64,000 bases of DNA from Gemmatimonadaceae bacterium (GTDB lineage: Bacteria > Gemmatimonadota > Gemmatimonadetes > Gemmatimonadales > Gemmatimonadaceae): the NCBI GenBank assembly GCA_014377535.1, contig JACMPK010000025.1:22633-86632 (forward strand), written 5' to 3'. Made by a program: the position numbers and the translations under genes. Below the pieces are notes generated by a model. That model was not told the DNA's origin and ran no database searches. It saw nothing but the letters and a program-made list of their open reading frames with translations. Below, piece after piece: positions 1 through 64,000 of the stretch. Every line of letters begins with the position of its first letter. Position 1 is the stretch's first letter.

Positions 1-1353
<1,353 letters not shown>

Positions 1354-1357
<4 letters not shown>

Positions 1358-2382
1358 GCAGTGACCTCGACAGGCATGAGCATCTCGATCGCGGTCATCA
1401 CGTCGCCCTTGCTTCCGAGATAGAGCGGCGTGCGCTGGTGCAATTCCGTCGGCTGCACATCGAGAATGCGGATGCGACCATCGGACCCTGCACCGCCGGC
1501 CTGCTCGCAGATGAACGCCAGCGGATTCGCCTCGTACAGCAGGCGCAGCTTGCCACGCGGTGACATGCTGTTGGCCGGGTACACGAACACGCCGCCGGCG
1601 AGCAGGTTGCGATGGAAGTCTGCCACGAGCGAGCCGACATAGCGCACGTTGTGCGCCTGCTGCACGCCGTCCAGTCCGCGATAGCGGCGCATCAACGCCT
1701 TGACCTGCTCGTCCCAGTACTGCTCGTACGAGTCGTTGACCGACAGGAACTTGCCCTTGTGCGGCGTACGGATGTTCGGATGCGAGAGCAGGAACTCACC
1801 GATCGACGGATCGAGCGTGAAGCCGTGCACGCCCTGACCGGTGCTGTACACCATCATCGTGCTGGAGCCGTAGATGATGTAGCCTGCAGCCACCTGTCGA
1901 CGACCCGGCTGGAGGAAATCCTCGAGCTCACCGGCGCGCCCGTTGGTGATCTTGCGCACGACAGAAAAGATCGTGCCGACGGGCACGTTCACGTCGATGT
2001 TGCTGGAGCCGTCGAGCGGATCGAACATCAGGCAGTATTTGCCCGTGCGGAAACGGTCGGGGATCGGGATGATGTCCGGCTCCTCCTCCGACGCCATGGC
2101 GCAGAGGCGTCCGCCATGATCCATCGCCTTGATCATGATGTCGTTCGAGAGCACATCGAGCTTCTGTTGTGTCTCACCCTGCACGTTCTCGTTCTCGGTG
2201 GCGCCGATGATGTCCACGAGGCCCGCCATGCGGACCTTGTTCGAAATCATCTTCGCGGCAAGCGCGATGTCGTAGAGGATGCCTGAGAGTTCACCGCTCG
2301 CCTCGGGATAGAGGCGCTCCTGCTCGATGATGAACCGTTCGATGGTGACGACAGAAACGGGGGTGTGGTTGACCACGTTCAC
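1354..2382 (-). CDS. fbp: Fructose-1,6-bisphosphatase, class I
   Basis: [12 protein letters not shown]-type motif ([25 protein letters not shown]), [25 protein letters not shown] start at 2382 overlaps upstream stop (GTGA); the longer track ORF is an upstream extension. Confidence 0.95.
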
Positions 2383-2807
2383 GCGCCCGGAGTTGAGATG
2401 GATGGCCGATGACGATCGAATCGCTTGGCAGCCCAGGCGTTCGCATCCGCTTCGAAGCGGTTGCGCGCGTACCCGCGCGTCAGCGATTCCCAGAGATACA
2501 GGACCGGAAATGCCGCCGAGCTCGTGAACTGCTCGACGTGACGGTGCTCGTGCAACAGTAACGCCGCGTCCCACGCTGCGCCGGGCGCGAGAAACACGGT
2601 CCGCCAGAGCGTGATCCCCTGTACCGTCGCGGTGCCAAGGCACCAGCCGCCGATACGTGGCGGCAGGCCGCCGCGGCGCCAGCACACAGACGTCAGTTCC
2701 GGCCAGTGCTCTGCCAGGTCCGCAGGCAGCATCACGCCTTTCCCGATCACGGGCTGTACGAGCCGGGTCCGGATCCAATTGCCGAGGCGGGTGACGGCAG
2801 ACTCCAT
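2379..2807 (-). CDS. Small HEXXH-containing hypothetical protein (putative zincin-like)
   Basis: 142-aa ORF with [12 protein letters not shown] and downstream FEADANAWA; flush with fbp start; exact start uncertain (overlaps comEC 3' end). Confidence 0.65.
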
Positions 2808-5011
2808 TGGCGCGCGGCAGTGCTGATGGTGATGAGTCGACCGTCGGTGCGGATCACGGCCGTGCCGACCCTGTCGGTCCGCACGACCGTAATCTGTCGC
2901 AGTGCAAGCGCCTGCATCACCTCCGGCGACGGGTGACCGTACCGATTCCGCCGCCCGACGGAGATGAGGGCGAGCTTCGGCGCGACCGCGTCGAGGAAGG
3001 CGGCGCCCGAGCTGGTTCTGCTGCCGTGATGCGCGAGTTTAAGTACGTCGGCGCGCAGCCACTCGACGGGCGTGTGTTGCAGCAGCCACTCCTCTTCCGG
3101 CAGCTCGGCGTCGCCGGTGAACAGCATGGCGGTGCTGCCATATTCGACGCGCACGACCGTGCTCGCCAGGTTCGCGTCAGATAGGCCCGCGGTCCACGTG
3201 GAATCCGGCGCAAGGAACCGCAGCCGTACGCCATCGACGTCGAGTGTCTCCCCAGGATGCACGCGACTCCATGCCACTGCGTGCACGGCGGCACTCTCGA
3301 GCGACGCCCGGTATGCCTCCGTACCTCCGGCAAACGCGCCGTCGATGTATCGCCGGGGGCGCAGTGCGCCAATCAACGCCGGCGCGCCACCGACATGGTC
3401 GAGATGCGGATGCGAGAGGATGAAAGCTTCGACGGGTCCGCCGAGGGTCCGGAGATATGGCAGGATGGTGCGCCGTCCATGATCGATGCCGGGTGGTCCG
3501 CCACCGGCGTCGATCACGATCCAGCGTCCGTGTGGCGTGCGGAGCGCCATGGCATCGCCCTGGCCCACGTCCAGCAGGTGCAGCTCGAGCAGTCCTGACC
3601 CGCGCGAGGGCAGCAGGTCGTGCCAGACCAGCGCGACGCCGCACAGCGCGGCAACCATGAGTGGCGGCCCGGATTCGCGCTGCACCATTGCCACCAGCAG
3701 CGCGGCCACGGCCGCACCGGCCAGCAGCGATGCGTTCAGCGACGGCGAGAGTTCAAGAGCGGCCCATGCCGGTTTTGCCGCGGCGGACGCAATGCCGTCC
3801 AGCACCGACAGTGCCGGGTGCGCCGCGCCGGCGATGAACCGTGCGAGGGTGAGGCTTGGCGCGCAGACGAGTGCGAGGAAGAGCGTCGGTTGCAGCAGCG
3901 CCACCAGTGGTGCCGCCAGCAGGTTCGCGACTGGCGCCACGAGACTGACGGTGCCGAAGTACCATGCGATCACTGGCGCCGAGGCCGCGCTGGCGATGAT
4001 GCTGGCCGTAAACTCGCGGCGCAGTCCATGGCGCCACCCGCCGCCTTTCCATCGCAGTCGTTTCACGAGTCTGCCGCTCGCGGCCAGCGACACGACGCCA
4101 AGTACCGAGAGCTGCCAGCCGAGGTCGTGCGGTGCGGCAGGGTCGACGATCACGGGCAGCAGTGCGCCGAGGGTGAGCACCGACCATTCCGACGCCGGCC
4201 GCTGACGCAGCCGGGCCACGAGGACGCTGCCGAACATGACGCCGGCGCGAACTGCGGGTGGCGGCAACCCCAGGATGACGACGTAGATGGCCGTCACGCC
4301 CAGTGCGAGCAACGTGGCGTGACGCGGCGACAGTCGCATGGCGCTGCCCAGCAAGAGCAATGCGGCGGCGATGATCGCGACGTGCACGCCCGAGACGGAG
4401 AGCAGGTGCACGAGGCCCGCGCGCGACCAGCGGCGACGCATGTCCGGCGCGATCAGGTGCATGTCCGCGAGCAGCAGCGCGCGGGCTATCGGGGCATCGA
4501 TCGTGAACACCGAGTCCACGCGTCTGACACCTGCTGCGCGCAGCGCCGGCCGAAGCGCGGTGCGATGCATCGGCTGCGCGTCAGTCGCGGTGAGCCGCAG
4601 CCCGCGTTCATCGGGTTCGGCGCGACCAGCTGTGCGATACCACTCACCGCCGGCGATCTCGGACCGCGCGCGCAGCATGCCTGTGGCCTGGCACTGCTCA
4701 CGGCCCGTGCGCAACAGCACCGGGCCCGACTCGCCCGCGTGCAGATCGTAGTCGGCGACGAACTCCGTGCTGAGACCGCGGGCGATGACGGCCTCGCAGT
4801 GTGCCTCGTGCCAGCGTGCCGCGGTTGCTCTGACAGCGGCGGCGCCACCGAAGGTCAGCGCCGCGACTGCCGCGAGCCAGCCATGTCGGCGCAGCCGCAG
4901 CGCGATCACCGCGCAGGCGCACCCGGTGGCAGCGGCGAACGGTGCCGACGCACCGGCGCCGGCGGCTGACCCGAGAATGAAGCAGAGAAGAATCCAGGAA
5001 GTGGCGGGCAT
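2747..5011 (-). CDS. comEC: ComEC/Rec2-family DNA internalisation protein with C-terminal metallo-beta-lactamase domain
   Basis: Competence-domain membrane region ([19 protein letters not shown]) plus [26 protein letters not shown] and [10 protein letters not shown]. Confidence 0.92.
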
Positions 5012-5185
5012 GCCGCCATGTGTGCGATCACGTCGCGGCAGCAGCAACTCGAATCCGCGCCAATCGCATCATGTCAGCGCAATGCGGTGGCTTCCAACGC
5101 ATTCCTGGCGCTGCCAGTGCGACTCCTGCGGGTGCCTCGCACGAGCTCCGCGCGGCGCCTCGGGACCTTGGCGCCGCCGTGGGCC

Positions 5186-6520
5186 TCAGCCGGCCAGCGG
5201 CAGCGCCATCCGGTTCGCCACAGGCGCGCCCGTAAAGGTGTGGCCGGTGGTGCCGGTGATCTCGACGTGCATGTACGAGCCGATCAGCGATTTGTCGCCG
5301 GGCACGAGGATCGTGCGGTAATCGCGGGTGCGTCCCTGCAGCAGCTCGCCGCGCTTTGCCGGCTTCTCGATCAGGATCTCGTGACGGGAGCCGAGCAACC
5401 CGAAGTTCACGTCGCGGCTCATGGCGCGCACCGTGTCCACCAGGCGCTGCAGCCGCTCACCCGCCACATCGTCAGGCACCATCTCGCTTTCCGGCATGCG
5501 CGTGGCGGGAGTCCCCTCGCGCGCGGAGAACTTGAACGTGAACGCATCCATGAACCCGATCTCGCGACAGGCGCTGAGCGTCTCCGCAAAATCATCTTCG
5601 GTCTCACCCGGGAATCCGACGATGATATCGGTGGTGAGCACGAGCTTCGGGATCGCCGCACGCAGACGCGCGACGCACTCCATGAAGCCGTCACGCGTGT
5701 AGCGGCGCAGCATGCGCTTGAGCGTCCGCGTGGATCCGCTCTGCATGGGCAGGTGCACATGCTCGCACACGGTCGGCGTCTCGGCCATCGCCGCAATCAC
5801 GCGATCGCTGAAGTCGTTCGGATGCGGACTGGTGTAGCGCAGTCGGCGGATGCCCGGCACGGTGCCGACGGCGCGCAGCAGGTCGGCGATATCGTGCGTA
5901 CCGTCGAAGTAGCTGTTCACGGTCTGTCCGAGCAGCACGACCTCCGTCATGCCGTCGGCGACCACCTGCTGCGTCTCGCGCACGACATCAGCCAGCTTTC
6001 GACTGCGCTCACTGCCGCGCGTCGTCGGCACGATGCAGTAGGTGCACTTGTAGTCGCAGCCGCGCTGCACGGGAATCCACGCCTTCACGTTGTCGAACCG
6101 ACGCGGCGTGAAGTCCTCGTAATGCTCCTCAAGGTCGAACCTCGTCGCCGCGACGCGCACGCCGCGACGCGCACCATCCACCAACGATGGCAGTTCACGG
6201 TAGCCATCAGGCCCGATGACGAGCGAGACGTGCTTTGCCTGCTCCAGGAGGCGAGGACCAAGTCGCTGCGCCATGCAGCCCGTCACGCCGATCACGCTGT
6301 CCGGCTTCATGTGTCGCTTCAGTTCACCCAGCCGGCCGATCACGCGTTGCTCCGCATGGTCGCGGATCGCGCAGGTGTTCAGCAGGATGACGTCGGCACC
6401 GTCCGGCACGTCGACTGCGTCATAGCCGGCAGATGTCAGCTTACCGAGCATCAACTCGGTGTCGCTGACATTCATCTGGCAGCCGTACGTTTCGATGAAG
6501 ACGGTGGGACGCGGCAGCAT
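5186..6520 (-). CDS. miaB: tRNA-2-methylthio-N6-dimethylallyladenosine synthase
   Basis: FIETYGCQMNVSDTE, radical SAM CDYKCTYCIVPTTRG, C-terminal TRAM-like region. Confidence 0.93.
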   Translation of the reverse strand: MLPRPTVFIETYGCQMNVSDTELMLGKLTSAGYDAVDVPDGADVILLNTCAIRDHAEQRVIGRLGELKRHMKPDSVIGVTGCMAQRLGPRLLEQAKHVSLVIGPDGYRELPSLVDGARRGVRVAATRFDLEEHYEDFTPRRFDNVKAWIPVQRGCDYKCTYCIVPTTRGSERSRKLADVVRETQQVVADGMTEVVLLGQTVNSYFDGTHDIADLLRAVGTVPGIRRLRYTSPHPNDFSDRVIAAMAETPTVCEHVHLPMQSGSTRTLKRMLRRYTRDGFMECVARLRAAIPKLVLTTDIIVGFPGETEDDFAETLSACREIGFMDAFTFKFSAREGTPATRMPESEMVPDDVAGERLQRLVDTVRAMSRDVNFGLLGSRHEILIEKPAKRGELLQGRTRDYRTILVPGDKSLIGSYMHVEITGTTGHTFTGAPVANRMALPLAG

Positions 6521-6528
6521 TGGGCAAT

Positions 6529-7779
6529 TCAGGCAGTCGGAAGGGCAAGCACACCGCGACGCAGCTCGGAGCGTGCCAGCGTCGCGCGGAATCGCATACC
6601 GCGCGCAGGCGCTGGCGTCGGCAGGTCTACTGCAAGGTAATCTTCCGTGAGACCGTCCCGATGCCCGTCCTCGTGACCGATCACGATCACATCGGCCATT
6701 CCGCCGACACGGCCATTCGCGTACGCCGCCGCCTTGGCCGCCCCCAGCGCACGAAGCTCGGCGGCCCGATCACGCCGCACGATATCCGGGACATCGTCCC
6801 GAAGCCGCACTGCGGCGGTGCCGGGTCGTGGCGAATACGGAAACACATGGACACCGGTGAACGGCAGCTCGGCGACGAGCGCGCATGTCGCCGCATGATC
6901 GGCCGGCGTCTCTCCCGGGAACCCGGTGATCAGGTCGACGCCGAGTCCGAAGATGCTGCGCCCGGCAACCAGCGCAATGATCGCGTCGCGATAGGTCGCC
7001 GCGCTGTACCAGTGCCGACCCATCCGGCGCAGCACCGCATCGCTCCCGGACTGCAACGGCGCGTGCAGATGGGGCGCCACACGCCGCGCGTCGCCACTCA
7101 GCAGCTCCGCGAGCTGCACGTCGACCTCGGTCGCCTCGACGCTGGACAGGCGGAAGCGGACATCGCCGACGCGCGCGACGAGCGTCGCGAGCAGATGACC
7201 GAGCGTCGTGCCCATGTCGGCCCCGTACGTGCCGATGTGAATGCCGGTGAGCACGATCTCGGCATGATGCTGCGCGAGCTCCGCCGCCTCGGCCACCAAA
7301 CTTTCGATGGATCGCGAGCGGTTGGCGCCACGCGCGAGTGTCGTCGCGCAGAAGGTGCAGTGTTCGTCGCACCCATCCTGAATGCGCAGCAGCCCGCGTG
7401 TACCGCGTTGCGCGGTCATGCCGACGGCGGCGCTGTCGGCAGGAAGTCCAATGGCCGTTGCGATCGACACCAGGTCGGCACCGCCGATCACGTTCCTCAC
7501 CGACGGCAGCGCGGCAATCTGCTCGGGAGACCGCGCGGCGGCGCAACCCATCACGATGCTGCGCACCTCTGGTCGCTGACGGGCCGCACGGCGCACCTGC
7601 TGGCGAAGGTCCGCCTCGGCTGCACTGGTGACGGCGCAGCTGTTGAATACCGCGACATCGGCCTGCTCGACACGGTCGACGACCTGACCGCCACCGGCCA
7701 CGATCATCGCGGCCACGGCTTCGGAATCGTACTGGTTCGCGCGACAGCCGAACGTTTGAAGGAACACGCGAACCGTCAT
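6529..7779 (-). CDS. mtaB: MtaB-type tRNA threonylcarbamoyladenosine methylthiotransferase
   Basis: MTVRVFLQTFGCRANQYDSEA; radical SAM CDEHCTFCATTLARG; start adjusted to 7779, just after the upstream gene stop. Confidence 0.85.
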   Translation of the reverse strand: MTVRVFLQTFGCRANQYDSEAVAAMIVAGGGQVVDRVEQADVAVFNSCAVTSAAEADLRQQVRRAARQRPEVRSIVMGCAAARSPEQIAALPSVRNVIGGADLVSIATAIGLPADSAAVGMTAQRGTRGLLRIQDGCDEHCTFCATTLARGANRSRSIESLVAEAAELAQHHAEIVLTGIHIGTYGADMGTTLGHLLATLVARVGDVRFRLSSVEATEVDVQLAELLSGDARRVAPHLHAPLQSGSDAVLRRMGRHWYSAATYRDAIIALVAGRSIFGLGVDLITGFPGETPADHAATCALVAELPFTGVHVFPYSPRPGTAAVRLRDDVPDIVRRDRAAELRALGAAKAAAYANGRVGGMADVIVIGHEDGHRDGLTEDYLAVDLPTPAPARGMRFRATLARSELRRGVLALPTA

Positions 7780-7783
7780 CTGG

Positions 7784-8947
7784 TCAGGTCCGCAGACGGA
7801 ATCCGAACGAATAGATGAAGCCACGCTCTTTGACGTCAGGCAGTGACGACACTTTGCGCGTCGCGCGCTCGACTCCGACATCGACCTGCGCGCGACCGAA
7901 ACCAAGTGGAAAGCCGAAACCGCCGCCGAGCAGGTCTTCCGTCGGCTGCACGCCTGCGACACCGTACGGCAGGTCGCGGCGAAGCGCGCCGAAGGGCACG
8001 AGCATCTGACCGCCGCGAATCTTCGGACCCGGCAGCTCCGCACCCACGCCGTACTCCTGCGTATCGAACACGCCATTCGACTCGGCGCCCAGTTCCTTCA
8101 TGGATGACCAGCCTTCCCAGTTGTAACGCGCCGTGAGGTTCGAGCGTGCAACCTCCCAGCGTGCGGCGATACCCGCACGGCTCGGCGCGTCGGCCCGGCG
8201 ACTCGTCGAGTCGTTGAGCTCTGCACGCAGTCCGAATCCAAGGCGCGCTGAGCCGGCGACACTGAAATTCTTCGTCGGTGCGATATCGACGCCGACCGAG
8301 AGTGCCGTGCCGGCGAACGTTGCAGTGCTGTTCTCCGTGATCGAAGCGTACGTGACGGTGTCGAAGCGCGCGCCGGTGTCGGGCGCGATGCTGCGGACAT
8401 TCCGCACGCGGTTCTCGCCGGTGAGCACATGCAGCGCCGTTCCGGCACGCAACCAGGACGTCACCTGCATCGCAGCGCCGAATCGCACGTCATTCAGCGC
8501 GCCGCGAGCCGTCGTGGCCGTGCTGGTCGTCACGGAATCGCGACGGATGAGCTGACGCGCGCTGAGTTGCGTGCTGTAGTTGCGCTCGAGCAGCGTGGAA
8601 CTCGAGATGCCGAAGCTGTACTTTGGGCCTGCAGGCAGGCCGATCGCAAAGACCGGGAATCGAGACACGGTCGTCGTGACGGCGGTCCCGTCGATCGTCG
8701 TCGTGCGGCGCTCGGGTGCGTACTGGATGTAGGCGCCAGCAACACCCCAGTTCATCAGTGCTGCCGGGTTGAGCGGCGCGGCCTGATCGAACTCCGCGAG
8801 CCCGCCGCCGGACGTTGCAGCACGCACCGTGAGCTGACCCGGAGGATAGCCGTAGCCCTGCAGTCCGATTGCGCCCTGCGCACGCAACGTGCTGGACGCC
8901 AGCACGAAGAGCGTCATAAGCACGTGTCGAATCCGGACACCGATCAT
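7784..8947 (-). CDS. Secreted/outer-membrane beta-barrel-like hypothetical protein
   Basis: Signal peptide (MTLFVLASSTLRAQG), alternating hydrophobic strands, terminal aromatic/hydrophobic strand (GFIYSFGFRLRT). Confidence 0.65.
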   Translation of the reverse strand: MIGVRIRHVLMTLFVLASSTLRAQGAIGLQGYGYPPGQLTVRAATSGGGLAEFDQAAPLNPAALMNWGVAGAYIQYAPERRTTTIDGTAVTTTVSRFPVFAIGLPAGPKYSFGISSSTLLERNYSTQLSARQLIRRDSVTTSTATTARGALNDVRFGAAMQVTSWLRAGTALHVLTGENRVRNVRSIAPDTGARFDTVTYASITENSTATFAGTALSVGVDIAPTKNFSVAGSARLGFGLRAELNDSTSRRADAPSRAGIAARWEVARSNLTARYNWEGWSSMKELGAESNGVFDTQEYGVGAELPGPKIRGGQMLVPFGALRRDLPYGVAGVQPTEDLLGGGFGFPLGFGRAQVDVGVERATRKVSSLPDVKERGFIYSFGFRLRT

Positions 8948-10314
8948 GGAATTGCTCCCTTGCGTGGCGTTGTGTACGTCACGCGAAGGCGCGGACGGAG
9001 CGCGGGATTGCTGTTGCGTCGCGAGTAGAACGCAGGACGCTGTTCCTGGAATGTCTCACCTTCGGAGTACAGCACGAGATTCGTGGCGCGCGCGCTGTCC
9101 TGCGTGATCCAGAGCCGCAACGCCTCGCCGACGTCGAAAGACTTCACGCCGCTGTCGGCTGGCACGATGCGCAGCGAGGGCAACAGCACACCTTCGATGG
9201 TAGGATCGAGGAACTCGACGATGCGTCGCGGATCGGTGCCGAGTGCCGGACCGGCGATGGCCGCGCGCAATCGCATGCGCACACCGTCGGTCGCACCTGG
9301 TACTGCACGTTGCGGACGCTGCACCATATCGAGCGATGCACGCACGACAGTGATCGATGCGAGAAATGCGCGCGGGATCTTCACGCGGAGCAGACTCCGC
9401 ACGCCGACAATGCCGCCCGCCTCGAGCGAACCGTCGTTAAGTGGCGTCGTGCGATCCTGCAGCACGAGCGTCTGGGCGCGAAACCGTTCCGGCGACGGTA
9501 CCGTGAGGTTTGCCTGCGTCGACACGAGCCACGCCTTGATCGCAGTGTCGGGTGACGGATCGTACGTGAGCCGCGGCACGAGGCCTTCCGAATTCACGCT
9601 CGGCGCCACAAAGCGCAGCGCCGCAGACGCCGGCGAGGTGACCTGCACACCAATGCGAAGCCGACGCGCCGACCGCACGAACCGCAGCATCACGGTGTCC
9701 GGGATCGCCACGCCGAATGACCTGCTCGTCGCGGCAGACCCGAACCCGGGAATCGTGTCGGCGAGCACTTCTGCCCGGGTGAACGTGCGCCTGGCAATCA
9801 GTCGCGACGGAATGAAGCGCGCCGCAAGCGACCGGGGCACCGTGTCGTTGCCGGCGTTCGCGTCGTCCACATCGTAGAGTGACACGGTGGTCGTACCGAC
9901 GCGTGGAATCGACGAGCGCGCCGTGTCGAGCACCAGCAACAGCTTGCTGTCGCGGAGCGAAGTGATCGGCGTCGTGTCGGTTGCCGAGACAATGCGCGGC
10001 AGCGTGTCGAAACGCAGAACCTGGCGGATGTCCGCCGAGTCCGGGCGGTTCACGACCGGCACGAAGGTCTCATACAGGTAGCCAAAACCGTTCGACGTGG
10101 CGAGGCCCGGCGCAGGCCAGCGCTCACCAACGCCAGTGAAGCCGCCGAATGCGGAGTCGGACTGCACGATGTCGAGCGTGGTATCCTTGAAGACCAACGC
10201 GTTGTCCGTGCAGAGCGTGGGACAGTTGGCAGAGGTGTCGAGGCGTTCCGAACACGCCGCCACGAGAACGATCACGGCGAGCGGCAGGCAGCGGGAAAAC
10301 TGACGAGGAGACAC
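8944..10314 (-). CDS. Putative lipoprotein of unknown function
   Basis: Lipobox-like LAVIVLVAACSERLD, 456 aa, ATGA overlap with downstream OMP-like gene. Confidence 0.65.
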   Translation of the reverse strand: MSPRQFSRCLPLAVIVLVAACSERLDTSANCPTLCTDNALVFKDTTLDIVQSDSAFGGFTGVGERWPAPGLATSNGFGYLYETFVPVVNRPDSADIRQVLRFDTLPRIVSATDTTPITSLRDSKLLLVLDTARSSIPRVGTTTVSLYDVDDANAGNDTVPRSLAARFIPSRLIARRTFTRAEVLADTIPGFGSAATSRSFGVAIPDTVMLRFVRSARRLRIGVQVTSPASAALRFVAPSVNSEGLVPRLTYDPSPDTAIKAWLVSTQANLTVPSPERFRAQTLVLQDRTTPLNDGSLEAGGIVGVRSLLRVKIPRAFLASITVVRASLDMVQRPQRAVPGATDGVRMRLRAAIAGPALGTDPRRIVEFLDPTIEGVLLPSLRIVPADSGVKSFDVGEALRLWITQDSARATNLVLYSEGETFQEQRPAFYSRRNSNPALRPRLRVTYTTPRKGAIP

Positions 10315-10347
10315 GGAAACGGTTTGGAGTGAGGCGAGTGATGGCCG

Positions 10348-10767
10348 TTAGGACACGGCCATCAGGTTCGCCGCGAAGGCAGCGGGAAGCAGTGCGTCGA
10401 GCCGCCAGGTCTGGCGGGCCCCGCTGGTCGTGATGCTCGTGACCTCGAGCAGCGGGGCGAATTCATGCAGTACCTGTCGGCAGATACCACAGGGTGGGGT
10501 CGGGACAGCCGCGTCGGTGCAAACGACGATTGCCGTGAATACGCACACGCCATCGGAGACGGCACGCGAGATCGCAGTACGCTCGGCACAGATGCCTGCC
10601 GGGTAGCTCGCATTCTCGACATTCGCGCCGCTGTGCACCGAGCCGTCGGCGGCCAGCAGTGCTGCACCGACACGGAATTTCGAGTACGGCGCGTAGGCGC
10701 GTGTCATTGCGGCTTCGGCCTCGCGCTCGAGCAGGGCCAGCTGCGTGGTCGTCATGGTCATGGTCAT
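10348..10767 (-). CDS. cdd: Cytidine deaminase
   Basis: [43 protein letters not shown]; 139 aa from ATG 10767. Confidence 0.93.
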
Positions 10768-11930
10768 CGTGCGCTGATCTGGCTGAGGAAACTCGTGCCG
10801 CACCCGCGCCATGACAGCCCGAAAACCTCGGCGACCGTCGCACCGACGTCGGCGAAGGTGTCGCGCGGCGGCAGCACCCCCGGCGTCACCGTGCGGCCGG
10901 CAACGAGCAGCGGAACGCGTTCGCGCGCATGATCGGTGGACGGCGTCGTGGGATCGTTTCCGTGATCGGCAGTGATGAAGAGCAGGTCGTCGGGGCGCAT
11001 CGCATGCAGCAGTGCGGGCAGCGCCGCGTCGAACTGTGCCAGCGCGCCGGCGAAGCCATGCACATCGTTCCGATGTCCGAACTGCTGATCGAAGTCGATC
11101 AGGTTCGCAAACAGGAACCCTTCGTGCGACGAGTGAAGCCACTCCTCGATCAGCTGGATGCCAGCTGCGTTGTTTGAGGTGTGCACCGATGTGATCGCGC
11201 GTGACGCGAACAGGTCATCGACCTTGCCGACCCCTGACCGCGGCACACCCGCAGTTTGCAACGCATCGAGAAGCGTCGCGCTCACGGGTGGCAGCGAGTA
11301 GTCACGGCGATTGGCCGTCCGCTGCCAGGCCCCGCTCGTGCCGGTGAACGGCCGCGCGATCACGCGCGCGACATTGCCCGTCCCCACCAGCAGCTCGCGC
11401 GCGATCTCGCAGGCACAATACAACTCGGTGAGCGGCACGACCGACTCGTGCGCCGCCACCTGGAAAACCGAGTCCGCCGACGTGTAGACGATCCACGCAC
11501 CCGTGGCGACATGCTCGTTTGCGAGGGCATCGAGGATTGCGGTGCCGCTCGAGGCGCAGTTGCCGATGACGGCATGTCCCGTCGCCGCGCTGAAGGCATC
11601 GAGCAGCGCTGCGGGGAAACCGGAAGGAAAGGTCGGAAACGGAGCATCGAGCACGATGCCCGCAATTTCCCAGTGCCCCGTGATGGAATCCTTGCCGGCG
11701 CTGCGCGGCTCCAAAACCATCACGGCACCGGCAGGCTCGGCGACGGCCGCGACTCCGCGCAACGTGCCGACATGCCCCAGACCGAGTCGCTCCATGTTCG
11801 GCAGCGCCGTGCTCACCTGCTCCAGCACATGGCCAAGCGTGTTGCTGCCCACGTCACCGTAGGCCGCGGCGTCAGCGGCCTCGCCACATCCCACGCCATC
11901 GAGCACGATCACCGCAACACGACGACTCAC
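10764..11930 (-). CDS. deoB: Phosphopentomutase
   Basis: [66 protein letters not shown]. Confidence 0.95.
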
Positions 11931-13039
11931 GCGGCGGTCCCGCGCGCACGCGGCACGTCAGCGCCGGCGTACGCCCGCGCGACGCGCGAACGCAAAGCCG
12001 TGAGCACCTCGTACGGAGACCGCTGCGCGTGCGACGCCACGGCGGCGATGCTCGAACCGGCATCACCGCCGATGAGCGTCACACAATCGCCGACCTGGCA
12101 TGGCACATCGGTCACGTCGCACATCGTCATGTCCATGGTGACGATGCCCACTACCGGCACCTGCCGATCGTGCACCATCGCCGTCGCCCCGTTGCCCGCC
12201 CCACGCGGATATCCGTCGGCATACCCGAGCGCGACGGTCGCGATCCGCCGCTCGCCGGTCGCGCGCCACGTGGCACCGTAACTCACGGTGTCGCCCGCGC
12301 TCACCCGTCGCAGCTCCACCACCGGCCCGGCCAACGTCACCACGCCGCGCGGTACCCATGCGGCCGGACCCACCGCGACACCGTACAGCGCGATGCCGGG
12401 GCGCGCGCAGTCATACCGCGATTCAGCGCGTTGCAGCAGTGCCGCGCTGTTCTCGGCATGGATGGAGGCGGGGCGTGACGCAAAACCGGCGAGCACCTGC
12501 TCGAAGCGCGACTCCTGCACGCCGATCGAGTCCGGGTCGCTGTCCGGCGAGTGAAAGTGCGTGAAGACTCCTGCCGGCTGACCACCGGCGGCAAGAACGT
12601 CGCGCAGCCCGCCGGCGTCCCGCCAATCGACGCCGTTGCGCTGCATGCCCGTGTCGATGGGCAGCTGCCAGTTGCCACCAGAGGACGTCCACGCGGCGAC
12701 ATGCGCCGGATTCGAGAGGCACAGCGTGAGATCGGCGACACGTGCCGCGGGAAATTCATGGGGCAGCACCGGCGTGAACACGACAATCGCATCTGCGATG
12801 CCGGCGGTGCGCAGCTCGCACCCTTCGAGCACGGAGGCCACACCGAAGGCGACAGGCGACTCTCCGGCCAGTGCCCGAGCTACCGGGACGGCACCAAGTC
12901 CGTACGCGTCTCCTTTCACCATCGGCAGGAGCGGGACCGCTGCGCGACGCGACAGCAGGCGATAATTCTCCCGCACCGCGGCGAGATCCACGGTGAGCAT
13001 GGCGCTCGTGGCGCGGGCGTCGGCGGGAATGGCGGTCAC
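11927..13039 (-). CDS. alr: Alanine racemase
   Basis: LTVDLAAVRENYRLLSRRAAVPLLPMVKGDAYGLGAVPVARAL; ARPGIALYG; start estimated (GTG 13039 or ATG 13000). Confidence 0.9.
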   Translation of the reverse strand: MTAIPADARATSAMLTVDLAAVRENYRLLSRRAAVPLLPMVKGDAYGLGAVPVARALAGESPVAFGVASVLEGCELRTAGIADAIVVFTPVLPHEFPAARVADLTLCLSNPAHVAAWTSSGGNWQLPIDTGMQRNGVDWRDAGGLRDVLAAGGQPAGVFTHFHSPDSDPDSIGVQESRFEQVLAGFASRPASIHAENSAALLQRAESRYDCARPGIALYGVAVGPAAWVPRGVVTLAGPVVELRRVSAGDTVSYGATWRATGERRIATVALGYADGYPRGAGNGATAMVHDRQVPVVGIVTMDMTMCDVTDVPCQVGDCVTLIGGDAGSSIAAVASHAQRSPYEVLTALRSRVARAYAGADVPRARGTAA

Positions 13040-13071
13040 AGCCGAGTAAGTTACCGGGAGCGGTCCTAACG

Positions 13072-13833
13072 ATGCAAGCGAAAGCCAGCCTTGAAGATAC
13101 CCTCGCACTGATGCGTGATCTGCGTGCCCGCTGCAGCTGGGATGCGGCGCAGACACACCAGTCGCTCCGCCCCTACCTGATCGAGGAGGCACACGAGGTC
13201 GACGACGCCCTGCGCGCGGGCAACGACGGCGCGCTGCGCGACGAGCTCGGCGACCTGCTGCTGCAGGTGCTTTTCCACAGCGTCATCGCGGAGGAACGGG
13301 GGGCGTTCGACCTGCGCGACGTGGCGGGTGCACTGATCGCGAAGATGAAGAAGCGGCACCCGCACCTGTACGAGGGCGGCGAGGCGATTCCGTGGGAGCG
13401 CCAGAAGGCGACGATGCGTGATTCGCTCGCCGATGGACTGCCGATCGACCTCCCGGGGCTCCACCGCGCGCACCGGCTGCAGGATCGCGCCGCGGGCGTG
13501 GGCTTCGACTGGGATGACGTCGCGGGCCCACTCGCCAAGGTGCGCGAGGAGATCGACGAGGTGACGGTGGAGCTCGAGACGCCGCACGCCGATCCCGCCA
13601 CGGCGAAGGATCGGCTGGAGGGCGAACTGGGCGACCTGCTGTTCGCGGTCGTCAACCTCTGCCGCAAGGCCGAGGTGCATGCCGCCGTGGCGCTGGATCG
13701 TGCCAACATCAAGTTCGTGCGGCGGTTCACCGCGGTCGAGCGGCTGGCGGCGGAACGCGGCGTCCACGTGGGCTCGGCGACGCTGGCGGAGCTCGACCTG
13801 CTCTGGGACGACGTGAAGCGCGCCGGCGGATGA
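13072..13833 (+). CDS. mazG: Nucleoside triphosphate pyrophosphohydrolase MazG
   Basis: YLIEEAHEVDDAL, DELGDLLLQVLFH, KMKKRHPHLYEG; second MazG repeat EGELGDLLFAVVNL. Confidence 0.92.
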   Translation: MQAKASLEDTLALMRDLRARCSWDAAQTHQSLRPYLIEEAHEVDDALRAGNDGALRDELGDLLLQVLFHSVIAEERGAFDLRDVAGALIAKMKKRHPHLYEGGEAIPWERQKATMRDSLADGLPIDLPGLHRAHRLQDRAAGVGFDWDDVAGPLAKVREEIDEVTVELETPHADPATAKDRLEGELGDLLFAVVNLCRKAEVHAAVALDRANIKFVRRFTAVERLAAERGVHVGSATLAELDLLWDDVKRAGG

Positions 13834-14426
13834 CGAGCCCGAACACCGTGTCGCCGCCCCGGTCGCTCACCACGATGCAACCGTTCTTTCGCGAGCTCTC
13901 AGTGAATCGCGAGACGGCGATCGCCTTGCTGGAGGGCTTGACGAGTGCACAGCTGAGCTGGCGGCCCGCGCCGGAGCGCTGGGGAATGGCGGACATCTGC
14001 GCGCACCTCGCGCTCATGATGGATCGCTACCTGCCACCAATCGACGAGAGCATCCGGCACGGACACGCCGACGCGGCGTACAGCGACCGGCCGTTTTCCG
14101 GCAGTGTCGTGAGCCGACTGCTGGTCTGGTCGATGGAGCCGCCAGTGCGCGTGCGGCTTCGAACGCCGAAAGGAATGCAGCCGCGACATGTCATCGATGC
14201 CGAGCAGGCGCTGCAGCTGTACCACACGTCACAGAATGCATTCGAACTCCGGCTCGAGCGCGCGGCAGGGCTGGACCTTGCACACGTGCGCGTATGCCAT
14301 CCGCTGTTCAGCCCCGCGCGTCTCGCGCTAGGGACCGTGCTCGCGATTCTGCTGGCACACGAACGCCGCCACCTGTGGCAGGCAACGGCGGTGCGAAACG
14401 ATGCGGCGTTTCCCTTACGGTCCTGA
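13830..14426 (+). CDS. DinB-superfamily protein
   Basis: ALLEGLTSAQLSWRPAPERWGMADICAHLALMMDRYLP; C-terminal LLAHERRHLWQA. Confidence 0.8.
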   Translation: MTSPNTVSPPRSLTTMQPFFRELSVNRETAIALLEGLTSAQLSWRPAPERWGMADICAHLALMMDRYLPPIDESIRHGHADAAYSDRPFSGSVVSRLLVWSMEPPVRVRLRTPKGMQPRHVIDAEQALQLYHTSQNAFELRLERAAGLDLAHVRVCHPLFSPARLALGTVLAILLAHERRHLWQATAVRNDAAFPLRS

Positions 14427-14497
14427 CCTGCATTGGCAGACCCGCGAGCAGCACCTGATCGACGCGCACGCTGATGCGCCCGCCGACCAGGTGTGAA

Positions 14498-15823
14498 TCA
14501 CGGCCGCAGGCGGTTCATCAGGCGCGGGAACGGAATGCACTCACGGATGTGCGGCGTGCCGCAAAGCCACGCGACGGTCCGCTCCAGTCCGAGCCCGAAT
14601 CCGCTGTGCACGAACGTGCCATACTTGCGCAAGTCCAGGTACCAGCCATAGGCATCAACGTCCAGGCCTTCTTCCTGAATGCGATGCCGCAGCTTGTCGT
14701 GATCGTCCTCGCGCTGCGAACCGCCGATGATCTCGCCGTACCCTTCCGGCGCCAGGCAATCCGCACAGAGCACCGTGCGCGGATCGTCCGGATTCTCCTT
14801 CATGTAGAACGCTTTGGCTTCCTTCGGATAATTGCAGATGAAGATCGGCGTGCGGTAGTCAGCGACGAGCAGCGCCTCATCCTCGGCGCCAAGATCCTCG
14901 CCCCAGATGGTGGCACTGCCCTTCTGCTGCAACGTCGCGATGGCGTCCGTATACGAGATGCGCGGAAACGGGCCGACGATCGCCTCGAGATGACTGACGT
15001 CGCGCTCGAGGACCGCCAACTCGGGACGGCGACGCTCCAGGACGCGATGCGTGATGGCCAGCAGCAACTCTTCCTGCAGCTGCATGCTGTCGTTCACATC
15101 GTAGAAAGCCATCTCCGGTTCGATCATCCAGAACTCGGTGAGGTGACGGCGCGTCTTCGATTTCTCGGCGCGGAATGTGGGGCCGAATGTGTAGATGCGA
15201 CCCATCGCGGCGGCGAGCGCTTCGCCGTAGAGCTGACCCGTCTGCGCGAGATATGCGTTGCCTTCGTCGAAGTACTCGGTGCTGAAGAGCCCCGAGCGCT
15301 CGCCGATCGCAGCGGTGAGGATCGGTGTGTCGCAGCGCGTGAAGTCGCGTTCGTAGAAGAAGTCGTGAATGGCCTGCTCGATCTCGTGACGCACACGCAT
15401 CAACGCGACCTGACGCGGAGCACGCAGCCAGAGGTGCCGATTGTCCATCAGGAAATCGACGCCATGCTCCTTCGGCTGGATCGGGTAGTCGATCGGGCTC
15501 GCACCGAGGATCGTGACGTCGATCGCGCCGATTTCCGCGCCACCCGGTGCACGCGGTTCCAGGCGCACGTCACCGGTCACGGCAACGGCGGCCTCGAGTG
15601 TCAACGTGCCGAATCGTTCCCACACCTCGGGAGGTATCTGGCTTTTCACGAAGACGCACTGCACGGTGCCCGTGCCATCACGTACCACGAGAAAGGCCAC
15701 CTTACCTTGCGTTCGGACATGCTGCACCCAGCCACGCACCGTTACGGTCGTGCCTGCCGCGCTTGGTAATGCGACGATGTACTGCATCTGGCCTGTCATT
15801 GTTCTGAACTGCTCCGCTCGCAA
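14498..15823 (-). CDS. asnS: Asparaginyl-tRNA synthetase
   Basis: Class II aaRS: N-terminal OB fold (VTVRGWVQHVRTQGKVAFLVVRDGTG), FGPTFRAEKSKTRRHLTEFWMIEPEMAF, GFGLGLERTVAWLCG. Confidence 0.93.
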   Translation of the reverse strand: MRAEQFRTMTGQMQYIVALPSAAGTTVTVRGWVQHVRTQGKVAFLVVRDGTGTVQCVFVKSQIPPEVWERFGTLTLEAAVAVTGDVRLEPRAPGGAEIGAIDVTILGASPIDYPIQPKEHGVDFLMDNRHLWLRAPRQVALMRVRHEIEQAIHDFFYERDFTRCDTPILTAAIGERSGLFSTEYFDEGNAYLAQTGQLYGEALAAAMGRIYTFGPTFRAEKSKTRRHLTEFWMIEPEMAFYDVNDSMQLQEELLLAITHRVLERRRPELAVLERDVSHLEAIVGPFPRISYTDAIATLQQKGSATIWGEDLGAEDEALLVADYRTPIFICNYPKEAKAFYMKENPDDPRTVLCADCLAPEGYGEIIGGSQREDDHDKLRHRIQEEGLDVDAYGWYLDLRKYGTFVHSGFGLGLERTVAWLCGTPHIRECIPFPRLMNRLRP

Positions 15824-15844
15824 GATTGGGGCAACGTACCGATG

Positions 15845-15872
15845 GCTGTAATGTGAGTCAACGCATTACAGC
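15845..15872. promoter_or_regulatory. 9-bp perfect inverted repeat in the asnS / histidine-kinase divergent intergenic region (candidate operator)
   Basis: GCTGTAATG-10 nt-CATTACAGC read directly. Confidence 0.45.
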
Positions 15873-15893
15873 GCAGACGCCTACAGCATTTTC

Positions 15894-17471
15894 GTGATTC
15901 CAGTCGACGCGCGTCCCGCACCTCTCCAGTCCATCGTCACGCAGCGTTCCGGCGTGCCGCTGCGCGTTCGTCTTGTGATCGGCCTGCTGCTGCTGGCGGC
16001 AATTCTCGTGGCGCCGCTGCTGGTGACCCGATATTCGCTGAAGCGCCTGTATGCCGAGATCGAGCAGCTCCAGAGTCAGAACTTCCGTGCGTCGCTGCTG
16101 CTGGGCCGCGTGCGCGGAGCAGCGGACCGGGTTCGACGCGCCGATGACCAGATCGGCGGATTGCGCGACAGCACTGGCGCTCCTGCGCTGCGCTCCGCGG
16201 TCGCCTCGATGCGCAGGCTGACGGACTCGTTGGGCCAGCTCTCGGCCGACGTCTCATATGCGGGCGTCGACACGGCGGTGCACGAGATCGAGCGACTGAC
16301 CGACGCCAGCCTTGCTGCGATGGTCAGAGGCAATTTCGACAGGATCGACACGCTGTCCGTGGTTGCGGTGCGGCCAGGACTCGTGCGGGTTGGAATGGCG
16401 GTTGCCGACGCGGAAGCGGCGCTGCGCGTGGAGACAGCGGCGCGCGTGCGCACCGCCGGCGACGAAACCGCACAGGGCCGTCGCGTGTCGCTCCTCGCGC
16501 TGATGCTGGCACTCATCGTGGCCGGCATCGTCGCCGCGTGGATCATCTTCAGCATCTCCAGACCCGTCGCGGACCTGCAGTACGGCATGGAGCGTGTGGC
16601 GGCAGGACAGTTCGACCACAAGCTGGCAATCGCCTCGCGTCGCAGCGACGAATTCGGCCGGCTGGCGGACAGCTACGCCGCGATGGCGCAGCGACTCGGT
16701 GAGCTGGACCGGCTGAAGGCGGAGTTCGTGTCGATGGCGTCGCACGAACTGAAGACGCCGCTCAACGTGATACTGGGCTACCTGACGCTGTTGGACGATG
16801 GTGTGTACGGAACGCTCACGGACAAGCAGCGTGAAGTGATTCACACGCTCGAGCGGCAGAGCCATTCACTGAATCGGCTGGTGCGACAGCTGCTCGATGT
16901 CTCCCGCTACGATGCCGGTGGCGCGAAGCTGGACGTACAGCCCATCAGCACGCGCGAGCTCTTCGCAGAGCTCCAGACGTCGCTCGTGGTCATCGCCCAG
17001 CAACGCGGGGTGCTGTTCAGTGTCACGGCGGCCGATGGCATGCCGGCCGAGGTCTGGTGGGACCATGATCGCATGATCGAGGCACTTGGCAACCTCGTCA
17101 CCAATGCGTGCAAGTTCACGCCGCGCGGTGGCGTCGTCGCGCTGCACGGCGATGGTGAACCAGGCGCCGTGCGCATCGAGGTGCGCGACAGCGGTGTCGG
17201 CATTCCGGCGCCGGAGCTGCCGCACGTATTCCGCAAGTTCTTCCAGGCTGGCAACCAGGATGCCGCAGGCGTGGCCGGCACCGGGCTTGGCCTCGCCATC
17301 GTGCGCGGCACCATCGAGGCGCACGGCGGTTCGGTGCACGTGTCATCGGAGGTCGGCGTCGGCACCACGTTCACGATTTACGTTCCGCAGCGTGCGCCAG
17401 CACCGCGACGAGTCTACACATCGGCTGCCTCCGCGGCGGCGGCGGTGGAAATTTCGAGCTTTCCCTCATGA
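15894..17471 (+). CDS. Membrane sensor histidine kinase (HAMP-HisKA-HATPase)
   Basis: TM segment, HAMP, MASHELKTPLNVILGYLTLL H-box, NLVTNACKFTPRGG, GTGLGLAIVRGTIEAHGG. Confidence 0.92.
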   Translation: MIPVDARPAPLQSIVTQRSGVPLRVRLVIGLLLLAAILVAPLLVTRYSLKRLYAEIEQLQSQNFRASLLLGRVRGAADRVRRADDQIGGLRDSTGAPALRSAVASMRRLTDSLGQLSADVSYAGVDTAVHEIERLTDASLAAMVRGNFDRIDTLSVVAVRPGLVRVGMAVADAEAALRVETAARVRTAGDETAQGRRVSLLALMLALIVAGIVAAWIIFSISRPVADLQYGMERVAAGQFDHKLAIASRRSDEFGRLADSYAAMAQRLGELDRLKAEFVSMASHELKTPLNVILGYLTLLDDGVYGTLTDKQREVIHTLERQSHSLNRLVRQLLDVSRYDAGGAKLDVQPISTRELFAELQTSLVVIAQQRGVLFSVTAADGMPAEVWWDHDRMIEALGNLVTNACKFTPRGGVVALHGDGEPGAVRIEVRDSGVGIPAPELPHVFRKFFQAGNQDAAGVAGTGLGLAIVRGTIEAHGGSVHVSSEVGVGTTFTIYVPQRAPAPRRVYTSAASAAAAVEISSFPS

Positions 17472-18040
17472 ATGCACCTGTACGACACAGCGCACAGCGC
17501 GTAATGCTGTGCTTTGCTGCCGCCGTGGCACTTGCCTCCTGCCGCACGGCTACGCTCGTCGTGACGGAAGCCGTCCAGCCAGCAGCGCCGCCGCCGCCAC
17601 CAGCCGTGGAGTCGATCTGGGCCTCGACGCAGACTTCGGTCTTCGCGCTGCTGGCCGACAACCGCGTGCCAGCCGCCGACTCCATGCTGCTGCAGTTCTC
17701 TCGCGACCACGCGCGCACGCCCGCAGCGGCTCGCGCGCGGTGGTGGCGCACCCTGCTGCGCGTGGATGCGCGCGCCGTCGGCGCCGAGCCATCGCTGACG
17801 ATCATGCAGATCGACTCACTGCTCGCCGACTCGATCTCGATCGACATCCGCACCGAAGCGCTGATGATGCGGCGCAGTATCAACACGATCGATTCGTTGC
17901 GGCGCGTCGAGCTGCGACGCCGCCTGCAGGCCACGCAGCTCGCAAACGAGCGGCTCGACGAATTGAAGTCGGCACGCGACTCGGTGACGAAGCTCGCGGC
18001 TGAAATCAACCGACTCCGGCGACGCCTGCGCGCGCCCTGA
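17468..18040 (+). CDS. Putative lipoprotein with coiled-coil C-terminus
   Basis: Lipobox-like AAVALASCRTATLVV; 4-bp overlap with the kinase gene. Confidence 0.7.
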   Translation: MNAPVRHSAQRVMLCFAAAVALASCRTATLVVTEAVQPAAPPPPPAVESIWASTQTSVFALLADNRVPAADSMLLQFSRDHARTPAAARARWWRTLLRVDARAVGAEPSLTIMQIDSLLADSISIDIRTEALMMRRSINTIDSLRRVELRRRLQATQLANERLDELKSARDSVTKLAAEINRLRRRLRAP

Positions 18041-18043
18041 GCG

Positions 18044-20161
18044 TCAGCCCACGCGAAAAAGCTCGAGCGCGCGCCGGTATCGTCCGGTGAGCAGTTCGCG
18101 CAGCGGCTGATGCTCGGGCGCGACGAGCGCCGGATCGCGCGACAGCAACGCCTCGGCTGCAGCCCGGGCAACCGGAATCATCGCCTCGTCACGCAACGGA
18201 TCGGCGACACGGAAGCTCGGCATGCCACTCTGCCGCTCGCCGAACAGATCACCCATGCCGCGCAGGCGCATGTCGGAACGCGCAATCGCGAACCCATCCT
18301 CGGTGCTGACAAAGATGTCGAGCCGCTCGGCCGAGTCGGGGCTCACGTCACCCAGCAGAATGCAGTAGCTGTCATCGGCGCCGCGGCCCACGCGACCGCG
18401 CAGTTGGTGCAGCTGCGACAAGCCGAAGCGCTCCGGGTGCTCGATCAGCATGACCGACGCATTCGGCACGTCGATACCGACCTCGATCACGGTCGTCGCG
18501 ACGAGCACGTCGATCTCGCGCGCGAGGAAGGCCCGCATCACGGCGTCCTTCTCGTCGCCCTTGAGCCGCCCATGCAGCAGCCCGACGCGACGGCCCGCGA
18601 ACACACCGCCCGCGAGTTCCTCGGCCATCTGCGTCGCGGCGCGCAGGTCGCTCCGTTCCGACTCCTCGATCACCGGGTACACCACGTACGCCTGCCGGCC
18701 CACATCGAGCTGGGCATTCACGAACGTCATCACGCGATCACGCGCCAACTCCGGACGCTTGGTCGTCACGATCGGCACGCGACCCGGTGGCTTCTCGTCG
18801 AGCAGGCTCACATCCAGGTCGCCGTAGATGGTCAGCGCGAGTGAACGCGGGATCGGCGTGGCGCTCATCAGCAGCACATCGGGCGTCGCGCCCTTGGCCT
18901 GCAGAGCTTTTCGCTGCTCCACGCCGAAGCGATGCTGCTCGTCGACGATCACGAGTCCCAGCTTGCCGAACGATGTCGCGTCCTGCACCAGCGCATGCGT
19001 GCCGACCACGATCAATGGCTCGCACGAGGCAAGTCGTGCGGTTGCTGCGCGCCGCTGCGCCGCACCCATGCGTCCCGTCAGCAGCGCCGGCGCAATGCCA
19101 AGTGGTGCCAGCAGCGTCGTGAACGTGCGCACATGCTGCTCGGCCAGCAGTTCGGTCGGCGCCATCAGCGCAGCCTGCCAATCGTTCTCCATCGCGACGA
19201 GCGCCGCAAACAGCGCGACGATCGTCTTGCCGCTGCCGACGTCACCCTGCAGCAACCGGTGCATGCGGTGGTGACTCGTCATGTCGGCGACGATCTCGCG
19301 CAGCACGCGCACCTGGGCTCCGGTGAGCGTGAACGGCAGCAGTTCCTTCAGCGCCGTGGTCAGCTTGCGACGGTTGACGAAGGTGATGCCATCGCGCTCC
19401 GATCGCTCCAGCTGGTTCGCGCGGCGATGCAGCAGCTGCACGCAGAACAGCTCTTCGAATGCCAGGCGCGCGCGACCACGCTCGGCTTCCTTCACGCTGC
19501 CGGGACGATGCACCAGTCGCAGCGCGTCGGCGAGCGGCGGAACGCCGGCCGCGGCCAGCACGCTGGCAGGCAATGGGTCTGTTATCTGCGGCAGCAAGGC
19601 ATCGAGCTGCGCATCGACGAGCTGCCGCAGCAGCTTGGTCGGCAAACCATCAGTCGCGGGATAGACGGCGAGCACGCGACCACCGGCGGTCCCCGTGTCG
19701 TCGGCGCCGAGATTCACGAACTCGCGCGGCGCCAGCTGGCGTCCGTGGAAAATGCGAACCGGCCCGCTGAGCAGCAGCACGTCGCCGACGTTGATGGTGC
19801 GATCCAGGTGCGGCTGGCCCGGCCATCCCACCTCGAGCAGCCCGCTCGCATCCTGGATCACCGCCTGAAAGATCCGCAGCCCACGACGCGTGGGAATGAC
19901 GCCCTTCGAGATCACGCGGCCAAGGACCGTGACATCTTGACCGGGCTGCGCACGCGCGACGGGCAGCACGGTGGTCGCATCCTCGTAACGGCGCGGCACG
20001 TGCATGAGCAGGTCGCCGGCGGTCGTGATACCGAGCTTCGCGAGCAGCTCCGCGCGACGTGGGCCCACCCCTTTCAGGTAGGTGACGGGCGTCAGCAGTG
20101 TGACCGGCGGCGCCACGCCGCCACCTCGCTTGTCGCGCCGTGCCGTCGCATCGCCGCTCAC
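18044..20161 (-). CDS. recG: ATP-dependent DNA helicase RecG
   Basis: LLQGDVGSGKTIVAL, VIVDEQHRFGVEQRKAL, LLMSATPIPRSLALTIYGDLDVS. Confidence 0.95.
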   Translation of the reverse strand: MSGDATARRDKRGGGVAPPVTLLTPVTYLKGVGPRRAELLAKLGITTAGDLLMHVPRRYEDATTVLPVARAQPGQDVTVLGRVISKGVIPTRRGLRIFQAVIQDASGLLEVGWPGQPHLDRTINVGDVLLLSGPVRIFHGRQLAPREFVNLGADDTGTAGGRVLAVYPATDGLPTKLLRQLVDAQLDALLPQITDPLPASVLAAAGVPPLADALRLVHRPGSVKEAERGRARLAFEELFCVQLLHRRANQLERSERDGITFVNRRKLTTALKELLPFTLTGAQVRVLREIVADMTSHHRMHRLLQGDVGSGKTIVALFAALVAMENDWQAALMAPTELLAEQHVRTFTTLLAPLGIAPALLTGRMGAAQRRAATARLASCEPLIVVGTHALVQDATSFGKLGLVIVDEQHRFGVEQRKALQAKGATPDVLLMSATPIPRSLALTIYGDLDVSLLDEKPPGRVPIVTTKRPELARDRVMTFVNAQLDVGRQAYVVYPVIEESERSDLRAATQMAEELAGGVFAGRRVGLLHGRLKGDEKDAVMRAFLAREIDVLVATTVIEVGIDVPNASVMLIEHPERFGLSQLHQLRGRVGRGADDSYCILLGDVSPDSAERLDIFVSTEDGFAIARSDMRLRGMGDLFGERQSGMPSFRVADPLRDEAMIPVARAAAEALLSRDPALVAPEHQPLRELLTGRYRRALELFRVG

Positions 20162-21090
20162 GAGTCGAACAGCGCCTCGGCAAACTCGGTCGCATCAAAA
20201 TCATGAAGGTCGGCCGCCGTTTCGCCGGTTCCGATGAACTTCACCGGAATGTTCAGCGCCTCGTGCACGGCGACCACCACCCCGCCCTTCGCGGTGCCGT
20301 CGAGCTTCGTCACGACCAGCCCCGTCAGCGGAACAGCCGCAGCGAACGTCTTCGCCTGTTGCACGGCGTTCTGTCCGATGGTGCCGTCCAGCACCAGCAG
20401 CGCCTCATGCGGCGCACCAGGCAATCGCTTGGTGATCACGCGCACGACTTTCCGCAGTTCGTCCATGAGCGCATCGCTGGTGTGCAGCCGGCCGGCGGTA
20501 TCCACGATGATCACATCAACACCGCGTGTCAGTCCGGCGTCAATCGCGTTGAAGCCGACCGCGGCGGGGTCCGAGCCGGCGGCCCCGCCCACGAAGTCCG
20601 CGCCGCTGCGCTGTGCCCAGATACGCAACTGCTCGATGGCTCCGGCGCGAAACGTGTCGCCCGCCGCCACCAGCACGCGCTTGCCGTTCTGCTGCAGCCG
20701 CGACGCGAGTTTGCCGATGAACGTGGTCTTGCCGGCGCCGTTCACGCCAAGCACGAGGATGACGGTCGGTCCAGTGTCCTGGTAGTGCATGGCTGGATCG
20801 GAGTTGCCGGTACGCAGCGCAGCCGCGATCTCCTCCTGCAGCGCCGTCGCGAACTCGTCCTCGGTGCGAATCTCACCACGACGCGCACGATCCTCGACCG
20901 CAGCGACGAGCTTGAGCGTCACCGCAACGCCGAAATCGGATTCCAGCAGCACCTGTTCGAGCTGCTCCAGTGATCCCTGATCGACACCACCGCGAATCGC
21001 GACGCGCCAGTTGGTGGTGACGACCGACTTGACCTTCTGCCAGAAAGACTTCTTCGGGAGGTCGCCGTCGCGACGAAACAGGCGCGCCAT
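20158..21090 (-). CDS. ftsY: Signal recognition particle receptor FtsY
   Basis: LGVNGAGKTTFIGKLA, VIIVDTAGRLHTSDALMDEL, TKLDGTAKGG; ATG at 21090 (MARLFRRD). Confidence 0.95.
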   Translation of the reverse strand: MARLFRRDGDLPKKSFWQKVKSVVTTNWRVAIRGGVDQGSLEQLEQVLLESDFGVAVTLKLVAAVEDRARRGEIRTEDEFATALQEEIAAALRTGNSDPAMHYQDTGPTVILVLGVNGAGKTTFIGKLASRLQQNGKRVLVAAGDTFRAGAIEQLRIWAQRSGADFVGGAAGSDPAAVGFNAIDAGLTRGVDVIIVDTAGRLHTSDALMDELRKVVRVITKRLPGAPHEALLVLDGTIGQNAVQQAKTFAAAVPLTGLVVTKLDGTAKGGVVVAVHEALNIPVKFIGTGETAADLHDFDATEFAEALFDS

Positions 21091-21127
21091 GCGAATGACT
21101 CGGGTGTTGACGAGAAAGGAAAACGGA

Positions 21128-22915
21128 TCAGCGCAGACCTGCGCGACGCCGGAGCAGCCATTCCGCTGCGAGCAGCAGCACCGTGGCAAGGTAGAGCCAC
21201 CCCAGCGACCGCGCACCGCGGCGCACGGCACGCGCCTCGCCGTTGAGCAGCACACTGCGCATGTCGGCGACAATCGGCAGCCACTCGCGCGACGCATTGA
21301 CAGGCAGCACGATCGCGCTGCCGTCAATCGTACCACGCCAGACGCCGTCGCTCAGCGCCGGTGACGTTATTTCGGCGGCATCGCCGAAGCGCAGTGAGTC
21401 GCGACGCGTGGCGCGATCGCCATCACGCACGAGTGACACGACGGCCCGTGGCTGCGCGCCGCGACGCCAGCGCACGGGCGCACCGGCGCGCTGCACCATG
21501 AGCGCCGGCACGGGAACGGCCGCGCGACCACGAGCGGCCATCAACCAGTCGGTCGCGCCACCGACGAGTGCCTGGAACGCCATCTCGCTGACGCCCCCAC
21601 GCGCACGCCACCGGCTGTATCCCGAGGCGGACACCTCGACGCGGCGAACGTCGCCCTCGTGCGCAGTCATGATGGGCGTACCGCCTGCGGCACTCATGCC
21701 TGGCGCGGCGCTCAGCGCGGTGATACCACCCCGTGCGGGTGCGGCGGCGAGCAGCGGCGGCAACGATTCAACCACGATACCTGCCAGCGACGGCTGCAGC
21801 GGCGATGTCGGAGCGACGCGAACCAGCAACTCGGGCGCATCGCTGCCCGGTGGCGCGAGGAGCAGCAGCGCACGCGTGCCAAGCGACGACGGCGACCCCA
21901 TCGCAGTGGTGTCGCCATGCAGCACGGCAAGCGTTGCCCCGCGTACTGCGGCACGTACCGCGCTCTCGTCCACCGGCGTGAAGTTGCCATCGCGGAGCCA
22001 GCGGCCGGGTGCGATCCGATAGTACGCATCGGTCGGCAGCGCGACATTGGCGCGTAGTGCGGTCGCCACGTCGCGCACATCGGCATCCGGTGCGGTCGAG
22101 ACGATCACGACGCGTTGCCGCGCGCCGCGCCGGAAGGCAACGGCCACGGTGTCATTCCGTGACTGCACGTCGGAGCCCGCGGGTAGCGCGGCGCGCAGCA
22201 CCGCAATGGAGTCACCAGGCGGGATCACCACCCGGCTCTCGACCACGGCCTCGCCCGCCGACTGCAGCGCGGGGACGGTGACCGCGGCGACGGAGTTCGC
22301 GTCGATCAGCCAGCGCAACGTGGTGGCTGCGGCCGCGCCATCGGTCATGACGCGCGCTCGCAGCGTCACGGTGTCACCGACGCGTGCCTCGGTTGGTGCA
22401 CTGACGTCGGCCACGGCGCGATCACCGACGGCACGAACGGGGATCACGATCACGCGCGAGCCGGCAACGGCCTGCTGCAACGCGTCCGGATCATCCAGAC
22501 CTCCGTCCGTGATGACGATCACGCGCTGCCCTTGCGCCGCGGCACGCTGGATGAGCGGCCCGACGGCCGACGCGGCATCACGGGGCCATTCAAAGTCGGA
22601 TCCGGTGCGCACCGAGTCGCCGAACAGCTGCACGGCGACCGATCCTGCAACCCGGCGGGCGGTATCCACGGCGGCGCGCCAGGCACTCGTGTCGCCGTTT
22701 CGTATCCAGCTGGCCGACGCATCAAGCGCCACCAGCGGCGTTGGCGGCGTCGCGATGCCAATGGGGAGGTCGAGCAGCAGCGCGGCGACGAGCGCGACAG
22801 CCGCGACACGAAGCAGTGCCAGCGGAATCCGCGGGCGCGTCAGCGACGGATAGGCAACCCACGCCACGACGACGCCGGCACCGAGCGCGAGCCCCCAGCC
22901 AGACACATCGTTCAC
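21128..22915 (-). CDS. Membrane-anchored VWA-like hypothetical protein
   Basis: Two N-terminal TM helices, VWA-like core (VALDASASW...VIVITDGGLDDPDAL), C-terminal TM helix. Confidence 0.65.
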   Translation of the reverse strand: MNDVSGWGLALGAGVVVAWVAYPSLTRPRIPLALLRVAAVALVAALLLDLPIGIATPPTPLVALDASASWIRNGDTSAWRAAVDTARRVAGSVAVQLFGDSVRTGSDFEWPRDAASAVGPLIQRAAAQGQRVIVITDGGLDDPDALQQAVAGSRVIVIPVRAVGDRAVADVSAPTEARVGDTVTLRARVMTDGAAAATTLRWLIDANSVAAVTVPALQSAGEAVVESRVVIPPGDSIAVLRAALPAGSDVQSRNDTVAVAFRRGARQRVVIVSTAPDADVRDVATALRANVALPTDAYYRIAPGRWLRDGNFTPVDESAVRAAVRGATLAVLHGDTTAMGSPSSLGTRALLLLAPPGSDAPELLVRVAPTSPLQPSLAGIVVESLPPLLAAAPARGGITALSAAPGMSAAGGTPIMTAHEGDVRRVEVSASGYSRWRARGGVSEMAFQALVGGATDWLMAARGRAAVPVPALMVQRAGAPVRWRRGAQPRAVVSLVRDGDRATRRDSLRFGDAAEITSPALSDGVWRGTIDGSAIVLPVNASREWLPIVADMRSVLLNGEARAVRRGARSLGWLYLATVLLLAAEWLLRRRAGLR

Positions 22916-24294
22916 TTCGTATCGCTCACGCGCGTTCCAGGTCTCGTGATGTCGAGTGCGTTCGGTCTGATCGTCGTGGCACTCCCGGTGCTCTGCGGAG
23001 CGACCGGTCGCGGCACGGCAAATCCGAGTCGTGCCGCCACTGCGTCACGAGCGCCGGCGAACGCGGTCAGCGCGGGTCCCGTGAGCGCCACACCGCTGGC
23101 GTTGCGCAATGTTCGTGTCGGTTCTCTGGACACACCGTTCACCAAGGTTTCGAAATGCAGATGAGGGCCCGTGGAGAGTCCCGTGGACCCGACGAAGCCA
23201 ATGACCTGTCCCTGCGTGACGACCTGACCAGCGCGGAGTGCCTTCGCAAATCCGCGAAGATGTCCGTACCGGGTCACCATGCCGTCCCTGTGCCTGATCT
23301 CGATCACCCGTCCGTAGCCGCCCTCATAGTCCGCCTTGATCACGGCGCCGTCGCCGACCGTGCGGACCGGCGTGCCAAGCAGCGCCGCGTAGTCGATGCC
23401 GTCATGCCGACGGCGGATGCCCAGCAACGGATGCAGCCGCATGCCGAACATGCTGGACATGCGCCTGAACTCCAGTGGCGCGGCCAGGAATGTGGTACGC
23501 ATGGGTCGGCCTTCCACATCGTAATACTCCCCGCTCCCCTCGCGGGTTGAGAATCGGATCGCGCGCAGCCAGCGCCCGTCGTGCCTCAGCGCGCCCGCCA
23601 GCAGCGGCCCCACGCGTTCCGCGCCGAATGCAGTACGGTGACGCTGGATGACGGCGACGACCGAGTCCCCGCGCACCAGGTCCGAGCCGACGTCGAGCTT
23701 GTACTCGAAGGCCTCGGCGACGGCATACGCCATCTCCAGTCGTCCCCGGACACTGATCTCGCCGCGGCCGCCATCCCGCAGCGACTCGACCAGCGAGCCC
23801 TTGATGACGGCCCGGACTGTCACGGTATCCGCTCGCCAGAGTTCCCGTCGCTCGACTGCGGTCCAACCGCTCAGGCCCGACCGCTGGACCCTGAGGCTGC
23901 GATCGTCGGCGAGTTGCAGCTCGACTTCGCGAATTTGCGCGGCAGCGCTGTCTGCAAACACCGCGATCGGGATGGTGCGCCGCGCGGTCGCGCGTAACTC
24001 GGAGGCCTGAAGCACGCCGACGGCATCTGCGCGGCTGAGACCGGCCTTCATGAGCACCGCGATGACGCCGTCACCCCGATGGATCGTATCTCGCCGGGTC
24101 ACTGGTTCAGCGGATCGAGTCTGTACCATGACGCGCGGCACGGGCAGCTGCCGCCTCGGCAGACGCCAGAGCGCGATGGCGGCAGCACCACAAACGCACA
24201 TCGTCACGACAGCACGCGTTCGGCGCCGTTTCCGGCGACCGAGCGCGCGTTCACGTCGAGTCCTGTCTGCGCTATCAGTCGAAGCGTCGGCCAT
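22912..24294 (-). CDS. M23-family metallopeptidase (LytM-like), membrane-anchored
   Basis: RRHDGIDYAALLGTPV...GHLRGF...GLSTGPHLHFETLVNG (HxxxD and HLHF motifs); single N-terminal TM. Confidence 0.92.
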   Translation of the reverse strand: MADASTDSADRTRRERALGRRKRRRTRAVVTMCVCGAAAIALWRLPRRQLPVPRVMVQTRSAEPVTRRDTIHRGDGVIAVLMKAGLSRADAVGVLQASELRATARRTIPIAVFADSAAAQIREVELQLADDRSLRVQRSGLSGWTAVERRELWRADTVTVRAVIKGSLVESLRDGGRGEISVRGRLEMAYAVAEAFEYKLDVGSDLVRGDSVVAVIQRHRTAFGAERVGPLLAGALRHDGRWLRAIRFSTREGSGEYYDVEGRPMRTTFLAAPLEFRRMSSMFGMRLHPLLGIRRRHDGIDYAALLGTPVRTVGDGAVIKADYEGGYGRVIEIRHRDGMVTRYGHLRGFAKALRAGQVVTQGQVIGFVGSTGLSTGPHLHFETLVNGVSREPTRTLRNASGVALTGPALTAFAGARDAVAARLGFAVPRPVAPQSTGSATTIRPNALDITRPGTRVSDTK

Positions 24295-24324
24295 CGATCA
24301 TGATGACCGGTTCCCGCTTCGGAC

Positions 24325-25557
24325 TCAATCCATCTGGCGGCGCATGAACGTCGGAATTTCCAGATCGTCCTGCGTGGCAGTGCGCATCGGTCGCGCCGGT
24401 CCGGTGAACGGTCGGGCGGCCGGGGGCTGGTTCGCCTGGACGGACTGCCCCGGCTGACCGTTGCCCTGACCGGGACGGACGATGCTGCTGGGCTTCGGCA
24501 CGACGATCTGCGGCGGTACCCAGCTCTTCTGACCTGCGCCGTTCGGCTGGATTCCCATCCTCGTATCCGGAGCGACCTGCCCCAATGCGCGGTCGAAGCC
24601 CGTGGCGATCAGCGTCACGCGGATCTCGCCCTCCATGGCTGGGTTGCTCGAATCACCACCGAAGATGATTTCCGCATCGTCACCCACCGACTCCTGTACG
24701 AGCTCGGCAATCTGCTGCACTTCGCCGAGCTGCAGGTCCGGACCGCCGACGATGTTGATCAAGACTGATTGCGCGCCCGAGATCGACACGCTGTCGAGCA
24801 GCGGACTCGCGATTGCCTGCTGCGCCGCCTCCATCGCCCGGTTCTCACCGCGGCCGATGCCCGAACCCATCAGGGCCGAGCCGCCATTCTGCATGACCGT
24901 GCGGACGTCTGCGAAGTCGACGTTGATGGTGCTCGACGTATTGATGATGCCTGAAATACCGGAGGTCGCCTGCAGCAGCACCTCGTCGGCCTTCTTCAGC
25001 GCGTCTTGAAACGGCATGCCGCGGCCGACGACCGCCAGCAGACGCTCGTTCGGGACGACGATCATGGTGTCCACATGCTTGCGAAGCTCACTGATGCCGA
25101 GCTCTGCCTGGCGCATGCGTTTCCGGCCCTCGAACAGGAATGGCTTCGTGACGATGCCCACAGTGAGCGCGCCGGCCTCTCGAGCGAGCTCCGCAATGAC
25201 TGGCGCAGCTCCCGTTCCGGTACCGCCGCCCATGCCGCAGGTGACGAACACCAGGTCGGCACCCGCCACGATGCGGCTGACCTCCTCACGGTTTTCCTCG
25301 ATCGACTGCCGTCCCACGTCGGGTCGCGCTCCGGCACCCAGACCGTTGGTCAGCTTGCGGCCGATCTGGATCTTGATGTTCGCCCTGGAGTTGTGGAGCG
25401 CCTGCGCGTCGGTGTTCACCGAGATGAACTCGACGCCACTCAGGTGTTCCTCGATCATCCGGTTGACGGCGTTGCCGCCACCTCCACCCACGCCAATCAC
25501 CTTGATGACGGCATTGGACGAATTGCGTTCCTCGAACTCGAAGGTCATGGCGGACAT
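24325..25557 (-). CDS. ftsZ: Cell division protein FtsZ
   Basis: GMGGGTGTGAAPVIAELA tubulin signature; C-terminal conserved peptide DDLEIPTFMRRQMD. Confidence 0.97.
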   Translation of the reverse strand: MSAMTFEFEERNSSNAVIKVIGVGGGGGNAVNRMIEEHLSGVEFISVNTDAQALHNSRANIKIQIGRKLTNGLGAGARPDVGRQSIEENREEVSRIVAGADLVFVTCGMGGGTGTGAAPVIAELAREAGALTVGIVTKPFLFEGRKRMRQAELGISELRKHVDTMIVVPNERLLAVVGRGMPFQDALKKADEVLLQATSGISGIINTSSTINVDFADVRTVMQNGGSALMGSGIGRGENRAMEAAQQAIASPLLDSVSISGAQSVLINIVGGPDLQLGEVQQIAELVQESVGDDAEIIFGGDSSNPAMEGEIRVTLIATGFDRALGQVAPDTRMGIQPNGAGQKSWVPPQIVVPKPSSIVRPGQGNGQPGQSVQANQPPAARPFTGPARPMRTATQDDLEIPTFMRRQMD

Positions 25558-25672
25558 GAGGCGCTGCGCTCCGCTGTGGGACTGGGGATGAACTCGCGGT
25601 CCACGGGCGACATGACGAGGAAACTCGCTGGCCCGGAGACACGTTCTCCGATGGGGTGTCGGACACGCGAAG

Positions 25673-25678
25673 AGTATA
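25673..25678 (-). promoter_or_regulatory. Candidate -10 element (TATACT) upstream of ftsZ
   Basis: Minus strand ...GTTTGCTATACTCTTCG, ~116 nt upstream of ftsZ; no convincing -35. Confidence 0.35.
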
Positions 25679-26013
25679 GCAAACCACCACCTGCAACGCT
25701 ACGCTGAATGAAAGCGAAGTCAAGCATGCGTTCACGAGGCGCATTCCGCGCTTCGCTCGCGTGCTCGTATGTTGGAAGGAACGCTGCGATCGGCACTTAG
25801 CTCTCACTGGCTCACGCGGCAGGCGAACGAGTGCCTCACGCGAGAGAGGTGTGGCGTTCACGGCGGGGGTGCTTTTCTTTGCTCGGAGTCACTGGAACCA
25901 TTCGGCTGAGTTGCCTTGACTCACGATCTCGCCGCATGCGCTGGAATTACTTGCGTGCATTCGCGTGCGGCAAAAGGACGTCGGTTCTGCCAACGTCAGG
26001 TGCCCTCCGCGCG

Positions 26014-26060
26014 ACGAAAAAGCGGACGCAATCCGTTGGGATCCCGTCCGCTTTTTTCGT
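26014..26060. terminator. Bidirectional rho-independent terminator between ftsA and ftsZ
   Basis: ACGAAAAAGCGGACG...CGTCCGCTTTTTTCGT: G/C-rich stem flanked by A- and T-tracts on both sides. Confidence 0.85.
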
Positions 26061-26216
26061 GATACATTCCCGCAAGAATCTCAGCGTCCTGCACAGGGGT
26101 CCGTAGGTCTGATCGCGCAGCGCGCGTGTGCAGCCTCACCCGCCCTTTCTCCGGGGCCGGCCGAGACCGGAACTGATTCCGCCTCGGAATTCACGATCGC
26201 GTGGTCGTGGATGGTC

Positions 26217-27485
26217 TCAGAAAAAATCCTGAAACCACTCCTTCAGTTTGCCGACGATCTGGTTCATGCCGGCCGGCGTGCCGGTTGCGGAACGCTTCCC
26301 CGATCCAGCAGGCTGCAGCATATGCGCGATTGCCACACGACCTGCCGCGAACTGCGCGAGACCCACCACGCAGCTGAACCGAGGCGACGACACCGCCTCG
26401 TGCAGGCCATCCAGTCCGTCCGGCGCACCGATGCGTACCGTCTGCCCGAACAGGTCTGACGCGAGTTCAGCAATACCGGCGGTAACCGAGGCGCCGCCGG
26501 TCACGACGACGCCGGCGTTCAGCTGCTTGGCAAAACCAGCGCGCTCGAGCTCCCGCTGAACATGGTCAAAGATCTCGTCGGTGCGCTGCTGGATGATGTG
26601 TGCGAGCAATTCATACGGGATCTGCCGGTCGCCCTGCGTGACCGTGCTGGGCAATGTGATGAACTGGCCGGGCTGGATCATCGGCTCGTAAGCGCAGCCA
26701 AATTCTTCCTTCAGCCGGTCCGCGTCGACCGGGGAGACACCGAGGCCGTGAATAATGTCGGCGGACACGTTGGCTCCGCCCAGGTTGATCGTCGCGACGT
26801 GCCGGATCTTTCCTTCCAGGAACACGGCGATGTCGGTGGTCCCGGAGCCCATCTCGACCAGCACGACACCGAGTTCCTTTTCGTCCTCGGTCAGCGTGGC
26901 AAGCGCACTGGCGAGGGGTGAGAGCACCAGGTCCTTGGTGCGGTAGCCGGCCTTCTCGACAGCCTTGCGCAGGTTGTTGGCCGGTGACGCGCCGACGGTT
27001 ACCAGGTACATCTCCGTCTCCAGCCGGGTGCCGACCATGCCGACCGGGTCACGAACGCCAAGGTTCTTGTCGACCGTGTACTCCTGCGGGATCGCGTGCA
27101 GCAGTTCGCGTTCGCGAGGGATCGACTGGGCCCGTGCCACGTCGTTCGCACGATCGACGTCGGCCCGGGTGATCTCCTCGCCATTCACGGCTACGATGCC
27201 CTGACTGGTCATGGTCTGCACGTGCTCGCCCGAGATGCCGACGTATAGCGCCTGAACCTTCTGTCCGGCCATGCGCTCCGCGTCGCCAAGTGCCTGCGCA
27301 ATGCTGCGGGTCGTGTCCTCGATGTCGGAAATGATGCCGCGGCGAAAGCCTGCCGTCCGTGCAGTCCCGACGCCGAGCACCTTCAACGTCGGTCGCCTGG
27401 GCAGCTCGCCCGTCACTTCCGCAATCAGGGCGGTGGTGTGCGTCGATCCGACGTCGAGCGCGGCAACGAGACGGTCTGAGCTCAT
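26217..27485 (-). CDS. ftsA: Cell division protein FtsA
   Basis: VAALDVGSTHTTALIAEV, VEMGSGTTDIAVF; C-terminal amphipathic tail IVGKLKEWFQDFF. Confidence 0.95.
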   Translation of the reverse strand: MSSDRLVAALDVGSTHTTALIAEVTGELPRRPTLKVLGVGTARTAGFRRGIISDIEDTTRSIAQALGDAERMAGQKVQALYVGISGEHVQTMTSQGIVAVNGEEITRADVDRANDVARAQSIPRERELLHAIPQEYTVDKNLGVRDPVGMVGTRLETEMYLVTVGASPANNLRKAVEKAGYRTKDLVLSPLASALATLTEDEKELGVVLVEMGSGTTDIAVFLEGKIRHVATINLGGANVSADIIHGLGVSPVDADRLKEEFGCAYEPMIQPGQFITLPSTVTQGDRQIPYELLAHIIQQRTDEIFDHVQRELERAGFAKQLNAGVVVTGGASVTAGIAELASDLFGQTVRIGAPDGLDGLHEAVSSPRFSCVVGLAQFAAGRVAIAHMLQPAGSGKRSATGTPAGMNQIVGKLKEWFQDFF

Positions 27486-28243
27486 GGCAATCGGGCGATG
27501 ACGAGGTTGCGGAACCGCAGGTCGAGCTCAGCCGCACGAATGCGGCGGCGGGCAAGATCCTGCTCAACAGGAAAGATGTCTGCCAACCGCGCCAGCGTCA
27601 CCTCCGGCGCAACGCGCACACGTTGGCGGCTGGTGCGCAGCTGCCATTCAGTCGCCGAAATCCGCTGCGCCTGTTCAATGGCATCGAAGAGCGCGGGATC
27701 CTGTGCACGCAATCTACCGAGCAGGTTGTAGAGCTTGCGGTCCGCCACCGTGTCGCGGGTGGCGAGTGGCGGCATGACGACGGGTGCGTCGAAGGCGGCG
27801 AGAGCCGGGTCGATAGGCAGCCGCGTCCCAGCCGAATCGACGCCGCGAAAGCCCTCACGTGTCGGAATCAGCGCGACAGGGGTTCGTTCGATGATCGAGA
27901 CGACGAGGGTGCCCGGCAGTCGTCGTCGCACGCGTGCGTGGGCCACGAGCGGGATCGACTCGATCTTTCGTGCAAAACGATCAGCATCATCGAAGACGCT
28001 GGCGGAGGTGTCGGCACCGAGCGCAGCGATGACAGCCGTCGGTGTGAGGAATCGCGCACCCTCGAGCTGCACGGTCTGCATGTGGAAATAGTCGAGCATG
28101 CCGAGCAGGCGTGGCATGGCCCAGACGATCAATGCACCTCCCAGCAGAACGAGTGAGCCTCGGCCCGCAACTTTCTTCCATGTCAACGCAGGTGCCACCG
28201 TCACGCGATGCGCGGCCGCCGGCGTGGGACGGACGGCCGTCAT
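27482..28243 (-). CDS. ftsQ: Cell division protein FtsQ/DivIB (POTRA domain)
   Basis: Single TM followed by POTRA (MQTVQLEGARFLTPTAVIAALG); position between murC and ftsA. Confidence 0.85.
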   Translation of the reverse strand: MTAVRPTPAAAHRVTVAPALTWKKVAGRGSLVLLGGALIVWAMPRLLGMLDYFHMQTVQLEGARFLTPTAVIAALGADTSASVFDDADRFARKIESIPLVAHARVRRRLPGTLVVSIIERTPVALIPTREGFRGVDSAGTRLPIDPALAAFDAPVVMPPLATRDTVADRKLYNLLGRLRAQDPALFDAIEQAQRISATEWQLRTSRQRVRVAPEVTLARLADIFPVEQDLARRRIRAAELDLRFRNLVIARLP

Positions 28244-29655
28244 GAAACGCGCGCCTGCAGCGCGGTCAGCAGTTCGGGACCAACCTGCGTGACATCGCCT
28301 GCGCCCATCGTCAGCACGACGTCACCGGTCCGCACCAGCGACAGGAGCGCCTGGGTCGCCTGGGCTCGCGATCCGAGCCAGTCCGGCGCGTGCCCGGAGC
28401 GCGCGGCGGCACCGGCGATCAGGTCCGAAGTCACACCGTCGATCGGCACCTCGCGTGCCTTGTAGATCTCGGTCAGCGCGATGACGTCGGCGCCAAGAGC
28501 CAGCGCCGCGCCGAACTCGCCGGCGAAATCGCGCGTGCGGGAATACAGGTGAGGCTGAAACAGGACCACGATCCGGCGCCCCGGAAACGCTGCGCGAGCA
28601 GCCTCGAGTGTGGCGCGGACTTCAGTCGGATGGTGTGCATAGTCGTCGATCACCAGCACGCCCGCCACTTCTCCCTTCCGTTCAAAGCGGCGCTCGACGC
28701 CCGTGAACGCCTCGAGACCGATGCGAAGCGAGTCGAAGCTGTAACCAAGTGCGAGCCCGGCACCGAGCGCAGCGAGTGCATTTCTGCGATTGTGCTCGCC
28801 AGGGACCTGCATCCGGAGTTCGCCGATTGGTGCCGCATCGAAGACGATGCGCATCACGTCGCCATCAGTCAGCCCGACGAGCCGCGCGTCGGTCGTGCCG
28901 AGCCCGTAGCGTATGACGTCAGCGGAATCGGGAATGGCGAGTGCGGCAGCGCCGGCATCATCGGCGCAGAGCACGACAGCCTTGGCATTTCTGAGATACT
29001 GCTCGAAGGTGCTGACGATATCTGCGAGATCTTCGTAGATGTCGAGGTGATCCGCCTCGACATTGGTCACGACGGCCACGGTCGGGTGAAGTGCGAGGAA
29101 GGAGCGATCGTACTCGTCGGCTTCGACGACGACGGTATTGCCACCGCCCCAGCGCAGGTTGCCACCCCACCGCTGCACGCGCCCGCCGACGATGCCAGTC
29201 GGGGCTGCCGTCGTCCCGGCGAGCGCGTCCGTCGTCATGACCGTGGTGGTCGTCTTGCCGTGCGTACCGGCGACGCCAACGATGGTCATGCCGTCCACCG
29301 CGGCGCCGAGCGCTTCTGCGCGGCGAATGATCGGCAAACCGGCGGCGGCCGCGGCAGCGAGCTCGACATGATCCATCGCGATGGCGGACGAGCAGACCAC
29401 CGCTCGCGCGCCACGCACCCATGCGGCGTCATGCCCGCGGTGCACCGTGACTCCGAGGGTCTCGAGATCCGCATGCCCTGCCGCATTCATATCGCTGCCG
29501 GTGACGGCGATGCCGCTGCGCACGAAGAGTTCGGCCAGTGCACTCATGCCAGCGCCGGCGATCCCGACGAAGTGCACCGGTCGCGGGTCGGAATTGCGGA
29601 ACAGGTGCAGTGCATCAACCCGCATTCGTGCGCTCGTGCTGGAATCAACGGCCAT
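28240..29655 (-). CDS. murC: UDP-N-acetylmuramate--L-alanine ligase
   Basis: VHFVGIAGAGMSALAE, GVAGTHGKTTTTVM, DDYAHHPTEVRATLEAA. Confidence 0.96.
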   Translation of the reverse strand: MAVDSSTSARMRVDALHLFRNSDPRPVHFVGIAGAGMSALAELFVRSGIAVTGSDMNAAGHADLETLGVTVHRGHDAAWVRGARAVVCSSAIAMDHVELAAAAAAGLPIIRRAEALGAAVDGMTIVGVAGTHGKTTTTVMTTDALAGTTAAPTGIVGGRVQRWGGNLRWGGGNTVVVEADEYDRSFLALHPTVAVVTNVEADHLDIYEDLADIVSTFEQYLRNAKAVVLCADDAGAAALAIPDSADVIRYGLGTTDARLVGLTDGDVMRIVFDAAPIGELRMQVPGEHNRRNALAALGAGLALGYSFDSLRIGLEAFTGVERRFERKGEVAGVLVIDDYAHHPTEVRATLEAARAAFPGRRIVVLFQPHLYSRTRDFAGEFGAALALGADVIALTEIYKAREVPIDGVTSDLIAGAAARSGHAPDWLGSRAQATQALLSLVRTGDVVLTMGAGDVTQVGPELLTALQARVS

Positions 29656-29671
29656 GCGAAGTCACTCCAAT

Positions 29672-30781
29672 CTACCTGAGATTCAATGAGTCAAGTATCT
29701 GCGCAGCAATGGTTTGCGCAGCTCCGGCTCGAGCTCTTGCACGCGCCGCGCGACCCATGACGGCAAGTCCCGTGGCGTCAGCGCAGAGCTCGTTCAGCGC
29801 GGTGCGGAGACCACCCGATGCGAGTGCGGACTGGAGCACCAGCCGAGCGGCGTTCGCTCGGTGCAGCGCCCCGGCGTTCTGCGTCTGGTGATCCGCCGCC
29901 GCAGTGGGCAGTGGGACCAACACCATCGGAATTCCCCAGGCACAGAGTTCTGCCGTGGACATGGCGCCCGCGCGCGCCACCGCAAGATCGACGGTCGCGT
30001 ACGCCTCCGCCATCGGCTGTTGATAGGCGACGACGCGCACGCGATCGGAGGCGTACGACGCGAATCGTTCGTAGTCGGCGGCTCCAGTCACCCAGATCGC
30101 GCCCCAGTTCAATGGCAGCGAACCGGGAAGCCAGGCAACCACCGCATCGTTGATCGCGCGCGACCCCTGACTACCGCCAAACACGAGCAGCACGTGCTCG
30201 ACGCTTGCCTCGAAGCCCCAGCGCTTGCGACCAATCTCGCGCTCGGGCAGCGGGTCAGGCGGTGGCGCAATCGGGTTGCCGGTGATCACTGCTTGCGGCC
30301 GTCCCTCTGCCGGAAGCGACTCACGTGCTTCCGGAAAGCCCAGAAAGGTGAAGCGAGCGCGACCACTGAAGGCCCGCACGGTCAGACCGGCGACCGCGTT
30401 CTGCTCCTGCAGGAAATACGGAATGCCATGCAACCGGGCAAAGCCGAGCAGCGCACCAGCCGCATAGCCGCCCGTGCCGAGTGCTCCAACGGCGGGGTGT
30501 TTCTGCGTGAGTGTTCGGATGCTTTTATATGCACTGAACAATCCGCGCACCGTCATCCAGTTCTGCCAGGGGGCGGACCGATAGAGCGGATGCAGGTCCA
30601 GCAGGTCGTGCTCCCACGCCGTGGTCGGCAGGACCTTCCGCTCGATACCGCGCATGGCACCGATGAAGCGGACATTCAGTGCCGGCTGCTGCGCGACGAG
30701 GGCGTCGGCCACGGCAAGACCCGGATACAGATGGCCACCGGTGCCCCCGCCCGCGACGTAGAACGTGCCGGCCCCAGTCAT
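29672..30781 (-). CDS. murG: UDP-GlcNAc:undecaprenyl-PP-MurNAc-pentapeptide GlcNAc transferase
   Basis: VAGGGTGGHLYPGLAVADAL, LVFGGSQGSRAIND. Confidence 0.95.
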   Translation of the reverse strand: MTGAGTFYVAGGGTGGHLYPGLAVADALVAQQPALNVRFIGAMRGIERKVLPTTAWEHDLLDLHPLYRSAPWQNWMTVRGLFSAYKSIRTLTQKHPAVGALGTGGYAAGALLGFARLHGIPYFLQEQNAVAGLTVRAFSGRARFTFLGFPEARESLPAEGRPQAVITGNPIAPPPDPLPEREIGRKRWGFEASVEHVLLVFGGSQGSRAINDAVVAWLPGSLPLNWGAIWVTGAADYERFASYASDRVRVVAYQQPMAEAYATVDLAVARAGAMSTAELCAWGIPMVLVPLPTAAADHQTQNAGALHRANAARLVLQSALASGGLRTALNELCADATGLAVMGRAARARARAGAAQTIAAQILDSLNLR

Positions 30782-31953
30782 TTGAGACTGCCGCGGCCAA
30801 GCAGCGGGTCAGGCAGTGCGTCGCTGTACACGCGCTCACGGGTGCTTCCGATGTTCACCAGGATGCCCGTCATGAGCAACGAAATGAGCAGGTTGCTGCG
30901 TCCATAGCTGACGAACGGCAAGGTCAATCCGGTGTTCGGGAACAGGCCGGTGATGACGGCAAGGTGCACGAAGGCCGTGGTCACCGTCGCCAGCGTCAAC
31001 CCGACCGCCGTCAGCTGCAGGAACTGGCTGCGCGCGTCGCGCGCGATCCGGAAGCCGAGCCAGGCATAGCCCCAGAACAGCAGCACCACGGTGGTGATGC
31101 CCACGAAGCCCCACTCCTCGCCGACATTCGAGCCGATGAAGTCGGTGTACTGGAACGGCAGGAAGCCGCTCTGCTGCCGGCCCTCGCCGAAGCCGACGCC
31201 GAACATCCGGCCCGAGCCGATTGCGATCATCGACTGGCGGGTCTGCAGGTTGATGTCCTCCGCGCAGCCGACCGCGATGGGTCCGTTGTTCCAGCTGGCG
31301 ACCCGGCACTTCACGTAGCCGTTCATCCGGCCCCAGGCCAGCGGAATGACGAGCAGCCCGATGAGCAGGAAGTGGCCCACGCGGGCACCCGCGACGAACA
31401 GCATGGCGCCCATCAGGGCCAGGTAGAACAGCGCGACGGAGATGTCGGGCTCGAGGACCGCGAGCAGCGCCAGTGCCCCGTTCACCGCAAAGAAGGGCAG
31501 CAATCCCTTGCCCAGGTGACGCAACTGGTCGCCCTTCTTCGCCGCCAGCATTGCAGTCCAGAGGATCACGGCGAGCTTGGCGAACTCCGACGGCTGCACC
31601 GCATGGCTGATCAGAAATCGCTTGGAGCCGTTCACGTCGGGCGAGAGCACGAGCACGGCAAACATGGCCGCCATCGCCGCGATCATGAGCTTCCAGGCGT
31701 ACGCCCGATACCGCTCGGCGTCGATCTTGGCGCACAGGGCGAAGGCGACGATGCCGGCGCCTGCGCCAACGAGCTGCCGGATGAGATAGTACGACGGCGT
31801 GAGATTCTTCTGCTGCGCGACGATGACCGTGGCGCTGTAGACCGTAGCCAGGCCGAGCACGAGCAGCATGGCCGTGACCATGACCAGTGCGCGTGCCTCG
31901 ACGCCCATGCGCCAGCGCTCCCGAATCACCTCCACCGTCACCGCAGCCGTCAC
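30778..31953 (-). CDS. ftsW: SEDS-family peptidoglycan glycosyltransferase FtsW
   Basis: Multi-TM, NGSKRFLIS...QPSEFAKLAVILW, LPFVSYGRSNLL. Confidence 0.93.
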   Translation of the reverse strand: MTAAVTVEVIRERWRMGVEARALVMVTAMLLVLGLATVYSATVIVAQQKNLTPSYYLIRQLVGAGAGIVAFALCAKIDAERYRAYAWKLMIAAMAAMFAVLVLSPDVNGSKRFLISHAVQPSEFAKLAVILWTAMLAAKKGDQLRHLGKGLLPFFAVNGALALLAVLEPDISVALFYLALMGAMLFVAGARVGHFLLIGLLVIPLAWGRMNGYVKCRVASWNNGPIAVGCAEDINLQTRQSMIAIGSGRMFGVGFGEGRQQSGFLPFQYTDFIGSNVGEEWGFVGITTVVLLFWGYAWLGFRIARDARSQFLQLTAVGLTLATVTTAFVHLAVITGLFPNTGLTLPFVSYGRSNLLISLLMTGILVNIGSTRERVYSDALPDPLLGRGSLK

Positions 31954-33383
31954 GACGCCACTCCCCTCGCCAGATCGCGGAACACAGTGCCGCGCTCCTC
32001 GTAATTGCGGAACATGTCAAAACTGGAGCAGGCTGGCGACAGCAGGATCGCGTCGCCCTCGATCGTTGCCGCGCGCGCGTGGGCAATTACGTCGGCAAAG
32101 CTGCCGTCGACACGCTCCACCGCGACGAGCGGTGAAAGATCCTCGACGATCTGGCCAGCCGCCTCGCCGTACGCGATCACCCGCTTGCCATGCAGGCTGA
32201 AATCATGTGCAAGTGCCGTGTACGGCTCACCCTTGTGCCGTCCGCCGAGCAGCAGGACAAACGGCCGCGTCATGCTCTGCACGGCCACGAGCGTCGAGCT
32301 GACGTTGGTGGCCTTGGAGTCGTTCAGCCAGAGCCGGCCGTCGGCGGTCGGCACCGGCTCCAGCCGATGCGGCAGCGCATGGAAGGAGCGCAGCCGGTCG
32401 GCGATCCAGCCGTGCTTGTGCTTCGCGTCCTGTGCTGCGACAGTCGTCGATACGGCATCGTCGAACGGCACGGCGGTCACGACCGCGAGAGCGGCAGCGA
32501 GGGCGTTGGCGACATTGTGATCGCCGACCAGCGGAAACTCGTCGCGGCGCATGAGTGGTGTGCCGCAGAGATACATGATGCCGGACTCCCGGTCGTACCA
32601 GGCATCGGACTCGGTGCCGATGCGGAATGTGCGCACGGTACCCGGCAGAACGCTGCCGCGACCGAGTCGCTCGTGCAGTCGCAGCACCTCGTCGTCATCG
32701 CCGTTCAGCACCCAGCACGACTGCTCGGTGGCGTTGGCAAACAGGTGAGCCTTGTCGCCGTAATACGCGTCGATCGAGTCGTAGCGATCGAGGTGATCCG
32801 GACTGAGGTTCGTCACCACGCCGACGGTCGGTTTGATGCCGGGTGTGTCGTGCAACTGGAAGCTGGAGCACTCGAGGGCAGCCCACGAGGGCTGCGGCTC
32901 GCGCAGAGCGAATTCGGCCAGCGCGGTGCCGATGTTGCCGGCATCGACGATGTCCGTGCACGCACGCAGGATGTGACCAATCAGTGCGGTGGTGGTGGTC
33001 TTGCCATTGGTGCCGGTGATGGCGATGTAGCGCAGCGACGGCATGGCATCGAGCGCGACCTCCATCTCGCCGACCACGGGGACGTGGTGCGCACGCGCGG
33101 CCACGCACGGTGGCGCGGACGGCGGCACGCCTGGGCTCGCGACGACGATGGCCGCGCGCCCGATGCGCACGAGGTCGTGCGCGCCTGTCTGCACGTCGGC
33201 TCCGAGCGCGCGCAGCTGCGCCGCGTTCTCCAGCACCTGCGGGGAGCTCCCGCCATCGGATGCGTAGACCACGTGACCGGCACGCAGCAACAGCTTTGCG
33301 ACCGCCACGCCGGACCTGGCCAGGCCAAGCACGGCGATCTCGCCGGACGTGCGCTCGAGGCGCGCAAACAGTGTGGTACTCAT
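31950..33383 (-). CDS. murD: UDP-N-acetylmuramoylalanine--D-glutamate ligase
   Basis: VLGLARSGVAVAKLLLRAGH, ITGTNGKTTTTALIGHIL, WLNDSKATNVSSTLVAV; start ATG 33383. Confidence 0.95.
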   Translation of the reverse strand: MSTTLFARLERTSGEIAVLGLARSGVAVAKLLLRAGHVVYASDGGSSPQVLENAAQLRALGADVQTGAHDLVRIGRAAIVVASPGVPPSAPPCVAARAHHVPVVGEMEVALDAMPSLRYIAITGTNGKTTTTALIGHILRACTDIVDAGNIGTALAEFALREPQPSWAALECSSFQLHDTPGIKPTVGVVTNLSPDHLDRYDSIDAYYGDKAHLFANATEQSCWVLNGDDDEVLRLHERLGRGSVLPGTVRTFRIGTESDAWYDRESGIMYLCGTPLMRRDEFPLVGDHNVANALAAALAVVTAVPFDDAVSTTVAAQDAKHKHGWIADRLRSFHALPHRLEPVPTADGRLWLNDSKATNVSSTLVAVQSMTRPFVLLLGGRHKGEPYTALAHDFSLHGKRVIAYGEAAGQIVEDLSPLVAVERVDGSFADVIAHARAATIEGDAILLSPACSSFDMFRNYEERGTVFRDLARGVAS

Positions 33384-34522
33384 CGAACCTTCAGCGTGCC
33401 CAATGCGAGGAAAGCGCACAGAATGCCGATGATCCAGAATCGTACGACCACCTGCGTCTCGGGCCAGCCCTTCATCTCGAAGTGATGATGGAGTGGCGCA
33501 CGCAGGAACACCCGATGTTTCTGCGCGAACTCGAGCCCGAACTTCCGCCGCCGGTACTTGAACACGGAGCGCTGCAGGATCACGCTCACGACCTCGGCCA
33601 CGAACACCGCGCCGACGATGGCGAGCAGGAACTCGCTTTTGAGCAGGATCGCGACTGCGCCGATTGCGCCGCCGAGTGCGAGTGAACCCGTGTCACCCAT
33701 GAAGACCTGTGCGGGGAACGCGTTGAACCAGAGGAAGCCGATCAGCGCGCCGAACATCGCGGCACAGAAGATCGTCAGTTCGCCGGCGCCGCGCAGGTAG
33801 AAGAGCTGCAGGTAGCCACTGACGTCGATGCGCCCCATGGCATAGGCGTACACCGCGAAGGTCACCGCGGCGATGGCGCACAGACCGGCCGCAAGTCCAT
33901 CGAGACCATCAGTGAAGTTCACGGCATTACTCGCACCCGAGAGGATGAACGTGACGAAAGGCACGTACAACCACGCGAAGCCGACCGACATCGGCACAAT
34001 TAGCACGTACTTGAAGAACGGCAACGTGGTGGACGCGCCCGGCAGCGTGCTGATCGGATCGAGCCACAGATATGTCCCCAGTGCGACGCCGATCACGATC
34101 TGCCCGAACAGCTTGTAGCGCTCCACGAGTCCCTCGTTCTTCTCGCCAAGCCGCTTCTGTCGAAGCTTCAGGTAATCGTCGAGAAAGCCGATGCCGCCCA
34201 TGGCCGCCATCACCACCATCGCCAGCATCACGTAGCGATTGTCGAGCTTCGCCCAGAGCAGCGTCGGCGCGATGGTCGCGGCAAGAATGATCAGCCCACC
34301 CATCGTCGGCGTGGTGCCCTTGGCCTGGTGCGAATCGGGCGTGCCTTCGCGCACCACCTGATGCAATGCCATGGACCGCAGGCGCGCGATGATCAGCGGT
34401 CCGATGAGGAACGCCATCAACAGCGCCGTGACGGCAGCACCGACCGCGCGGAAGCTGATGTAATAAAAGAGCCGGAACGGCTCCCAGTATGGCTGGAGCG
34501 GAGCGAGGAGATGAAACAGCAC
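33380..34522 (-). CDS. mraY: Phospho-N-acetylmuramoyl-pentapeptide transferase
   Basis: Multi-TM, KGTTPTMGGLIIL, NFTDGLDGLAAG, ALIGFLWFNAFPAQVFMGDTGSLALGG. Confidence 0.96.
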   Translation of the reverse strand: MLFHLLAPLQPYWEPFRLFYYISFRAVGAAVTALLMAFLIGPLIIARLRSMALHQVVREGTPDSHQAKGTTPTMGGLIILAATIAPTLLWAKLDNRYVMLAMVVMAAMGGIGFLDDYLKLRQKRLGEKNEGLVERYKLFGQIVIGVALGTYLWLDPISTLPGASTTLPFFKYVLIVPMSVGFAWLYVPFVTFILSGASNAVNFTDGLDGLAAGLCAIAAVTFAVYAYAMGRIDVSGYLQLFYLRGAGELTIFCAAMFGALIGFLWFNAFPAQVFMGDTGSLALGGAIGAVAILLKSEFLLAIVGAVFVAEVVSVILQRSVFKYRRRKFGLEFAQKHRVFLRAPLHHHFEMKGWPETQVVVRFWIIGILCAFLALGTLKVR

Positions 34523-34543
34523 GTCGGGGGGTCGTGGTGTGGG

Positions 34544-35962
34544 TCAGGAGGCCGCAGTGGCCCAGCGGGTGATCGGTGCGACGAGTCGTTCGAGACTTAC
34601 GCCGCGCGAGCCTTTCAGCAGGACTGCCGCATTGCGCGCGCAGCGCCGCAGCAGTTCCTCCTCGGCAGCCGGCGCATCGTCGGCGAGAATCAGGCGGGGA
34701 TCATCGGGCGCGACGCGGCGCAGTGCCGCCGCGACGTCGCCGATGCCGACGATCACGGCCAGCGGTCGTGCGATGGCATCGCGTGCAATCGCATCATGCA
34801 TGGCATCGGCGGCGGCACCCAGCTCACGCATCGTTCCCAGGATCGCGACGAGCGGACGTCCCGTGCCCACGGCCTCGAGCAGGTCCAGTGCCGCACGCAC
34901 CGACGGCGGGTTTGCGTTGTAGGCATCATTCACGAGCAGCGCGTCGCCCACGCGGTCGACGGCGGCGCGCATCGACGGCGGCACCATGCGCGAAAGGCCA
35001 GTCTGCATCTGCGGCAGCGTGACGCCGAAGCCGCGGCAGACCGTGACGGCGAGCATCGCGTTGCGCAGGTTGTGCACGCCACGCAGCGGAATGTGCAGTT
35101 CCCCGTCCTCGAACATGAGCGTGCCACTGCCATCCGGCTCGAGCTGCCACCGCAGTGGCTGCATGTGACCATCGTCAAGCCCGGCAATCACGACCTGCTG
35201 TACATCGCCGCGAACGGCAGCGGCCACTTCCGGATGTGTAGCCGGCGTGACGACGACCGGCACGTTCAGCGTGAGCTCGAGCTCCTCGCGCAGCACACCC
35301 GCGATGTCGCCCAGCCCTTCGAGATGTTCCTCCCCGATGGACGTGATCACCGTGACATCGGGCGCGATGATGGCACGCAGGCGTGCAATTTCGCCGGGCA
35401 TGTTGGTGCCGGCCTCGATCACGGCCAGATCGGCGTGATCAGGCACGGACAACAGCGTGAGCGGCACACCGATCTCGTTGTTCAAATTGCCCGGCGTCGC
35501 ATGCACCTCGTACGCCCCGGACAGCATCGCCGCCAGCATCGCCTTCGTGCTGGTCTTGCCATTCGAGCCGCCGATCGCAATCACCGGCTTGCCCCAGGCG
35601 CGACGGCGGAAGTTTGCCAAGGCACCCAGCGCGACGCGGGTGTCGTGCACCACGTAGACCGGCACGCCGAGGTTTGCTGCGCGTGCAGCATCGTTGATGA
35701 CGAGCGCCGACGCACCGGCTGCGACGGCGTCGGCCAGAAAATCATGCGCGTCGAACTGCTCGCCCTGAAGCGCGACAAAGAGCGTATCGGGCACGATGCG
35801 GCGGGTGTCGGTGCTGACGCCGCGGAACTCGGGCGCGCCGCGCGGCAGCGGGATCGTGGCGCACGCCTCGAGCGCCGTCGCCACGCGATCCATGGTCCAG
35901 AAGGCGCGACCGGTCGACGTGTACGGCACGTCACTGGCGAGTGGTGAGCGCGCGGTGGTCAT
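34544..35962 (-). CDS. murF: UDP-N-acetylmuramoyl-tripeptide--D-alanyl-D-alanine ligase
   Basis: AIGGSNGKTSTKAMLAAML, EAGTNMPGEIARL, VNDAYNANPPSVRAALDLL. Confidence 0.95.
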   Translation of the reverse strand: MTTARSPLASDVPYTSTGRAFWTMDRVATALEACATIPLPRGAPEFRGVSTDTRRIVPDTLFVALQGEQFDAHDFLADAVAAGASALVINDAARAANLGVPVYVVHDTRVALGALANFRRRAWGKPVIAIGGSNGKTSTKAMLAAMLSGAYEVHATPGNLNNEIGVPLTLLSVPDHADLAVIEAGTNMPGEIARLRAIIAPDVTVITSIGEEHLEGLGDIAGVLREELELTLNVPVVVTPATHPEVAAAVRGDVQQVVIAGLDDGHMQPLRWQLEPDGSGTLMFEDGELHIPLRGVHNLRNAMLAVTVCRGFGVTLPQMQTGLSRMVPPSMRAAVDRVGDALLVNDAYNANPPSVRAALDLLEAVGTGRPLVAILGTMRELGAAADAMHDAIARDAIARPLAVIVGIGDVAAALRRVAPDDPRLILADDAPAAEEELLRRCARNAAVLLKGSRGVSLERLVAPITRWATAAS

Positions 35963-37446
35963 TGCGCCGCCGTCAGTGCTGCCACGATGCCAGCCACGAT
36001 CTCTGCCTCGTCGAACGGATGACTGGTGGTGCCGCGAATCTGGTAGGTCTCATGACCCTTGCCGGCGAGCAGCACGAGGTCATCGGGACCGGCCATCGTG
36101 ATGGCTTGCGTGATGGCCTTCAGGCGATCCTGCTCGCGCACGATGGTCTCGAGCGGCATGCCGGCCACGATGTCGTCGATGATGCGGGCCGGATCTTCGG
36201 TGCGCGGGTTGTCGCTGGTCACGATGCAGACGTCGGCGAGGCTTGCCGCGACGCGACCCATGTCCGGGCGCTTGCCGCGATCGCGATCGCCACCGGCACC
36301 GAAGACCACGATCACGCGTCCCGTCGCGAACGGGCGCACCGACTGCAGTGCGCGCTGCAGCGCATCGGGAGTGTGTGCATAGTCGCGCAGCACCGCCGGC
36401 GTCGTGCTCAGTCGCTCGAGCCGACCGGGGACCTGCGGCATGGCAGACAGTCTGGATGCGACGACCGACAACGGCAGACCGAGTCCGATGCACACGGCTG
36501 CGACGCCAACTGCGTTGTCGACCTGGAAGTCGCCGAGCAGCGGAAGCTGCACCTTCACCGCACCGGTCGAGGGTGCGTGCAGCGAAAAGCTGCTGCCGAC
36601 ATTCGTGAATTTGATGCGACGTGCGTAGACGTCTGCGACGTGCGCACCGGCGGAGTACCGCACGCGACGATGCGGCGTGGGCGGCAACGCGTCCCACGCA
36701 GGATCATCGGCGTTCGTGATCACGCACGCGGCGTCGGTGAGCTGGTCCAGCAGCATGGCCTTGGCGTGGAAATATGCCGCCATGGTGCCATGATAATCGA
36801 TGTGGTCGCGCGTGAAGTTGGTGAACAGCGCGGCATCGAAACGCAGCCCGTCCAGTCGGTGCTGATGCAGCGCATGTGAACTCGCCTCGAGGGCCACCCA
36901 GTGCACGCCCGCGTCGCACAGCTCGCGCAGCAGCTTCTGCAGCTCGACCGGCCCCGGCGTCGTGGGGCCGTCGCCGCCGGGATGTGCGCGCCCCGCGGCG
37001 CCGATCAGCACACCGAGTGTCCCGATCGATGCGGCCGGCTGCGCCTCGGTCGAGAGAAGGCAGCGGAGCATGCTCACAGACGTCGTCTTGCCGTTCGTGC
37101 CGGTGACGGCAACGAGACTCAGCTGCGACGCAGGCTCACCGTACCACGCCGCTGCCGCCACGGCGACCGCGCGCCGCGTATCCGAAACGATGATCGCCGG
37201 CAGATCTGTCGAGGCCGCGTCGCTGACGATCGCTGCCGCCGCGCCGGCGATAGCCGCCTGCGGCAGGAACTCGTGTCCATTGCGCGTACTGCCATGCACC
37301 GCGACGAAGAGCGCGCCGTCAGTGACAGCACGGCTGTCGGCGGTGATCGCGGCAAATTGCGCAGGGAGTGTGCCCCGCACTGCCTGCAGTAATCCGGCGC
37401 GTTGCAAGGCGTCGGTGATGATACCGGCATTCACGGACGCGTTCAT
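35959..37446 (-). CDS. murE: UDP-N-acetylmuramoyl-L-alanyl-D-glutamate--2,6-diaminopimelate ligase
   Basis: VTGTNGKTTSVSMLRCLL, LEASSHALHQHRLDGLRFDAALFTN, DNPRTEDP (meso-DAP-type specificity motif). Confidence 0.95.
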   Translation of the reverse strand: MNASVNAGIITDALQRAGLLQAVRGTLPAQFAAITADSRAVTDGALFVAVHGSTRNGHEFLPQAAIAGAAAAIVSDAASTDLPAIIVSDTRRAVAVAAAAWYGEPASQLSLVAVTGTNGKTTSVSMLRCLLSTEAQPAASIGTLGVLIGAAGRAHPGGDGPTTPGPVELQKLLRELCDAGVHWVALEASSHALHQHRLDGLRFDAALFTNFTRDHIDYHGTMAAYFHAKAMLLDQLTDAACVITNADDPAWDALPPTPHRRVRYSAGAHVADVYARRIKFTNVGSSFSLHAPSTGAVKVQLPLLGDFQVDNAVGVAAVCIGLGLPLSVVASRLSAMPQVPGRLERLSTTPAVLRDYAHTPDALQRALQSVRPFATGRVIVVFGAGGDRDRGKRPDMGRVAASLADVCIVTSDNPRTEDPARIIDDIVAGMPLETIVREQDRLKAITQAITMAGPDDLVLLAGKGHETYQIRGTTSHPFDEAEIVAGIVAALTAAQ

Positions 37447-39473
37447 GGTGCGCGGTGCAGCGTGACGATCGTGCCGGGCAGCACCGTCGCGCCCGCCGCT
37501 GGTGACGTGCCGGCGGGAGCGAGCGAGTCGAGCACTACGCGAAATCCCTGCTCGTGCAGCAGGAACAGTGCATCGCGCATCTGCAACCCGCTCACATCAG
37601 GCACGCGTCGCACGCGCGACGGCGGGGCCAGTGTGGCGTTGCGCGCAGGCGCAATCGCCATCAAGTACGGGACGGCACCATCGAGCGAATCGAGTCGCGC
37701 CCGTCGGCCCACGCGGATCGCGGGTGCCGACCGGACCGCAGCTTCCGCAAGTGCGAGCGAGTCCGGCGCGACGACCAGCGCGGGCAGCACCTGGCCGGCC
37801 AGCTCGCGACGATTGATCGCCGTGCGCGTCGATGCGAATGCGCCCTCGATGATCAGCTTCAGGATCGGTGCGGCAACGAGCCCGCCGTAGATCTGCCCTC
37901 CGCGCGGCCGATCGAGCTTGGCGAGGATCACGAGTTGCGGTGCGTCAGCGGGGAACAGTCCGATGAAGCTTGCCGTGTAGTCGCCGGAGTCGTAGCTGCC
38001 ATTGCGCAGTAACTTCGTGGTGCCCGACTTCCCTGCCAGCGCGAACTTCGTCAACGCCGCGCTCTTGCCAGTGCCTTCCGTGATCGTGTGCTTGAGCACT
38101 TCACGCATCGCCTTCGCGACCGACGGCGAGAACACGCGTCGCACGACACGCGGGCGATGTCGCCACCGCACCGTCCCGTCCGGATTGCGAATCTCGCGCA
38201 CCAGCGTGGGCTCCATCAGCAGGCCGTCATTCGCGATGGCGCCATACGCGAGCGCGAGCTGCAGTGGTGTCACGGTCAGCTCGTAGCCCATCGCCAGCGA
38301 CGAGGGCGTGAACTGATCCCATCGCCCAAAGGCACGCAACCGTCCCGCCGACTCGCCTGGATACGACAGGCCGGTATACGCACCGAAGCCGAGGTTGCGC
38401 AGCAGCTCGTAGTGCACGCGATTCGGCATGCGGTCCCGCAGCGTGACGATACCGATGTTGCTGGACTGCGCGAGCACCTCGGTCACACTCATGCGCGGTG
38501 CGACATGTGCATCGGTAATCTTGCGGATCCCGCGATAATTCAACGAGCCGTTGTGCGTGTTGATCACTTCGTCGGGACTTGTGCGGCCGTCGGCGATCAG
38601 TTGCGCGACGATGAACGGCTTGAGCGTGGAACCTGGCTCGTAGGGATCGGTGACGGCGGTGAGCTTGGTGGCCACGCCGCTGCGTGTGCGGCTGGCCAAC
38701 GCGACGATCTCGCCTGAGCGTGGATCGAGCACCACCACGTCACCACCATCGGCACCGTTCGCGGTCACCGCAGTCTCGAGCGCGCGTTCGGCGATATCCT
38801 GTAGCGCGTAATTCAGCGACAGCGTCAGCTCGCTGCCCGGAATCGGCGCGACGATCGGCGCATCAGGCGATTCCAGCCGGTCACCACGCCCGGTCTTGAT
38901 CATCTGGCGCGATCCGGTGATGCCCTGCAGCAACGAATCCAGCGAAAGCTCCAGGCCACTGATCGCGCGATTGCCATCGAGGCCGCCGACAACGGCGCGC
39001 ACGCCGCGTGACTGGATTGCCATCAGGCGCGCCATCTCGTACGTCACGGTCACGCCGCGCATGCCGATCATGGCGCTGGCATCCGAGACGGGATATTGGC
39101 CGGGCAGATTGATCCACTTGCGCGTGGTGTCGAGCGCGCGGCGTGCGTAGACAGGCGGTGCCTTCAACTGCTTGAGCGTACGCGCCAGCGTCGCACGGTC
39201 GACGCGACGGATCTCGCGCGGCGCGATGCTGAACGACACGAGTTCGCGGCTCTCGACCAGCGGCATGCCGGTCGCATCGATCATCCGTCCGCGCGGCGCT
39301 GGCAGTCGCTCGAGGCGCGTCTGCTGTCGTGCGGCGATCTCGGTCCACTTGCGACCGTTGAGCAGCTGCACGTCGGCGGCCTTCACGAGGATGGCGAGTG
39401 CGAACAGCGCAATACCCCACTCCACCAGCGTGAACCGGTCACGCAAGCCGCGCAGCCGTTCACGGAGCGACAC
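37443..39473 (-). CDS. ftsI: Peptidoglycan transpeptidase FtsI/PBP3-type with a C-terminal PASTA domain
   Basis: PGSTLKPF, QSSNIG, AGKSGTTKL; C-terminal VPDVSGLQMRDALFLLHEQGFRVVLDS...PGTIVTLHRAP. Confidence 0.93.
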   Translation of the reverse strand: MSLRERLRGLRDRFTLVEWGIALFALAILVKAADVQLLNGRKWTEIAARQQTRLERLPAPRGRMIDATGMPLVESRELVSFSIAPREIRRVDRATLARTLKQLKAPPVYARRALDTTRKWINLPGQYPVSDASAMIGMRGVTVTYEMARLMAIQSRGVRAVVGGLDGNRAISGLELSLDSLLQGITGSRQMIKTGRGDRLESPDAPIVAPIPGSELTLSLNYALQDIAERALETAVTANGADGGDVVVLDPRSGEIVALASRTRSGVATKLTAVTDPYEPGSTLKPFIVAQLIADGRTSPDEVINTHNGSLNYRGIRKITDAHVAPRMSVTEVLAQSSNIGIVTLRDRMPNRVHYELLRNLGFGAYTGLSYPGESAGRLRAFGRWDQFTPSSLAMGYELTVTPLQLALAYGAIANDGLLMEPTLVREIRNPDGTVRWRHRPRVVRRVFSPSVAKAMREVLKHTITEGTGKSAALTKFALAGKSGTTKLLRNGSYDSGDYTASFIGLFPADAPQLVILAKLDRPRGGQIYGGLVAAPILKLIIEGAFASTRTAINRRELAGQVLPALVVAPDSLALAEAAVRSAPAIRVGRRARLDSLDGAVPYLMAIAPARNATLAPPSRVRRVPDVSGLQMRDALFLLHEQGFRVVLDSLAPAGTSPAAGATVLPGTIVTLHRAP

Positions 39474-39777
39474 GCGGCACCTCCGTCACCTGCAGGTCGA
39501 TGACTTGCGTGTCGGCTGGCACGCGCATGCCGAGCGTCGACTCCACCAACGGCGCGAGCCGATTGCGGCTCGAGGCCGAACGGATCTCCGACTCGAGCTT
39601 GATGACTTCGCCGCTCAACTGCGTGCGCGTACGCTCGATGCCGCTCAGATCACGCTGAAGCGCACGCCCCCACGACCGGCGCCCGATGACGGAGATGGTC
39701 ACGAGGAAAAACCCCACGAGTGCCAGCGCGACGGTCGTGCGACCGCGACGACGCGGGGCTACCCGGCGCGTTGCCAT
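39460..39777 (-). CDS. FtsL-like single-pass cell division protein
   Basis: 105 aa, one TM, coiled-coil, between rsmH and ftsI. Confidence 0.7.
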   Translation of the reverse strand: MATRRVAPRRRGRTTVALALVGFFLVTISVIGRRSWGRALQRDLSGIERTRTQLSGEVIKLESEIRSASSRNRLAPLVESTLGMRVPADTQVIDLQVTEVPRVAP

Positions 39778-40712
39778 AAACGCAGATGTGCGCTGCGAGC
39801 GCGGGGATTGAGCGCGATCTCCGCTGCATCAGCGAGGATCGCCTTGCGCACGGGCAGTGTGCCGAGCGCGATGCGATCGCACTGGCAGAATGGTGCCCGC
39901 GGCGGGCAGGAACAGGCCGCGCTCCACGCACGGAATGCATGCTTCACCAGCCGGTCCTCGCCGGAATGATACGCCATCACCAGAAACAGCCCGCCCGGCG
40001 ACAACCGTTCACGCAATACGGGAAGGGCGCGTGCGAGTCCGGTCAGCTCGTCATTGACGGCGATACGCAGTGCCTGAAAGAGTCGCGCGAAATCCGGCGG
40101 TCCCGACCGAGCGCCCAGCGTCGCGCGGATCGCATTGACGAAATCATCGCTCACGGCAAATGGGCGCAAGTCGCGACGTTCGGCAATGATACGCGCCAGC
40201 TTGTGCGCGCGCGGCTCGTCGCCGTACTCGCGGAACGCCTGCACCATGTCGGCTTCATCGGTGGTGTTCAACCACTCGGCGGCGCTCATGCCGCGACCGT
40301 CCATCCGCATGTCGAGCGGCGCGCCCATCCGGAACGAAAAGCCACGCGCGTCATCGTCGAGCTGACGCGACGAGACACCGAGGTCGAGCAGGATCGCGTC
40401 GAAGTGACGACCCTCAAGGTCTGCCACCGCATCGACGCCGGCATAGTTGCACTGGATGATCTCGAGTGAACCTGCGGCAAGCGCGTCATGCAGCCTGTCA
40501 CTCGCGACCGCGATGGCCGCCGGATCACGATCGAGCGCCGTGACCTGCTTGCCGGCTGCGAGCAGCGCGGCCGCGTGTCCACCGCCGCCCAGCGTGCCGT
40601 CCAGCACCGTCAACGACGATGCGCATGCGCGCAGCACCGCGCTCACCATGACGGGGGCGTGGTACGGCGTGGCGAAGGCGAGAGCATTATCCGAAGCAGG
40701 CGCTGCGATCAT
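39759..40712 (-). CDS. rsmH: 16S rRNA m4C1402 methyltransferase RsmH (MraW)
   Basis: YHAPVMVSAVLRAC, LDGTLGGGGHAAALLAAG, ILLDLGVSSRQLDDDARGFSFRMGAPLDMRMD; start ATG 40712. Confidence 0.95.
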   Translation of the reverse strand: MIAAPASDNALAFATPYHAPVMVSAVLRACASSLTVLDGTLGGGGHAAALLAAGKQVTALDRDPAAIAVASDRLHDALAAGSLEIIQCNYAGVDAVADLEGRHFDAILLDLGVSSRQLDDDARGFSFRMGAPLDMRMDGRGMSAAEWLNTTDEADMVQAFREYGDEPRAHKLARIIAERRDLRPFAVSDDFVNAIRATLGARSGPPDFARLFQALRIAVNDELTGLARALPVLRERLSPGGLFLVMAYHSGEDRLVKHAFRAWSAACSCPPRAPFCQCDRIALGTLPVRKAILADAAEIALNPRARSAHLRLWQRAG

Positions 40713-40794
40713 TCGAATGGTCGAGGGAGGGCCACGCGAACAATCTAGCGCGGCCACAAACAGAGAAAGCCAGCAGATACGCGTCCCAAACAAG

Positions 40795-40826
40795 CAACGC
40801 CCGCCGTCAGATGACGGCGGGCGTTG
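40795..40826 (-). terminator. Hairpin terminator 3' of the TPR-protein gene, just upstream of the dcw operon
   Basis: Perfect 15-bp inverted repeat CAACGCCCGCCGTCA-GA-TGACGGCGGGCGTTG followed on the minus strand by T-rich TTGCTTGTTTG. Confidence 0.75.
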
Positions 40827-40861
40827 TCAAGCGCGACGCTCCCGCGCTCACCCCGTGCGAC

Positions 40862-42583
40862 CTACTTGCAGACGGCCTTTTCAGTCTGTGCAGCGGCGGG
40901 AGTCAGCTGTGCCAGCGCCTGCATCAACTGTCCTGCTGCCTGCGGTGCAAAACGCCCACCCGCCGGCACGTTCAGTTGCGCGATCGCGAACTGCTCGCTG
41001 GCCTTCTTCACGAGCGCACAATTGCGAGTCTCCCCACCAGCCTTCAACAGGGCCTGACCGCGCTTCACCGACACCGCGCCGATCAAAAACTTCGCCTGCT
41101 GACGACGCTCGGCGCTGGTCGCGTTCGCGTCGGCGAAAGTGAGAAAATTCACCACCGTCGCATAGTCCAGCTCCGGACTTTCCGGCTTCAGCTCACGCTG
41201 CATGGAATTACCGAACGACAAGGCTACATCACCAACCAGCGTACTGTCCACACCCTTGTCCGCGGCAACGAGCGCTGCGTACGCGCTGTCCGGCTGCTTC
41301 AGGTCATTGTACAGCTGGGCCAGTTGCAGCTGGCCTTTCTCCACGTTCGGATTCAGCGCCAGCGCCTTCTTCAGCGTCTCGATGGCCTGCTGCGTCTGGC
41401 CCGCGGTGCGCTGAGCCTGTGCGGCAAACACAAGCAGGCTGGCGTTGTCGGGAAACTTTGCGACGCCACGTGCGATCTCCTCGGCAGCCTTGGCGGGCTG
41501 GCTGTCGGCCTGATAGGCGGCGGCCATGCGGAAGAAGTAACTACTGTCGGCCATGGCAGTATCCAGTGCGACGAGCGCCGCACCAGTCGTGATCGCGGCC
41601 TTCGTTTCACGGGCGGCCAGTTCGACGAGGAACTGCGTGCGCATCAGCGCGGCATCGCCCGGGTTCTCCTCCACGGCCTTGCGAATGATCGGCAATGCGA
41701 CGCCTGGGTTGCCAGCGCCGGCGATTGCCTTGGTCACGTCCTCGACGAGACGCGTGTTCGTCGGATCAGCCGCGATCAGGCCCGTGTACGCCTGGATCAT
41801 CTTGTTGGCGTTCGCCGTGTCGGTCGGCGTGGCGAGGTTGCGACGACGATAGATGTCACCGGCGATGGACAGCGCACGACGGCTGCGCGAATCGATCGCG
41901 AGAATTTCCTCGGCCATCGCGAGCTGGGCATCGTCGGTCGCCTTGGTCTCGAACATGGCGTTCAACAGGCAGGTACGCGCAATGACTGCCTTGGGAAACA
42001 AAGCAATGCCTTCCCGGGCCGAGGCCATCGCCTTGTCCCAATTCTTGTCACGAGCGGCGTTGACGCAATTCTTCTCGGGGCCGAGCTGCTTGCGCGCCTC
42101 CACCAGTTCTGCCGCGAGCGCCTTCGCGGCGTCGCCGGGCTTGGCGGATGTCGCGACCGACAGCGGCTGCGCGAGTGAGGGATCACGCACGAGATGCAAC
42201 GTGGCTTCGATCTTCCACGACTCGCCGTCCTTGCGCACATTGCCCTGCACAAACTCGTCAGCGCGAAGCTGACGGCCGAGTTCGCGCGCATCGTTCGACG
42301 ACAACGGTTCATCCTTGCGGTAGCCCGAGGCCTCGAGCACGGCATTGATCTCCGTGTTCGGGATCTGCCAGAGCTGCTTGTACGGAATGTCCGAGCCGAG
42401 GCGCGATCGCAGCGCGTCTGCCGCCTGCACACCGGAGTTGCCCGGAGTATTGGTGCGGAAGGTGAGCACCATCATCCGCGGCGTGTTGGGGTCAGGCTGA
42501 CGGGCGACCTGCGCATCAACCGCGCCTGCCATGCCGCTCGCGACAAGCCCGAACCAGGCGATCTGAGAAATCCGAACGCTCAC
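40862..42583 (-). CDS. Secreted TPR-repeat protein
   Basis: Signal peptide (MSVRISQIAWFGLVASGMAGAVDAQ), repeated TPR-like helices. Confidence 0.75.
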   Translation of the reverse strand: MSVRISQIAWFGLVASGMAGAVDAQVARQPDPNTPRMMVLTFRTNTPGNSGVQAADALRSRLGSDIPYKQLWQIPNTEINAVLEASGYRKDEPLSSNDARELGRQLRADEFVQGNVRKDGESWKIEATLHLVRDPSLAQPLSVATSAKPGDAAKALAAELVEARKQLGPEKNCVNAARDKNWDKAMASAREGIALFPKAVIARTCLLNAMFETKATDDAQLAMAEEILAIDSRSRRALSIAGDIYRRRNLATPTDTANANKMIQAYTGLIAADPTNTRLVEDVTKAIAGAGNPGVALPIIRKAVEENPGDAALMRTQFLVELAARETKAAITTGAALVALDTAMADSSYFFRMAAAYQADSQPAKAAEEIARGVAKFPDNASLLVFAAQAQRTAGQTQQAIETLKKALALNPNVEKGQLQLAQLYNDLKQPDSAYAALVAADKGVDSTLVGDVALSFGNSMQRELKPESPELDYATVVNFLTFADANATSAERRQQAKFLIGAVSVKRGQALLKAGGETRNCALVKKASEQFAIAQLNVPAGGRFAPQAAGQLMQALAQLTPAAAQTEKAVCK

Positions 42584-42651
42584 TTACGACCTCCACGATG
42601 GTGATGCCAATTGAGCCTGCGGCATGGTGCCGAAGCTCCGCGATCTGCAGG

Positions 42652-42725
42652 TGGGCGAAGAGGGGTTCGAACCCCCGACCCCCTGTGTGTAAGACAGGTG
42701 CTCTAACCAGCTGAGCTATTCGCCC
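42652..42725 (-). tRNA. tRNA-Val (anticodon UAC)
   Basis: Minus strand GGGCGAATAGCTCAGCTGGTTAGAGCACCTGTCTTACACACAGGGGGTCGGGGGTTCGAACCCCTCTTCGCCCA folds as cloverleaf; anticodon TAC in loop CTTACAC; CCA not fully encoded (CCT follows). Confidence 0.96.
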
Positions 42726-42772
42726 GACGGACATCATGCTGACCGGCGTGCCACTTCAAAACACTGCCCGCC

Positions 42773-42778
42773 ATTGTA
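42773..42778 (-). promoter_or_regulatory. Candidate -10 element (TACAAT) for tRNA-Val
   Basis: Minus strand GGGGCGCTACAATGGCGG, ~48 nt upstream of mature tRNA 5' end; -35 not clear. Confidence 0.35.
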
Positions 42779-42920
42779 GCGCCCCTCTAATCGAAAAGTG
42801 CCAGCAGCCGGTAACGAGGGCAAGCGCGGAGCGGCTCCGAAAAGGCCGTCGCAGATGCACTTAACCCGATCGTAACCTTTCGCGCACCGGCGTCGATGCG
42901 AAAACCCATCGGCAGGCCAG

Positions 42921-43091
42921 CTACTTGAGAATTGCGATTGGTACCAGCACGCAATACCCCAATACGAGTAACAGCGGGGCAAACGTTGTACCGCCTCGCG
43001 CGAGGTCGGCATAGCCGAGTACAAGGGCTGCGGCGGCGAGGCCCCACCAGAGGAGGGGGCGGCGCGGCGATTCGGTCTCGGAGGTTGCCAT
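42921..43091 (-). CDS. 56-aa single/double-pass membrane microprotein (not in ORF track)
   Basis: Hand translation: MATSETESPRRPLLWWGLAAAALVLGYADLARGGTTFAPLLLVLGYCVLVPIAILK*. Confidence 0.65.
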   Translation of the reverse strand: MATSETESPRRPLLWWGLAAAALVLGYADLARGGTTFAPLLLVLGYCVLVPIAILK

Positions 43092-43125
43092 GATGACGTG
43101 AGGCTACGTCAGTGGGGCGAACCGG

Positions 43126-44109
43126 TCAAGCATCGGGCGATGGCGGCGCGCCGCTGGGGCCGATGGATTGCAGCAGCATGTCAAGCGCCTGGCTCCGGGC
43201 CGCGCGCTCGGTGATCGCCTCGCGCTCTCGCATTGCGGCCAGTCGTTCGCGCTGCTCGCGTCGCCTGCGCCGATACAGAGGCCCGAGCAGCAGCAGGCAC
43301 GCGGCGGCGACAATGGCCGAATCGGCGGCAAGCGAGAGAAATGCAAACTGCCACCGCGCCTGCTGCTGCCAGCGGCGTTCGAACTGCTCGGACGTGAGTG
43401 CGTACGCGCGGCGGATCGCGAGATCGAACGACTGCCGCTCCTTCCACGCGCTGAGCAGTGGGGCCAATCCACGTTCCCGATCGAGGTTCGCCAGATCCGT
43501 GACTGCGCGCAGCGCGAGCGCGTACCCTGCGCGCGCGTCAGTGGCACGAGAGTTCGACAGCATCGTGTCGAGCGCGGCCAGCGTCGGCATGGCACGGAAC
43601 ACAAGTGCGGCATTGGTCTGCAGGAAACCCTCGGTGCGCTCCTCACCGGCGGCGTAGCTCGCGTACCCCTCGTCGAACCAGCGCGGCGGGAGGTCACCGA
43701 GATAGTCGTGCAGCGCGATGTGCGCGAGCTCGTGCCGCAGCACCTGCAGCGGGTCACCCGCGTTGCCCGGCGCGCGGTGCCCCTGCACCACCACGCGATG
43801 CTGATCCACGAACGCAAGTGCGGCGCTCCAGGGAAATGCGCTTTGGCCGGCCCACTCGCGAAAGGTCACGGCATCAGGCGCGACCATGATCAGGATGCGT
43901 GTGCTGGACCGCGGCAGCCAGGGAAACGTGTCGCGCGTGACTGCGGCGTCCAGCATCGAGGCGGCAAGCACGGCGTCACCGGCGTAGTGAATGACCGTGT
44001 AGCGACCACGATCGATACGACGCGCGCCGATGGGCGCGGCAGCGACCCGCGGTGCCCAGGCGACCCATGCTGCTGCCAGCAGCAGCAGCGCGCACAACGC
44101 ACGTCTCAA
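43126..44109 (-). CDS. Peptidase MA-like metallohydrolase, membrane-associated
   Basis: VLRHELAHIALHDYLGDLPPRWFDEGYASYAAGE (HExxH...E), C-terminal TM; likely TTG start at 44109 overlapping upstream stop. Confidence 0.8.
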   Translation of the reverse strand: MRRALCALLLLAAAWVAWAPRVAAAPIGARRIDRGRYTVIHYAGDAVLAASMLDAAVTRDTFPWLPRSSTRILIMVAPDAVTFREWAGQSAFPWSAALAFVDQHRVVVQGHRAPGNAGDPLQVLRHELAHIALHDYLGDLPPRWFDEGYASYAAGEERTEGFLQTNAALVFRAMPTLAALDTMLSNSRATDARAGYALALRAVTDLANLDRERGLAPLLSAWKERQSFDLAIRRAYALTSEQFERRWQQQARWQFAFLSLAADSAIVAAACLLLLGPLYRRRRREQRERLAAMREREAITERAARSQALDMLLQSIGPSGAPPSPDA

Positions 44110-45140
44110 TTGACGCGTGCGGGTGCCCCCCCATCGGCGATCTGGTCCAGCATCTCGCGGCAGCGCGCGCTCCATGGGTTGAACTTGTTCAGCTCCGCAC
44201 CCTTGCGCCACGTGGCGATCGCGTCGTCGGTGCGCTCGGCATACCAGAAGACTCGTCCGAGTTCAAACCGCGCCTCGATGAGGTTCGGCCCGAGCTCGAT
44301 GGCACGCAGCAGCTCCCCGATGGCTTCGGCGTATTCCTCCTGCGCATATCGGACGAGGCCCAGGTAGTAGTGCGCGTAGAGCGTCGCCTTGCGATCGGTG
44401 TCGAGCGCGATGGCGCGCAACAGGTGCTCCACGGATCGTTCGAACTGCTGCCGACGGAACAACACATAGCCGACGTTGATCAGCGCGAGTGCGTGATCGG
44501 GCACACGGTCCAGCACCTGCTGAAACAATGACATGGCGCCGTCAAGCTTGCCCTGTGCTCGCTGTGCCCATCCAAGCAGCGTCTCGGCATGCGGGTCGCC
44601 CGGATTCAGCTGCAGCGCCTTGTCGAGCGCCTCCTCGGCCCCGGCAAAGTCACCAGTGGCGATGCGGCTCCAGCCACGCTCGACGAAGGTGGAGGCATTG
44701 AGCTCGTCAATGACGCGCGGCTGCCCTGACACGGAGAGCGCGGTCGCCGTATGCGCCGCTGCTTTGAGTGCCGCTTCGGCATCCGTCTGTGACGGCGCGG
44801 TGACGGCGAATTCAGATGCACCAGTGTGCGCCGGTGTGCCGGAGCTGACAGCATCACGATCGTCGGTGTCCGTGACCGCGCGAGCTCCCGGCGGCGTGAA
44901 GCTGCTGCCCGACCCGGTGAACCGCTCCTTCCAGCCCGCGACCAACAACCGTACATCCCGCTGCAGCAGCTCGAGCTGCTGAACATGCTGCTCGACGATC
45001 CGATGCGCCACGAAGATGCGCTGCTTGAGCATTGCACCCCGCTCGATCGCGTCGTCGCTACCCTCAAGCTCGCGCGCGAGTTCGTCCACCTGCACACGCA
45101 GGTGGCTCAGCGCATCGTCTGCCGAGAGGGGAGTGGTCAT
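44106..45140 (-). CDS. TPR-repeat protein with N-terminal coiled coil
   Basis: TPR repeats (GDFAGAEEALDKALQLNPGDPHAETLLGWAQRAQGKLDGAMSLFQQVLDRVPDHALALINVGYVLFRRQQFERSVEHLLRAI). Confidence 0.8.
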   Translation of the reverse strand: MTTPLSADDALSHLRVQVDELARELEGSDDAIERGAMLKQRIFVAHRIVEQHVQQLELLQRDVRLLVAGWKERFTGSGSSFTPPGARAVTDTDDRDAVSSGTPAHTGASEFAVTAPSQTDAEAALKAAAHTATALSVSGQPRVIDELNASTFVERGWSRIATGDFAGAEEALDKALQLNPGDPHAETLLGWAQRAQGKLDGAMSLFQQVLDRVPDHALALINVGYVLFRRQQFERSVEHLLRAIALDTDRKATLYAHYYLGLVRYAQEEYAEAIGELLRAIELGPNLIEARFELGRVFWYAERTDDAIATWRKGAELNKFNPWSARCREMLDQIADGGAPARVN

Positions 45141-45234
45141 GACGATTGCTCTGGAGTGCACCTGCCGCGTCCCGCCCGCGGCGTGGTGCCGCGCCTGGCC
45201 GCGCTGCATAACAGTATCGGGCGCTCCCTGACGT

Positions 45235-45753
45235 TCACAGGCACCGGTCGCCAGCCGCGATGGTGTGCACCGTCACGCGCTGGAGACGCGGGTCGACCAG
45301 CACCGACCGTCCCACATGCCCTCCAACGTCTGCGGCACGCACCGGCACACCCGCGTCGTGCAGGGCCACGCGTGCGCTGCGCAGGTTGTCACCCGCGATA
45401 TCGCGCACGAATGCCGCGTCGACACCCGGAAACATCGATGCGCCCCCGACCAGCACGGCGGCGTACGGCGCTTCGGCCCCGGCGGCGCGCAAGGCGTTCA
45501 ACAGGGCGGGCACCGCCGTCTCGACGTACTTCGCGTCGTCACCGCCCCGGTCGTCGGCACATGCGAGCATGCAGTGCGCGAGCGCCGCCAGCTGCTGCGC
45601 CGGTGCGAAGATGATGATTGCGACGCAAGAGCCGAGGCCCACCGTCCGCAGCAGCTCCGATGCAGACGCGATCGCGCTTCGACCCATCGGCACCGTGATC
45701 GTGCGCACCATCTCGCGCGCGTCGCATGAGTCAGGCGCGAACAAGGCGGTCAT
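45235..45753 (-). CDS. cheD: Chemoreceptor glutamine deamidase CheD
   Basis: LRTVGLGSCVAIIIFAPAQQLAALAHCMLA...KYVETAVPALLNALRAAGA...VGGASMF. Confidence 0.88.
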   Translation of the reverse strand: MTALFAPDSCDAREMVRTITVPMGRSAIASASELLRTVGLGSCVAIIIFAPAQQLAALAHCMLACADDRGGDDAKYVETAVPALLNALRAAGAEAPYAAVLVGGASMFPGVDAAFVRDIAGDNLRSARVALHDAGVPVRAADVGGHVGRSVLVDPRLQRVTVHTIAAGDRCL

Positions 45754-47375
45754 GACGCGCGGCGGATGGCGTCGAGGCTGACCTGCGCCTGCCGGTTGCC
45801 CGGATCGAGTTCCAGCACCCGATGCCAGCAGCGTTCCGACTCGGCCACTTCGCCACGCTGATACCGGAGTTCACCGAGTTTCAGGTAGACATCGGGGCCG
45901 AGCGCAGGCTCCAGTCGCACCGCGCGCTGGTACGCCTCGAGCGCGTCGCCGAAGCGCGCGACCCGGTAAGCGAGATCGCCGATCGTTTTCTGAAACGGCG
46001 CGATGTTCGCTGCGTGCAGCATCCCACGTTCGACGGCGGCCGCGGCGGCGACGAGTGCGCCGCGCCCGAGCATCAACGCGGCGTAGTTCGCGTGCAGCAC
46101 GCCGACCGAGGGGTGTGTGCGAATACCCTCCTCGAGGAGCGCCTGCGCCTGATCGGCATCATCGCGCGCAGCGGACACCAGCGATGCGTAATGGAACCAG
46201 ACGGCCGGCGGCGCATCGCCCTCGAAACGTGTACGCGCCAAGGCTAGCAGCTGGTCGGCACGCGCGTAATCGCCCAGCCGGAATGCGTGCAGCGCGCGCG
46301 ACAGCTCGATGTGCGGCGACACGGGTTGTCCCATGCGCGCGGCGCGGTCGAGCATGCGCGCCGACTCCAGCTCGCGACCAATCCCTTCGTACGCCAGCGC
46401 GAGGTGATGCAGCATCGTCGACGTCGCATGATCCAGCGCCGCCAGCGGCTCGAGCCAGCCGACGGCGTCATCCCATGCCCCGCCCTTGAGCGACAGCAGG
46501 CCAAGCTGGTGCCGGGCGATGGGATCGTCGGGTGATGTTTCGACCACGCGGCGAAACTCGCGTGCGGAGTCCTCGATCATGCCCGCCTTGGCCAGCGCGA
46601 GACCGAGCTTGAGTGCCTTCTCGGCGGTGCTCGCACCGTATTCCGTTTCCTCGGCTCGCACCTGCTCCGCGCCGTGCACCGGCACGAGCAGTCCCTGTGC
46701 CGCGAGTTCGTACAGCGCCTTGCCGACCATGAACTCGCCCAGACCCGATCGCTCGATCACGCCGCGGATCGAGCGTCGCCCGTCGAGCAGGTGCGCGACT
46801 TCGGCCAGCTCGCCGGTGAGGGGCGTGGAGACACCGGCGCGCGCCGCATCCATCTCGAAGACGACATCGAAGCTGGGAAAGCGACGTTCCACCAGCGCCC
46901 ACTCGTCCACCCGGCGCGCGCCCTCCATGAGCAGCGACTCCGGATTGATTGCGACTGCGAGGCCGCGGCCATCCGGATGCACGTCAGGCTCGAAGGTCCA
47001 GATACCCTGCGTCCACGTGAAGAGCGAGAACACCGCCTCCTCCACGAGCACACGCAGCTCCTTGTCGACGACTTCGCGTGGCACATGGCCCGCGTCGACG
47101 AGCAGCTCGCCGACACGTCGGTTGGGCTGGCTCACCTGCGTGCGCAACACCTCGTCGAGCTGCTCCTTGGTCACGAAGCCGCGCTTCACCAACGAGTCGC
47201 CGAGGCGGTCACGCCGGTTGACGATCGCACCAAACGCGATCTTCCCGTGCTGGAAGAAGACGGAGCCGAACTTGGTACCGTCCACGATGCTCAGGCAACC
47301 GGTCTTCTGGCCGAGCGCGAGCAGCTGGAGCACGTCGGGAATACTCGCCTCCTTGAGGCTTCCACGGATCGCCAT
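45750..47375 (-). CDS. DUF4388 (PATAN)-domain protein with C-terminal TPRs
   Basis: MAIRGSLKEASIPDVLQLLALGQKTGCLSIVDGTKFGSVFFQHGKIAFGAIVNRRDRLGDSLVKRGFVTKEQL; TPR tail; start 47375. Confidence 0.85.
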   Translation of the reverse strand: MAIRGSLKEASIPDVLQLLALGQKTGCLSIVDGTKFGSVFFQHGKIAFGAIVNRRDRLGDSLVKRGFVTKEQLDEVLRTQVSQPNRRVGELLVDAGHVPREVVDKELRVLVEEAVFSLFTWTQGIWTFEPDVHPDGRGLAVAINPESLLMEGARRVDEWALVERRFPSFDVVFEMDAARAGVSTPLTGELAEVAHLLDGRRSIRGVIERSGLGEFMVGKALYELAAQGLLVPVHGAEQVRAEETEYGASTAEKALKLGLALAKAGMIEDSAREFRRVVETSPDDPIARHQLGLLSLKGGAWDDAVGWLEPLAALDHATSTMLHHLALAYEGIGRELESARMLDRAARMGQPVSPHIELSRALHAFRLGDYARADQLLALARTRFEGDAPPAVWFHYASLVSAARDDADQAQALLEEGIRTHPSVGVLHANYAALMLGRGALVAAAAAVERGMLHAANIAPFQKTIGDLAYRVARFGDALEAYQRAVRLEPALGPDVYLKLGELRYQRGEVAESERCWHRVLELDPGNRQAQVSLDAIRRAS

Positions 47376-49285
47376 CAGTCGCAGTCCTCCATGAGTCGCG
47401 CGCCAGGATCGGGCCAGCGATGCACAAAGTTTTCGGGGTCGCCCATCTGATGCTTGAGGCCACGACGCGGCGTTGCGGCACCGTCCAGCTCCGCGGTGAC
47501 GAACGCCGATGTCACGGGTGCGCCGGCGAGTGCTGCAGCTGCCTGCAGCCGCCTGACCGCCGCAAGCACCTCCCCGATGGACCGCGCGGGACGCTCCGCG
47601 ATCTGCACGACGACGTTGTCGGTGACCGACGTGTGCGTAGCCGCGAAGCACCGGCCGATCAGTATCGCGCGCTGTGATGCATCGGGGCTGCCAAGCTCCA
47701 CGATCAATCCCTGCGCAAACCGTGTACGCAAGCGATCCTCGAGCGTTGCCAGCTGGTTCGGCGGGATCGACGACGTCAGCACCACCTGGCGTCCGGCGCT
47801 CTGCAGCGCGTTGAACAGGTGGAACAGCTCGTCCTGCGTGCGTTCCTTGCCGGCGACCGCCTCGATGTCGTCGAGCAGCAGTGCACCCGCGTTGCGATAG
47901 CGTGCGCGCCACTTCTCCACCGCCCCTTCCCGCAGCGCGGTGATGAGTTGCTCCGCGAACGCGGCGGCGGTGACGCAGGCGACGGTCTGCACACCGTTGG
48001 CGATCATCGCGTTGCCGATGGCGTGCAGCAGGTGCGTGCGCCCGCTGCCTGCCGGTCCGGTGATGACGAGCGGAACGAACTGCGTGCCGGGTGACTCGAC
48101 GACCGCGCGGGCGGCGCGCAACGCGAGCTGATTTGCGAGCCCTTCATGCAGCGTGTCGAACAGGAGACTCGGCTCCGGACGTGGCGGCGGCTCGATGGAC
48201 GAGACGGCCTGCTGCACCAGCGCGTGCGCCTCCTTGACGCGCTCCGGGTCGCGAAAGATGGCGTTCCCGGACAGCCCGGTGTCAGCGGCCGAGCCTTGCC
48301 GCCCGAGGTCGCGCAGGTATTCCACCGCCGCGCCAAAGGTGGCCAGCAATCCCTCGACATCCGGGGCCTCGCGCAGCTGCAGCGCGCGCTCGAGCACCGC
48401 GACGCTGATACCCTCCGCGCGCCAGCGCGCCGCGGCATCGGCCAGCCGCACCCGCCACTCCTCGACCTGTTCGACTACCGCGGTCGCGACTTCCTGCATG
48501 AACGTGTCGTAGTCGGCGGGACGCCGGCTGCGCGCATCGTCGGCAAAGTGCGACTGTGTCGCGAGCGGCGTTGCGCGTCCACTGACGAGACGTCGCACAT
48601 CGGCGACGCCGATCGCCGCGTCGCTCATGCCCTGATGTGCAAGCAGCCGATTCAGCCCACCCTGCAGCTCGCGGATGTTCGAGAAATCGACGCGCGCAAG
48701 CTCCTCGAGCACGCCATCGCGGAAGCGCAGCACCCGTTCGCCCTGCAGCTTCTGCAAAATCGCCACGCGTGTCTCGTAGTCCGGGATGCCGACATCGACG
48801 ATCAGGCCCCCGGTGAGCCGCGTGAGCAGGCGGTCGGCGACGTCGGCAATCTCGTCCGGCGGACGATCGCTCGTCATCACGATCTGCGTGCCGCGGCCCT
48901 GCAGCACGTTGAACAGCCGGAGCAGCTCGCCCTGAACCTCGGCGCGTCCCGTAAGAAACTGCACATCGTCCAACAGCAGCACGCCGGTGGACTCGTACCG
49001 CTTCTTGAAGGTGTCGAGGCGACCGCCTTGCAGCGCCTGATGAAACTCCTCCATGTAGTCGTCCAGCGCCACGTACTCGACGGCCAGCGACGGCTGCTTG
49101 TCCCGTGCCGAGTGCCCGACTGCGTGCATCAGGTGCGTCTTGCCGAGGCCGGATGCGCCGTACACGAACAGCGGGTTGTACAGGACGCCCGGCGCATCGG
49201 CAACCGCCTTCGCAGCGGCGACAGCGAGGCGATTGGACGAGCCGGTGACGAAGGTATCGAAGCGGAGGCGGTGGTCGAGTTTCAT
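47375..49285 (-). CDS. Tandem DnaA-like AAA+ protein (two AAA+ modules)
   Basis: Module 1 GASGLGKTHLMHAVG / VLLLDDVQFLTGRAEVQGELLRLFNVLQ / VMTSDRPPDEI / RLLTRLTGGLIVDV; module 2 GPAGSGRTHLLHAIGNAM / ALLLDDIEAVAGKERTQDELFHLFNALQ / VLTSSIPPNQL / RLRTRFAQGLIVEL; no recognisable C-terminal DnaA domain IV signature. Confidence 0.88.
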   Translation of the reverse strand: MKLDHRLRFDTFVTGSSNRLAVAAAKAVADAPGVLYNPLFVYGASGLGKTHLMHAVGHSARDKQPSLAVEYVALDDYMEEFHQALQGGRLDTFKKRYESTGVLLLDDVQFLTGRAEVQGELLRLFNVLQGRGTQIVMTSDRPPDEIADVADRLLTRLTGGLIVDVGIPDYETRVAILQKLQGERVLRFRDGVLEELARVDFSNIRELQGGLNRLLAHQGMSDAAIGVADVRRLVSGRATPLATQSHFADDARSRRPADYDTFMQEVATAVVEQVEEWRVRLADAAARWRAEGISVAVLERALQLREAPDVEGLLATFGAAVEYLRDLGRQGSAADTGLSGNAIFRDPERVKEAHALVQQAVSSIEPPPRPEPSLLFDTLHEGLANQLALRAARAVVESPGTQFVPLVITGPAGSGRTHLLHAIGNAMIANGVQTVACVTAAAFAEQLITALREGAVEKWRARYRNAGALLLDDIEAVAGKERTQDELFHLFNALQSAGRQVVLTSSIPPNQLATLEDRLRTRFAQGLIVELGSPDASQRAILIGRCFAATHTSVTDNVVVQIAERPARSIGEVLAAVRRLQAAAALAGAPVTSAFVTAELDGAATPRRGLKHQMGDPENFVHRWPDPGARLMEDCD

Positions 49286-49394
49286 GTGTCTGCGGTGTCC
49301 GGCCAACGACGACTGTCCTACCGGATTGGGCACGTGGTGCCGCGTGCACGACGAGGATGGCACGACACCGCGACGGCGACGCGCCGTGTCACGA

Positions 49395-49703
49395 TCAGCC
49401 GAGAGTTTCCGCGAGCCGCCGCATGGTGAGCCGCAACAGACCGAGATTGGCCCACGGTTCCGCCACGGTCACCAGCAGCAGGTCACCCTGCGGCATCGCA
49501 CAGACACGCCCGCGTTCGCCCTCGAGGTGCAGGAAGCCCGGCGTCGTGCCGTCCGCCGCGATGGCATCGGCATCGGTTCCGACGTGCACGTTGCCATCCA
49601 CCACGATGCCGTCGACACGCGACACGATGAGGGCAGCGTTGACGCCTGCGGTGTGCATCAGTTCATCGACCACGCGATTGTACTGCGCCATGAACTCGTT
49701 CAT
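49395..49703 (-). CDS. Roadblock/LC7-like protein
   Basis: 102 aa: MAQYNRVVDELMHTAGVNAALIVSRVDGIVVDGNVHVGTDADAIAA...LLLVTVAEPWANLGLLRLTMRRLAETL. Confidence 0.75.
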   Translation of the reverse strand: MNEFMAQYNRVVDELMHTAGVNAALIVSRVDGIVVDGNVHVGTDADAIAADGTTPGFLHLEGERGRVCAMPQGDLLLVTVAEPWANLGLLRLTMRRLAETLG

Positions 49704-50440
49704 CAGAATCCGTCGGCTGCACTGCGCGCGGTCGCAACGCGGAGCAGCGCGCGAACGCGACCGATCGGCACATGTCGCGACACGCTGAGCACCGTCAGCG
49801 ATCCGGCCGGTGCGGGTGCGAGTGCGAGGGAGTCACCGGCGGTCTCCAGCACGAGGGCGTGCCAGGCACCGAGGTTGAGATGCTTCATGGCGCGGGCCGC
49901 GTCGTCACCGACACCGGCGACTGCAGCGGCCATGGCTTCCAGCACGGCCATGTCGTCGCTCGGCTGCGGGCTGGCAAGCAGCAGGCCGTCCGCATCGGCG
50001 ACGAGTGACCGCACCACTTCCGCGCGAGCCGGCGGCGGCGCAATGGTGGCCGAGAAGCTCGGGACCGCGGCATGATTGGCCGCCGGGTACGACGCGCCGG
50101 TGGACCGAGGCGTCGACGATCTGTCGGGATGCCCAGCAGTACGAAGCGAGGCCGCGGCACCGTTCGATGCGCCGGTGCCCGGCGCCGAAGTGTCGATGCG
50201 CGCGCGCTCCCAGAAGCCCGACGCGGCGTTCAGGTCACCGCGCGCCTCGGCGATGCGCGCCAGCACGCCGAGTGCAGGTCCGTGCGTGGGATGCCGCTCC
50301 AGGCCACGCGCCGCAAGACGCTCGGCGGTCTCGAGATCACCCTGCTGGCGCAGCGTCTCTGCGAGATCCGCGAACGCGAGGCTCTGTGGATCTGTGGCCA
50401 GCTCGTTGCTCCACCGTCGGATATCGTCAGCTGCCGGCAT
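49703..50440 (-). CDS. TPR-Roadblock/LC7-like fusion protein
   Basis: N-terminal LADLAETLRQQGDLETAERLAARGLERHPTHGPALGVLARIAEARGDL; low-complexity linker; C-terminal VVRSLVADADGLLLASPQPSDDMAVLEAMAAAVAGVGDDAARAMKHLNLGAWHALVLETAGDSLALAP. Confidence 0.65.
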   Translation of the reverse strand: MPAADDIRRWSNELATDPQSLAFADLAETLRQQGDLETAERLAARGLERHPTHGPALGVLARIAEARGDLNAASGFWERARIDTSAPGTGASNGAAASLRTAGHPDRSSTPRSTGASYPAANHAAVPSFSATIAPPPARAEVVRSLVADADGLLLASPQPSDDMAVLEAMAAAVAGVGDDAARAMKHLNLGAWHALVLETAGDSLALAPAPAGSLTVLSVSRHVPIGRVRALLRVATARSAADGF

Positions 50441-51569
50441 GTGCGGAGATCAGTTCCTGGAGTTGCGCCGCAGCATCGCGGGCGGTGCGCACCCGGGCTG
50501 CATCGGGCGCTGTCGGGGCAGCCGCAAGATAGTGCTCCCACGCACTCAATGCGGCCGCGTATTCGCCGCGGCGTGCGGCGACATAACCGAACTGTTCCTG
50601 CGCTTCGGGGAGGAGCGGATCGAGCTGCACGGCGACGCGCACTTCCTCCGCCCAGTCGTCGGTGCGCCCCAGCCCGAGCAGCGCTCGACCGGCCAGCACG
50701 TGCGCTGTCGCGTTGCGAGGCGCATGGCCGATCGCAGTGCGTGCGGCCGCCAGCGCAGCCTCGAACCGCGCGTCCACCAGCGCGAGCCGTGCCAGCGCGG
50801 TGAGCTGTGCAACGCCCGCCGCCGCGTCGCCATCGCCCACCAGCGGGGTGCGCGCATCAGTGGTCAGCGCGCCCAGTGCAGTCCAGCGGGACACCCACCG
50901 CGCCGTCTCGAAGACGCGCATCCCCGCCGCCGATGCGACCTGGCGCACGGTGCGGCAGCCGTCCACGCACGACAGCACGCGCCAGCCGTCGGCAGGAACC
51001 GCGAGTTCGCCCTCGGCCTCGCAGTCGCAGACCACCGGTACGGCACCCAGTGATCCGATGCGAAGCTCGATCGCCGGCCACTCGTCGCGGCGACGTGCCG
51101 CATCGAGAAACAGCTCCTCGCCGGACAGGTGCAGCGTTGTGGTCGGCTCGAGCGCGCTCAGCGCCTCGGTGTCGGTGAATGAGAACGTGCCCTCGGCAAA
51201 CGTCGTGAGCTCGAAACAGAGATCGTCGATGAGGCGGCGCGCCACCGTGTCTCGCGTCCGACTGCTCAGCGCCCCCGTCTCCACCAGACCGTCGACGAGC
51301 GAGCGCGGAGGCACCTGGTTGCTGGCCCAGGTGGCGGCGGCCACCCGCTCGTCCGCATCCACGAGTCCTGCTTGCGAGAGGGCGCTGAGCAGCGGCTCTG
51401 GCTCGTCGTCCCAGCGACCCGCGCTGATGGAGCCGTCCGTGAACCGAAGGATCGCGCCGCGCGCGCCAGCGCCGCCGGAAACGCGTAGCGCACCCGTGCG
51501 CTTGCCGCCCGCCAGCAGCTGGATCACCTCGGCGAGGCCGAGGTCGCGGAGGGCGCCTTCCAGAGCCAT
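50427..51569 (-). CDS. DUF4388 (PATAN)-domain protein with C-terminal TPRs
   Basis: MALEGALRDLGLAEVIQLLAGGKRTGALRVSGGAGARGAILRFTDGSISAGRW; TPR tail. Confidence 0.8.
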   Translation of the reverse strand: MALEGALRDLGLAEVIQLLAGGKRTGALRVSGGAGARGAILRFTDGSISAGRWDDEPEPLLSALSQAGLVDADERVAAATWASNQVPPRSLVDGLVETGALSSRTRDTVARRLIDDLCFELTTFAEGTFSFTDTEALSALEPTTTLHLSGEELFLDAARRRDEWPAIELRIGSLGAVPVVCDCEAEGELAVPADGWRVLSCVDGCRTVRQVASAAGMRVFETARWVSRWTALGALTTDARTPLVGDGDAAAGVAQLTALARLALVDARFEAALAAARTAIGHAPRNATAHVLAGRALLGLGRTDDWAEEVRVAVQLDPLLPEAQEQFGYVAARRGEYAAALSAWEHYLAAAPTAPDAARVRTARDAAAQLQELISAHAGS

Positions 51570-54082
51570 CAGCCGCGCACCATGGTCACGGAACCGAGCG
51601 TCACCGGCGTGCGTGGCACGGCGCCGCCGTCATGCTCGGCGGGCGCGAGCCGCGCGCGCGTGGACCAGCGGTCGTCGATCGCATTGCCCGCTGCCACGCG
51701 CCAGTGCTGCATCGCCTCGACCTCGCGTCCGGCGCGCAGCGCCACGAACCCGTGCAAGGTGCGCACGCCGGCATGATCGGGCGCGACCGCGGAGCCGCGC
51801 GCGATCGCGGACATCGCCTGCTCCTCGCGACCCAGTGCCAGCAACGCTTCGGCGAGTGCCACGAGCAGGTCGGCATCGCGCGGATTCGCACGCAGCGGCC
51901 GTACAAGCGCCTGCATGGCATCGCTGGGCCGGCCCATGTCCACCCGCAGCTCGGCAAGTGCGCGCGCGGCGTCGTGGAAGGTGGGCACGCTTTCCAGCGC
52001 GCGAAGCAGTTCCTGCTCCGCTTCCTGCACGCGGCCATCGTCGCGCAGCAACGCGGCAAGGCCGACACGCACCTGCGCGAGATCGGGATCGCCGGCCAGC
52101 GCTGTGCGCAACGCAGACTCCGCGCTGCGCCCACTGGCGTTGCCCGACACATGCATGATCGAGGCGGTGACCGAGGCCGTGGCGAGCATGCCGACCCGCT
52201 GCGAGCCAAGCGGCGACTGATGATCTGTGCCGATCGCGGGCGAGCTCGCAGCCGTCACGCGCAGGAGCGGAATCACCGGGGTGCGCCGCGCAACGCGATG
52301 GTTCACGCCCGTGTGGGACACCGGCGTGCCGCCACGTCGCAGTGCGACCCATGCACCAAGCGGGGTGCGGTTGCGGTCACCCGACTCCACGGTCGGCGCG
52401 GCCTCGCGCATGGGATGCACCGGGACCCGATCGGTCAGCACGACGCTGTGCTCCGACGTGACCATCGGACGTTGCGCCCCACTGAGCATCATCAGCGCCA
52501 TGGCGTCACCACTGACGGCATCGTTCGCGGCCACTTCCAGCAGCACATCGGGCAGTTCGGGCTCGAGCACCATCAAGAAGCGGAATGGTGCAAACTCGTC
52601 CTCGAACGTCATGGCCCGCTTCATGGCCCGCACGCCGTCCTGATAGCGTCCAAGCTGCGAGAGCGTGAACGCGAGGTGATAGGCCGCATCAGCGCATTCG
52701 GGCGCGAGGGTCACCGCGCGCTCAAAGGCGCTACAGGCCTCATGCAGTCGACGCAGCTCGCTGAATGCCACGCCGACGCCGATCCAGGCACGCATGTTCT
52801 GCGGGTCCGCCTCGGTGACACGGCGGAATCCTTCCAGGCATTCGGCGTGGCGTCCGAGCTGTCGCATGACCCACGCCGCGTTGAGCCTCGCCGCCAGCTC
52901 CACCTGGGGCGTTCCCCGCACGCGTTGAAAAGCGCTGATGGCCTCGACGGGATGGTTTTCCAGCGCCTCGACGACACCGCTCACGAGCAGCATGCTGCCG
53001 TGCGCACCATCGCAGGCGAGTGCCTCTCCCAGCGCCAGGCGTGCCTCGCCAAGGTCCCCGTTCCGCACGAGCGCTGCGGCACGTGCGACGAGCGGCGCGA
53101 TGACGCCGGGCTGTGCGACCGCCGCATCGGCGTACGCGGCGGCGGCTTGCGACCATTCGCCGCGCATCAGTCGCGTCTCGGCGACCGCCGCGTGCACATG
53201 GCAGGCCGGTTCACCGCGCGTCAGCGCCGTGTCGAACTCGGCAAGCGCCTGGTCGAAGTAGCCGGTGTTCCGATATGCAATGCCCAGGTTCAGGTGCGCG
53301 CGCGCCTCGCTGCCGGTGTTCGTGCGCGTGACCGGCTTCAGCGTCCGCGCATCGAGTGTGAGATTCATGTCGACGCGCGCGAGGTTCGGATCCAGCTGCA
53401 GTGCGCGCTGTGCTGCCGCCTGCGCTGCGTCAAGTTCTCCCATGTCACCGAGCACGAACGCGAGCAGATGCTGGGGCCAGGCCGCCGACTCGTCGATCTC
53501 GAGCGCGCGCTCGAGAGCCCGTCGCGCCGCCTCGGTCTTGCCGCGACGATACAGAATCTCGCCAGCCAATGCATGCATCGCCACGTTCTCGGGCTCGAGG
53601 CCGAGTGCACGATCGAGCCATGCGGAGGCGCGATCCGGATAGCCGAGGGCCTGTTCCACGAGCGCCATCTCACGCAGCGCGACGAGATCGTCCGGCGTGC
53701 GATCGAGCAGCTCGCCGAGCACCGTCGCGGCATCGGCTGGCCGACCAAGTCGCGCGTGCCACTTGCCCAGTTCCAGTGCGGTGTCGATGTCGTGCGGCGA
53801 CTGGCGCAGCCGATCGGTGAGCTGCTGCACGCGCTCGACGTCGACCGAAGTGCGTGCCGCCATCTGCTGCAGGTTCTGCGACGCGAGCGACATGCGTGCA
53901 TCGACATCCAGCGCGCGCTCGAAGCAGGCCGCGGCCTCGTGCGAGAGGCCACGCCGGGCCAGCATCACGCCGCAATTGTTCTGCGCGCTGGCGTTGGTGA
54001 CGGGCACGCGCTTCGCGATGGCGCGCAGCCGGTCGGCTTCGCGGATCGACAGCTCGGGCATCGCCTGCTGCATCACCGGCAT
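51569..54082 (-). CDS. Large TPR-repeat protein
   Basis: Many TPRs (e.g. ENVAMHALAGEILYRRGKTEAARRALERALEIDES); start MPVMQQAMPELSIREADRL estimated at 54082. Confidence 0.8.
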   Translation of the reverse strand: MPVMQQAMPELSIREADRLRAIAKRVPVTNASAQNNCGVMLARRGLSHEAAACFERALDVDARMSLASQNLQQMAARTSVDVERVQQLTDRLRQSPHDIDTALELGKWHARLGRPADAATVLGELLDRTPDDLVALREMALVEQALGYPDRASAWLDRALGLEPENVAMHALAGEILYRRGKTEAARRALERALEIDESAAWPQHLLAFVLGDMGELDAAQAAAQRALQLDPNLARVDMNLTLDARTLKPVTRTNTGSEARAHLNLGIAYRNTGYFDQALAEFDTALTRGEPACHVHAAVAETRLMRGEWSQAAAAYADAAVAQPGVIAPLVARAAALVRNGDLGEARLALGEALACDGAHGSMLLVSGVVEALENHPVEAISAFQRVRGTPQVELAARLNAAWVMRQLGRHAECLEGFRRVTEADPQNMRAWIGVGVAFSELRRLHEACSAFERAVTLAPECADAAYHLAFTLSQLGRYQDGVRAMKRAMTFEDEFAPFRFLMVLEPELPDVLLEVAANDAVSGDAMALMMLSGAQRPMVTSEHSVVLTDRVPVHPMREAAPTVESGDRNRTPLGAWVALRRGGTPVSHTGVNHRVARRTPVIPLLRVTAASSPAIGTDHQSPLGSQRVGMLATASVTASIMHVSGNASGRSAESALRTALAGDPDLAQVRVGLAALLRDDGRVQEAEQELLRALESVPTFHDAARALAELRVDMGRPSDAMQALVRPLRANPRDADLLVALAEALLALGREEQAMSAIARGSAVAPDHAGVRTLHGFVALRAGREVEAMQHWRVAAGNAIDDRWSTRARLAPAEHDGGAVPRTPVTLGSVTMVRG

Positions 54083-54101
54083 GGACGCTGGACTCCGACG
54101 C

Positions 54102-54734
54102 CTAGGCGAGGTTGATCGCCTGCAGGATCCGCTGCAGCGACGCCGAATCCGGCAGCAGCAGGAAGTATCCGCGCAACGCCTCGCCATCGTCACGCATCTG
54201 GAACTGGCTCTCGACGCAGAACACCACGTCGTGCCCGTCGCCGAACTGCAGGAAGGCGGAGCTCAGCACCGCGCTCGCCATGTCGACGGCCAGCAGTGGC
54301 GGCGACGGCAGCAACATGAGGTGCATGAAGTCGGCCAGTGCATTGAGGTAGGCGCCGCTCAGAATGTTGCCACACTCCTTGAGCGCGCTCTCCTCGAGTA
54401 ACGCGATCGTCGGTGACGATCCGCGCGGCCGCTGCAGCATCAACTCCGACAGGCGGCAGGCCGTGTGCTCCGGGAACACCAGGATCGAGCGTCCCGTCAG
54501 GTCGCCCAGCATCTGCAGCAGGATGACGGCGACGGCGTCTTCCGGGTTATCGACGACATGCCCCGGCACCTCGTCGAGCCGCGTGATCGAGATCGTCGGC
54601 ACGTTGATCATGATCGCCTGCCCCGTCATGGTGGACAGGGCAGTCGCCGCATGGCCGGCGCCGATGTTCGCCACTTCACGCAGCGCGTCGAGCTGCTCCG
54701 GCTTCAGGCTGCGGACATCGCGAGTTGCCAGCAT
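54102..54734 (-). CDS. cheC: CheC-family chemotaxis phosphatase
   Basis: LREVANIGAGHAATALSTMTG and ESALKECGNILSGAYLNALADF (both CheC active-site repeats). Confidence 0.88.
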   Translation of the reverse strand: MLATRDVRSLKPEQLDALREVANIGAGHAATALSTMTGQAIMINVPTISITRLDEVPGHVVDNPEDAVAVILLQMLGDLTGRSILVFPEHTACRLSELMLQRPRGSSPTIALLEESALKECGNILSGAYLNALADFMHLMLLPSPPLLAVDMASAVLSSAFLQFGDGHDVVFCVESQFQMRDDGEALRGYFLLLPDSASLQRILQAINLA

Positions 54735-56614
54735 CAGGGAAGGGTGTTGATGTCCAGAATGAGCGACGGCGTGCCGTCGGAAAGGATGGTGCCACCGCTG
54801 AACGTTCGGGCCGCACCGCGCACACGCTGCAGCGGCTTCACCACGATCTCCTGCTGCGAGGTGCAGGCGTCGACATACAACGCCACGCGTCCCGTCGCAC
54901 CCTCGAGGACGACCAGATGCCCGTAAACGTCATCCGCGGCCGGCAGGCCGAGATGTGAGCGCAGGCTCACGACGCGCATGACCTCCCCATCGATCTCCAC
55001 ATCCACTGATCCGCTGGCCGGTGCATGCAGTTGCAACGCCTCGGCACGATGCGTGGCATGCACGGTCGACAGCGGAATGGAATATGTCTCGCCAGCCACG
55101 CGGACGAGCAGCGCGCGCAGCATCGCCACGCTCAACGGCAGTCGCAGCGTGATGGCGGTGCCTGTGCCCGACGCCGTTGCCAGGTCGAGCCGACCACCCA
55201 GTGACTGCACCCGCGTGAGCACCGCATCGACACCCACGCCGCGGCCCGAGAGTGCGGTCACGCTGCGAGCCGTGCTGAGTCCCGGCCGCGCAAGCAGCTG
55301 CAGCAGCCCCTGATCATCCTGTGCCAAGGCGTCGGCGTCAGGAACACCGTGGGCCGCGGCGCGCGCGGCGACGTGCGCGCGATCCACGCCGCGCCCGTCA
55401 TCGGCCACCGTCACGGCGACCATCGACCCATCCCGTGCGGCGCGCACGACCAGGCGGCCGTGTGCCGGCTTGCCCGCGGCGACACGCGCGTCGCTGGTCT
55501 CGAGCCCATGGTCAATGGCGTTGCGCAGCAGGTGCATGATCGGGTCACTGAGCTCGTCGAGCAGCGAGCGATCGACCTCCAGCTCGCGTCCCTCGAGCAC
55601 GAGGTCGATGTCCTTGCCCAGCGCCTGTGCCGTTTCGCGCACATGGCGCGGAAAGCGGTCAAAGACTTCCGACAGCGGCACCATGCGGCTCACCAGCACG
55701 GCATCACGCAGCTGCGTGATCAGTCGCGAGGCATCGTCGAGCGCCTGCCGCGCCGTCTCGTCCGACGTTGGCACGCTGCGCACGAGCCGATCACGCGCGA
55801 GCACCAGCTCACCGACCAGGTCGAGCAGGTCATCCAGGCGCTCGACCGGGATGCGCACCGTGCGCCCCTGCGCGTGCGGCATCACCTCGCGCCGCTCGAC
55901 TTCGCGCGCGACCTGACAGTCGGCCACCTCGCCCGCGAGAAGTGCCGTGCGCGCAATCAGGGCGGCGTCGAGCGCGGGCGCGTCGGCGGCATGCCCGAGC
56001 CAGAGCGTGAGCGCGCGATCCCACGTGTCTGCGGCTTGCGCGTCGGCATCGGGCGCAACCCGCAAGACCGGCGCGATGGCGGCCAGCCGCCGCTGCACCA
56101 GCAGTGCGCGCGCTGACGGCATCGCGGAATCCGCTGCGATGCGGACTTCCACCCGCCACGACGCGCCGTTTACGCTGGTGGCGCGCTGCACCGTGCGTGT
56201 GGCGTTGTCGCGCGTGCGCGCCCCGCGCGCCGGCGACGTGCGTGGCGTGAGCTCGGCAAGCCGAATCGTGAGTTCGGCGAGGGGCGCATCCGGCGCGATG
56301 CCCTGCTCCGCGGCATCCAGCGCGCTGCGTAACGCGTCGCCCACGTCGATGAGCAACAGGCATTCCTGCCGCTCCATCACGCCACGGTCGCGCACCATCT
56401 CCAGCAACGACTCCGCGGCATGCAGCGTGGCGGCGGCTTCGTCGAAGCCGACCGTGGCGCTCATGCCCTTCAGCGAATGCAGCGAGCGGAAGATCGATTC
56501 CTGCGCCTCGCGCGCGGCGGGTTCCGCCGCCAGCAGCTGGAGGTCGGCCTCCACGCGTGTGAGCAGGTCACGACCCTCCGCGAGGAAGAGCGCGAGCATG
56601 CGCTCGGTGTCCAC
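54734..56614 (-). CDS. cheA: Chemotaxis histidine kinase CheA
   Basis: HPt FRSLHSLKGMSATVGF; LLDLVGELVLARDRL; HLLRNAIDHGLE; GRGVGVDAVLTRVQSLGG; C-terminal CheW-like domain. Confidence 0.95.
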   Translation of the reverse strand: MDTERMLALFLAEGRDLLTRVEADLQLLAAEPAAREAQESIFRSLHSLKGMSATVGFDEAAATLHAAESLLEMVRDRGVMERQECLLLIDVGDALRSALDAAEQGIAPDAPLAELTIRLAELTPRTSPARGARTRDNATRTVQRATSVNGASWRVEVRIAADSAMPSARALLVQRRLAAIAPVLRVAPDADAQAADTWDRALTLWLGHAADAPALDAALIARTALLAGEVADCQVAREVERREVMPHAQGRTVRIPVERLDDLLDLVGELVLARDRLVRSVPTSDETARQALDDASRLITQLRDAVLVSRMVPLSEVFDRFPRHVRETAQALGKDIDLVLEGRELEVDRSLLDELSDPIMHLLRNAIDHGLETSDARVAAGKPAHGRLVVRAARDGSMVAVTVADDGRGVDRAHVAARAAAHGVPDADALAQDDQGLLQLLARPGLSTARSVTALSGRGVGVDAVLTRVQSLGGRLDLATASGTGTAITLRLPLSVAMLRALLVRVAGETYSIPLSTVHATHRAEALQLHAPASGSVDVEIDGEVMRVVSLRSHLGLPAADDVYGHLVVLEGATGRVALYVDACTSQQEIVVKPLQRVRGAARTFSGGTILSDGTPSLILDINTLP

Positions 56615-56655
56615 GATCGCAGACCGTCAGCGGCGGGCGGCGGGCGGCGCGGCAG

Positions 56656-57018
56656 TCAGCCGAGGACGCGCTGCACTGCCTCGATCACGCGGTTCGGCTG
56701 GAACGGCTTCACCACGAAGTCGGACGCACCCGCCTGCAGCGCCTCGTTCACGAGCGCCTGCTGCCCCATGGCGCTGCACATCACGACCTTAGCGTTGGGA
56801 TCCCACGTCGTGATGGCCTTTACGGCGTCGATGCCGCCCATGTCGGGCATGACGATGTCCATCGTGACGAGATCCGGCTTCAGCGCCTTGTATTGCGCCA
56901 CGGCCTGCGCGCCCGTCTCGGCCTGACCGCAGACGGTGAAGCCGGCCTGCTGCAGGATGTCGCCGACGAGCGTGCGCATGAAGAGCGCGTCGTCACATAC
57001 CAGAATCCGATGACTCAT
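56656..57018 (-). CDS. cheY: CheY-like response regulator
   Basis: ILVCDDALFMRTLVGDIL, LVTMDIVMPDMGG, CSAMGQQ, DFVVKPF. Confidence 0.92.
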   Translation of the reverse strand: MSHRILVCDDALFMRTLVGDILQQAGFTVCGQAETGAQAVAQYKALKPDLVTMDIVMPDMGGIDAVKAITTWDPNAKVVMCSAMGQQALVNEALQAGASDFVVKPFQPNRVIEAVQRVLG

Positions 57019-57041
57019 GCGGTGATCCCTGGACGGCCACG

Positions 57042-57548
57042 TTACGTCGCGTGGACCTGATGGAGCAGGAAGTCGTCGGCCAACGCATCCACATCAAGCA
57101 GCGGCAGCGTGGTCCCGGCCACGCTCACCTCACACTGGAGGAACGCATGGCCGTCCGGTCGCGCACCCGAAGGTGCATCGGCAGCGCGAAGCACGGGCAG
57201 CGAATCGACCGCCAGTGCGCACCGTCGTCCTGCCAGGTCCAGCGTCACGATCCATCCCGAGGGATTCGCTGGCGCAACATCGAGCAGGCGTCCGAGATCG
57301 ACGAGCGGGACGAGCGTGCCCCGCACATTGACTACTCCGCAGACGAACGCCGGCGCTCCAGGCAACCGGATCGCCGGCGTTCGCGGCAGCACCTCCCGTG
57401 CCTTGTCGGCCGGCATCGCCACGGCGACGCTGCCACCGACCAGCACCATCATGCGCGCGCCAACGGTGCGGTCGGCGCGCACCGGCTCAGTCGTCGGACT
57501 GTTCGTCGGGTGCGGGTGGGGCGTCATCATGCTCAGGGAAGAAGCCAT
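57042..57548 (-). CDS. cheW: CheW-like coupling protein
   Basis: MPADKAREVLPRTPAIRLPGAPAFVCGVVNVRGTLVPLVDLGRLL; true start may be internal (e.g. near 57452). Confidence 0.85.
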   Translation of the reverse strand: MASSLSMMTPHPHPTNSPTTEPVRADRTVGARMMVLVGGSVAVAMPADKAREVLPRTPAIRLPGAPAFVCGVVNVRGTLVPLVDLGRLLDVAPANPSGWIVTLDLAGRRCALAVDSLPVLRAADAPSGARPDGHAFLQCEVSVAGTTLPLLDVDALADDFLLHQVHAT

Positions 57549-58518
57549 ACAGCTCCAGCAGGTTCACCCCGACCGGCGGCTGGTGCGCGCGGGCGATGGC
57601 GCGAAGCGCGGTGTCCATGTCGGCCGGGAGCTCGCTCCGGAATGCCATCCATTCCGACGTGATCGGGTGCTGCAAGCGGAGCGCCGCGGCGTGCAATGCA
57701 TGACGCCCGGCAGGCAGGCCGGTCACGCGACGCCCACCGCCGCCACCGTACGTGTCGTCGCCCATGACCGGGTGGCCGATGGACGAGAGGTGCACGCGAA
57801 TCTGGTGCGTGCGGCCTGTGTGCAGCTTGCAACGCAGCAGGTCACCGCCGTCGAAGCGTGCGAGCCGATCGATCTCGGTGCGCGCCGTCTTGCCCGAGGC
57901 GATCAGCGTCATCCTGTGCCGGTTGTTCGGATCGCGCCCGATGTTGCCCTCGATGGTCATCCGGTCCTCACGCAGGTGGCCCCAGGTGAGGGCGGCGTAG
58001 CGACGATCCACGCGACGCGCGGCAAGGGCGCCCGAGAGAAGGCGATGGGCGCGATCGGTCTTGGCGACGAGCAGAAGACCCGAGGTTTCCTTGTCGAGGC
58101 GGTGGACGATGCCGGCACGTTCGTCCCCGGCTTCCGACGACAGGTCGCCGCCGCGGCCGACGAGGGCGTGGACCAGCGTACCGGTCCAGTTGCCAGGCGC
58201 GGGGTGCACGACCATGCCGGCGGCCTTGTCGACGACGAGCAGGTGCTCGTCCTCGAAGACGATGGCGAGTGGCAGATCCTCACCGATGATGTCGACTCCT
58301 CGTGGTGCCGGAATCGTGACGCTGATCTGCTGAGATGCTGTTGGGCGATAGCCCGCCTTCTGCAGCTTGTCATCCACTTTCACCATACCGGTCGCGATCA
58401 GCGTCGCGGCAGCGGTGCGGGAGAGGTCGGTGGCGGCGGCGACGATCAGGTCGAGGCGCTGCCCATCGCCCGCGGCTTCGAGTGTCACCGAGCGGGCGAC
58501 TTCACGGGAACTACTCAT
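57487..58518 (-). CDS. RluA/RluD-family pseudouridine synthase
   Basis: N-terminal S4-like domain; VVDKAAGMVVHPAPGNWTGTLVHAL, AGIVHRLDKETSGLLLVAKTD. Confidence 0.93.
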   Translation of the reverse strand: MSSSREVARSVTLEAAGDGQRLDLIVAAATDLSRTAAATLIATGMVKVDDKLQKAGYRPTASQQISVTIPAPRGVDIIGEDLPLAIVFEDEHLLVVDKAAGMVVHPAPGNWTGTLVHALVGRGGDLSSEAGDERAGIVHRLDKETSGLLLVAKTDRAHRLLSGALAARRVDRRYAALTWGHLREDRMTIEGNIGRDPNNRHRMTLIASGKTARTEIDRLARFDGGDLLRCKLHTGRTHQIRVHLSSIGHPVMGDDTYGGGGGRRVTGLPAGRHALHAAALRLQHPITSEWMAFRSELPADMDTALRAIARAHQPPVGVNLLELYGFFPEHDDAPPAPDEQSDD

Positions 58519-58530
58519 GTTTTCAGCTAC

Positions 58531-59058
58531 TCAGTGCGCAGATGAGATATCGCTGGCAGTTGCCGCGACGGCCGCGGCTCGATCTTCACGCCAGAGCACC
58601 CAGGCGAGCAGCAACGCCCCGCAACTGACGCCGACGTCGGCCACGTTGAAGGTCGGCCACCGGTGGTCACCGATGCCGACGTCGATGAAGTCAACCACAC
58701 CCTGACCCGAGCGGATGCGGTCGACGAGGTTTCCGCACGCGCCGCCCAGAATCATCCCGAGCGATGTGAGCTTGAGGGTGTCGCCCTCAGCCGCGTCGCG
58801 GTACATGCGCGTGAGCACGAACACGGCACCCACGGTCAGCGCCATGAAGATCCAGCGCGACCAATTGCCCAGGTGCAGCCCGAAGGCCGCACCTGGATTG
58901 TACAGGAGGGTGAACGTCAGCCACTCGCCCAGCACCTCATGGCGCGTATGGGCCGGTGCAAGCGCACGTACGGCCCACCATTTCGTGACCAGGTCCGTCG
59001 TCAGGAAGGTGACCGCCACCGGCCAGAACAGCCGCGCGTTGCTACTGCTTCTTGCCAT
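58531..59058 (-). CDS. lspA: Signal peptidase II
   Basis: FTLLYNPGAAFGL, GGACGNLVDRIRSGQGVVDFIDVGIGDHRWPTFNVADVGVSCG. Confidence 0.92.
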   Translation of the reverse strand: MARSSSNARLFWPVAVTFLTTDLVTKWWAVRALAPAHTRHEVLGEWLTFTLLYNPGAAFGLHLGNWSRWIFMALTVGAVFVLTRMYRDAAEGDTLKLTSLGMILGGACGNLVDRIRSGQGVVDFIDVGIGDHRWPTFNVADVGVSCGALLLAWVLWREDRAAAVAATASDISSAH

Positions 59059-59458
59059 CTTCCTCTTTCTGCTTGCAATTGATGCAGAAGCGCGCGTGGG
59101 GAAGCGCGTCGAGCCGCTCGAACGCGATCATGCTGCCGCACTCGTGGCACATGCCGAATTTCAACGGCGTGCGATAGATGCGGCGGAGCGCCTGATCCAG
59201 GTGCCACAGGAAGCGGCCCTCCTGACTGGCAAACAGGAATGCCTTTTCCCGCTCCATGGCGTCGGTGCCCTGGTCCGCCATGTGAAAGGAGTATGCACTG
59301 AGGTCGCCATCGCCTTCGGACCCGAAGCGGGTGCCATGATGTCCAAGCTCCTTCAGCACACGCTTCCGCTCCTCGAGCAACCGCTTCTCGAAGTACGTGA
59401 GATCCTTCTTGCTGAAGCCCTTTGCGCCGGGCTTCGGTGCGCTGGCTGAGGAGGTCAT
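59042..59458 (-). CDS. TraR/DksA-type zinc-finger protein
   Basis: MCHECGSMIAFERLDALPHARFCINCKQ (CxxC-CxxC); start ATG 59458. Confidence 0.9.
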   Translation of the reverse strand: MTSSASAPKPGAKGFSKKDLTYFEKRLLEERKRVLKELGHHGTRFGSEGDGDLSAYSFHMADQGTDAMEREKAFLFASQEGRFLWHLDQALRRIYRTPLKFGMCHECGSMIAFERLDALPHARFCINCKQKEEDGKKQ

Positions 59459-62400
59459 CTCGTCTCGTCCGGTTCCAAGGTGAACCACGCAGCGATACCA
59501 TCGAGATCCACGGCGACGCTCACGGGGGGCGCCGCCTCGCTGTCCGACACGTTCAATGCGGACGCAAGCACCTCACCGGCAATCCACGTGTGATGCTCGC
59601 GCGCCGCGTCCCGCACCTGCCCTACCCCACCGATTTCGAGACGGATGCGGTCGCTGACGGAAAAACCGGAATCCTTGCGCAGGCGCTGGATCCTGCTGAC
59701 CAGCTCCCGGGCTGTCCCTTCGCGGCGCAGTCCGTCCGTCAGCGCAGGATCGACCGCGGCAACATACTCGCCATCGCCAGCCACGACGAGTTCGCCCGCC
59801 GCTGAACGCGTCAGGATGACGTCATCCGGCTGCAGCTCATGCGAACTGCCATTGACGGTGATCGACACTGACTCACCGCGCTCGAACGCCTGCAGTGCCG
59901 CGGATTCAAGCCCCTCGACCGCCGCCGCTGCGGCCGGCGTCGACTTGCCGAACCGCTTGCCCAGCATACGGAAATTGCCCTTCGCACTGACCTTCACGAG
60001 GTCATCGGCCGATCCCGCGAAGAGCACGTCCTTGATGTTCAATTCGGTGCGAATCAACCCTGCGAGCGCTTCGACGCCGGCCGCCTGCTCGCGCGGAACC
60101 ACGCAGACGAGCCGCGCCAGCGGCTGCCGGACCCTGATGCCCGCTTCCTCTCGAGCCGATCGTCCAAGGCGCGCCAGCGTGCGGACGGCGGCCATATCGC
60201 GCTCGAGGGGCAGGTCCTGTCCGGCGACGTCCGACCGGACGTACGACGCGAGATGCACCGACGATCCGACGAGCTGGCGGTGCATCCAGTCCGTGATGAA
60301 CGGCGCGATGGGTGCCAGCAGGCGGCAGGTGACGGTCAGCACCTCATGCAGCGTCGCAAAGGCAGCGCGGCTGTCGTCGGTGTCCGTCTCCCAGAAGCGC
60401 GAGCGGCTCAGGCGGACATACCAATTGGACACATCCTCGTCCACGAACTCCATGATCGTGCGCGCGGCAAGCGTCGGCTCGTATGCCTCGAGCAGCCGGT
60501 CGGCCTCGGCTTCCACCGTGGCCAGCCGCGACAGTACCCACCGATCCAGCGCGGGACGCGCGGTCACGGCCGGGTCTCGATCGCTCGGTGACCAGCCGAA
60601 GTTCGCGTACTGCGCGAAGATGCCGCTGTACGTGTTGCGCAGCGTGACCAGAAACCGGCCTGCCGTCTGGCGCAGCACATCCTCGTCGAAGCGGCGCGGA
60701 ATCCAGACCTGACTGGTGCTGATCAGGAAGAGTCGCACCGCATCGACGCCATGCGTGGCGATGACGTTCCACGGCTCGACGGCGTTGCCCTTGCTCTTCG
60801 ACATCTTCTGGCCGCTCGCGTCGAGCACGAGGTCATTCACCAGCACGTGACGGTAGGGTGCGGCGGTGCCGGCGGCGTTGTTCGGCAATGCATCGCCCAG
60901 TGCGGTCGCGATCGCGAGCAGCGAGTAGAACCAGCCGCGTGTCTGGTCCACGCCCTCGGCGATGTAATCAGCCGGGAAGTGGGCTGCGAGCACATCGGCA
61001 TTCTCGAACGGATAGTGCCACTGCGCGAACGGCATGCTGCCGGAATCGAACCAGGTGTCGATCACCTCGTTCACGCGACGCATGGTGCCCGTGCCGCTGG
61101 GCGCCGGCCAGGTGTACTGGTCGATGTGCGGCTTGTGCGGATCGAAGTCCTCGGGCAGCGCACGGCCAAGCTTCCCGGCCAGCTGCGCATAGCTGCCGAT
61201 CACCTCGATCTCCGTCGCGTCGGTATCGTTCACCCACACCGGCAGCGGTGTGCCCCAGTACCGATCACGCGAGATCGCCCAATCGACGTTGTGCTCGAGC
61301 CACTGTCCAAAACGGCCGGCACCCACCTCGGGCGGCTGCCAGGCCACCTGCGCGTTGCGCGCGATCATGTCGTCCTTGATCGCCGTCGTCTTCACGAACC
61401 ACGACCCGCGTGCGTAGTACAGCAGCGGTGTGCCGCAGCGCCAGCAGTGCGGATACGAGTGCACGAAGCGCCCGTCCTTCCAGAGCACGTCGCGACGGCG
61501 AAGCTCATCGATGATCAGCGGATCCGCATCCTTGATGAAGCGACCGCCGATGACCGGCATCGCCTCCGGAAAGCAGCCGCGCGCATCGACTGGCTGGAGG
61601 AATGCGAGGTTGTGACGAAGACCCGCGCCATAGTCATCGGCACCGAAAGCCGGTGACATGTGCACGACGCCCGTGCCATCGTCGGCCGAAACGAAGGTCT
61701 CGGCGACGATGATCTCGTGATTCGTGTCGACGGGATACTCGATCCAGTCCAGAGGGCGGGTGTACTGCATGCCTGCGAGCTCCGACCCGCGGATGGTGCG
61801 CACACTCGTCCAGCGATCGGCCCAGTCGGCACCCAGCACCGCGGCCACGCGCGACTCGGCAAGGATCACCGTGAACGCGGCACCGCTCTGCTTCTGCAGC
61901 TCCACGTACGGCAGGTCGGGATGCACCGCCAGTGCGGTGTTCGAGACCAGTGTCCACGGCGTGGTCGTCCACACCAGGATGCGACGACGGATCGTGGTGG
62001 AAGGATCAACGAGATCGAGCGCGATGTACGTGCTCGGATCTTCGACATCCTTGTAACCCTGCGCGACTTCATGACTGGAGAGGGCCGTTTCACATCGTGG
62101 GCAGTACGGCAGAATCTTGTGTCCCTGCACCAGCAGTCCCTTTGCATGCATGGTGGACAAGGCCCACCAGACGCTCTCGACGTAGTCGTTGGAATACGTG
62201 ATGTACGGCTCTTCGTAATTCAGCCAATACGCCATGCGCTTGCTGAGCCTTTCCCAGTCGCCGCGATAGGTGAACACGCTGTCGCGGCAGCGGCGGTTGA
62301 ATTCCGCGACACCGATCTGCTCGATGTCACGCTTGCCGCTGATGCCGAGCGCCTTCTCGACCTCGATCTCGACGGGCAGCCCGTGCGTATCCCAGCCGGC

Positions 62401-62664
62401 CTTGCGGGTGATGTGCGCACCCTTCATCGCGCGGTGTCGCGGAATCAGGTCCTTGAGCGTGCGCGCGAAGACGTGATGAATACCGGGACGACCGTTGGCC
62501 GTCGGCGGCCCCTCGTAAAACACGAACGAGGGCTGACCGGGCTGCGGATGATTGGTGGGCTTGAAAAGCTGTTCCCGATCCCACTGCTCGAGCAACGCAG
62601 TCTCGAGCTTGTCAGGCGTGTCGTCACCAGTGAGAACGGCGTAGCGCGGAGTACCGTCGCTCAC
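59455..62664 (-). CDS. ileS: Isoleucyl-tRNA synthetase, IleRS2-like
   Basis: 1069 aa; WDTHGLPVEIEVEKALGISGKRDIEQIG, ITYSNDYVESVWWALSTMHAKGLLVQGHKILPYCPRCETALSSHEVAQGY, KMSKSKGNAVEPW; HIGH-region reads GRPGIHHVFARTLKD. Confidence 0.95.
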   Translation of the reverse strand: MSDGTPRYAVLTGDDTPDKLETALLEQWDREQLFKPTNHPQPGQPSFVFYEGPPTANGRPGIHHVFARTLKDLIPRHRAMKGAHITRKAGWDTHGLPVEIEVEKALGISGKRDIEQIGVAEFNRRCRDSVFTYRGDWERLSKRMAYWLNYEEPYITYSNDYVESVWWALSTMHAKGLLVQGHKILPYCPRCETALSSHEVAQGYKDVEDPSTYIALDLVDPSTTIRRRILVWTTTPWTLVSNTALAVHPDLPYVELQKQSGAAFTVILAESRVAAVLGADWADRWTSVRTIRGSELAGMQYTRPLDWIEYPVDTNHEIIVAETFVSADDGTGVVHMSPAFGADDYGAGLRHNLAFLQPVDARGCFPEAMPVIGGRFIKDADPLIIDELRRRDVLWKDGRFVHSYPHCWRCGTPLLYYARGSWFVKTTAIKDDMIARNAQVAWQPPEVGAGRFGQWLEHNVDWAISRDRYWGTPLPVWVNDTDATEIEVIGSYAQLAGKLGRALPEDFDPHKPHIDQYTWPAPSGTGTMRRVNEVIDTWFDSGSMPFAQWHYPFENADVLAAHFPADYIAEGVDQTRGWFYSLLAIATALGDALPNNAAGTAAPYRHVLVNDLVLDASGQKMSKSKGNAVEPWNVIATHGVDAVRLFLISTSQVWIPRRFDEDVLRQTAGRFLVTLRNTYSGIFAQYANFGWSPSDRDPAVTARPALDRWVLSRLATVEAEADRLLEAYEPTLAARTIMEFVDEDVSNWYVRLSRSRFWETDTDDSRAAFATLHEVLTVTCRLLAPIAPFITDWMHRQLVGSSVHLASYVRSDVAGQDLPLERDMAAVRTLARLGRSAREEAGIRVRQPLARLVCVVPREQAAGVEALAGLIRTELNIKDVLFAGSADDLVKVSAKGNFRMLGKRFGKSTPAAAAAVEGLESAALQAFERGESVSITVNGSSHELQPDDVILTRSAAGELVVAGDGEYVAAVDPALTDGLRREGTARELVSRIQRLRKDSGFSVSDRIRLEIGGVGQVRDAAREHHTWIAGEVLASALNVSDSEAAPPVSVAVDLDGIAAWFTLEPDETR

Positions 62665-63563
62665 AGGCGCTCCAGCACCCCGCGGACGAGTGCCGTCAGC
62701 TTCGGCTGCGCCTCGTTCGCGGCCGCGACGATTTCATCCAGCGTCGCTTCCTGCAGCGAGTCGGGCAGGCACATGTCGGTGATGATCGAGATCCCGAGCA
62801 CGCGCATGCCGCCGTGCCGCGCGACGATGACTTCCGGTACGGTCGACATGCCGACGACATCAGCGCCGAATCCGCGCAGCATGCGGTACTCGGCCCGCGT
62901 CTCGAGGTTGGGCCCGACGACCGCGACATAAACGCCCTCGCGGAGGGTGATGCCCTGCGCCATCGCGACCTGTCTCGCGATGCTGCGCAGGGGCGCGTCG
63001 TAGGCGACCGACATGTCGGGAAAGCGCGGACCCAGTGACGGATCATTCGGCCCGACGAGCGGATTGTCACCGAGCATGTTGATGTGATCCGAGATCAACA
63101 TCAGGTCGCCGCGCTGCCACAACGGATGCATGCCGCCGCAGGCATTGGAGACGACGAGTGTCTCTGCACCGAGCGCACGCAGCACGCGCACGGGGAACGT
63201 CACCTCCTGCAGCGAGTAGCCTTCGTAGCGATGAAAGCGGCCCTGCATCGCGACGACGGTGCGCCCGCCGAGCGTGCCGCAGAGCAGCCGGCCAGCGTGA
63301 CTCTCGACCGTCGAGATCGGGAACCCGGGGATCTCGGCGTAATCGATAGTCGACTCGACAACGATCTGCCCGGCGAGCTGTCCAAGTCCGGTGCCGAGGA
63401 TGATGGCCTCGGTGGGCTTGCGGGCAAAGCGAGACTGGATGACCTGCACCGCGGCGGCAATTCTCTCGACGCTGTGCGGCATGGGCATCTGCATGGGCGC
63501 GCTCTTGCGGAAGGCGCGCATCTCCACCGTGGCATTCAGCGAGGGCGTGCTGCGGTCAGTCAT
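62661..63563 (-). CDS. punA: Purine-nucleoside phosphorylase
   Basis: IILGTGLGQLAG, GRFHRYEGYSLQEVTFPVRVL, VSNACGGMHPLWQRGDLMLISDHIN, VGMSTVPEVIVARHGG. Confidence 0.93.
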   Translation of the reverse strand: MTDRSTPSLNATVEMRAFRKSAPMQMPMPHSVERIAAAVQVIQSRFARKPTEAIILGTGLGQLAGQIVVESTIDYAEIPGFPISTVESHAGRLLCGTLGGRTVVAMQGRFHRYEGYSLQEVTFPVRVLRALGAETLVVSNACGGMHPLWQRGDLMLISDHINMLGDNPLVGPNDPSLGPRFPDMSVAYDAPLRSIARQVAMAQGITLREGVYVAVVGPNLETRAEYRMLRGFGADVVGMSTVPEVIVARHGGMRVLGISIITDMCLPDSLQEATLDEIVAAANEAQPKLTALVRGVLERL

Positions 63564-64000
63564 GCGTGTGGCTCCTGCGCTGCACTCTGCGGCACGGTGC
63601 CATCCGTGACGGCGCGAATGATCTCGGGATCTGTGATCGTCTCCCGCGCCGGAATGATGGTATTCACGTATGGCGTCGGGCGCGGGCGGAGTCGGGCACC
63701 CACGGCATCGTCGGCGTCGTGCAGGTACGCATCGACGGACGACGGCATGCTGGGCGCAGCGGTACGCGACGCCTCGACATCCTGCAGGTGCCGCTCGGCG
63801 AGCGCCTTCATCTGGGAGAGATACGACGTACGCGCGCGATTGAGCTGATCGAGATCGTGCGCGATGCGCTTGGCCGTGTTGCGCGAGTCGTCGAGCAGCG
63901 CGCGGGTTTCGGACTTCGCGGCACGCAGCAGCCGCTCGGGCTCGTCGCGCGCGTCGCGCCGCATCTCGTCCCAGCGCACGCGGGCCTCGGAGGGCATCCG
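63560..64000 (-). CDS. DivIVA-like coiled-coil protein (5' end beyond window)
   Basis: LLRAAKSETRALLDDSRNTAKRIAHDLDQLNRARTSYLSQMKALAERHLQDVE resembles DivIVA C-terminal region; frame open to the right edge. Confidence 0.6.
   Translation of the reverse strand, partial: RMPSEARVRWDEMRRDARDEPERLLRAAKSETRALLDDSRNTAKRIAHDLDQLNRARTSYLSQMKALAERHLQDVEASRTAAPSMPSSVDAYLHDADDAVGARLRPRPTPYVNTIIPARETITDPEIIRAVTDGTVPQSAAQEPHA

Follow-up and report, generated by a model that had tools for sequence, protein, structure and literature searches.

The presence, within a chemosensory operon of a Gemmatimonadaceae bacterium, of a gene whose product resembles the replication initiator DnaA twice over raises the question of what an ATPase of this type may be doing there. 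DnaA, Hda, DnaC and IstB are known as ATPases of DNA replication and transposition. The gene lies in a stretch of 64,000 nucleotides (the window; positions 22,633 to 86,632 of contig JACMPK010000025.1), and its product is here termed DnaAx.

A tandem DnaA-type protein without the replication domains

The dnaAx frame occupies 47375..49285 on the minus strand, exactly as delimited in the first-pass annotation, with its ATG at 49285 and its stop at 47375, and encodes 636 amino acids; an upstream GTG (49363) is superfluous as a start because the position of the ATG is shared by the orthologues. Pfam Bac_DnaA (PF00308) matches the protein over two stretches (332 bits and 7.7e-100 in all), and neither DnaA_N (domain I) nor Bac_DnaA_C (the helix-turn-helix of domain IV, which binds DnaA boxes) is detected in it by the Pfam scan. 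These absences are meaningful, since the true dnaA of the same genome (L001, located on a different contig, C55) yields all three matches (DnaA_N, Bac_DnaA and Bac_DnaA_C) when scanned in the same way. A whole-genome search returns three Bac_DnaA domains, namely those of dnaA and of modules 1 and 2 of DnaAx. The architecture of DnaAx is AAA+(1)-helical-AAA+(2)-tail, the replication domains having been lost.

A frameshift or mis-assembly joining two genes, named in the first-pass annotation as a possible objection, is ruled out by 109 distinct tandem orthologues, every one of them a single open frame. The contention of that annotation that two tandem DnaA-like modules share one frame and that domain IV is missing is borne out by these orthologues and the Pfam matches, and its inference that the protein is not the replication initiator is supported by the existence of a separate dnaA and by the clade of its own in which DnaAx is placed (see below). 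With regard to a mobile origin, no plasmid record reached 80% query coverage in the plasmid search, and the annotated matches listed were ordinary dnaA genes. The NCBIfam DnaA equivalog TIGR00362 (cut-off 343.9 bits) is exceeded by tandem proteins (467.6 and 511.4 bits) because the scores of the two modules are summed, so that annotation pipelines are likely to fall into the trap of naming the gene dnaA.

An AlphaFold2 model built from a 40-row alignment (mean pLDDT 88.7, pTM 0.53) is confident within its parts and does not give the relative placement of the modules. It orders the protein as AAA+ module 1 with its lid (to about residue 235), a disordered stretch (about 237-261), a helical domain (262-365), AAA+ module 2 with its lid (376-602), further disorder and a short C-terminal helix. 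Module 1 superimposes on domain III of Bacillus subtilis DnaA (8bv3) with a TM score of 0.94 by target and an rmsd of 1.5 over 232 columns, and with that domain (8bv3/8btg) DnaAx shares the fold, the ATPase motifs of module 1, the initiator-specific region, box VII and sensor 2. It differs from DnaA in having two modules, a unique helical domain and tail, and a location in a che/mgl operon, as well as in lacking domains I and IV. Two AAA+ modules per chain are likewise found in p97/Cdc48 and Rix7, but these belong to a different AAA+ branch and are matched by Foldseek through the general AAA+ layout only. The linker (residues 237-261; 48503..48577, minus strand) has a pLDDT below 50 over most of its length, and the helical domain (residues 262-365; 48191..48502, minus strand) gave no Pfam family, no significant PDB sequence match and no significant PDB fold match.

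Opposite patterns of conservation in the two modules

Module 1 (AAA+ with lid; 48581..49285, minus strand) carries the P-loop GASGLGKTH, Walker B LLLDDVQF, sensor 1 TSDRPP, box VII RLLTRLTGG and sensor 2 NIREL. Module 2 (47480..48160, minus strand), which had been described as having DnaA-like motifs, is indeed a DnaA-type module with Walker B LLLDDI and box VII (RLRTRFAQG) kept, but the Lys of its Walker A is replaced by Arg (GPAGSGRTH) and its sensor-2 Arg is gone in the genus (SIGEV). The initiator-specific region is present in both modules.

Searching 251 genomes of the phylum Gemmatimonadota with the full protein yielded 117 distinct family proteins, 109 of them tandem and 8 shorter. The P-loop Lys49 of module 1 is retained in 116/117, the remaining row being a gap, and its counterpart in module 2 has been lost in 20 of the 109 tandem proteins. 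Arg522, which corresponds to Arg285 of E. coli and forms the arginine finger of module 2, is retained in 105/109, including all 20 proteins devoid of the module-2 P-loop Lys, and the module-2 sensor-2 Arg is lost in more than a third. Conversely, the finger of module 1 is lost in 14/109 tandem proteins, 12 of which still present that of module 2. Ranked by conservation, the finger of module 2 stands 6-7 among 229 columns and its P-loop Lys 37, and this order is reversed in module 1, where the P-loop stands 6 among 225 columns and the finger 64. By parsimony on a FastTree tree, there were about three independent losses of the module-2 P-loop and about five of the module-1 finger, against one of the module-1 P-loop and two of the module-2 finger. 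The asymmetry is clear in the sequences, but is based on few independent events.

In DnaA, the ATP bound to one protomer is contacted by the arginine finger of its neighbour, and DnaA-bound ATP is hydrolysed when Hda acts on it (PMC5742627). The simplest reading of the conservation pattern would be that module 2 serves the site of module 1, which suggests that module 1 is the ATP-consuming half and module 2 the trigger of hydrolysis. Since all module-2 motifs are intact in 66/109 tandem proteins (about 60%), module 2 may itself be an active ATPase in those that keep them. Comparison with a congener gives dN/dS values of 0.05 for module 1, 0.10 for the helical domain, 0.17 for module 2 and 0.88 for the linker; as judged from these ratios, module 2 of the genus under study is still under purifying selection in spite of the Arg in place of the P-loop Lys and the lack of sensor 2.

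A conserved tail and an obligate PATAN neighbour

The protein ends in a tail with a helix (47378..47443, minus strand; here ENFVHRWPDPGARLMEDCD) for which the family consensus is EKVVWxWPxxxxRLIEE. The second Trp of this motif (that of WP) is present in 117/117 family proteins and the first Glu in 116/117, and the motif occupies the extreme C-terminal end of single, tandem and minimal forms alike. Hence the C-terminus, reported at first as devoid of a domain IV signature, does lack domain IV but is not featureless, for it harbors a diverged copy of this motif. An earlier pattern search with an 11-row alignment yielded no sufficiently conserved stretch, and a closer sequence set did. The resulting pattern, EK[VI]VWDW, was scanned over GTDB with one genome per species and returned 41 stretches, 25 of which encode relatives; all 25 fall in the Gemmatimonadota, two of them being assigned there through genomes of the same class and order as the window.

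Directly downstream of dnaAx, and overlapping it by one base (TGATG), lies a gene for a DUF4388/PATAN and TPR protein (45750..47375, minus strand; DUF4388 1.2e-34), and such a gene occupies this position in 90/90 loci. It contains an MshEN-like c-di-GMP motif (RLGDSLVKRGFVTKEQLDEVLRTQ...; 47067..47207, minus strand) that is matched by NCBIfam NF053729 at 40.1 bits (cut-off 38), and at 54.0 and 52.8 bits in two orthologues. The first Arg of the motif is invariant across 125 aligned proteins. The tandem motif sits inside the PATAN domain and is kept in orthologues. The obligate neighbour therefore carries the signatures of both DUF4388/PATAN and MshEN c-di-GMP domains, the motif being as described in PMC5013675, and differs from known proteins of either kind in its fusion to TPRs and its co-translation with a DnaA-type ATPase. 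On the strength of these matches, it may be a c-di-GMP sensor.

The minimal form of the family (L087:7221-8072) consists of one AAA+ module and the tail, followed by the DUF4388 gene, and is devoid of the helical domain, mglA and che genes. Because only the AAA+ module, the tail and the DUF4388 neighbour are kept there, the tail is a likely dock for the DUF4388/PATAN protein, as far as linkage can tell. Two further relatives (L077:6542-7765 and L076:3582-5105) present a single module and the tail, with module 2 replaced by low-complexity sequence; the former also seems to lack the lid.

A chemosensory and MglA context

The remainder of the operon, also on the minus strand, comprises upstream of dnaAx a roadblock/LC7 (MglB-like) protein (49395..49703; Robl_LC7 E 6e-4, below cut-off, with orthologues assigned by synteny), a TPR and roadblock/LC7 protein (49703..50440; Robl_LC7 2.7e-7), a second DUF4388/PATAN and TPR protein (50427..51569; 2.6e-18), a long TPR protein identified by profile match (51569..54193; its start codon is uncertain, as the frame overlaps cheC), CheC (54102..54734; 9.7e-21), CheA with profile matches for its Hpt, dimerisation, HATPase and CheW domains (54734..56614), CheY (56656..57018; an ORF with a receiver-domain sequence by eye) and CheW (57042..57548; an ORF), the last two in the same order in relatives. 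Downstream of the PATAN gene follow CheD (45235..45753; 3.6e-17) and a TPR protein identified by profile match (44106..45209). A Peptidase-MA-like membrane protein is encoded at 43126-44211, and one of the same kind closes the operon in relatives, even where the che genes are gone. Over 24325-62664, the che operon is flanked on one side by ileS-lspA-rluD and on the other by the dcw division cluster (assigned by eye, from mraW to ftsZ), all in one direction. The same arrangement is suggested for several relatives by weak PilM matches, probably to ftsA, some 25 kb away from the cluster.

In relatives with complete loci (L042, L047 and L185), the gene order is cheW-cheY-cheA-cheC-TPR-DUF4388-roadblock genes-mglA-dnaAx-DUF4388/TPR-cheR-cheD-cheB-cheW(s)-TPR-peptidase. 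The identity of the upstream GTPase as MglA is firm as judged by sequence (3.5e-75 against Myxococcus xanthus MglA and 3.5e-64 against the other solved MglA). It adjoins dnaAx in 94 of the 114 loci with enough upstream sequence to judge, and in 24 of the 25 genomes with DnaAx of an even phylum sample. The 20 loci without adjacent mglA belong to the genus of the window (2), to an ileS-lspA-rluD-dnaAx-DUF4388 type (17, nearly all of family f5, in which the che/mgl part is gone) and to the minimal form (1). The operon in the window lacks mglA, the third roadblock gene, cheR and cheB, and retains roadblock genes; an MglA paralogue is found on contig C37 of the same genome. CheA is present in 23/25 genomes with DnaAx. 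One genome (G010, locus L184) has the entire che/mglA operon but is a natural deletion of dnaAx: mglA is followed there by a shortened DUF4388 gene, with no dnaAx in between.

The MglA, the roadblock proteins and the chemosensory array of the relatives' operon are shared with the MglA-MglB module of Myxococcus and Thermus, from which the operon of the window differs in lacking mglA. A survey that describes PATAN genes in the vicinity of mglA/mglB (PMC4316618) makes no mention of a DnaA-type ATPase for MglA-MglB systems. The early suggestion, drawn from the neighbours, of a role in signalling or spatial organisation is thus supported by association, with MglA upstream in relatives and DUF4388/PATAN always downstream.

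As to the output of such a system, pilM (type IV pilus) is present in 25/25 genomes with DnaAx, which is compatible but not specific, given that PilM is near-universal in the phylum (39/41 genomes of the even sample). Flagellin is found in 10/25 genomes with DnaAx, and flagellar chemotaxis is an unlikely output since it is missing in the other 15.

Distribution and origin of the family

When the 41 genomes of the even sample were searched with an HMM of the helical domain, 25 had a single copy each, all among the 35 of the class (25/35) and none among the six outside it (0/6). Two of the genomes with a helical domain (G024 and G038) have no dnaA at E<=1e-60, probably owing to draft gaps. As far as seen, the family is confined to the Gemmatimonadota, because all 25 relatives recovered by the tail pattern fall there; more distant kin with another tail may exist elsewhere.

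In a tree of AAA+ domains from a quick LG+G4 search, in which E. coli Hda is a long branch used as outgroup only, module 2 forms one clade (SH-aLRT 98) and module 1 with the single-module forms another (99); the two are joined (86) and the Gemmatimonadota DnaA stands apart (99). Modules 1 and 2 are sister clades outside DnaA, their joint clade receiving moderate support. This topology fits a single event in which a DnaA-type ATPase was duplicated ahead of the diversification of the class, module 2 being lost afterwards in some lineages (L034-L037, L065 and L066).

Proposed function and alternative explanations

We see an even chance that DnaAx is a Gemmatimonadota-specific signalling ATPase of the DnaA branch working in an MglA/roadblock/chemosensory polarity system, most likely to steer type IV pili, and that module 2 activates module 1 from within the protein in the manner of Hda. 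Module 1 would bind and hydrolyse ATP. Its site would be completed, much as that of DnaA is by Hda, by the arginine finger of module 2 from the same or a neighbouring chain, and the trigger of hydrolysis would thus be part of DnaAx itself. Whether ATP or ADP is bound would govern head-to-tail assembly, the C-terminal tail would dock on the co-translated PATAN-TPR protein, itself possibly c-di-GMP-sensing, and MglA and the Che array would set or read the nucleotide state. Binding to DnaA boxes is not expected. The Hda-like part assigned to module 2 draws on the conservation of its finger and on the Hda model TIGR03420, whose best stretch lies on this module. The polarity reading is drawn from the frequent upstream mglA, the invariable PATAN gene downstream and the TGATG overlap; it is weakened by the operon that retains mglA without dnaAx, and by the f5 genomes and the genus of the window, which keep DnaAx without mglA at the locus.

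In a more ambitious and distinctly tentative scenario, the ancestor of the Gemmatimonadota class would have co-opted, on a single occasion, a replication-initiator-type ATPase for a polarity pathway of Ras-like GTPase and chemosensory proteins; the ATPase would have been duplicated and split into an ATP-binding half and a built-in GAP-like half, producing a two-nucleotide switch (MglA-GTP and DnaA-type ATP) tied to a c-di-GMP-binding PATAN partner.

Among the alternatives, it is conceivable, if rather unlikely, that both modules are active and that DnaAx is a polymerising or ring-forming ATPase scaffold, akin to an ATP-driven DnaA helix without DNA, that marks a cell pole, the finger asymmetry being lineage noise. 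Domain III of DnaA does self-assemble head-to-tail through ATP and Arg285 (PMC5742627), and the tandem proteins with every module-2 motif and the initiator-specific region in both modules are congruent with such a scaffold; the repeated loss of the module-2 P-loop and sensor 2, with the finger hardly affected, and the occurrence of single-module and minimal forms argue against it.

The likeness to Hda/HdaA (TIGR03420), a DnaA-type AAA+ without domain IV with which DnaAx would share the finger role proposed for module 2, raises the improbable alternative that DnaAx is the Hda substitute of the phylum, its module-2 finger acting on DnaA-ATP so that a chemosensory/polarity operon controls replication initiation. 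The genome has no separate Hda-like gene, its Bac_DnaA domains being confined to dnaA and the two modules, the module-2 finger is conserved and the operon adjoins the dcw division cluster. Nonetheless, the protein reaches 181.7 bits against TIGR03420 when the scores of both modules are added, still short of the cut-off of 194.8, and a clamp-binding motif like that at the N-terminus of E. coli Hda (QLSLPL) was not found in DnaAx, whose N-terminus is MKLDHRLRFDTF. Moreover, in DnaAx the Hda-like module is joined in one chain to its presumed target module, and the gene has no replication-gene linkage, being tied to PATAN at every locus and mostly to MglA, and it is missing in 10/35 sampled genomes of the class, all with dnaA.

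A DnaC/IstB-type loader acting on a hexameric motor (for instance PilB, the motor of the pilus), for which the PATAN protein would be the adaptor, seems still harder to credit: DnaA, DnaC and IstB do belong to one initiator/loader branch of AAA+ proteins and IstB_IS21 matches DnaAx (4.6e-20), but the sequence is much nearer to DnaA than to DnaC/IstB and no pilus motor gene is seen in the operon. Finally, a functionless, decaying dnaA paralogue, to which the erosion of module-2 motifs in several lineages and the absence of the protein from some genera might point, is considered untenable for the family in view of the low dN/dS of module 1, the helical domain and module 2 between congeners and of conservation and synteny across the class.

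Significance

A search of the open literature returned no report of DnaA with DUF4388 or with MglA and roadblock proteins, nor of a DnaA paralogue in the Gemmatimonadota. DnaAx appears to represent a new lineage-wide family of DnaA-type ATPases, apparently non-replicative, for which the mechanism is proposed with moderate confidence. If it is correct, the DnaA-type fold would be shown working as a signalling switch, without its DNA-binding domain, in an MglA/che operon, and the split between donor and acceptor modules would provide a simple system for arginine-finger action between DnaA-type modules.
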